IMG/VR virus record: IMGVR_UViG_3300042375_000272
Span: 1 to 29,285 of that record
Source of the DNA: a virus
DNA length: 29,285 nt
Direction: 5' to 3' (one strand)
The notes under the pieces are model-generated. The model was not told the DNA's origin. It saw only the letters and a list, made by a program, of their open reading frames with translations, and ran no database searches. The first letter of the stretch is position 1; the number at the start of each line of letters is the position of its first letter. The position numbers and the translations under genes were made by a program. Below, in pieces: positions 1-29,285 of the stretch.

Positions 1-724
1 CTGTTAATTTACTTATAACACTTCTTGCTATCTCATCTTTTTGCTCATCGGATGGTATAGAATTATTAAAGTTTACTATAGTAGTCGGACTGAATCCGTT
101 AGAAACTTCATTAATAAGATACTCACTAATTTTTTCTTCTAGTACAGTATATTCCAACGCACCTTGGTAATCAACACGACTGAAATATTTAGCTCCTACA
201 GAATAAGGCTGTATCATTAATATCTCAATCTCAGATTTACCCTCACCGAATGCGTCGAATCTTTTAGGTACAAACTTTTTAGGATCTTCCCAGTTATCGG
301 AATAGTAATACCCTACAATATTTCCATCTTTATCGCATTTCTCTGGGCGTAATAATTGCACAGGAATGTGATAAACCTTTACAACATTCTTATGACCTTT
401 ATCGTAATGTACTTGAAATGCACCTTGTCCTAATAAATACAAGTCTTGGATAACTCTACGCAAATCATTTGCTGTAAATAGAGTCAACATCTGCGCGTAA
501 TCATTTGGCTTTTTAGATGCATCTAAGGCACTTAAACCTTTTCCGTAGATTAATCTGCTAATGTTATTCACAACGGCGCTATGTGTAGCACTATTCGAAT
601 ATCTATCAATTAAGAATTGAAAATAATTATTATCTTCCCCATAATTTACCCATTCATTACGCTTGTCTTCCGTAACTATTGGAGATGTATATGCAGATAA
701 TTCTATAACGTGGTTACTAGTCAT
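1..724 (-). CDS. Phage portal protein (C-terminus cut off by window edge)
   Basis: This reading frame opens with ATG at 724 and is still open at base 1, so about 241 N-terminal residues are visible. The portal forms the dodecameric ring at the capsid vertex through which DNA is packaged. Reading the frame gives segments such as TEDKRNEWVNYGEDNNYF near residues 18-35, then a region with LIYGKGL and YLLGQGAFQVHY. These resemble the N-terminal part of Bacteroidota phage portal proteins, where a 'working directly from the gene' style opening with an asparagine/tyrosine-rich stretch is usual. The start overlaps the stop of the preceding gene by 8 nt, which indicates translational coupling. Its position after the major tail protein gene, about 12.5 kb from the terminase, is unusual. 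The family call is from recognition, not a search. Confidence 0.8.
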   Translation of the reverse strand, partial: MTSNHVIELSAYTSPIVTEDKRNEWVNYGEDNNYFQFLIDRYSNSATHSAVVNNISRLIYGKGLSALDASKKPNDYAQMLTLFTANDLRRVIQDLYLLGQGAFQVHYDKGHKNVVKVYHIPVQLLRPEKCDKDGNIVGYYYSDNWEDPKKFVPKRFDAFGEGKSEIEILMIQPYSVGAKYFSRVDYQGALEYTVLEEKISEYLINEVSNGFSPTTIVNFNNSIPSDEQKDEIARSVISKLT

Positions 725-1103
725 TTAATATAAATTGGTTTGTTGTTGTATTTTCTGTATATCTTCCATCATTTACGCTGTAGTCACGAACATCTGCAAA
801 CCCTTGTGAAGTAGCAATTTGTGCTGTGCAGAAGATTTTACCTTTCCATGTGTATTTGTCTATAGTATTATAATACATCACAGCCTTGTAAGTATGTCCT
901 TCCTTTAATGCTGGATTGATAGTAATAGTGACAGTATCGTAATAATTGCCAGCAGTCGTACCTGTTAAATCAATTACCCTATCGATGTTTGTTTCTTCAT
1001 CTGTAATCTGTAGCTTATTGGCTCTTGGTAATGCGTTTAAATCCGTTAGTCTTTGTGTGACTACGAAACCTTGAACGGATGTTGTTGGCTCTAATACTAT
1101 CAT
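717..1103 (-). CDS. Small putative virion protein, between major tail protein and portal
   Basis: A 128-residue protein that I do not recognise to family level. It has no signal peptide or membrane segment and is rich in Thr, Asn, Val and Tyr with alternating hydrophobic residues, which suggests a mostly beta-stranded fold as in small head-tail or tail proteins. It begins just after the terminator that follows the major tail protein gene and overlaps the portal start by 8 nt, so it is probably co-translated with the portal. Its place in the structural block makes a virion role likely; the exact role (for example head-tail connection or a decoration protein) is a guess. Confidence 0.75.
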   Translation of the reverse strand: MIVLEPTTSVQGFVVTQRLTDLNALPRANKLQITDEETNIDRVIDLTGTTAGNYYDTVTITINPALKEGHTYKAVMYYNTIDKYTWKGKIFCTAQIATSQGFADVRDYSVNDGRYTENTTTNQFILND

Positions 1104-1142
1104 GTTAATATAACTTAAAGATTTACATTTTGTTTTTAATAC

Positions 1143-1173
1143 AAAAAGGGATACCGAATTTAATCGATATCCC
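1143..1173 (-). terminator. Intrinsic terminator after the major tail protein gene
   Basis: On the minus strand a 9-bp stem (GGGATATCG with CGGTATCCC, including one G-U pair that works only in minus-strand RNA) closes an 8-nt AT loop and is followed by five Ts. It lies 26 nt beyond the stop of the major tail protein gene, and before the next gene of the same strand. It probably reduces read-through to the portal gene rather than ending the operon completely. Confidence 0.85.
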
Positions 1174-1198
1174 CTCTTAGCCTAGTGAACTATTTAGA

Positions 1199-1747
1199 CT
1201 ATGAAGTAACTAAAGTTGCACTTGTAAACAACGCTAACATAGCAGTTGATGTTGATGCATTCAAGAAGTTAGCAGGAACTTTTTCGTCCGCAACAAAGCT
1301 TAAAGAATAACCTGAAGCAGATTTCATCTCACCACCCGTTGAAATTGTACCACCTACAACATCCGCACCTTGCTCAAGTCCCATGATGAAGAATTGATCG
1401 TTGTTAGTTTGTACCACGATATGTGGACGACCATAACTTAACAACTTGATTTGCTTATGTGTAGCAATATCTTGGTGCTTTAATCTAATGTTTAATTTTT
1501 GACTAAAATAAGTAGTGCCAGCATTACGATCAGACACTACATCTTGGTCGAATGTATTATCCACACCTTTTAGTTCATACTTGTATAAAGTATCTACGTT
1601 AGTAATTGCTGTAATCATATCCGTATCCGTTGCATCATACGTTATGTCAGCTCTTGAAATTTGGAAATTGATGAAGAACACGGCTTTGAGCCCTCCGACT
1701 TGGTCCTTACATTGTTCAACGCGACCTTTTGCAATATCACATGCCAT
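1199..1747 (-). CDS. Major tail (tube) protein
   Basis: A 182-residue protein opening MACDIAKGRVEQCKDQVGG, a pattern I recognise from major tail tube proteins of Bacteroidota phages. The rest is beta-rich with an acidic middle and ends in a Ser/Thr/Ala-rich tail. Tail tube proteins stack as hexameric rings around the tape measure. The gene stands alone between two intrinsic terminators (1771-1799 upstream, 1143-1173 downstream), as expected for a product needed in high copy. No promoter could be seen in the short gap before it, so it is probably reached by read-through of the upstream terminator. The call rests on the N-terminal pattern, size and location. Confidence 0.72.
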   Translation of the reverse strand: MACDIAKGRVEQCKDQVGGLKAVFFINFQISRADITYDATDTDMITAITNVDTLYKYELKGVDNTFDQDVVSDRNAGTTYFSQKLNIRLKHQDIATHKQIKLLSYGRPHIVVQTNNDQFFIMGLEQGADVVGGTISTGGEMKSASGYSLSFVADEKVPANFLNASTSTAMLALFTSATLVTS

Positions 1748-1770
1748 CTTGTTTATTTTTAATTAGTTAT

Positions 1771-1799
1771 AAAAAAAGGGAGGAGTAAATCCCCTCCCC
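1771..1799 (-). terminator. Intrinsic terminator after the major capsid gene
   Basis: On the minus strand a GC-rich stem (GGGAGG paired with CCTCCC) is followed by seven Ts at 1777-1771. It sits in the 72-bp gap between the capsid and major tail protein genes, so it should make capsid mRNA end preferentially here while letting some transcription continue. Confidence 0.85.
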
Positions 1800-1819
1800 T
1801 AGTATTTGTTTGCTAGTGA

Positions 1820-2773
1820 TTAGTTAGCTGCGTTTGTGATTCCGTATGTAACCAAATCTGAAACTGAGTGGTAGTTAACAGCGTAACCAGCTCTCATTAC
1901 GATTCTTACATTGTCATCTCCTAATGTTTCGGAGGTATCAATTAATCGTATTTCATTTGCATCGTTGAGCAAACCGCAACCGAAAAACAAGTTAGAAGTT
2001 TGAGCAGCTAACATTTGGTTAGCAGTTAATCCGTTTGCTACGAATAATGGAATACCACCATAAGTTAAAGATCCGTTAGTATACCATTGTGTTCCTTTAT
2101 TGTCAGTACCGTTGTTAGATGTAGCAGCTACACCGAATCCACCTAATGCAGAGATGTAAGATTTAGCGATGTTTTGAGATACATAAATTTTCAAATCATC
2201 TGCTCCGTATACTGCAGCTGGAATCGCTTTGTACACTTTTTCAAGCTCTTCGATGCAGTTCGCAGCCGTAACCGTAGCACCCGCCACTTCATTTGCAGTA
2301 GGCAATGCAGCGTCAGTAGTTAATAATGTCATGATACCAGCAACTTGTCCGTCAGTAGCATTAACACCATTCCAAATAGAAGACTCAATTGCAGAAGCAA
2401 CTTTCTCTACTACGAATGCAAGTAAGTAATCAGCAAAAGATTTAGCTAAAACTTTGTTTGCAGAATAACCCATTTCTTCTGATTGCCAAGAAGTGATGTA
2501 GTCTTTTTTACATAAAGATAGGTTAACTTGAAAATTCTCTAAAGTTAATGTACGCTCTGTGATAGTTACTGTAGAAGTAGCAGAAAAATCACAGCTCGAA
2601 TTTGCAAGAAGCCCGTCTGTACTCAATTTGTTAATAACCGCTTTGTACGCGATGTTAGGCATGATAGTCATACCCCCGTTTGCTAATGTGTTACCGCTTA
2701 ATAAAGCAGCTTTAACCCACATTCCTGAATGTTGACCAGAATATGAAGTCGTTAATGATGTTGTAGTTGCCAT
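1820..2773 (-). CDS. Major capsid protein
   Basis: A 317-residue protein, typical length for a phage major capsid protein. It carries a Thr/Ser/Gly-rich N-terminus, a long helical stretch near residues 95-135 (ANKVLAKSFADYLLAFVVEK), and a C-terminal beta-rich part with IRLIDTSETLGDDNVRIVMRAGYAVNYHS, which resembles the end of HK97-fold capsid proteins of Bacteroidota phages. It directly follows the scaffold-like gene with a gap of 8 bp and is itself followed by an intrinsic terminator. The presence of a separate prohead protease and scaffold-like gene upstream fits the HK97-type assembly route. The codons are relatively GC-rich compared with neighbours, consistent with strong expression. Confidence 0.85.
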   Translation of the reverse strand: MATTTSLTTSYSGQHSGMWVKAALLSGNTLANGGMTIMPNIAYKAVINKLSTDGLLANSSCDFSATSTVTITERTLTLENFQVNLSLCKKDYITSWQSEEMGYSANKVLAKSFADYLLAFVVEKVASAIESSIWNGVNATDGQVAGIMTLLTTDAALPTANEVAGATVTAANCIEELEKVYKAIPAAVYGADDLKIYVSQNIAKSYISALGGFGVAATSNNGTDNKGTQWYTNGSLTYGGIPLFVANGLTANQMLAAQTSNLFFGCGLLNDANEIRLIDTSETLGDDNVRIVMRAGYAVNYHSVSDLVTYGITNAAN

Positions 2774-2781
2774 AGTTTATT

Positions 2782-3372
2782 TTATTTATAAATTGTTTCT
2801 AAAATGTTGTCGCGAATACTTCTCGCTTTACCAGGTGTTAAGTCGATGTGCTCAACTGTTTTTGAATTCTCTGGATTAAACTGAATTGGTTTAGGCTCTT
2901 CTGCTAGCTCTACAACGGAATCAGTAACCTTAGAAAGCTCTACAATCTTAGCTTCTAACTCTGCAATCTTTTCTTCTAATGCAGAAAAATGTTGCTCTTC
3001 AACTTGTGAACGTACGATTTTTTTAACCTTCGTTTGTTCAGGTGTTTTTTCAGCTTCAACAGGTACTTCTGTTTCTGCTTCTTCAGTGTTCTCTTCAGTA
3101 GCTTCAACGATAGAGTCTATAACTCCATCCTCTTTTACTACTAAGATTTTACCATCCGTTAGTTCATATTCACCAACAGGAAGTGGCACAGGCTCGGCAT
3201 CAGGAACTACGATAAATACGTTTTGTCCTGCTTCAAACATATCAGCTTGGATAGTCGTTTGACCATCTGCTAATACTTGGTCTTCCAACTTCGTTTCTAA
3301 AACTTCTGGCTCAACACCTGTAAGTTCAATAAGAAAGTTTTTAACCTTTTTTAAAAGTGTTTCTTTTTCCAT
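2782..3372 (-). CDS. Putative capsid scaffold protein
   Basis: A 196-residue, strongly acidic protein (pools of Glu and Val) with a predicted coiled coil near residues 125-150 (EEQHFSALEEKIAELEAKIVELSK) and a basic C-terminal tail (TPGKARSIRDNILETIYK). Low-complexity acidic sequence, a coiled coil and a C-terminal basic end placed immediately upstream of the major capsid gene are hallmarks of scaffolding proteins, whose C-terminus docks on the capsid protein. The neighbouring S78-type protease (4917-5489) would remove it during maturation. It could instead be another minor head protein; no enzymatic motif is visible. Confidence 0.7.
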   Translation of the reverse strand: MEKETLLKKVKNFLIELTGVEPEVLETKLEDQVLADGQTTIQADMFEAGQNVFIVVPDAEPVPLPVGEYELTDGKILVVKEDGVIDSIVEATEENTEEAETEVPVEAEKTPEQTKVKKIVRSQVEEQHFSALEEKIAELEAKIVELSKVTDSVVELAEEPKPIQFNPENSKTVEHIDLTPGKARSIRDNILETIYK

Positions 3373-3408
3373 ACTTTATTAACTTATTATTAAATAGTTT
3401 GTTTTAAA

Positions 3409-3606
3409 TTACCCCCTAGATTCAGAGATAACTCGTTCAACTACAGTGTGATTAACGTTAGAAATACTTTGTTGTACATCACTTCCAATGCCTTGTGCTT
3501 GTAATGTGCCATCACAACATTCACTAGAGTATTTTCCGTCTTTACATAGACACCCTCTTTTGCCCCCTTTTGGTGATGCTTTTGAAATTCTTACTTTCTT
3601 TTCCAT
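3409..3606 (-). CDS. Small Cys-rich protein in head gene cluster
   Basis: A 65-residue protein with a basic N-terminus (KKVRISKASPKGGKRG) followed by a compact cysteine cluster CLCKDGKYSSECCDG at residues 19-33. The four cysteines could bind a metal or form disulfides. I have a recollection of similar short CLCKDG...CC proteins beside structural genes of flavobacterial phages but cannot name a function. It lies between the fibre-like gene and the scaffold gene, in the same operon, with gaps of 18 and 36 bp. Confidence 0.7.
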   Translation of the reverse strand: MEKKVRISKASPKGGKRGCLCKDGKYSSECCDGTLQAQGIGSDVQQSISNVNHTVVERVISESRG

Positions 3607-3624
3607 ATTTGTTTTGTTTATTGT

Positions 3625-4920
3625 TTATACTAAGATTTTAACTACTGAGAAATTTAAATCTGAAACTCTTACATCTGTTTGGTTGGTATTTTTAACAAAT
3701 AACTCTACATAATCATTTGTAATTAAATCAATTTGGTACTGTGTACTTCCAGGGTGTTCTTGATTAGAAGTAGATGTCCTAATTGTCATTTCAGAGCTAG
3801 CTAATATAGTTCCGTTTTTAGCTATGCCTATACTTATGTTTTGATTCGATGCACCAGATCTAACCGCTGTGTTTACAGTAATTAAAAACGAAGTGTTAAA
3901 AGCTCCTGTATACGTTAGCCTGTTATTTGTATGTGTGAATTTAGAATTATTACTATCTGCTGTAGTTGTACCTAGTGCTTTTACCCATGTATTTACATTA
4001 GGCACTCCGATTGGTGTATCTGTAGTGTTATTTACCATGTAATAAAATCCACGCGTAGTAGTGTTTTGTATACCTACGCAGTTAGTAAATAAAGATTTAT
4101 TACTTGTTTGGTCTACACCTGTAATGTAAGTACCACCACCACTAAAATTAACAGTATCTAATATGTATCTTTCGTTACCTACACTAGCAGAAGTTGAAAA
4201 ATTTATGCTAGTTTCACCACTTAACGTAACGAATGAAGAGTAAATTATCCTAAATCTACGTGAAATTGTAGCTGTACTTAAAATTGTTATTGCAGTTCCA
4301 CCACTCGCACAATCAAATAAGCAGTTCCCAAATGCAATAGTACCTATCGTGCCATCGAATGTCATGCCACTAGAATTAAGAAACGCACTATCTCCCATGA
4401 CAAAGTTGGAATAATCCTTAATTGTACCTATTGTAGCACAATTAACAAAGTTTATACCGAACCAATCTAGTGCAGTATTTACTCCGTCTCCATCTAAATC
4501 CAATACTTTACCATGTGTAAATGATACGTTGCGTAATGGTAGTGAGTATTGAGATGTAATCAATGCCGTTGATGAACTTAGTCCTGTAGATTTTAGGTAA
4601 CAATTCTCAGAACTACCACCAATAATACTAGTATTTTGACCGCCTACTAATCGGTCTCCTGTTAAATCGACTGTTGTTGTTATGAAATAAGTGATGCTGT
4701 CTTGCAAGGTTATCACTCCACTTACAGCAGTTGGCAGATCTGACTTGCTAGCTACAAAGACTATGTTTCCCGTTGCAATATTAGAAGATACAGATGTAGC
4801 AAAATTACTATACGATATCTTCTTTGGTACATCACTCGTAGCATCATCCAAATATAGACTATCCGTACTATCTAATGTAGTTACATCTTTATACCTTACA
4901 AAATATGGTATTTCACTCAT
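3625..4920 (-). CDS. Putative tail fibre / receptor-binding protein
   Basis: A 431-residue Ser/Thr/Asn/Gly-rich protein. The N-terminus (SEIPYFVRYKDVTTLDSTDSLYLDD) looks like an attachment segment. Residues about 50-290 contain short, repetitive beta-strand units (for example VSFTHGKVLDLDGDG and FVNCATIGTIKDYSNFVMGDSAFLNSSG), as in beta-helix fibres. The last 130 residues form a separate beta-sandwich-like part. This three-part build fits a host-binding fibre or appendage. Its start overlaps the end of the protease gene by 4 nt. Its place between protease and scaffold is odd for a tail fibre, so a head-decorating fibre is also possible. Evidence is composition and layout only. Confidence 0.65.
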   Translation of the reverse strand: MSEIPYFVRYKDVTTLDSTDSLYLDDATSDVPKKISYSNFATSVSSNIATGNIVFVASKSDLPTAVSGVITLQDSITYFITTTVDLTGDRLVGGQNTSIIGGSSENCYLKSTGLSSSTALITSQYSLPLRNVSFTHGKVLDLDGDGVNTALDWFGINFVNCATIGTIKDYSNFVMGDSAFLNSSGMTFDGTIGTIAFGNCLFDCASGGTAITILSTATISRRFRIIYSSFVTLSGETSINFSTSASVGNERYILDTVNFSGGGTYITGVDQTSNKSLFTNCVGIQNTTTRGFYYMVNNTTDTPIGVPNVNTWVKALGTTTADSNNSKFTHTNNRLTYTGAFNTSFLITVNTAVRSGASNQNISIGIAKNGTILASSEMTIRTSTSNQEHPGSTQYQIDLITNDYVELFVKNTNQTDVRVSDLNFSVVKILV

Positions 4921-5489
4921 AGTTTTTCTAGTAAGTCTTTAATCTCATTTAGTACATCGTCTTGCATCTCTAATTGCTCTAGTCCATCATATTTACCCTC
5001 GATGCTGAATCCATTGAACTTACCATCTTTTATACCTTGGTAAACTTCTTCATTGTAAACTTTCATCTTTACAACCCAAGCACCAACTGGAGCATTAAGT
5101 TTATATAGGTTTGATTTATCATTCTTAGTATCTTCAACAATCCACGATTCAATTAATGCTACTCCATCAACATTTTCTGCATGGTCCACAGTAACATTGT
5201 TTCCGTACAATTTCTTCATGTAAAGTTCTTGCGTTTTAGCAATTGTTTCAGCACTAAACGAAACTGTAAATTCTTTATCTTTTATACGTCTTAATATCTT
5301 TTTTTCAGGGACCAAAGCAAGTCCAATCACTTCACGTTTATTCTCGTCGATTACTTTCATTTCAACTTCCATCTCAGAAAGCAAAATAAAATCTTCCTCA
5401 ATGGCAGGTCTGTCGACAAAACTAATTGCAAAGACACCTTGCTCTTTTTCGTCCTTAATTGTAAGCTCTATATTCTGTAACTTTTCCAT
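4917..5489 (-). CDS. Prohead protease, XkdF-like / peptidase S78_2
   Basis: A 190-residue protein with the signature of the XkdF-like serine protease family: FVDRPAI at residues 24-30, a His in VTVDHAEN (H103), the core GVALIESWIV (109-118), GAWVVKMKV (136-144) and the nucleophile region FNGFSIEGKY with Ser162. These proteases process scaffold and capsid subunits during prohead maturation. H103 and S162 are the likely catalytic pair. The gene sits between the tape measure (gap of 11 bp) and the head genes and marks the shift from tail to head genes in this operon. The C-terminal 25 residues are an acidic helix, possibly a scaffold-like tail. Confidence in the family is good. Confidence 0.82.
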   Translation of the reverse strand: MEKLQNIELTIKDEKEQGVFAISFVDRPAIEEDFILLSEMEVEMKVIDENKREVIGLALVPEKKILRRIKDKEFTVSFSAETIAKTQELYMKKLYGNNVTVDHAENVDGVALIESWIVEDTKNDKSNLYKLNAPVGAWVVKMKVYNEEVYQGIKDGKFNGFSIEGKYDGLEQLEMQDDVLNEIKDLLEKL

Positions 5490-5500
5490 ATAATTATAAC

Positions 5501-7228
5501 TTATAAAGTGGCATTTTGTATTTTTTTCTTATCTAACATTTGCTGTGTCGTAACGTCCGAACCTACAACATACGCTTTAATCGGTGCTTGGTTTAATTGA
5601 GCCAATTGCGTTTGATTTTGTGAGCCAATAATATTAAAGTTTGGTGTTACAACTTGGTTTTGATTACCGCCATCGCCACCTCCTGCACTTGGTGTGGTAA
5701 TAGAACCTGTAGCCCCACCTCTGAATTCTTGCTTACGAATATTGTTAACCATAGCCAAACCTGCAGTTGCAGTTAAACCAGCAGCTATTCCTCTTAATAT
5801 AGGCCCCCCCGGCGTATCTTTGAGCGCACCCAAAGATGCTTTGAAAGTATCCATTAAACCACCCGCAATATTCGCTGCCTTCTGAATCTCAAATGCTCTC
5901 TTTTGTTGTTTCTCAGATTTCCCTGCAAACGATGTTGCTAGGTCTCCAATTACATTAAGTGATTCACGTACTAATTTCCATTTAGTATCCGCTAATATTA
6001 TTGCATCTGCTTTCTCTTTATCTCTTCTTTCTTGCTCTTCTTTATACGCTTTATTTTGTAACTCTGTTCTTGCTTGGTAGTTTTGATTGTCAATAAATAA
6101 TTCCTTATCTCTATTTTCTTGATAGTTTTCTAAATTTGCTTTTCGCATTTCAGCACCCCTCTTCAAAAATGCATCTTCACCATCTAATAATTCTTTGTCT
6201 TTTTTTGCTTTCTCTTCCCTAGCTTTCTCTTCCCTAGCTTTCTTATTTGCTTCTGCTTTATCTGCTAATACTTTACGTTTTGCCTCAGCCTCTTCACGTA
6301 TCTTTGTCCTAGCCTCTTCAATCTCTATTAACTTCGCATTGTACTCTTCACTACCTTTCTCTAGCATCTTAAGTTCAGCACCCATTAATCGTAGCTTTCT
6401 ATCTGCTACATCCTTACCTTTAGCCTCTAATAAATCTAGCTCAAATTTCCTACTCTTTAGAAACGCATTTTGTTTTATCTCTTTATCTTTCTCTTCAAAC
6501 CCTTTATTGTAAGCATTCGCAATATTCGATCCTACTTTTTTAGCATCTTCATAAGCACCTGAAAAGTCACCTCTGAACACGTCTCCAATAACTTTTGCTA
6601 CAGATTTAAAACCTGCAATAATAGCGTCTAATGTTCCACTTGCAACTTGACTGAAATTCCTAAAAAAGTCACCAATCTTTTTGAAAGCTGGAAATGATTT
6701 TTCAACCCATCCAGTTAACTCTTTCCAATTGCTTACGATCAATCCAATTGCCAAAACTATTAACCCTATTCCTGTAGATCCAATTGCCGTCTTTATAGTT
6801 GCAAATGCATTTTTTGCTATTGCCCCTAAATTTTTAAATGATTGAATACTTGCCGTAACCCCATCAATACCTTGCGCTAATGCCATGGCAGATTGTACTT
6901 TCAGAAGTTGTTCCTGTAGTTGTTTACTCTCAACACCAACTAATCCTAATGCACCTTCGTATGCTTGGAACCCATTTACAACACCGCTTAAAGCACCACT
7001 TAAAGCAGTAAATTTAGCGTCAGGATTAAATGCGTCTGTAAGTTCTTTTGCATCTCCAATAGCGTCCTTAAGTTCAGCGGCACGTTTAGCAGCATTGATT
7101 GCCTGTGCAGAAGCAGCACCAAACTTTTCAGAAAGTGTTTGTACTTCTTGTTGCGCTTCCTTTAATTGTGCTTTAAGAGATTGCGCATTTGTCTTTACTT
7201 CTAGTTCAATTACTTTCTTTTCTGCCAT
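5501..7228 (-). CDS. Tail tape measure protein
   Basis: A 575-residue protein. N-terminal residues 1-60 are a coiled coil (VKTNAQSLKAQLKEAQQEVQTLSEKFG), followed by hydrophobic segments near 145-175 (TAIGSTGIGLIVLAIGLIVSNW) typical of tape measures. A long charged helix rich in Lys/Glu/Ala spans about 245-420, then a Gly-rich end. Tape measures set tail length and leave the tail during DNA injection. At 575 residues this is short, which implies a fairly short siphovirus tail. A 15-bp tandem duplication lies inside the charged helix (6207-6243). The start overlaps the preceding small gene by 23 nt. Confidence 0.85.
   Translation of the reverse strand: MAEKKVIELEVKTNAQSLKAQLKEAQQEVQTLSEKFGAASAQAINAAKRAAELKDAIGDAKELTDAFNPDAKFTALSGALSGVVNGFQAYEGALGLVGVESKQLQEQLLKVQSAMALAQGIDGVTASIQSFKNLGAIAKNAFATIKTAIGSTGIGLIVLAIGLIVSNWKELTGWVEKSFPAFKKIGDFFRNFSQVASGTLDAIIAGFKSVAKVIGDVFRGDFSGAYEDAKKVGSNIANAYNKGFEEKDKEIKQNAFLKSRKFELDLLEAKGKDVADRKLRLMGAELKMLEKGSEEYNAKLIEIEEARTKIREEAEAKRKVLADKAEANKKAREEKAREEKAKKDKELLDGEDAFLKRGAEMRKANLENYQENRDKELFIDNQNYQARTELQNKAYKEEQERRDKEKADAIILADTKWKLVRESLNVIGDLATSFAGKSEKQQKRAFEIQKAANIAGGLMDTFKASLGALKDTPGGPILRGIAAGLTATAGLAMVNNIRKQEFRGGATGSITTPSAGGGDGGNQNQVVTPNFNIIGSQNQTQLAQLNQAPIKAYVVGSDVTTQQMLDKKKIQNATL
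6207..6243 (-). repeat. 15-bp tandem repeat in tape measure gene
   Basis: The unit gctttctcttcccta occurs twice in direct succession (6207-6221, 6222-6236) and begins a third time. It is in frame and encodes repeated Lys-Ala-Arg-Glu-Glu in the charged helix of the tape measure, so unit gain or loss would change helix length without breaking the frame. Confidence 0.85.
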
Positions 7229-7382
7229 TGTACTTTGCTTTCAATAATAACTCTCTTTTGCCTTGTTTGTAGTTTGCGATAAAGGACTCAGATAATAGAT
7301 ATTTTCCTTTTGCAATATCTATGTTTTCACTCACTCCGTAGAAATTATCTACTTTGAGCAATGCTATTATTTGTTCGATCAT
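7206..7382 (-). CDS. Small protein between tail protein and tape measure
   Basis: A 58-residue reading frame found by translating the gap. Its ATG at 7382 overlaps the stop of the 805-residue tail protein in an ATGA arrangement, and its end overlaps the tape measure start by 23 nt, so it fills an otherwise empty 150-bp gap exactly. The product (MIEQIIALLKVDNFYGVSEN...) is helical and Lys-rich at the end (GKRELLLKAKYNGRK), without a recognisable motif. Its position beside the tape measure suggests a tail assembly role. The tight couplings at both ends make it a convincing gene even though it is short. Confidence 0.75.
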   Translation of the reverse strand: MIEQIIALLKVDNFYGVSENIDIAKGKYLLSESFIANYKQGKRELLLKAKYNGRKESN

Positions 7383-9796
7383 GATTGTGTTATATAAAAA
7401 TCGTAAATACTTGTTGTTCCATCTGAATTCGTGTTCGTTGCGTAAACTGGAATAGTAGCAACTTGACCTTCTTCATTCACTATTCCCCAACCATCTTCTG
7501 TAATTAATCTATCCGTTCCAGATTCTAAAACTATTGGTGTAGGTGTATTTGTATTTGCCGGTATAGTTACATCTATACTCGCACTTTCTGTTATTACAGA
7601 TGGAGAAAAAGACACACCTACAATAGGACTTGAAAAAGAAGCGGAACTACTGCCATTTGGCAACCCCCAATCAATTGGAATAGTACCACCATCATCAGGT
7701 ACAATAGGAGTCACAACATTATTAACCATCGACCTAAAATCATTTAATAACGATAAATCAACTTGGCCGCTTGTAATATCTGATTTAATCTCGTTTATTA
7801 TGTATCTCTTATCTCTAATTATAAGCCTATCATTTAACTTTAATTTAGTAATTAATGACAAGGGGAAGTAAGACTTTACTCTTACTAATCTACATTTAGG
7901 ATTAAATATGTTTTGTAAATAGTTTTGATAATATAAAGAATACAAGTTATTTGTTAATGGAAGATTAGGTGCTTTAACATCGTTTTCTGGGTGCCATGTT
8001 AACGAGTATTTAACGCCTGAAATATCTAATGCATTACTAAATATATTGAAGTCGTTATATAAAGTAGATGTTACCCCATTATTTAAATATAAAGTGTCAT
8101 TTATTCTACCATTATAATAAAACAAAACAGGCTTAGGAATATATGGTTTGTAATCTGGGGCTTTTGTCAAACAATAACCAACTTGGAAATCATCTTCGTT
8201 AAAGTTATTCATTAATAAACTTTCAAATGGAGCACTAATAGTAAGTTCTGACCCTTCATTTTGTAGTTCAATATTCGTGTTTGAATACTCTCTATCTACA
8301 ATGTTAGTGTCATAGAAATTACGATTCATAAACGACTCTGACTTTTCGTATTTAAAAGATATTTTTTTATACACATTAGGCTTCTCAATAGTTATCGAGT
8401 CAGTGTCCGTGTATTCAGTAATATCATAAATAGCTCCTTTATTATACCATAAATCCAAAGGCTCAATAGTAAATACATTTGTATCTGTAGCGTAACAGGT
8501 AGCATTAAACATCTTAAGAATACCACTAAAAAAATCTGCAATCTTAATGTCAGGTATTTTAGATGAAATATCCAATGTTGCCGTTGTTTCAATAGGACTA
8601 AATACTATACCTTGATAAAAATCATTGTAGGTTGGGTAATTTATCGCAGCCTGTAAATTCATTGTTAATGGAGTGTCAGATCTTACAATAACATTAAAAA
8701 CTATCCCATTGTCAAGTGCCGTAAACGTGTACATTACAGCTCCAGTTATCGCTCCTTTATATGTAAATGTTTCTACTACTTTACCATTCCTGTATAAGTC
8801 TATATAGTAGATAGTTGTAGCACTAGACAAATTACTTACTGTTACAAGAAATCTCGCAGTTTTTACAGCAAATATACTAGTCGCACTAGAGTCATCTAGG
8901 TTTTGACATTTAATAGCATTAGTAGACAAATCAAAATTAAACCCTTTCCTTACTGGATATAGAATACCACCCCATCCATAAAATGAAGGTATGTTTGTTG
9001 TACCAGTACTTGGATATGTTATATACGCAGCTTCACCACTAGTTTTTAATGTGTATGCCTCTTCGTTTTTTAACCAAAGATATATCTTATCCCATTTCTC
9101 ATTTGTTGACTTAAAAAAATCTGAATTAAATGTTATCCCAAATTTACTTTGAATTAAATCAAATAATATAGATACTTTTATAGCAGGAAATAATTCATTG
9201 AAATTTACAGCTCCAGCGCTTGTTTTAATGTCTGTGCTCACCCCGTCGTTATAAGTCCAAACACGCTTTGAAGATATTAACGGATACATTATATCTTGCT
9301 GTGTACTACTCGTAACTTTATTAATTACTTCTGTTGCTGTATAACTTACATTGTAAGGAGTCAAATCTAAATCACTTAATTTAAATTCCTCAAACTTATC
9401 TTTTAGAGTAAGCAAATCACCATAGAAAGTGATGGTATAATTGTCAGGTCTTCCATTCTTAATCTCAGATTTTTCAACCATGATTGTACCAGTTCTAAAA
9501 GTAGTTAACCCAACCTCTATCCTAGCTCTAATTCTAAAGTTAAAATTCCACTGATACTCTCCATTAGTCGTAGCAACATCTACATCTGATTGGTAAAAAT
9601 GGTGTAGTATTGCATTATTAACAGGGCTTGCTGGTATTGTAAACGATTGTGTAAAGTCAGTGTAAACTTTAGAAATGTCTTGTATGTTCTGAATACTACT
9701 TGTAAGCTCGATTTTTTCATCATTAAATAATTCTAGTTTAGAATAGTCACCACTTCCGCTAATGCTTTCTACATATACATCTACTATCCTCTTCAT
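7379..9796 (-). CDS. Large tail protein, probably distal tail/baseplate hub
   Basis: An 805-residue protein opening MKRIVDVYVESISGSGDYSKLELFNDEKIELTSS and continuing with SKVYTDFTQSFTIPASPVNNAIL. I recognise this N-terminal pattern from a common Bacteroidota phage tail protein family found next to the tape measure. The middle contains many Tyr/Phe/Asn-rich beta strands; the C-terminal 100 residues after a short PIVPDDGGTIPIDWG linker look like an added Ig-like or adhesive domain. The family is expected at the tail tip, in the role of distal tail or tail-associated protein. It starts by sharing one base with the stop of the preceding gene. The precise role is inferred from position and size. 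Confidence 0.72.
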   Translation of the reverse strand: MKRIVDVYVESISGSGDYSKLELFNDEKIELTSSIQNIQDISKVYTDFTQSFTIPASPVNNAILHHFYQSDVDVATTNGEYQWNFNFRIRARIEVGLTTFRTGTIMVEKSEIKNGRPDNYTITFYGDLLTLKDKFEEFKLSDLDLTPYNVSYTATEVINKVTSSTQQDIMYPLISSKRVWTYNDGVSTDIKTSAGAVNFNELFPAIKVSILFDLIQSKFGITFNSDFFKSTNEKWDKIYLWLKNEEAYTLKTSGEAAYITYPSTGTTNIPSFYGWGGILYPVRKGFNFDLSTNAIKCQNLDDSSATSIFAVKTARFLVTVSNLSSATTIYYIDLYRNGKVVETFTYKGAITGAVMYTFTALDNGIVFNVIVRSDTPLTMNLQAAINYPTYNDFYQGIVFSPIETTATLDISSKIPDIKIADFFSGILKMFNATCYATDTNVFTIEPLDLWYNKGAIYDITEYTDTDSITIEKPNVYKKISFKYEKSESFMNRNFYDTNIVDREYSNTNIELQNEGSELTISAPFESLLMNNFNEDDFQVGYCLTKAPDYKPYIPKPVLFYYNGRINDTLYLNNGVTSTLYNDFNIFSNALDISGVKYSLTWHPENDVKAPNLPLTNNLYSLYYQNYLQNIFNPKCRLVRVKSYFPLSLITKLKLNDRLIIRDKRYIINEIKSDITSGQVDLSLLNDFRSMVNNVVTPIVPDDGGTIPIDWGLPNGSSSASFSSPIVGVSFSPSVITESASIDVTIPANTNTPTPIVLESGTDRLITEDGWGIVNEEGQVATIPVYATNTNSDGTTSIYDFYITQS

Positions 9797-11109
9797 TATA
9801 TCACGTTATTTATAGAATTATATGCAAACTCAAAGTCTAAACTATAATTAATCATGTGATTATTTATGTTTTTCATCAATTCTAAGGACTTTGTTTTACA
9901 TACCGCAGGCTTATTATCAATCAATATACGTTCACTCATTAGAAGTTGTTTAATGTTTGAGCTAAAATCTTCGTTAACATACCCACTATTTACCGAAATT
10001 GTCTCCATTCCGTTAGTATTAAACGATCTTTTTTGTCCTTGCAATACATCGTAGTTACTTGAACTTTGCATTACATTGTAATCGTTAGACTCAATAGATA
10101 TATTAGTTTTAGATGCCTTAAAAAAGAACTCTCTTTGCCATGCTCCATACTTGTTTATGAAGTCAATCGTAACTGGTGTATATTTAGGCTCACAAATAGG
10201 AGTGAAATCCCATGTAGCTAAAACAACATCGGCTGATGATAATATCGATAATTTGTTTAAACTTCCAGATACTCTTGGAATAGTGTACCATTTACTTGTA
10301 GCAACAGTGTATAGTTCAACCTCTCCAGCTGTTATAGTCCTTCCTGTATTACTAGGACTTCCTGATATAGTAGGTACTGACCCCCCAAAGTTTGGAGTAA
10401 TTGTCATTGTATTTGTTGCAGGATTATAAGAATAAGACAAAATAGTGCCTGTCCAAGATGTTACTGTAAAACCATCAGAATAGGTAAAGTATAAATAGCT
10501 TCCTATAACAATATATGAGCTATAATTACCACTTAAAGTTATTGTTGTAAGCTCTCTTATCCCCGGGGCAACAGACACTGAATTAACTGTTGCTGAATTA
10601 GAAGTAAATGATTGTCCATATTTCACCTTCTCACCCGAATTTAGATAACAAGCAATTTCCCCCGCATATGTCGCATCTTCATTATAAAAGTATTCTTTTT
10701 GCTCTAGTAAGAATCTTCCATTGTCGTAGTTGTATCCCGACTCGTAAAACGAATATCCATCATGTGCGTAATGAGTAGCTGAATCTAATAAGGTGTATGT
10801 AGTTCCTGTTAACTTATAGCGCTTAATAGTTACGTTACACCATTGTGTAGTTGCTAAATCAGTAAATGAAGTTGATAAAGCTACTGGTGATTGTGTAGAA
10901 ACATGAGATAAATACTCCCTAACGTATGGAGAAATATCGTACTCCGTGTTACTATTAGCAGAACTTGGAATAAGTTTAGATAGTGTGTATTGTGGTAAAG
11001 CAGGAATAGATCCTGTTCCGTTCCAAATAAATACCTCTATCTTACTTCCTATTTGTCCTGATGCATTTACAGCTATGATATAAGGACTTCTTACAAATAT
11101 GTTTGCCAT
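9796..11109 (-). CDS. Tail protein, probable distal tail / minor tail component
   Basis: A 437-residue beta-rich protein opening MANIFVRSPYIIAVNASGQIGSKIEVFIWNG and containing TEYDISPYVREYLSH near residues 56-70. I associate this opening and the 'ISPYVREYL' segment with a Bacteroidota phage tail protein that precedes the 805-residue type. It lies between a gp10-like protein (adjoining, no gap) and the larger tail protein (1-nt overlap). No enzyme motif is visible. A role in the tail tip or baseplate is inferred from context. Confidence 0.7.
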   Translation of the reverse strand: MANIFVRSPYIIAVNASGQIGSKIEVFIWNGTGSIPALPQYTLSKLIPSSANSNTEYDISPYVREYLSHVSTQSPVALSTSFTDLATTQWCNVTIKRYKLTGTTYTLLDSATHYAHDGYSFYESGYNYDNGRFLLEQKEYFYNEDATYAGEIACYLNSGEKVKYGQSFTSNSATVNSVSVAPGIRELTTITLSGNYSSYIVIGSYLYFTYSDGFTVTSWTGTILSYSYNPATNTMTITPNFGGSVPTISGSPSNTGRTITAGEVELYTVATSKWYTIPRVSGSLNKLSILSSADVVLATWDFTPICEPKYTPVTIDFINKYGAWQREFFFKASKTNISIESNDYNVMQSSSNYDVLQGQKRSFNTNGMETISVNSGYVNEDFSSNIKQLLMSERILIDNKPAVCKTKSLELMKNINNHMINYSLDFEFAYNSINNVI

Positions 11110-11658
11110 TTATTTTGGTTGTTGAATTGTATACTTAAATAACTCTTCTGCATCCAATCCGTATTTAGCAACCAACTCTTCTGGTAAATTTTTATAGGCT
11201 TTCTCAAATGGTTTTGTAAAGAATAGTGATGGTTTAATACCTCGCGCCCAAATGTTTTTAGCCGTGATAAATCCTATCGCTTTATAGCTACCTTTAATGT
11301 ATTGTCCTTTCTTATTTCTTAATCTTAAACCCTTTCTTTGTGCCCACTTCGCTATAAGGTCAGAAGGTGGTTTCTTAGTCTTAAAACTATATGGACTATT
11401 AGGTGCTTGTTGTCCTTTTAACTTTGCGTTTGGAGAAACCTGTGACGGGTCTGCACCCTTTACCCCTTTGTCTACATAAGCACCGTATTCCCCTAAATCA
11501 AAAGCAAGATAAAAAGAGTTAGGCATCACTTTTGCAACGCCTTTAATCGTATTATACAATCCCTTTCTATCGTTTTTCTTTAGCTTAGTAAGATTAGATT
11601 TCGATTGCTGAACTACATAATCCTTAAACTTATCTAACTCTTCCTGTACGTTTAACAT
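11110..11658 (-). CDS. HK97 gp10-like / tail completion protein
   Basis: A 182-residue very basic protein (many Lys) with a glycine/tyrosine core (LGEYGAYVDKGVKGADPS at residues about 56-73) and a C-terminal KPSLFFTKPFEKAYKNLPEEL segment. The layout 'short helix, GEYGAYVDKG, then R/K-rich loop, then RPSLFFTKPFE' is typical of HK97 gp10-like tail completion or neck proteins of Bacteroidota phages. It overlaps the preceding gene by 7 nt and adjoins the next gene. These proteins join tail to head or close the tail; which of the two applies here cannot be settled from sequence. Confidence 0.7.
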   Translation of the reverse strand: MLNVQEELDKFKDYVVQQSKSNLTKLKKNDRKGLYNTIKGVAKVMPNSFYLAFDLGEYGAYVDKGVKGADPSQVSPNAKLKGQQAPNSPYSFKTKKPPSDLIAKWAQRKGLRLRNKKGQYIKGSYKAIGFITAKNIWARGIKPSLFFTKPFEKAYKNLPEELVAKYGLDAEELFKYTIQQPK

Positions 11659-12107
11659 ATAGTCATTTCATTACTCATTACTATATCAAATGTCATGGTG
11701 CAACCAGCAACATCATCTGTAAATCTATCAACAAAGAATTCAAAACTTGCCGTGTCAGATTCTATAGAGTAGGATTCACTCATTTGACCTCTTCGCATAT
11801 CTTCAAACGCACGTTGACAAATCATTAATGTTTGATTGTGTATGTCATCTTCGTTGTTATTACCGTAATATAAATGCGTTAAATCTTCCTTAGTATAGTC
11901 TACTATGTCCATAACAATTAACGTAATACTAAACCTAATAGTATTCGATTCAAACGCACCGTTATCAATCATTACGTGAGCTAAAGGATACATATCTTTT
12001 TTAGCGTTTGTAATCTTATCCAAGCTTCCTTTCGTAACCTGGTTTACTAACGGGTCTGTTATTAAGAAATTGTGAAATGCCTTGGTGAAATCATAGTATC
12101 CTTTCAT
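11652..12107 (-). CDS. Putative tail terminator / minor tail protein
   Basis: A 151-residue mixed alpha/beta protein, acidic, with MKGYYDFTKAFHNFLITDPLVNQV at the start and a final FEFFVDRFTDDVAGCTMTFDIVMSNEM beta hairpin. Small proteins of this type ('terminator fold') occur next to gp10-like proteins in long-tailed phages. The start overlaps the -1 frame extension of the tail chaperone by 17 nt and the end overlaps the next gene by 7 nt. The assignment is by position, size and general shape. Confidence 0.65.
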   Translation of the reverse strand: MKGYYDFTKAFHNFLITDPLVNQVTKGSLDKITNAKKDMYPLAHVMIDNGAFESNTIRFSITLIVMDIVDYTKEDLTHLYYGNNNEDDIHNQTLMICQRAFEDMRRGQMSESYSIESDTASFEFFVDRFTDDVAGCTMTFDIVMSNEMTIC

Positions 12108-12366
12108 GTGCTCTTTTTATTTGTCTAGTTTCTATTTCTGACTTCTGCTTTTCAAATGTCAACATCGTTAAGCACTCAAAAAGTCCTGTTTCTGTAACTC
12201 GTTCAAACTTTGTAATGTCTCCTTTAGCGAGTTGATATATTGATTGATACCATCCCCATTGCTTTCCAAATTGAGTTGTCTCGCTAAAATCGTTTTGCTC
12301 TTCTTGGTCATCTTGTTCTCCAAATAAGACAGGGTAGCTGTCAATAGCTCGTTTCCTAAAGTCCAA
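12091..12366 (-). CDS. -1 frame extension of tail assembly chaperone (gpG-T-like)
   Basis: A 91-residue stretch (LDFRKRAIDSYPVLFGEQDDQEEQNDFSETTQFGKQWGWYQSIYQLA...) in the -1 frame relative to the chaperone. The frame is closed by a TGA at 12396-12394, so it has no ATG of its own; the only possible initiator is a TTG inside the T run. It is therefore best read as the C-terminal part of a fusion made by ribosomal slippage. FGKQWGWYQSIYQLAKGDI resembles the conserved shifted end of tail chaperones, which binds the tape measure. It overlaps the unshifted frame for about 200 nt and the next gene by 17 nt. Confidence 0.8.
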   Translation of the reverse strand: MDFRKRAIDSYPVLFGEQDDQEEQNDFSETTQFGKQWGWYQSIYQLAKGDITKFERVTETGLFECLTMLTFEKQKSEIETRQIKRAHERIL

Positions 12367-12857
12367 AAAAAAACCGATGCAGGAAGTACAACATCAAGCG
12401 GTGCGTATTTCATTAAGTCAGCATAGTTAGCTGTCCCACTGTATTTATCTATGGTATACTTATTCCCTTTCTCACTCGTAATAGGTCGGTACATAACAGC
12501 CATTGCCTTGTGGAATGATTGTACATCGATTATGTTGGACTCTAAATCTATATACTCACCAAATGAGATATCTTCTAACTCATTAATGAATCCAAACTTT
12601 ACACCTTGTATCTCGAATGTCTTCTTTAGCTCTAGTTTCTTATCGAATAATCCTTTGAAATGAGTAACTAAGTCTATTACATCTGACAGCTTAATATTAA
12701 CTACGTTCTTTAATTCTATACCACAGAAGATTTCTATCATCTTCTGAGATATAAACAAGTCAGAGTTGTCCTTATTTGACGCAACTACCATGTATTTTTG
12801 GTAGTGCATCAAAGGTATCTCGCTTAACGATGTTGGTATTACTAGTTCTAACTTCAT
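12168..12857 (-). CDS. Tail assembly chaperone, unshifted product
   Basis: A 229-residue helical protein located upstream of the tape measure, where long-tailed phages encode the tail assembly chaperone (lambda gpG). Within codons 161-164 (GTT TTT TTT TGG) lies a run of nine Ts, and the -1 frame opens exactly there and runs to 12091. The shifted product would be 255 residues (164 from this frame plus 91), the equivalent of lambda gpG-T. The start at 12857 shares an ATGA overlap with the preceding gene. The family is inferred from context and the frameshift arrangement; no sequence match to lambda gpG can be claimed. Confidence 0.78.
   Translation of the reverse strand: MKLELVIPTSLSEIPLMHYQKYMVVASNKDNSDLFISQKMIEIFCGIELKNVVNIKLSDVIDLVTHFKGLFDKKLELKKTFEIQGVKFGFINELEDISFGEYIDLESNIIDVQSFHKAMAVMYRPITSEKGNKYTIDKYSGTANYADLMKYAPLDVVLPASVFFWTLGNELLTATLSYLENKMTKKSKTILARQLNLESNGDGINQYINSLKETLQSLNELQKQDFLSA
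12363..12375 (-). other. Programmed -1 frameshift slippery site
   Basis: The minus strand reads GG, nine Ts, GG. In frame it is GTT TTT TTT TGG, which contains the heptamer T TTT TTT of the X XXY YYZ type; both Phe tRNAs can re-pair after slipping back one base, and the next codon becomes TTG. A small perfect hairpin (GACAG, 5-nt loop, CTGTC) lies 23 nt downstream at 12342-12328. That spacing is longer than usual, so its role as stimulator is uncertain. Confidence 0.85.
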
Positions 12858-13051
12858 TCGCCTATTAAAAAATTAACTAAATCTTTTATTGCTTCTTTGT
12901 CTAATTCTATTTGAGCTCCTTGTGGTCCACCATCATCTATATTTATAATAAACATATTATTATGGTCGATACAAGCACTAATGCCTCTATGTATATCTAT
13001 TTGGTCTAAATATTCTACACAGTTTCTATCTTTAAAATCTTTTATTTCCAT
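12854..13051 (-). CDS. Small acidic protein of late operon
   Basis: A 65-residue acidic protein (MEIKDFKDRNCVEYLDQIDIHRGISACIDHNNMFIINIDDGGPQGAQIELDKEAIKDLVNFLIGE) that I do not recognise. It has two short beta strands and a C-terminal helix and no cysteine pair motif. It shares one base with the preceding gene's stop and an ATGA overlap with the tail chaperone, so it is translated with them. A tail or packaging accessory role is possible but unproven. Confidence 0.75.
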   Translation of the reverse strand: MEIKDFKDRNCVEYLDQIDIHRGISACIDHNNMFIINIDDGGPQGAQIELDKEAIKDLVNFLIGE

Positions 13052-13257
13052 TATTTAATATTCTTTCTAATAGCTTTCCAATACTCTAAGCTCCCTTGGA
13101 ACTTCATTATCTCATTGTCGATAGCTTCGTACATTGCTAACTTCCAATTGAACCCATGTTCTGCTTTAAACTTTTCCACTAGTTCTAATGTTACATCTCT
13201 AATGATGTCCTTCTTGTTCGGTACTTGGAACGTTACTTCTTTAACTTCTGTTTTCAT
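13051..13257 (-). CDS. Small helical protein following TerL
   Basis: A 68-residue protein (MKTEVKEVTFQVPNKKDIIRDVTLELVEKFKAEHGFNWKLAMYEAIDNEIMKFQGSL...) with an N-terminal strand and two amphipathic helices. No known motif was recognised. It begins 9 bp after the large terminase stop and its stop overlaps the next start by one base, so it belongs to the packaging/tail operon. Confidence 0.72.
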   Translation of the reverse strand: MKTEVKEVTFQVPNKKDIIRDVTLELVEKFKAEHGFNWKLAMYEAIDNEIMKFQGSLEYWKAIRKNIK

Positions 13258-13266
13258 ATTTTGTAT

Positions 13267-14472
13267 TTAGTAAATTGAATACTTCCCTTTGTTTGGATTA
13301 GCTAACTGGTAACTAATCGCATATCTCATTGCATCTAAGCAGTGATTGTATTTGTCTATCGGTGTTTCAGACTTTTTTTCAAGCCAACAATAGTTATTTA
13401 ATTCCTTTATCAAATTTACGGAATTTTCTTCAATAATCAAGTCGTAATCTTGGATTAAACTTATACCATATTTAACTGAATCTGCTCCCTTAATTGTTGC
13501 TACTATATTTAAACCTCTTGCTTTAAGTTCTGCTATCAATCTAGGCTCTGAATTGTCACCTACTATCAAATCCCTTCCTGCAAATTGTTGGTTTAGTTGT
13601 GCAAGTTCAGACGTTGTTAAACCTTGCTTATGTATGTGCTCTTTAATGTATATCTTTTTGTTTGTCCGATCAATTGACGTTTCAATTAATGTCGATGGAT
13701 CGTTGCTGAAACCATAATCTTGACCGAACACCGAACCATTATCTTTATTGAACTCTCCTATCTTCCAGTTAGTGTAGATAACTCCCTCTGCCTTTTCTAA
13801 CCAACCCCCGAGGATAGTGTGTTTATACTTATCAGGTCTACGTTCTTTTATTGTTTGTATTTGATTTAAAAAAGATTCAGATAAGTTGTTATAATTATCC
13901 AAGTATGTCGTATGTATATATGTAGTATCTCCTTTAATTGTATTGCTACCAGCTTCAACTCCTTTTGACTCAAAGAACTTTTGATAAATGAAGTGTTCTT
14001 TCGTAGCAGGGTTAAGTATTAATATTACCCTATTCTGTTTGTCTTTGGATCTTATCGAATAATCTATCTTATCAAATGTATCCTCATCTGTTAGCTCTTC
14101 TGCTTCATCTAATATCCATGTCGTAACTCCAGCCAATGATTTAAGGTTTGCTGTTTGAGTTCCTGAACTTGTTTTGATACCCTTAAATAATATCTTACTT
14201 CCTGTCCTTAAGTTTATAATCTCATCCTTTGTTATATGAAAGTCTGAGTGCTTATCTAGTACATCAATCTTATCAATAAATTCAGGAATAATAGAAACGT
14301 GAGCAGAAGTAAGTGTATATCTCGTAAATAGAATGGTATGCCCACTTTCATAAGTAAGTAGTAGAAGTAGCAAGTTAATGCTGTAAGACTTACCACTACC
14401 CCTACCACCAGTAATAATAAAATATCTGCTATCACTTCCAAAAGGTTTGTATTTAGGATTCAGTGTTACCAA
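13267..14472 (-). CDS. terL: Terminase large subunit
   Basis: A 401-residue packaging motor with all expected parts. The ATPase carries Walker A GGRGSGKS at residues 22-29, Walker B TTWILDEAEE at 117-126 with the catalytic Glu, and coupling motif LILNPAT at 151-157. The C-terminal RNase H-like nuclease shows acidic residues at D252 (GQDYGFSNDPS), D306 (VGDNSEP) and D380 (NHCLDAMRYA). The type resembles PBSX-family terminases. TerL translocates DNA into the prohead through the portal and cuts the concatemer. It overlaps the small subunit gene by 20 nt. All key residues are present, so it should be active. Confidence 0.95.
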   Translation of the reverse strand: MVTLNPKYKPFGSDSRYFIITGGRGSGKSYSINLLLLLLTYESGHTILFTRYTLTSAHVSIIPEFIDKIDVLDKHSDFHITKDEIINLRTGSKILFKGIKTSSGTQTANLKSLAGVTTWILDEAEELTDEDTFDKIDYSIRSKDKQNRVILILNPATKEHFIYQKFFESKGVEAGSNTIKGDTTYIHTTYLDNYNNLSESFLNQIQTIKERRPDKYKHTILGGWLEKAEGVIYTNWKIGEFNKDNGSVFGQDYGFSNDPSTLIETSIDRTNKKIYIKEHIHKQGLTTSELAQLNQQFAGRDLIVGDNSEPRLIAELKARGLNIVATIKGADSVKYGISLIQDYDLIIEENSVNLIKELNNYCWLEKKSETPIDKYNHCLDAMRYAISYQLANPNKGKYSIY

Positions 14473-14731
14473 AGTTAATCAAATCTTTTAGTGATGTTGT
14501 ATTGATTGTGATGTCTGATTCTACTTTCTCCTTAGGTTTACCATAAGCATATTCAATGATAATCTTTGATGCACTAATCTTATCTGTGTCTTTTGATTTA
14601 TCGCTTACTACTATATTAGCTAGGCATTGTATTGCATCTAGTGAATAAGGCATCATTAAATCTCTTATTCTATTCTCTTCATCTTTTGGTTTGCGACCTG
14701 CTCCTGGTCTTGCACCTCCTGGTCCTGCCAT
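14453..14731 (-). CDS. terS: Terminase small subunit
   Basis: A 92-residue protein that begins MAGPGGARPGAGRKPKDEENRIRDLM, the Gly/Arg-rich GARPGAGRKP opening commonly seen in small terminases of Bacteroidota and other phages. The central helices would form the DNA-binding/oligomer part. It recognises the packaging site and delivers DNA to TerL. It overlaps the TerL start by 20 nt. An 80-bp gap precedes it, the best place for a late promoter. Confidence 0.88.
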   Translation of the reverse strand: MAGPGGARPGAGRKPKDEENRIRDLMMPYSLDAIQCLANIVVSDKSKDTDKISASKIIIEYAYGKPKEKVESDITINTTSLKDLINFGNTES

Positions 14732-14811
14732 ATGATTTTGTATTGTTTATTCAATTAAGGCAAATTACTAAAAAGTACTTACCTGAGTATATAACTTGTA
14801 TTATATCGTTA
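14732..14811 (-). promoter_or_regulatory. Gap before terS, candidate late promoter region
   Basis: This 80-bp AT-rich gap is the only noncoding stretch of note between the sigma-factor-like gene and the packaging genes, so a late promoter would be expected here. It contains TAGTAATTTG, close to but not matching the host -7 box TAnnTTTG. The promoter may instead be read by the phage sigma-like protein. No element can be identified with certainty. Confidence 0.3.
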
Positions 14812-15168
14812 TTAGTATGTGTCATATATTTTCTTTAAGTCTTGATATTGATCTCTCAAACAAGAAGCACATGAAGTATATTCTAATCTCCCTGTTTGGA
14901 ATACTCTGTTGTGTGTTCTTTGCATTAGCATAGAATCTACTAACGATGTCTCTGCTTTCTTTAATCCTCCTTCACTTAACCAAAGATACTCATCCTCATT
15001 AAGGCAAAGTGGTTTCTTTCTATAAGACCAAAGTTCATTAAGTTTTGCTTTACGTTCATCACATCCACAATCTTCTCCCAATATAAACTTTGCCACCTTA
15101 TCTATTCCTGTTGCTTGGAGTACGTTCTCTATTGTATCCCCTAGTCCTGTTGCTTTTCTTTTAGCCAT
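14812..15168 (-). CDS. Cys-rich protein upstream of terminase
   Basis: A 118-residue protein with two cysteine groups: CGCDERKAKLNELW near residues 34-47 and SCASCLRDQYQDLKKIY near residues 99-115. A GxCGCDERK segment beside terS is something I have seen in other Bacteroidota phage genomes, without known function. The cysteines suggest metal binding. It overlaps the sigma-like gene by 28 nt and ends before the terS gap. A regulator of late expression or a packaging partner are both conceivable. Confidence 0.72.
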   Translation of the reverse strand: MAKRKATGLGDTIENVLQATGIDKVAKFILGEDCGCDERKAKLNELWSYRKKPLCLNEDEYLWLSEGGLKKAETSLVDSMLMQRTHNRVFQTGRLEYTSCASCLRDQYQDLKKIYDTY

Positions 15169-15665
15169 TCGTAATCTTCGTTTAAATAATCTTCATAGTC
15201 TTCATTAAGTAAACTCCTTAAGTGCTTTTTTGTTCTATTGGTGGTGTAAAATATACAAGATAGACTGATTCCTGTCTCTTTAGATAGTTCTCGCATTGAC
15301 TTGCCACTTGTCACGTATAGTTCGAATAGCATTTTATCAAACCAATCAACATTATTAAGTTCGTCTTTAACGCGTTTATTTAACTCTCCGTATGCAATTA
15401 TACTTTCAGTCTCGGAAAGCGCGTCAGAAACGGTCTTATCTAGTTCAAACGTTACAGGTTCTTTCTTTAAGAAGTCAAAGTAAATATTGCGTAATGTTAT
15501 CCATACGAATGACGTTGCAATCTTTTGGTCTGGTTTAATGTATTTATCTAATCGAAGGTACATTTCCTGCACAATGTCTTCAGCTTCTGTTTTAGCACCA
15601 AAGGACCGAGCGATATTCACCCAGTCCTTATGTTTTTGTGCTATTATTTCTATTTGCTTAATCAT
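15141..15665 (-). CDS. Sigma-70-like (ECF-type) transcription factor
   Basis: A 174-residue protein with the two-domain plan of small sigma factors. Region 2 covers residues 14-62, with the typical AEDIVQEMYLRL (28-39) and the -10-binding helix ATSFVWITLRNIYFDFLKK. Region 4 (110-150) has the helix-turn-helix GKSMRELSKETGISLSCIFYTTNRTKKHLR. It would direct host RNA polymerase to phage promoters, most likely those of the late block that starts immediately downstream. The C-terminus carries the repeat-like NEDYEDYLNEDYEW. It overlaps the OB-fold gene by 8 nt and the next gene by 28 nt. The fold call is firm; the target promoters are unknown. Confidence 0.85.
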   Translation of the reverse strand: MIKQIEIIAQKHKDWVNIARSFGAKTEAEDIVQEMYLRLDKYIKPDQKIATSFVWITLRNIYFDFLKKEPVTFELDKTVSDALSETESIIAYGELNKRVKDELNNVDWFDKMLFELYVTSGKSMRELSKETGISLSCIFYTTNRTKKHLRSLLNEDYEDYLNEDYEWLKEKQQD

Positions 15666-15945
15666 GCTTAGTCATGCTTGTAATCTTCCAACTTTGAATG
15701 GTGTTAAAGAATACACCAGCTTCACGTTTAGACTCTTGAGCTTTCAGATTGTAGTCTACTTCGACCACATCTCCTACTCGATTGTATTTAAGTACGTTAT
15801 CCACTTTTGCTTCTCCAAATACCTCGAAGTTACATGACTGCGGATACTCCCCTTCGTTTTCTACTACATGAACATACAGCTTTTTGTAGTTCCCTAATTC
15901 GATTACCTCTCCAATGTGTGTAATCACTCCTTTAAATTTACTCAT
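15658..15945 (-). CDS. DUF3127 OB-fold protein, likely ssDNA-binding
   Basis: A 95-residue protein with the DUF3127 pattern: KGVITHIGEVIELGNYKKLYVHVVENEGEYPQSCNFEVFGEAKVD, then VGDVVEVDYNLKAQESKREAGVFFNTIQSWKIT. This is a small OB-fold family common in Bacteroidota and their phages and often placed with replication and recombination genes. A single-strand DNA binding role is the accepted guess. It precedes the sigma-like gene with an 8-nt overlap. Confidence 0.8.
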   Translation of the reverse strand: MSKFKGVITHIGEVIELGNYKKLYVHVVENEGEYPQSCNFEVFGEAKVDNVLKYNRVGDVVEVDYNLKAQESKREAGVFFNTIQSWKITSMTKHD

Positions 15946-15961
15946 CCTTTTTAATTTTTTA

Positions 15962-16309
15962 CTAATATAAGTATATTTTTTTTAACTGAGACTCAACTCC
16001 CTTTAATTTTTCAATATATAACGTCGCATCCATTAACTCCTCCTGTAGATGCTGTAGGAAGTCATCGGTGTTATTGTCTTCAAGTGTTGTGCCATACTTC
16101 GCTATCCCTACTTCTGACCTTGTTTTGTATGCTTCGATAACCTTTGCTACGATTGCATCTTTCGGTGTGAAATAGTCTTTACTAAGCTGAAATAAATCGT
16201 CTCGCATTGTTGCGTTCTCGTGTTTCAATTGACGTATCTGCTCAAACAATTGACTTACTAATAGTTGTTCCATTTTCAAATTGTACTTAAGTTCTTCTTT
16301 CTTTGTCAT
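15962..16309 (-). CDS. MazG-like putative nucleotide pyrophosphohydrolase
   Basis: A 115-residue protein with an N-terminal coiled coil (residues 1-45) followed by the helical segment EAYKTRSEVGIAKYGTTLEDNNTDDFLQHLQEELMDATLYIEKLKG. This 'KYG...D.L.HLQEEL.DA..Y' arrangement, with paired acidic residues EE and D, matches the metal-binding helices of phage MazG-like all-alpha NTP pyrophosphohydrolases. Such enzymes clean nucleotide pools or lower alarmone levels. The fold is shortened and some metal ligands cannot be verified, so activity is uncertain. It overlaps the upstream gene by 4 nt. Confidence 0.6.
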   Translation of the reverse strand: MTKKEELKYNLKMEQLLVSQLFEQIRQLKHENATMRDDLFQLSKDYFTPKDAIVAKVIEAYKTRSEVGIAKYGTTLEDNNTDDFLQHLQEELMDATLYIEKLKGVESQLKKIYLY

Positions 16310-16521
16310 AATAATTCTATTTCTTGTTTAACTTCATTCCAATATTGAAATGCAGATTTATTGTTAGGTGCTTTTTCAATAGGTGTTAATTGCTGTATAA
16401 TTTCATCAACTGCAATTAACGCACATTCTTTCGCTATATCAAAAGTACCATTAAAAATATGATTTGATAATTCGTAATTATATTTATCAAATAACTCGTT
16501 TGCTTTTTCCTTTGGTGTCAT
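16306..16521 (-). CDS. Small conserved phage protein
   Basis: A 71-residue helical protein (MTPKEKANELFDKYNYELS...IAKECALIAVDEIIQQL...YWNEVKQEIELL). This pattern 'A.EL..KY......AK.CALIAVDEII' occurs in many flavobacterial phage genomes, always without an assigned function. It overlaps both neighbours by 4 nt (ATGA-type junctions), so it is an integral part of this early/middle operon. Confidence 0.78.
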   Translation of the reverse strand: MTPKEKANELFDKYNYELSNHIFNGTFDIAKECALIAVDEIIQQLTPIEKAPNNKSAFQYWNEVKQEIELL

Positions 16522-16835
16522 ATCTTCTTTATTTTAATATTTATTACTCCTTTATCTAATTCAGCTATCTTACTAAATGCTTTCTTTGACAGGTCTAGTG
16601 TTACTTTACGGAATGATCCTGTATCTGTAACTTTAACTATAACCGACTTCCCATTGTCTAGGTTAGTTACTTTTAGTTTAGTTCCTAGCTTATGTGTATT
16701 TGATGCACATGTCAACTTATTTGCGTCATAAACTTGACCTGAACGCATAACTTTACCTTGGAATGTATCACTATAGTAAGTAGCTTTAAAACTTGTTAGA
16801 ACACACCAAACACACATTGCGATTATTATTTTCAT
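16518..16835 (-). CDS. RlpA-like double-psi beta-barrel protein, secreted
   Basis: A 105-residue protein with a hydrophobic N-terminus (residues 2-15, IIIAMCVWCVLT) that looks like a signal peptide, then a single RlpA-type domain: ATYYSDTFQGKVMRSGQVYDANKLTCASNTHKLGTKLKVTNLDNGKSVIVKVTDTGSFRKVTLDLSKKAFSKI. RlpA acts on peptidoglycan at the septum. The Asp of VTDTG (D71) is present, but the usual Glu in NGExYD is Gln34 (SGQVYD). It may therefore bind rather than cut peptidoglycan. It lies among regulatory and recombination genes, not with the lysis cassette. It could modify the cell wall early in infection. Confidence 0.8.
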   Translation of the reverse strand: MKIIIAMCVWCVLTSFKATYYSDTFQGKVMRSGQVYDANKLTCASNTHKLGTKLKVTNLDNGKSVIVKVTDTGSFRKVTLDLSKKAFSKIAELDKGVINIKIKKI

Positions 16836-17080
16836 TTGATTCTAATTTTATCAATTACTTTACGAATATTCTTTGTGATGTAAACATATTGATCTGATTC
16901 CTGTATGTTAATTTCACTTGTCAACGGCTCAACATGTGATTCGAGATACTTAATAAAGTTGTCTATCACATCGTAGTTATTCTCTCTAAAGATATTACCT
17001 TCTGGCATATCTTCTAACTTCTCCAAAGCAACTTGCATAAGGCATAGTACTTGAAACGTATTATTTATTTGTTTATTCAT
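16832..17080 (-). CDS. Small hypothetical protein
   Basis: An 82-residue helical protein (MNKQINNTFQVLCLMQVALEKLEDMPEGNIFRENNYDVIDNFIKYLESHVEPL...) with a mild resemblance to short phage proteins that carry 'LE.....I..FI..LE.....L'. No domain was recognised. It overlaps the RlpA-like gene by 4 nt and the upstream 57-residue gene by 8 nt, so it is in the same operon. Confidence 0.72.
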   Translation of the reverse strand: MNKQINNTFQVLCLMQVALEKLEDMPEGNIFRENNYDVIDNFIKYLESHVEPLTSEINIQESDQYVYITKNIRKVIDKIRIK

Positions 17081-17246
17081 GACTAATATATTTTAAATTA
17101 TCTATGTTAAATACAACTTTAATTCCTTCTAAATCCTTTACTCTTCTCCATTGTTGATTAAGTATATCCTCTGATATTTTATCGAAGTCTCTACCAGATT
17201 CAAACCTTATAATATCTCCACATCTCATTTTTACTTCAATTATCAT
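17073..17246 (-). CDS. Small hypothetical protein (57 residues)
   Basis: Found by reading the gap between the exonuclease and 17080. The ATG at 17246 follows an AAGAAGAT purine-rich stretch and overlaps the stop of the preceding small gene (ATGA). The product is MIIEVKMRCGDIIRFESG...QQWRRVKDLEGIKVVFNIDNLKYISHE, a compact alpha/beta peptide. The stop overlaps the start of the next gene by 8 nt. Continuous couplings at both ends support it as a gene; the function is unknown. Confidence 0.7.
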   Translation of the reverse strand: MIIEVKMRCGDIIRFESGRDFDKISEDILNQQWRRVKDLEGIKVVFNIDNLKYISHE

Positions 17247-17395
17247 ATCTTCTTAAAATTAGTTTTAAAACATTCTACACTCATAACGATGTCCAATCCT
17301 TTCAAAGGCTTTACTCGGATGAAACCATTGCCACGAAGTATTAACGTGACAATGGTGTTATCTCTCTTATCTAAGTAGCGAACTGATTCTATCAT
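17243..17395 (-). CDS. Small basic hypothetical protein (50 residues)
   Basis: A 50-residue frame with ATG at 17395 and TGA at 17243-17245. It begins inside the 3' end of the exonuclease gene (29-nt overlap) and its stop forms an ATGA junction with the next gene. The product is basic and beta-rich (IVTLILRGNGFIRVKPLKGLDIVMSVECFKTNFKKI). There is no known motif. It accounts for the apparent gap together with the 57-residue gene. Confidence 0.62.
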   Translation of the reverse strand: MIESVRYLDKRDNTIVTLILRGNGFIRVKPLKGLDIVMSVECFKTNFKKI

Positions 17396-17996
17396 CGTAT
17401 TGCTTTAAGAATGTTCTTGCGTTCGTTACCTTATCTTGCATTGCTAAAATCATTGATTCATCATATTCTAAGTCAAACGCAAAGAATCGTTGCTCAATAG
17501 GAAGGTGTGAGTATGTAACCTCGTTACCATAGTTTACAAAGTCAGGTGTATCTAATAAAACGTAAACCAACTTTGCTTTCTTTAATCCTAACAAATGCAT
17601 GTACACTTGTAATTGTGCTTCATAGTCTTTATTGATTGGAGAGGTTACAGCATCTAAGAAAGTTTCTGCAGACCAGCTACATTTGGTGTCTATTACTAAG
17701 TCAGATGTATAACAGTCAGGTGTACCTTGAAAGTGTTCATCGTTAAAGTGTACTAAGTTCTTTTCTAAGATCCCTAATCCTAATCGTTCAGCACAAATAT
17801 CTATTGCTTCCGCTTCACAATGGATTCCCTTCTCCAGGTACTTTGAATGTATTTCTTCACGTACACCATACTTTTGTTCAGCATAGTTCTTCTTAAGGTA
17901 GCTAATTAAACTTGTACCTAACTTTAAATCATCTTTACCATTGGTTAATAATAAACCTGCTTGACTAGCCCTGTGGCGAAATATTTTATTTTCCAT
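17367..17996 (-). CDS. YqaJ-like PD-(D/E)XK exonuclease (recombination)
   Basis: From the preferred ATG at 17996 this is a 209-residue nuclease. Visible parts are the KGIHCEAEAIDICAER helix (residues 57-71), GTPDCYTSDLVIDTKCSW (91-108) with D94, D103 and K105 of the PD-(D/E)XK core, and EAQLQVYMHLLG (126-137) with the Gln of the YqaJ family. Such enzymes resect double-stranded ends for single-strand annealing recombination, as lambda Exo does. The longer frame starts at 18023, but 17996 is chosen because it overlaps the upstream stop just as the start at 18474 does (both ATGGARAATAA). The preceding gene is its likely partner. Confidence 0.85.
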   Translation of the reverse strand: MENKIFRHRASQAGLLLTNGKDDLKLGTSLISYLKKNYAEQKYGVREEIHSKYLEKGIHCEAEAIDICAERLGLGILEKNLVHFNDEHFQGTPDCYTSDLVIDTKCSWSAETFLDAVTSPINKDYEAQLQVYMHLLGLKKAKLVYVLLDTPDFVNYGNEVTYSHLPIEQRFFAFDLEYDESMILAMQDKVTNARTFLKQYDDRISSLLR

Positions 17997-18474
17997 TTTG
18001 TAATAATTTTTGTACTGATTCACTTACTTGATATTTGCTTTTTACTTGTTCGATGGTAAACTTACCTGAACTTAACGCTGTCTTTACGGCTTCGAAGTTG
18101 GGAGTATTAACTTCTAATGCTGGAAGTTGTTTGATACTTGTAACTGTCTTTACTCTCAAAGCATCTACATTCTCCCCAAAGGCTCTAATCTTCGCTACAT
18201 ACAACGTAATATCTTTACCAACCCAATCCTCAATGTAAGGACTATTTAACGCTTTAGATATGTTCTTTGCATTTGTTGAATTTACGATCATTGGTTTGTG
18301 ACCTTTTAAGTAAATTACCATAGCTTCTTCTTTCTTGTCGCCATTCTGAACCATTTCCTTAACGGCTCTTTCGATTGTCACATTCAACTCAACTGAATTA
18401 GTTCCAACCATTAACTCGTAGCTTCCAATATAGCTTGGATTACGTAGCTTTTTAAAGTGTGTTTTATTCTCCAT
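17986..18474 (-). CDS. Conserved phage protein, putative partner of the exonuclease
   Basis: A 162-residue protein opening MENKTHFKKLRNPSYIGSYELMVGTNSVELNVTIERAVKEMV and containing LKGHKPMIVNSTNAKNISKALNSPYIEDWVGKDITLYVAKIRAFGENVDALRV. I recognise this as a family that commonly sits just before YqaJ-type nucleases in phages and is usually left unnamed. The first 120 residues look beta-rich, possibly an OB-like fold; the rest is a helical tail. The fixed pairing suggests a single-strand DNA binding or annealing role, but that is inference from context. Its stop overlaps the exonuclease start by 11 nt. Confidence 0.75.
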   Translation of the reverse strand: MENKTHFKKLRNPSYIGSYELMVGTNSVELNVTIERAVKEMVQNGDKKEEAMVIYLKGHKPMIVNSTNAKNISKALNSPYIEDWVGKDITLYVAKIRAFGENVDALRVKTVTSIKQLPALEVNTPNFEAVKTALSSGKFTIEQVKSKYQVSESVQKLLQNGK

Positions 18475-18667
18475 TGTCTTTGTTTTTAAGTATTATTTCT
18501 ATTAAATCTGGTTCACTAAATTCCCACATTAAGTACTGTAAGATGTCCATTGCTAGGGTGACTTGTTGTGGCTTGGTATTTACCTCCTCTCCTAAAATGT
18601 AACCTAGCCTTTTAATTTGCTTTAGGTTGGTTTCGTGTTTATCCGTCAAGTTCGCTACTATCTTCAT
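18464..18667 (-). CDS. Small hypothetical protein
   Basis: A 67-residue protein (MKIVANLTDKHETNLKQIKRLGYILGEEVNTKPQQVTLAMDILQYLMWEFSEPDLIEIILKNKDNGE) with an acidic helical C-terminal half. No known family. It overlaps both neighbours (29 nt upstream, 11 nt downstream), which fits a tight operon. Confidence 0.7.
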   Translation of the reverse strand: MKIVANLTDKHETNLKQIKRLGYILGEEVNTKPQQVTLAMDILQYLMWEFSEPDLIEIILKNKDNGE

Positions 18668-18827
18668 CTTCTTTTAATTTTTGTATTTGTAATTTAATTA
18701 TATCAATCATATCTAATTGACCTTCGATTTTTTCAGTTGCTCCGTATTCATTAGATTTTCTAATTAATACGCTTTGAAAACCTTTAAGGTATGCTTCAAG
18801 TAATTCTAGTTTATCGTTCATCTTCAT
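18639..18827 (-). CDS. Small helical protein
   Basis: A 62-residue protein, largely one or two amphipathic helices (DKLELLEAYLKGFQSVLIRKSNEYGATEKIEGQLDMIDIIKLQIQKLKEDEDSSEL). Two ATGs are available, at 18827 and 18821; both overlap the end of the upstream gene. No function can be given. Confidence 0.68.
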   Translation of the reverse strand: MKMNDKLELLEAYLKGFQSVLIRKSNEYGATEKIEGQLDMIDIIKLQIQKLKEDEDSSELDG

Positions 18828-19026
18828 TTATTTTAAGTTCTAATTCGTCTATTACTGATTCTGCTAATAAATCCATAATATCTTCTCCATTATGGTACAC
18901 TCTTGTTATACATTCAAAACCACCTTCCGCTGGATGATCATATGTTTGGGGAGTGTAGTAGTCCCAGTCGTACTCGCAGTCTAAACTAATCCCGTAGTAG
19001 TCTACTTTTTTTGTTGATGTTGGCAT
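18811..19026 (-). CDS. Small acidic protein, first gene after promoter
   Basis: A 71-residue acidic protein (MPTSTKKVDYYGISLDCEYDWDYYTPQTYDHPAEGGFECITRVYHNGEDIMDLL...). The segment SLDCEYDWDYYTPQTYDHPAEGGFEC is dense in aromatic and acidic residues; comparable stretches occur in short proteins of other phages, function unknown. It is the first gene after the promoter module at 19091-19055, with a leader of about 25 nt, so it is probably expressed strongly and early in this operon. Confidence 0.72.
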   Translation of the reverse strand: MPTSTKKVDYYGISLDCEYDWDYYTPQTYDHPAEGGFECITRVYHNGEDIMDLLAESVIDELELKINEDER

Positions 19027-19054
19027 ATTTCAAATATTTAATTGTTTATATATG

Positions 19055-19091
19055 CAAATATAATACATTTATTATAATATAATCACATTTC
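19055..19091 (-). promoter_or_regulatory. Promoter module P2 (copy of the one at 27896)
   Basis: The minus strand carries TATATTTG (19062-19055), an exact Bacteroidota -7 box (TAnnTTTG). The 37 bases ending with it match 33 of 37 bases of the module at 27932-27896, including an AT-rich core with TATTATAATAAA. The -33 region is not a clear TTTG, so the shared upstream part may be an extended element or an operator. It drives the gene at 19026. Confidence 0.75.
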
Positions 19092-19421
19092 TATAATTAT
19101 TTTTTGAAATTCTTTTAGTGAACGTATTAAATAATATTTAAATCCTTGGTTTTCAACAATTAACTGAAAGTCTTTTTGTTTCTCGGATTGCTTTCCTGTA
19201 TCTGTTTTTAGTTCTATGAAGTAAACTTGACCAAAATGTATCATAATTAAATCAGAAACTCCAGCATATAATCCTGTTGCAATCTTCCTCATTTGCTCAA
19301 CTGCATTTTTAGAATCGTTTGGCACACTAAAAATAATATTTCTAGGATTGTGATGTTTTAAGCAATATGTATTTCTATACCACATTACTATTTCTTGCTG
19401 GATCTTGTCTTCTGTCTTCAT
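19083..19421 (-). CDS. VRR-NUC nuclease
   Basis: From ATG at 19421 (112 residues), forming an ATGA overlap with the helicase stop; a longer frame starts at 19454 but this junction favours the shorter start. The protein shows the VRR-NUC pattern: helix EDKIQQEIVMWY, IIFSVPNDSK, then GLYAGVSDLIMIHFGQVYFIELKTDTGKQSEKQKDFQLIVENQGFKYYLI. Catalytic residues are the Asp of GVSDLI, the Glu and Lys of FIELKTD, and Gln of SEKQKDF. Stand-alone VRR-NUC proteins are common in phages as structure-specific nucleases, often beside SF2 helicases as here. It may act on replication or recombination intermediates. Confidence 0.88.
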   Translation of the reverse strand: MKTEDKIQQEIVMWYRNTYCLKHHNPRNIIFSVPNDSKNAVEQMRKIATGLYAGVSDLIMIHFGQVYFIELKTDTGKQSEKQKDFQLIVENQGFKYYLIRSLKEFQKIIIEM

Positions 19422-20830
19422 ACTATTCTTTTTAAAATTTGCATTTTTGCCCATGCTGGTTTAAATCCTTTATACTTTCCGTATTCTCTAAAATCATCTG
19501 CGTTTTTTAATTGGTGAAATATCCAATTTTTATTATATCCTTTTGCGATTGCTATTAATTCTAATTCTCTAAAATCTGCTTTTTCAATCCTGTTTTTTAA
19601 TCTAGTTTTAGATAGTTCTTGTAGTTCAACAATTATATCTTTTTCTTTTTCTTGGTCAGACTTTTCAAATACATGACCACACTCAGGACATTCCATGATT
19701 GATGCGTAAAGCAAATAACCACATTTACATTCTTTAATTGGTGCAGCACCTTCTTTCTTTTCTTTTTTAGATAGTGACCAGCTTCTAGGTTCTTCCCAGT
19801 AGTTATGTTGCCTTATATTATTACCAAAATCTAGAATAGTAAATGAATTTTTAGAACTTGTAACACGTGACCCACGACCAACCATTTGAAGAAATAAAGG
19901 TAAAGACTTTGTTGCTCTATAAAGTATTACTACTTCAATTGTAGGACAATCAAAACCTGTAGTTAAAATACCATAATTTGAAAGTATAGCTCCTTCTGTA
20001 TTTTCAAACCAATCTATTATTTCGTCACGATTACTCATGTAACAATCTACGTGCATTGCTGGAAGTCCTTTATCCACAAATGATTGTACTAATTCTTTTG
20101 ATGAATCTATATTTGGACAAAATACAATTGCTTTTTTACCATTACAAATTCTAGTATAATTGTCATAAACTCCATGAAATAGTTTTATTTCAGAATATTT
20201 ATCTGCTAAACTCTTTTCGTCGTAGTCACCTCCTTTTGTTTTTACACCTTTAAGGTCAATTTTAACGCCATAAGAAATAGGTTTTGATAAATTGCCTTTG
20301 TTTATTAATTCGGGTGTATCTATGACTTGAATAATATCTGTGTAAAATTCATCTAAAGCACGTTGTTTTCCTTCTCTAAATGGTGTAGCTGTTGCACCTA
20401 TTACATAAGTCTTTTCGTTTATGTGTTCAAAAAGATTATCAAAGATAGATTTATGTGCTTCATCTATAATAATTAAATCAAGACTATTAATCCATTCTTT
20501 CATTATATCTATTCTACGCATTATAGTCTGAATCATACCAACAAAAAGGGATTCGTTTAAATCCACCTTTTCATTTGGTTTAATTAATTGTGGATTCATA
20601 CCTAATTTTGTAAGTACACTATCCGATTGTGAAAATAATTCTTTTCTATCTGTAAGAATCAATACTTTATTTCCTTTTGTAAAGCTATTTCTAGTCATAT
20701 AAGAAAACATGATAGTTTTGCCGGAACCTGTGGGAGCACATAAAACTACTTTTTTATTTCCTTTTACAAAACTATTTCTTAGTTCTGCAATATATTTTTC
20801 TTGGTAATCTCTTAATTCTAATCTATCCAT
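19418..20830 (-). CDS. DEAH-box superfamily 2 helicase
   Basis: A 470-residue helicase with RDYQEKY (Q-motif-like, residues 7-13), Walker A APTGSGKT (32-39), DEAH box (123-126), GATATP motif III (145-150), and C-terminal motifs ILTTGFDCP (288-296) and QMVGRGSR (315-322). A CKCG...CPEC zinc ribbon sits at 368-384. The layout resembles phage helicases of the UvsW/RecG-like or type III restriction-like SF2 group. It would unwind or remodel branched DNA during replication, consistent with neighbours VRR-NUC (4-nt overlap) and primase-helicase (13-nt overlap). All key motifs are intact. Confidence 0.92.
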   Translation of the reverse strand: MDRLELRDYQEKYIAELRNSFVKGNKKVVLCAPTGSGKTIMFSYMTRNSFTKGNKVLILTDRKELFSQSDSVLTKLGMNPQLIKPNEKVDLNESLFVGMIQTIMRRIDIMKEWINSLDLIIIDEAHKSIFDNLFEHINEKTYVIGATATPFREGKQRALDEFYTDIIQVIDTPELINKGNLSKPISYGVKIDLKGVKTKGGDYDEKSLADKYSEIKLFHGVYDNYTRICNGKKAIVFCPNIDSSKELVQSFVDKGLPAMHVDCYMSNRDEIIDWFENTEGAILSNYGILTTGFDCPTIEVVILYRATKSLPLFLQMVGRGSRVTSSKNSFTILDFGNNIRQHNYWEEPRSWSLSKKEKKEGAAPIKECKCGYLLYASIMECPECGHVFEKSDQEKEKDIIVELQELSKTRLKNRIEKADFRELELIAIAKGYNKNWIFHQLKNADDFREYGKYKGFKPAWAKMQILKRIV

Positions 20831-22950
20831 GATTTCGTTTCATCTTTAAGTCCGTATTTTTCTTTTACTTTATATTTCCAGCCATCTTTCTTTTGAATTT
20901 GATCCCCGAAAATCTTCTTTAGCATAGTTCCAAAATTCTTCATGGAAAGTATTTTTTGCTTTGAATTGCTTTCTATTACATCTTTAATTGCAGTTGCAGT
21001 CATCAATATAAATCCTTCATCATCACTAGGTACTTCAAAGAATCTCAGTATTAATTCTTTTTCAAATGGTATAGTTTCAAATTCTTGAGATACTTCCATT
21101 AAGATATTTATCTCGTCTTTATCTAGCTGCCATTGAACGCCTGTAGTGTACATCCTATAAAGTTCCATAAACAATTCGTCTTTATCTACTGAATTATACA
21201 GCTCATGATTAATAACATCTACTTCAATTGGAAGAATACGTGTGTTACCCGTTGGGTCATTAATTACAGCTTTGTCATTTGTAGTTCCACAAAGTAAAGC
21301 AAGTCTTTTAAAGTCTTCATTATGCCTTCCGTATGGAGCACGTAATGAAAAGAAATTTTTAGATGTAAGTTCTTTAAATCTTTTTTCGTCTTGCTTAGAC
21401 TTACCTCCCATTTCATCATCTAAAACAATTAACTTTTCACACATCAAAAGTTCATCATCTTTACCTTTATCCATATTTGATTCTGCATAATATTTTTGCA
21501 AGCCAGCTGGAAGTAATCGTCTAAACCATTCAGTCTTTCCTGTATTTTGCCCACCTGTTAAACACAAAACTGAACGTACTGGATGTCCATCGTAGCAAGC
21601 AATAATTGAAATTAGCCATTTTCGAATCCATGTTTTTTTCATTGAACTTCTAGTGGATATTGTTTCAATTATCTTATCTATATTTCCTGTTGAATTTCTA
21701 TGCTTATTAGCTTCAATATATTGCTGAATAGGATTAAATTCTAGTGTAGCTTCGGACATTATAATTCTTTCAATTAAATCATATGTTACAGCATTATCAT
21801 CAAATGTCATACGAGCTTTTAAATACAAAGAATTAAAATGCTCTTTCTGCATTTCTTTACCATCAATCTCATATTTATGAGTGATTACATTTCTACGTAA
21901 TTGATGCTTTTTAAATATAAAATTTGAAACATTAATAATTATATTCTCCGTACCTGTTTGATGTCTTACATCTATATCATCTCTTTCGTATATTTCCTCT
22001 ACTAGTTCTTTTGCTTCCTCAATAGTTAGATTTTGTTTTTTAGAAAGTTCTATTGCAGATTCACTTTTTGAAACGCCGATTCTTTTATTCAGTGCAATTT
22101 CATTTACAGTCTTATTTGCAGAATATTTAGAAATATCTGCGCCAGCTTGTTTAAGATAAAAGTAAAAAGTTCCAGCAGTTATTCCTTGACCTTTTCTTTT
22201 TAAAAGATAGTCATAATTTGAATCACAAGTGTTAGCATCATATTTTAATGATAAGCTACTCATTTTATGAAAATATGATCTTCCTTCCTCTTTAAAAGTT
22301 TCAGCACAAGCTAATCCAAAACTCAACCAATCATTATAGTCTTCTAATACATTTGTTTGTACTTGGTCTACTAATTCACCAACTTCATTACTTGGAACTA
22401 TTATAGCTAATGATTTTGGTCTTAACGGCTTTTCAATTAATGATTGTGCTTTCTTAGATTTAGGATTAATATATAAATCTTCATCAAAAGTAATAAATCT
22501 AGCACTAGCTACATTTTTTGGTGCAGAATCTACTAATATACCAAACTTTGTTAAATAGTATTTTTCAATCCATCTATAACAATCTTTGTGCTTATCAGGA
22601 TTAACTTTAACTATTACAGCAAAACCATTGCCACCTACAGACTTCATACAACAGTATGTATAAGGATCATTAATTAAAGCAGAATTATCTGAAAAATTAT
22701 CAATATCTACACACATAAAACCACTATGCACTAGTAAAGATTTTTCATTTCTTTCTTTGAAAGCTCCGCCAATAGTTACGGCTGGCAATTTATCTTTTAA
22801 AATTTTTTGAATACTTTTATCTTTTTCTGCTCTTATTGGTGCGATTAATTCTCTCCAATATCCATTTTTAACTCTATCAATAAATACATCAATAGTACTT
22901 TCTTCTAAAGGATTTTTAACATCCTTAACACTTCTCCAATAACTAATCAT
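20818..22950 (-). CDS. Primase-helicase (BT4734/VirE-type)
   Basis: A 710-residue replication protein with three parts. The N-terminal third (about residues 1-165) has the primase-like BT4734/VirE N domain, with FMCVDIDNF (D82, D84), MKSVGGNGFAVIVKV (102-116) and SARFITFDED (149-158). A PriCT-like helical region spans about 200-270 (NDWLSFGLACAETFKEEG...GITAGTFYFYLKQAG). The C-terminal part is a VirE-type SF3-like helicase: Walker A LTGGQNTGKTEW (464-475), Walker B KLIVLDDE (506-513), sensor LCGTTND (553-559), and Arg finger R571. It would prime and unwind at the origin; the iteron-like region lies about 0.7 kb upstream. Intact motifs suggest full activity. Confidence 0.9.
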   Translation of the reverse strand: MISYWRSVKDVKNPLEESTIDVFIDRVKNGYWRELIAPIRAEKDKSIQKILKDKLPAVTIGGAFKERNEKSLLVHSGFMCVDIDNFSDNSALINDPYTYCCMKSVGGNGFAVIVKVNPDKHKDCYRWIEKYYLTKFGILVDSAPKNVASARFITFDEDLYINPKSKKAQSLIEKPLRPKSLAIIVPSNEVGELVDQVQTNVLEDYNDWLSFGLACAETFKEEGRSYFHKMSSLSLKYDANTCDSNYDYLLKRKGQGITAGTFYFYLKQAGADISKYSANKTVNEIALNKRIGVSKSESAIELSKKQNLTIEEAKELVEEIYERDDIDVRHQTGTENIIINVSNFIFKKHQLRRNVITHKYEIDGKEMQKEHFNSLYLKARMTFDDNAVTYDLIERIIMSEATLEFNPIQQYIEANKHRNSTGNIDKIIETISTRSSMKKTWIRKWLISIIACYDGHPVRSVLCLTGGQNTGKTEWFRRLLPAGLQKYYAESNMDKGKDDELLMCEKLIVLDDEMGGKSKQDEKRFKELTSKNFFSLRAPYGRHNEDFKRLALLCGTTNDKAVINDPTGNTRILPIEVDVINHELYNSVDKDELFMELYRMYTTGVQWQLDKDEINILMEVSQEFETIPFEKELILRFFEVPSDDEGFILMTATAIKDVIESNSKQKILSMKNFGTMLKKIFGDQIQKKDGWKYKVKEKYGLKDETKSWID

Positions 22951-23225
22951 ATTACTTTTAAATTATCTACTCTGTTATTAAACACATCTTTATCTATCCT
23001 AGTTACTTTCTTAAATGATTCACTTATAAACTTCCTAGCAACTTCAGACGCCAAAAATACATCTTTTTTTCTACTATTATTCTCTAGTGTCAAAGTTACT
23101 TTTGTTTTATATTGATTGCATTTTATAGGCTTTAAGTTACGATTAGTGTTTCTATTCATAACATTACCAAAGTTACTTATGTAATAATGTTCTTCTAGGG
23201 GCTTCCATTCTTCTACTAATAACAT
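22947..23225 (-). CDS. NUMOD4/HNH-like protein, degenerate nuclease
   Basis: A 92-residue protein that opens with a NUMOD4 motif (EEWKPLEEHYYISNFGNVMNRNTNR) and ends in VTRIDKDVFNNRVDNLKVI. The latter lines up with the HNH core 'VHHIDGNKxNNRxxNL', but the two His are Thr-Arg. The Asn/Asp framework is kept while the catalytic His pair is gone. Intact relatives are phage homing endonucleases; this copy probably binds DNA but does not cut. It overlaps the lipoprotein gene by 10 nt and the primase by 4 nt, so it is embedded in the replication operon rather than inserted freely. Confidence 0.82.
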   Translation of the reverse strand: MLLVEEWKPLEEHYYISNFGNVMNRNTNRNLKPIKCNQYKTKVTLTLENNSRKKDVFLASEVARKFISESFKKVTRIDKDVFNNRVDNLKVI

Positions 23226-23476
23226 TCTCCTTCTTTTTTAGAATAAATAGAATAATAACTTTCATAAGAATATTGTTTTTGCCAATTAGAACAATCATTA
23301 ACAGTTGTTATTGTAGCGAAATATGTGGTTTGATGTCCAGGGTGACTATACTTTGCCCTAACAATATTTACTATTCTATCACAACCACAATTTTTAACAG
23401 GCTGTGGTGTTACCTCTTCTTTCTTACAGCTAAACAATCCAATTGCTAATGCTGATACTAATACTAATTTTTTCAT
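23216..23476 (-). CDS. Phage-encoded lipoprotein
   Basis: An 86-residue protein with a lipoprotein signal: MKKLVLVSALAIGLFSCKKEE, lipobox LFSC with Cys at residue 17. The mature part has several further cysteines (NCGCDR, DCSNW, GECY), which may form disulfides in the periplasm. Short lipoproteins of phages are often superinfection-exclusion factors that sit in the envelope. It starts about 18 nt after the end of the small RNA's T run and is the first gene of the replication operon. The function remains an inference. Confidence 0.8.
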   Translation of the reverse strand: MKKLVLVSALAIGLFSCKKEEVTPQPVKNCGCDRIVNIVRAKYSHPGHQTTYFATITTVNDCSNWQKQYSYESYYSIYSKKEGECY

Positions 23477-23493
23477 AAAAAAGTTGTTAAAAT

Positions 23494-23537
23494 AAAAAAC
23501 CCCGAGTATCAGTGGTGGAAGTCACGTCAACTCGAGG
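23494..23537 (-). terminator. Intrinsic terminator formed by hairpin B
   Basis: An 8-bp stem (CCTCGAGT with ACTCGGGG, one G-U) followed by six Ts on the minus strand, with four As before the stem. The large 22-nt loop contains the kissing-loop sequence. It precedes the lipoprotein gene, so it could also be an attenuator controlling the replication operon. Confidence 0.7.
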
Positions 23538-23578
23538 ATTTTAATAAAGTTCTTCTCTGTAGCTTCCACTCTACGAGG
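23494..23578 (-). ncRNA. Predicted ~80-nt small RNA or leader with kissing loops
   Basis: A promoter (23609-23580) leads directly into two hairpins and a T6 stretch. Hairpin A: stem GUAG/CUAC (23574-23571, 23562-23559), 8-nt loop A-GUGGAAG. Hairpin B: outer stem CCUCGAGU/ACUCGGGG (23537-23530, 23507-23500), with a U-G pair that fits minus-strand RNA; inner GUG/CAC closes the 8-nt loop A-CUUCCAC. The two loops are complementary over 7 nt. The T run at 23499-23494 makes hairpin B an intrinsic terminator. It is either a free RNA or an attenuating leader of the lipoprotein and replication genes. No known RNA family was recognised. Confidence 0.6.
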
Positions 23579-23579
23579 A

Positions 23580-23609
23580 CAAATATACAACCATTTTTTA
23601 TATATGCAA
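23580..23609 (-). promoter_or_regulatory. Bacteroidota-type promoter for the small RNA / replication operon
   Basis: The minus strand reads TTG (23609-23607), a 19-nt spacer, then TATATTTG (23587-23580). This is an exact fit to the Bacteroidota -33/-7 arrangement. The transcription start should fall near 23577-23573, at the foot of hairpin A. Confidence 0.75.
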
Positions 23610-23633
23610 TACTTTTTTTATTTTTTTTAAAAA

Positions 23634-23910
23634 GGTATAAGGATATAGGGTAGGTAGTGGATAGAATTTAGTTCTACCTTATATAGCTAAGCCCTTGCTA
23701 CTATTGACTTACAACAAAAAGTATAAGGTATATAAGATAGAATTACTAATATTTAATAAATTATAAAATATATATATAAATAATATTTTTTTATTTTTTT
23801 ATTTGTAGAATTGTTGCAATACATCCTTTTCTACCTTATATCCCTCACCTAGTTGATTTTTAGATAGTTGCAAAGCATTCTACCTTATATCTACCTTATA
23901 TACCCTTATA
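23634..23910. other. Iteron-like repeat array with AT-rich core, candidate replication origin
   Basis: A noncoding stretch containing TACCTTATA exactly at 23675-23683, 23832-23840, 23881-23889 and 23892-23900, and inverted (TATAAGGTA) at 23722-23730. Near copies lie at 23731-23739, 23901-23910 and 23636-23645. The direct copies share a longer core TCTACCTTATAT; neighbouring copies are spaced 9-11 bp, about one helical turn. Between them, 23743-23808 is almost purely A/T. This is the layout of iterons plus a DNA unwinding element, and primase-helicase and helicase genes follow. It could instead be an operator cluster. Confidence 0.6.
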
Positions 23911-23912
23911 TT

Positions 23913-24131
23913 CTACTCCATCAACAACCCATTATCGTGCATTATTTCACGAATTTTGTTACGAACTAGTTCAGCCATTTCAATTTCGCTACCTTTTTCT
24001 GAGTATTTATATAGACCTCGATAGTATTGGTCTAGTTCCTCAATTACAAATGCGTATTTCCATCCGTATAGTGCGCATTTTAAATCTTCGCTATCTTCTA
24101 TTGAGTCAAATTCTAGTGTTACTTTTGCCAT
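23913..24131 (-). CDS. Small conserved phage protein
   Basis: A 72-residue protein, MAKVTLEFDSIEDSEDLKCALYGWKYAFVIEELDQYYRGLYKYSEKGSEIEMAELVRNKIREIMHDNGLLME. The pattern of a short beta strand followed by 'W.......LD...R...KY' and a helix with 'R.K.REI' is widespread in small phage proteins without assigned function. Its stop lies immediately beside the iteron-like array, so it closes the upstream operon. Confidence 0.78.
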   Translation of the reverse strand: MAKVTLEFDSIEDSEDLKCALYGWKYAFVIEELDQYYRGLYKYSEKGSEIEMAELVRNKIREIMHDNGLLME

Positions 24132-24171
24132 GATTAACTTTAAATTTTTATTTTATTTTAAGGGTATAACC

Positions 24172-25290
24172 TCAAAACAGGGTCGTAAGTCGTGCAACTT
24201 GCCCATGTGATTTATGGAATATAAAACCTTCGATTGCTAGTGGTGAGTGTTGATACCCACTTTTATGATGCCATGAATCTGCTGGAGATGGTGATCGTAA
24301 GGATTCAATTTGAACCGACATTAAATCTCTGCTTGTTTTGTGGTGTACATGGTGAGTAAACCAGTATCGATGCTTACAATCGTGCCAATGTTGACTAGCT
24401 TCGTGGCACATTAATAATGGAAGGTCGGTTTGTTTAGCTCCGTCTCCATGTGTTGTACCTATTAAGTTTTTGCCGTATACTGAATACTTTCTATGTGCTG
24501 GTGAACGATTGAATGTAATGTTAGGATGTTCGTTATACCAGGAATAGATAGAATCCATTAGGAAGAACCCGGACATCTCATCGTGATTGGATACATTATA
24601 GACTACTTCCAGGTCTGCAATAGCTACTAGTGTGCTAATAATGTCGATATATAATTGCTTAGCCATTAGGAAGGCATCAAACCACTTCATGTGTGTATCT
24701 TGCTGAGTTCCCTTTGTCGTTTGATTTCGCGCGTTATCCGTGTTTAAAACATCGTTACCTACAATAAGTATTATCTTATCTATATTAAAGCCATAAGACT
24801 TGTTTATAATCGATGCTACGCCATCTCTGACACGTTGTACTGCCATCTGAGAATTGTATTCTTCACCTGTTTCGAACACTGAGCATAGCTTGTTTACGTG
24901 GATGTCGCTCGGGTCTATGAGTAAGCAGTGTGAGTCTTCGTCTGAATCCGTTCGAATTATCTGAATATAGTTAGGTTTGATATCCTTAACCGATGCTATA
25001 AAGTCTTCTTTAAAGTCTTCGTACTTGAATGTGTCGGTTTCGCCTTTAACGTTGATGGAATAGTGCTTGCCTTTATACCAATATGCTTTAATTTTTTCGG
25101 GATCTATTCCTACGGCTTCACACTCTTCGAATACACCACGGCTTTTTTCTTGGTTTATGATTTCAGATGCATATCTACGTTTAGTATCTGTGAATTCTAG
25201 GTTGTTTTCTTCGCAAATTTTCTTTGCTATTTTTGTAATGCTTACCCCTTGTTTATAAAGCCTAAGCATTTGTTCTTTATGTTCTACCAT
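24172..25290 (-). CDS. Metallophosphoesterase-like protein with N-terminal HTH
   Basis: A 372-residue protein. Residues 1-50 look like a helix-turn-helix (MLRLYKQGVSITKIAKKICEEN). The rest has calcineurin-type metal-binding motifs: DPSDIH (D129, H131), VGNDVLN (D180), SNHDE (N235, H236, D237), THGDG (H281, D283) and FTHHVHH (H313-H317). These are two-metal phosphatases or nucleases; phage versions often cut DNA. The same combination recurs in Bacteroidota phages, usually near replication genes, as here. Its codons look more GC-rich than the neighbouring small genes. The substrate is unknown. Confidence 0.8.
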   Translation of the reverse strand: MVEHKEQMLRLYKQGVSITKIAKKICEENNLEFTDTKRRYASEIINQEKSRGVFEECEAVGIDPEKIKAYWYKGKHYSINVKGETDTFKYEDFKEDFIASVKDIKPNYIQIIRTDSDEDSHCLLIDPSDIHVNKLCSVFETGEEYNSQMAVQRVRDGVASIINKSYGFNIDKIILIVGNDVLNTDNARNQTTKGTQQDTHMKWFDAFLMAKQLYIDIISTLVAIADLEVVYNVSNHDEMSGFFLMDSIYSWYNEHPNITFNRSPAHRKYSVYGKNLIGTTHGDGAKQTDLPLLMCHEASQHWHDCKHRYWFTHHVHHKTSRDLMSVQIESLRSPSPADSWHHKSGYQHSPLAIEGFIFHKSHGQVARLTTLF

Positions 25291-25334
25291 GTTTAATTAA
25301 CTAATAAATTAATTAATTGTTTTGCATAAAAAAA

Positions 25335-25514
25335 CTAGGCTGTAGTTACGTTGCTATATTCATAATCTAACCATACGTCAAAATTACTTTTAAAGTTACA
25401 ATATGGACATTTAATTGTATCTCCTTCCATTATATTACGTTCGTATTTGCGTGGTCTTTCAGCACATGATTTACAACCACAGCTAGTTTCTTTCTTGCAG
25501 TTAGGACACGTCAT
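25335..25514 (-). CDS. Small zinc-ribbon protein (59 residues)
   Basis: Found by translating the gap beyond 25500. ATG at 25514, TAG at 25335-25337. The product is MTCPNCKKETSCGCKSCAERPRKYE...GDTIKCPYCNFKSNFDVW, with CPNC, CGC.SC and CPYC clusters. This pattern is a zinc ribbon (possibly two metal sites). It overlaps the upstream gene's stop by 14 nt. It may bind DNA or protein; the nearby alpha-hydrolase and another Cys-rich protein share its Cys-dense character. A run of seven Ts follows the stop, but no hairpin was seen. Confidence 0.72.
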   Translation of the reverse strand: MTCPNCKKETSCGCKSCAERPRKYERNIMEGDTIKCPYCNFKSNFDVWLDYEYSNVTTA

Positions 25515-25713
25515 TTTGTTTTAAATATAGTTCAACAAATTGCTCGATTGTTAATCCGATGTGGTTTTCTCCATTATCTCTAAAGAATTTGAAGAAGTCT
25601 ATTAAGTGGTTACGTTCAATTTGTTTTGCTTCAAGTATTAACTCACTTTGAGTAGATGGAAACCATTTGTATTCTTTTTGTAATTGCTCTACTAAATAGT
25701 CTATTGCTGTCAT
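25501..25713 (-). CDS. Small conserved phage protein
   Basis: A 70-residue helical protein (MTAIDYLVEQLQKEYKWFPSTQSELILEAKQIERNHLIDFFKFFRDNGENHIGLTIEQFVELYL). It resembles the widespread short phage proteins with 'A...LEQAK..EK..I..AY', no function assigned. It shares a 4-nt overlap with the next upstream gene. Confidence 0.78.
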   Translation of the reverse strand: MTAIDYLVEQLQKEYKWFPSTQSELILEAKQIERNHLIDFFKFFRDNGENHIGLTIEQFVELYLKQNDVS

Positions 25714-25934
25714 TTCTTAAAGAAGTATTTAATTATTTCTTTTTTATTCATTGGTACAAATTCAAACTTACCGTTTATCCTTTGCATTAATCCCGATTGC
25801 TTTTTAGCTCTTTTAAAGCAACATAATCTGCATTCTATAGTTACACCTTTGTCTGCTTCACGTTGATACTTAGAATCGTTTATATGATATAAAAACAATG
25901 GATAGTTACGTTTGCATGTAAAGCATTTTTTCAT
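25710..25934 (-). CDS. Small zinc-binding protein
   Basis: The preferred ATG at 25934 gives a 74-residue protein beginning MKKCFTCKRNYPLFLYH. The cysteine pairs CFTC and CRLCC (CxxC...CxxC, residues about 4-7 and 37-41) suggest a zinc-binding domain; similar short proteins with 'CF.CK..YP...F' are frequent in flavobacterial phages. A longer frame from 26003 exists but would run deep into the upstream gene, so it is less likely. It lies directly after the alpha-hydrolase gene. Confidence 0.75.
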   Translation of the reverse strand: MKKCFTCKRNYPLFLYHINDSKYQREADKGVTIECRLCCFKRAKKQSGLMQRINGKFEFVPMNKKEIIKYFFKK

Positions 25935-25935
25935 A

Positions 25936-26769
25936 TTAATTAGCTTTACAAAAACAATCGGTTTCATAATCAAATAAATCACATTGTAATTTAGATAACT
26001 CATATAAATCTTCCGCTTTTCGGAATGCTTTTTTGGATAATTCTTTTAGTTCACTTACACTTTTATTTGTTCTTAAATCAAATCTTGGTATTTGTTCGGA
26101 ACTATATTTATCTTCCATTTCTTGCCACCAATCAGAAACACTTGGATTTTCTTTTACAATAGTTAATCTTTTACGTAATGATTTTTTAAAACATAAATCA
26201 CAATTACCCTCGTAATCTTTTAATCCTAAGTCAAAAGATTGCATATCCCACCATTTACGAATAAACTTTTGATCAACTCTCAACTCATCGCATAATGGGT
26301 AAATTATTTGTTCTTTTTCTGCTGTATTTGATTTTCTATGTTCTTCATCTGCCCTAATTCCAATTATCCTATAAACATCAAAATCACTAAAATTTTCACG
26401 AATATATGAATCTACTGGTCTTTGTTTTAATTCACGTGTACAATTAGGCGCAGTATTATTTGGTAATGGATATTTTTTAAACATATCTTCAAAAGGCTCT
26501 CCATTTCTTGATGCTGTATTAAAATCAATAATTTTATAAGTAGTACCAATACCTTTTTCATGTATTATTTTAGCTTCCAACCAAAGAATATTCAATCCCC
26601 ATTTTTTATCGCAAGTATCAATAAACTTTAATGTTTCCTCTTTTTCTTTACCTGTATTTAAAAAAACAAATAATACGTTTTCATATTTTGGATTTTCTTT
26701 AATGTATTTCGCTAAAAACATTGACGTTCTACCTCCAGAAGTCATTACAATATAAAGTTTTTCTTTCAT
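25936..26769 (-). CDS. Adenine nucleotide alpha-hydrolase / PAPS-reductase-like protein
   Basis: A 277-residue protein with the PP-loop TSGGRTSMF at residues 10-18, then LNTGKEKEETLKF near 38-49, CTRELKQRPVDSYIRE (110-125), and a C-terminal part with Cys pair CDLC (190-193). This layout matches the phage phosphoadenosine-phosphosulfate-reductase-like family (adenine nucleotide alpha-hydrolases). Such proteins may modify tRNA, DNA or small molecules; sulfate reduction itself is not implied. The family name is descriptive of the fold. It starts with a 4-nt overlap with the preceding gene, and small zinc-binding proteins follow. Confidence 0.82.
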   Translation of the reverse strand: MKEKLYIVMTSGGRTSMFLAKYIKENPKYENVLFVFLNTGKEKEETLKFIDTCDKKWGLNILWLEAKIIHEKGIGTTYKIIDFNTASRNGEPFEDMFKKYPLPNNTAPNCTRELKQRPVDSYIRENFSDFDVYRIIGIRADEEHRKSNTAEKEQIIYPLCDELRVDQKFIRKWWDMQSFDLGLKDYEGNCDLCFKKSLRKRLTIVKENPSVSDWWQEMEDKYSSEQIPRFDLRTNKSVSELKELSKKAFRKAEDLYELSKLQCDLFDYETDCFCKAN

Positions 26770-27110
26770 AACAGATTATATATTTTTTTTTCGCTTTCAC
26801 TTAGTTGTTCGTAGGTACAACTAAACCCGTTTATCATTTCTTGCTCTGTGAAGTACGCAGCAGTCTTACTACCCAACACAGCGTTTGAACTTATATTGTA
26901 TTCACGTTCATTTTCTAGTTTTAAGTTTGCTAAGTAACCTACTGATACTTTATACTTCTTTTTTAATCGATATGCTGAGTAAAACAAAACGTTCCATTTA
27001 ATTTCGGCTCTTAATTCTTTACTAATACCTGACATGCTATTGTTATTATAATTACTACTAATATCACTTTTGCTAATTTCATAAACTTGTATAGTATTTT
27101 GGTCGATCAT
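26766..27110 (-). CDS. Hypothetical protein with helical core
   Basis: A 114-residue protein with an Asn/Ser-rich N-terminus (QVYEISKSDISSNYNNNSMSG) and a helical middle (ELRAEIKWNVLFYSAYRLKKKYKVSVGYLANL). No family recognised. The C-terminus (TYEQLSESEKKIYNLL) is typical of many phage small proteins. It shares a 32-nt overlap with the 46-residue gene upstream and a 4-nt overlap with the alpha-hydrolase, so it belongs to the same operon. Confidence 0.7.
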   Translation of the reverse strand: MIDQNTIQVYEISKSDISSNYNNNSMSGISKELRAEIKWNVLFYSAYRLKKKYKVSVGYLANLKLENEREYNISSNAVLGSKTAAYFTEQEMINGFSCTYEQLSESEKKIYNLL

Positions 27111-27219
27111 CTGTAAAATACGTTTCTTTCATCTTTTTAACGCGTTTCATGTGCTTTCTGTCTTTTTCGATAGTATTTATTACATAATAAATAAAACCTC
27201 CTAACACAAGTTCTATCAT
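27079..27219 (-). CDS. Small putative membrane peptide (46 residues)
   Basis: Found in the gap 27111-27240. MIELVLGGFIYYVINTIEKDRKHMKRVKKMKETYFTDDRPKYYTSL: a short hydrophobic N-terminus (residues 2-15) then a strongly basic stretch, the make-up of a small inner-membrane peptide. The ATG is at 27219 and the TGA at 27079-27081; the last 32 nt overlap the next gene. Gene status rests on this single, well-formed frame in an otherwise empty gap. Confidence 0.5.
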   Translation of the reverse strand: MIELVLGGFIYYVINTIEKDRKHMKRVKKMKETYFTDDRPKYYTSL

Positions 27220-27240
27220 AATTTCTAAGTATTAATTAAT

Positions 27241-27483
27241 TTATAATGTAGTTAAAATATAAATAAAATCTTTAATAGATTGTTTATATCCTTTTTGATA
27301 ATCAATATTGCCAATATTAGATATTGGTTGTTTTAAACAATTTTCTAAATCTTTAATAAGTATGTTATTATTCCATTTAGCACCATCTTTAAATGCTTTT
27401 ACTTTTTGTTCAACAAAATAACCACAAGCATTTTGTTGAGCATAATTTTCAGCAGCTTCTTCTAATGTTTGTTTTTTATCCAT
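27241..27483 (-). CDS. Small conserved phage protein
   Basis: An 80-residue protein (MDKKQTLEEAAENYAQQNACGYFVEQKVKAFKDGAKWNNNILIKDLENCLKQP...) of the common phage type 'LEEAAE.Y......F..GAKW', always unassigned. It overlaps the preceding gene by 22 nt and is part of the early operon. Confidence 0.78.
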   Translation of the reverse strand: MDKKQTLEEAAENYAQQNACGYFVEQKVKAFKDGAKWNNNILIKDLENCLKQPISNIGNIDYQKGYKQSIKDFIYILTTL

Positions 27484-27677
27484 TCTTTTGTTTCAATAAT
27501 TTTAGTTAATAATTCGTATTCTCTATCAAAATCTATAGAAGAGTAATTAATGCTACAATTCATTCCGTTACATAATTTTCTATATTTTATCATGCTATCG
27601 TATTGCTCTTGTAGTATTTCTAATCTTTCATCTAAATTCATGTTCAAAATATTTAAATGTTCATTGTCACTGAACAA
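27462..27677 (-). CDS. Small hypothetical protein
   Basis: A 71-residue helical protein (MFSDNEHLNILNMNLDERLEILQEQYDSMIKYRKLCNGMNCSINYSSIDFDREYELLTKIIETKEWIKNKH). No known domain. It begins 3 bp beyond the terminator at 27704-27681, so its mRNA must come from read-through or another promoter that I could not identify. Confidence 0.7.
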   Translation of the reverse strand: MFSDNEHLNILNMNLDERLEILQEQYDSMIKYRKLCNGMNCSINYSSIDFDREYELLTKIIETKEWIKNKH

Positions 27678-27680
27678 GGT

Positions 27681-27704
27681 AAAAACAGCCTAATTAAAGG
27701 CTGT
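27681..27704 (-). terminator. Intrinsic terminator overlapping the end of the 47-residue gene
   Basis: The minus strand carries ACAGCCT, a 6-nt loop TTAATT, and AGGCTGT, a perfect 7-bp stem followed by four Ts. The stop codon of the preceding gene (27696-27694) lies in the loop. The stem is strong and complete; it should end most transcripts from the promoter at 27896. Confidence 0.85.
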
Positions 27705-27837
27705 CGTTGTAATTATCACAAAACTCATCACAAGCATCTAAACTTGTAGATTTAAACACAACTTGTGTGTCATTTGTAGCGTCTGATTGAGAACCAATCC
27801 AAGCAGAAGTGCCATCGAAGTAAACAAAGTGTAACAT
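27694..27837 (-). CDS. Small acidic protein, first gene after promoter P1
   Basis: A 47-residue frame found in the gap between 27677 and 27997: MLHFVYFDGTSAWIGSQSDATNDTQVVFKSTSLDACDEFCDNYNDSL. The ATG at 27837 comes immediately after a hairpin that ends the leader. The stop is inside a terminator loop, so promoter, leader, gene and terminator form a self-contained expression unit. The mature protein is acidic with two cysteines; the function is unknown. Highly expressed, tiny first genes of phages are often host takeover factors, but that is speculation here. Confidence 0.72.
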   Translation of the reverse strand: MLHFVYFDGTSAWIGSQSDATNDTQVVFKSTSLDACDEFCDNYNDSL

Positions 27838-27895
27838 AATCTAAAAAGATTAACTCTGATAGGCGAGCAGCCTTTGTGTTTTTATTAACACCTTA
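27838..27895 (-). promoter_or_regulatory. Structured leader with three hairpins before the 47-residue gene
   Basis: The 58-nt region between the -7 box and the start codon folds into three small perfect hairpins: GTGTT/AACAC, AGGC/GCCT and AATCT/AGATT. The last one ends directly before ATG, with no space for a ribosome site. It may stabilise the mRNA or limit translation. Confidence 0.6.
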
Positions 27896-27932
27896 CAAAT
27901 ATAATACTTTTATTATAATATCATGACAATTC
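27896..27932 (-). promoter_or_regulatory. Promoter module P1
   Basis: Minus-strand TATATTTG at 27903-27896 is an exact Bacteroidota -7 box. The 37 bases ending in it match 33 of 37 in the module at 19091-19055. It lies just beyond the terminator of the lysis cassette and before the 47-residue gene, so it starts the early operon. Confidence 0.78.
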
Positions 27933-27945
27933 AAGAAAAAAGTTT

Positions 27946-27975
27946 AAAAAAAAACGCAACCGATTAAGATTGCGT
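27946..27975 (-). terminator. Intrinsic terminator of the lysis cassette
   Basis: An 8-bp stem (ACGCAATC with GGTTGCGT, including one U-G pair that fits minus-strand RNA), 6-nt loop, then a run of eight Ts at 27953-27946. It lies about 20 bp after the endolysin stop and separates the lysis cassette from promoter P1. Confidence 0.88.
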
Positions 27976-27996
27976 CTAAAATAGAGTGGTTTATTG

Positions 27997-28467
27997 TTAC
28001 AAAATAGGATAAGATATTCCGTTTGTATCTTTAAATGTAGGCTTGTTTTTCAATGTTTGCCATGTGTGACCAAACGCTTTCTGAAAATGTGGGTAGTCTT
28101 TAAAGTTTTTCCAATCTCCACCATGCTCGTAACCTTTGCTTTTAAAGTATTCTACTACTAACTTAAAGTAAGGAGAGTTAATATTCCAATCTATACTCTC
28201 AAAAGTTCCGTTATTATCCTTATCTAGTAGTATAGCTATATCAAATGCTAAACCATAATTATGTATCGATTGTCCTCCTTTAGCATTCGTTACTTTAGGT
28301 TTTTGGTTGTATAGTACGTTTTGTTCCGCGATACTTCGGTAAACGTAAGCAAAACGCAATCTAACACCTTTCGGTAACTTATTATTACATTCTATGTAAT
28401 ATTGTTTCAGCTCTTCTCTGATCTTTGGATGAGCTTGAGCTATTCGATCAATCGTTAATTGGTCCAT
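27997..28467 (-). CDS. Endolysin, M15-type peptidase
   Basis: A 156-residue M15 (VanY/D-Ala-D-Ala carboxypeptidase-like) enzyme. Zinc ligands are visible in SIHNYGLAFD (H69, D76) and in KDYPHFQ (H127). GYEHGGDWKNF (residues 112-122) supplies the usual acidic active-site segment; the common W before GGDW is His115 here. It would cut the peptide part of host peptidoglycan during lysis. No signal peptide is present, so it needs the holin-like protein encoded just upstream, with which it overlaps by 20 nt. This is the family's usual short, single-domain length. Confidence 0.88.
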   Translation of the reverse strand: MDQLTIDRIAQAHPKIREELKQYYIECNNKLPKGVRLRFAYVYRSIAEQNVLYNQKPKVTNAKGGQSIHNYGLAFDIAILLDKDNNGTFESIDWNINSPYFKLVVEYFKSKGYEHGGDWKNFKDYPHFQKAFGHTWQTLKNKPTFKDTNGISYPIL

Positions 28468-28648
28468 TGTCTTCTATTGCTAAGTGAGAAATACTTTTGA
28501 TTGTAGCTCCTGCTGTTAATAATACACCTCCTACGATTGGAAGTGGAGTTACTAATACACCACCTACGACTGTAAGCGCTACACCTACCTTTCCGACTTT
28601 TACCCAAAACTTAGGACGTGGTGCTTTGATTCTTTCTAAAATTTTCAT
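28448..28648 (-). CDS. Small membrane protein, holin-like
   Basis: A 66-residue protein: a basic N-terminus (MKILERIKAPRPKFWVKVGKVG), then two hydrophobic stretches (VALTVVGGVLVTPLPIVGGVLLTAGA, residues about 23-48), and a polar C-terminus. Such a short protein immediately before the endolysin is the expected position of a holin. The overlapping endolysin (20 nt) supports the pairing. Similar peptides in Bacteroidota phages are common but rarely tested. Confidence 0.65.
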   Translation of the reverse strand: MKILERIKAPRPKFWVKVGKVGVALTVVGGVLVTPLPIVGGVLLTAGATIKSISHLAIEDNGPIND

Positions 28649-28650
28649 GT

Positions 28651-29265
28651 CTATTTTGTTGTTAAAATTGTACCTATTTCGTTTGTTAAGTTCTTAAATT
28701 CGTGGTAATCAAATTCTCCTTGATATTCTTCCTTTACAAAATCCAAGCCTATATAAGCCACGAAATTACCATCTAGGAAATAAGGCGCTATATATAAGCT
28801 TTTAATCCCTTGTCTTTTTAATGCAATCTTTGTGCTAGTTTCCTTTATATTGTCTATGCATTGGTATTGTAACCTATCTAGCAGTATCTGCTGTAAGAAT
28901 ACAGGAAATAAACTAACTGGTAAATTCTGTAAGTTAGCGGCTTCAGAAGATATTCCATTAGCACACACTTCAAAACTCATTGACTGATGGTTACGATGAT
29001 TGCCGTCGTAGTACATAATTGAGTTGTGAAATTGGAATATGTAAGCCCTATCTGCTTTATATCTTAATACAAGGTCATTTAGCATTTGTTGTACGAGAAC
29101 ATTATTGTTAATGTCTTTCTTAACCTCGTCTACCTTTACTTTGGATTCCACTACTTCCGTAATCAAAGCCTTGTAATGAAAAAGTATAAACGCGATTAAT
29201 AGAACAATAACAACTAGTGTTTTCATTTTGCGTATCTGCTCTAATATCGACCTTACCTCGTTCAT
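28651..29265 (-). CDS. Membrane-anchored GAF-like domain protein
   Basis: A 204-residue protein with one N-terminal membrane helix (KTLVVIVLLIAFILFHYKALI, residues 15-35), a short coiled coil (36-55) and a domain with LRYKADRAYIFQFHN (67-81), EVCANGISSEAANLQNLPVSLFPVF and RQGIKSLYIAPYFLDGNFVAYIGLDF. 'ADRAYIFQFHNG' is the signature of GAF-like sensor domains seen in phage proteins at lysis loci. The orientation suggests a cytoplasmic sensor domain bound to the inner membrane. It may report on a small molecule or control lysis timing; the ligand is unknown. Confidence 0.75.
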   Translation of the reverse strand: MNEVRSILEQIRKMKTLVVIVLLIAFILFHYKALITEVVESKVKVDEVKKDINNNVLVQQMLNDLVLRYKADRAYIFQFHNSIMYYDGNHRNHQSMSFEVCANGISSEAANLQNLPVSLFPVFLQQILLDRLQYQCIDNIKETSTKIALKRQGIKSLYIAPYFLDGNFVAYIGLDFVKEEYQGEFDYHEFKNLTNEIGTILTTK

Positions 29266-29285
29266 TATATAAACTCAGTTACTAC

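Follow-up and report, generated by a model that had tools for sequence, protein, structure and literature searches.

The DNA analysed here, referred to as the window, is the whole 29,285-nt stretch of the virus record IMGVR_UViG_3300042375_000272. The element under study lies on its minus strand, between positions 23609 and 23494, where a Bacteroidota-type promoter is followed by a first hairpin (A), a linker and a terminator hairpin (B). Three genes come after it on the same strand. The first (23216-23476 in the ORF list), whose ATG is found 17 nt past the T tract, encodes an 86-aa predicted lipoprotein that matches no Pfam family. The second (22947-23225) encodes a 92-aa protein with a weak NUMOD4 motif (Pfam E 4e-4, narrowly missing the curated cut-off) and no HNH match, and is perhaps what is left of a homing endonuclease of the kind that the RNA precedes in relatives. 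The third (20818-22950) is a primase-helicase with BT4734-like N, PriCT_2 and VapE domains in Pfam. Upstream of the promoter, an AT-rich region (23668-23902) with four near-copies of TTCTACCTTATATA and inverted copies of it is a candidate origin, and a similar AT-rich region is present in the related contigs L002-L006. Elsewhere in the window, an ORF at 15141-15665 resembles, by eye, a sigma-70 region 2 protein, and 25936-26769 encodes a PAPS-reductase-like protein according to Pfam. The region shows no DNA similarity to cultured phages; promoter type and cultured relatives of the element point to Bacteroidota as the host phylum.

The predicted promoter (23580-23609), called from its consensus, comprises a -33 TTG (23609-23607), a 19-nt spacer and the -7 element TATATTTG (23587-23580). 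Hairpin A (23555-23577), predicted to stand at the 5′ end of the transcript, folds as CTC-GTAG[AGTGGAAG]CTAC-a-GAG, with 7 bp and a 1-nt bulge, and its whole 8-nt loop, A-GUGGAAG (23570-23563), contains the kissing sequence x, GUGGAAG (23563-23569). After a linker that is A-rich and then U-rich (23538-23554), hairpin B (23500-23537) has the form CCTCGAGT-UGAC-GUG[ACUUCCAC]CAC-UGAU-ACUCGGGG, that is, an 8-bp outer stem, a symmetric 4x4 internal loop (UGAC/UGAU) in which tandem sheared G-A pairs are possible, a 3-bp inner stem and an 8-nt loop, A-CUUCCAC, with the complementary kissing sequence x′, CUUCCAC (23515-23521). Six Ts (23494-23499) make up the predicted intrinsic terminator tail of hairpin B. 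The predicted leader RNA between promoter and terminator measures ~80-85 nt, and the G+C-rich hairpin B with its T6 (23537-23494) stands between the promoter and the ATG at 23476, as in attenuator leaders. Both hairpins were recovered by folding prediction. The first-pass annotation had described this promoter, the two hairpins, the six Ts, two 8-nt loops complementary over seven bases and a U-G pair in the outer stem of hairpin B, and each of these is present on the minus strand as claimed; in the relative L434 the U-G pair is replaced by U-A.

How much weight should be given to two matching loops? The free 7-nt duplex is predicted at -9.6 kcal/mol, and a 7-nt match between two random 8-nt loops of the same composition has a chance probability of ~0.0007. 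Nevertheless, the folding energy of the element is ordinary (z ~ -1) and an AT-rich repeat region adjoins it, as might be expected if it were an accident or a feature of the DNA, such as a cruciform, a part of the origin, or a plain terminator whose loop happens to match. Because the energy is unremarkable, it is conservation in relatives that must decide, and that lifts the case above chance. At both the gathering and the loose threshold of Rfam 15, no family matches the window element, the best sub-threshold match over it being atoC (16.6 bits vs 50).

Seven viral contigs were fetched by similarity to the primase of the operon, and the region upstream of the primase was read without selection for complementarity or for a promoter. 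Six of the contigs include this region, and four of them (L003, L004, L005 and L008) carry the same architecture. Their loops, CGTGGAAA and TATTCCACGC in L003, CGTGAGAA and AATCTCACGC in L005, AAGTACAG and CTGTACT in L004, and AGGGCAGA and ACTGCCCT in L008, differ among the loci and are complementary within each of them, and a compensatory double change separates those of L003 from those of L005. In the latter two contigs the RNA is located directly before the primase-helicase gene, a position that makes an attenuator of the replication operon, as the first-pass annotation had proposed, the best reading of the context. In the close relatives L002 and L006 a TATATTTG element also stands shortly before the primase, but a short ORF (MKKMILANLKEFFE...) follows it in place of the RNA. 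In a related primase group, GTGCAGT...ACTGCAC is found between the TATATTTG element and the primase in a different layout (L460 from 1395, L464 from 4248), possibly a divergent variant of the element.

Beyond the primase locus, hairpin B was found in two frames: type I, UUAGUAGG-loop-CCGAAA, whose internal module AGUA/GAA resembles by inspection a bulged-G or loop-E module, and type II, UGAC-NNN-loop-NNN-UGAY, to which the window belongs. Pattern scans for type I and a generic scanner together gave ~63 distinct phage elements with ~50 loop sequences. The first broad pattern scans returned mostly chance matches, and members were separated from these by the combination of promoter, hairpin A and loop complementarity, with reversed sequence and permuted loops as controls. 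Over 4.96 Mb, the scanner, which required the promoter element and whose set is partly selected for complementarity, produced 52 matches at a score of at least 22, compared with 4 in reversed sequence. The criteria for type I loci were the hairpin-B frame TTAGTAGG..CCGAAA, a T-run and a promoter, complementarity being ignored; a loop match of at least 6 nt in the upstream hairpin was present in 31 of the 44 loci with promoter and terminator (permuted mean 3.9, maximum 9), and seven more had the match with a stem A of 3 bp. The same frame without a promoter showed a loop match in none of 37 loci. All 63 collected relatives have a TAnnTTTG-type element before hairpin A, at a median of 5 nt from the stem, this element having been required by the scanner. 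Of 54 distinct linkers, 30 contain the motif A[AG]A[AC][AT]TT (shuffled mean 5.3, maximum 12), to which the linker of the window has no exact match.

Alignment A2 contains six window-type members (the window, L434, two from L427, L118 and the phage mumin6-4); 99.2% of its cells are paired, 14 pairs are double-changed and none of 500 shuffles was as good, figures to be read knowing that A2 and A3 were partly selected for complementarity and that the shuffles ignore relatedness. In slid controls of A2 the pairing collapses. Double changes affect three pairs of its kissing helix (100% paired), two of the four aligned stem pairs of hairpin A (100% paired) and, in hairpin B, six of the eight outer and all three inner pairs. 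In alignment A3, made of 14 type I blocks selected for at least six matching letters, the kissing helix is 92% paired with five double-changed pairs. A covariance model (R1) from which the kissing pairs had been left out matched L107 as well as L474, which the scanner had missed and whose loops AGTGGTAG and ACTACCAC are complementary. Coordinated loop changes separate the pairs L003/L005, window/L427 and L496/L499. The strongest single case is provided by cultured phages that are 92% identical: between mumin6-4 and hattifnatt9-1/lillamy9-1, loop A changes from GUGGAAC to GUGAGAC and loop B follows in step, from GUUCCAC to GUCUCAC. The exchange of GUGGA for GUGAG in loop A, mirrored in loop B, is seen in two different backgrounds, L003/L005 and mumin6-4/hattifnatt9-1.

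Two complementary hairpin loops that covary are what is expected of an intramolecular kissing loop. The first-pass annotation had named loops varying in related phages without keeping complementarity as the outcome that would speak against its kissing-loop RNA; the loops vary widely and complementarity is kept, and the kissing-loop reading is well supported by this comparison of sequences. Compensatory loop changes in several lineages, a promoter and a start codon fixed on the same strand and the occurrence of the element before homing endonucleases leave an accidental match or a DNA-level feature hardly credible, covariation refuting it barring a mutational artefact. One long duplex unfolding both hairpins was also considered and is less likely, as 51 of 63 complementary runs are confined to loop A.

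The original observation is therefore correct, and it is wider than first described. Several contigs hold two elements with different loops (L017, L107, L118, L124, L427, L496 and mumin6-4), and an identical copy of the element precedes an endonuclease gene in 34 records of cultured Flavobacterium phages. As for bacteria, none of the matches listed by a pattern scan of their genomes was a convincing kissing element, 400 Flavobacteriaceae genomes contained a single match to the type I pattern (judged from its sequence to be chance), and R1 matched none of 301 Flavobacteriaceae genomes, a set with no positive control among them. The elements seem to be confined to phages. We found no described kissing attenuator of Bacteroidota phages in the open-access literature, and the kissing-loop leader RNA is a real class of putative phage gene-control RNA that has apparently gone undescribed.

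An ORF starts within 90 nt after hairpin B in all 63 elements, at a median of 18 nt. Pfam, run on 30 of the downstream proteins, identified on the replication side VapE/PriCT and DUF3987 primase-helicases together with ResIII/SNF2 and PIF1 helicases, a share of primases that is inflated by the many contigs fetched by primase. Homing-type endonucleases (NUMOD4-HNH, GIY-YIG, T5orf172) form another part, and the remainder includes DUF6291, HTH_36, one MT-A70 and small unknowns. Some downstream proteins, including that of the first gene in the window, are lipoprotein-like by sequence.

In part of the class, the loop-A sequence is found once more just before the start codon. This recurrence affects 10 of the 63 elements (permuted mean 0.7, maximum 4) and 15 of 39 type I elements, and is absent in the window; examples are the loop AAGTACAG with AAGTACAGTATG, GGTACAG with GGTACAGTATG and TGGGCATA with AGGGCATAAATG. 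Type I elements with the start-site copy have the start codon 19-26 nt past the stem and weaker U-tracts (p = 0.012, in a comparison where a few leaders, L056 and L166, have a doubtful stem end), and elements without it tend toward long U-runs. Because of the copy of x at the start site, loop B of these elements has two possible partners, loop A and the ribosome start region. On the simplest reading, one kissing module might have two outputs, termination or start-site masking, as in riboswitches.

What would such a leader do? In our judgement it is probably a cis-acting kissing-loop attenuator of early/replication or homing-endonuclease genes and belongs to a widespread class of phage leader RNAs. 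Host-type RNA polymerase would start a few bases before hairpin A, which would fold once the polymerase leaves the promoter, and loop A would then capture loop B by 7 bp. Hairpin B would be the intrinsic terminator placed just before the first codon of the downstream gene. The consequences would be two: i) at the U-tract, the kissing contact and the internal module of hairpin B would jointly determine what becomes of the transcript, and ii) where x is repeated at the start site, the kissing fold would set the fate of the ribosome at the start codon. The switch might be triggered by a factor of the phage or the host, or by the short terminated RNA swapping loops in trans, and the attenuator may perhaps also act in trans. 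We infer that the RNA is produced, that it terminates at B, that read-through depends on kissing and that loop B is the object of a competition between loop A and the start site. Against the attenuator it must be said that intramolecular kissing alone does not prevent terminator formation, and that most elements, that of the window included, have no start-site copy.

A more elaborate, phage-specific arrangement can be imagined, in which x′ chooses between loop x and the start-site x, the short RNA swaps partners in trans and each element uses a private 7-letter code. We put this three-part switch forward tentatively, as a possibility well short of probable; if true, every phage or element would possess a freely evolving code of its own, like an RNA immunity or dosage system.

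Termination and start-site masking also resemble the two expression platforms of riboswitches, and loop-loop packing is typical of purine-type riboswitches. The kissing fold and the internal module (AGUA/GAA or UGAC/UGAU) might thus constitute an aptamer for a metabolite or protein that signals the stage of infection. Indeed, the members have in common a non-Watson-Crick module located 2-3 bp below the kissing loop, while the loop letters vary, although in type I this module belonged to the search pattern. However, riboswitch families of Rfam gave zero matches, no ligand is suggested, a clear pocket of invariant unpaired letters is not seen beyond the internal loop and the genes that follow are diverse, which makes a sensor of this sort quite improbable.

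A terminator hairpin that kisses a hairpin of its own leader through drifting, matched loops would supply natural orthogonal RNA regulators. Little is known about the gene-control RNAs of Bacteroidota phages, and this class is compact, recognisable and tied to replication and homing-endonuclease genes; because it is present in cultured Flavobacterium phages, it is testable at once.

Several known systems bear on how the RNA may work. In the prophage Gifsy-1, a phage promoter yields both IsrK, a short terminated RNA, and a read-through mRNA that is translationally silent until IsrK turns it on (PMC4825925). By analogy, the short terminated RNA containing A and B could be a stable small RNA with targets in trans, either the read-through mRNA or a related phage that enters the cell, the exchange between loop A and loop B activating or repressing and the variable loops making it specific to each element. 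Promoter and terminator do bracket an RNA of ~85 nt, the start-site copies of x in a subfamily offer loop B a second partner, and two elements with different loops per contig are expected if cross-talk is avoided. However, each loop 7-mer of the window occurs only once on the minus strand of the 29-kb contig, no further target or partner being found on that strand, A and B are already satisfied within one molecule, with which trans pairing must compete, and most members have no start-site copy. We regard action in trans of this kind as unlikely. Shared with IsrK would be the phage promoter, the short terminated RNA and the read-through mRNA from that promoter. In the IsrK case leader sequence base-pairs with a region further along this mRNA and governs its translation, a candidate function here for the start-site copies of x, which 15 of 39 type I elements have and the window does not. 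IsrK differs in its long alternative helices and trans pairing, compared with loop-loop contacts here, and in sequence, host phylum and gene.

Processive antitermination of the HK022 put type would have the two-hairpin RNA stay on its polymerase and carry it past hairpin B and later terminators. HK022 put is not known to have a U-tract terminator at its foot. The RNA putL, ~73 nt long, has two stem-loops with internal non-canonical pairs, follows an early promoter and is bound to RNA polymerase (PMC9378689). Likewise, the phage RNAs described here place two stem-loops directly after a promoter whose early character is suggested by the replication genes, matching putL in size (~70-85 nt), place and build, and the internal loop of hairpin B is conserved. 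Nevertheless, a loop-loop pair is not described for put (PMC9378689), and recurrence immediately ahead of individual genes, such as those of homing endonucleases, fits a local switch better. A put-like function has in our opinion only a slim chance of being correct. HK022 put acts by binding the zinc-binding domain of the RNA polymerase beta′ subunit, a contact that would have to be assumed for the RNA studied here.

Homing-endonuclease genes of the T4 type (I-TevI, segB, mobE) offer another precedent, since upstream hairpins and a dedicated promoter limit their expression (PMC2988022). RNA hairpins and an own promoter before such genes are a common trait. In T4 the hairpins make the ribosome site inaccessible on transcripts that come from upstream, and do not form on the late transcript, whereas those of the present class lie inside the transcript, kiss each other and also lead replication genes.

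Finally, the first-pass annotation had invited a comparison with plasmid copy-number RNAs. In an antisense RNA of the ColE1 or pT181 type the partner should come from the opposite strand. The window has its two loops inside 55 nt of minus-strand sequence, in one transcript that needs no antisense promoter. The analogy fails in this respect because its defining feature, an antisense partner from the opposite strand, is absent, and many relatives precede homing endonucleases rather than adjoin an origin. In pT181-type attenuators, ColE1 and CopA/CopT, loop-loop pairing gives specificity and the variable loops stay complementary; it is this trait, loop-loop pairing through variable loops that are kept complementary, that the phage leader RNAs share with them.
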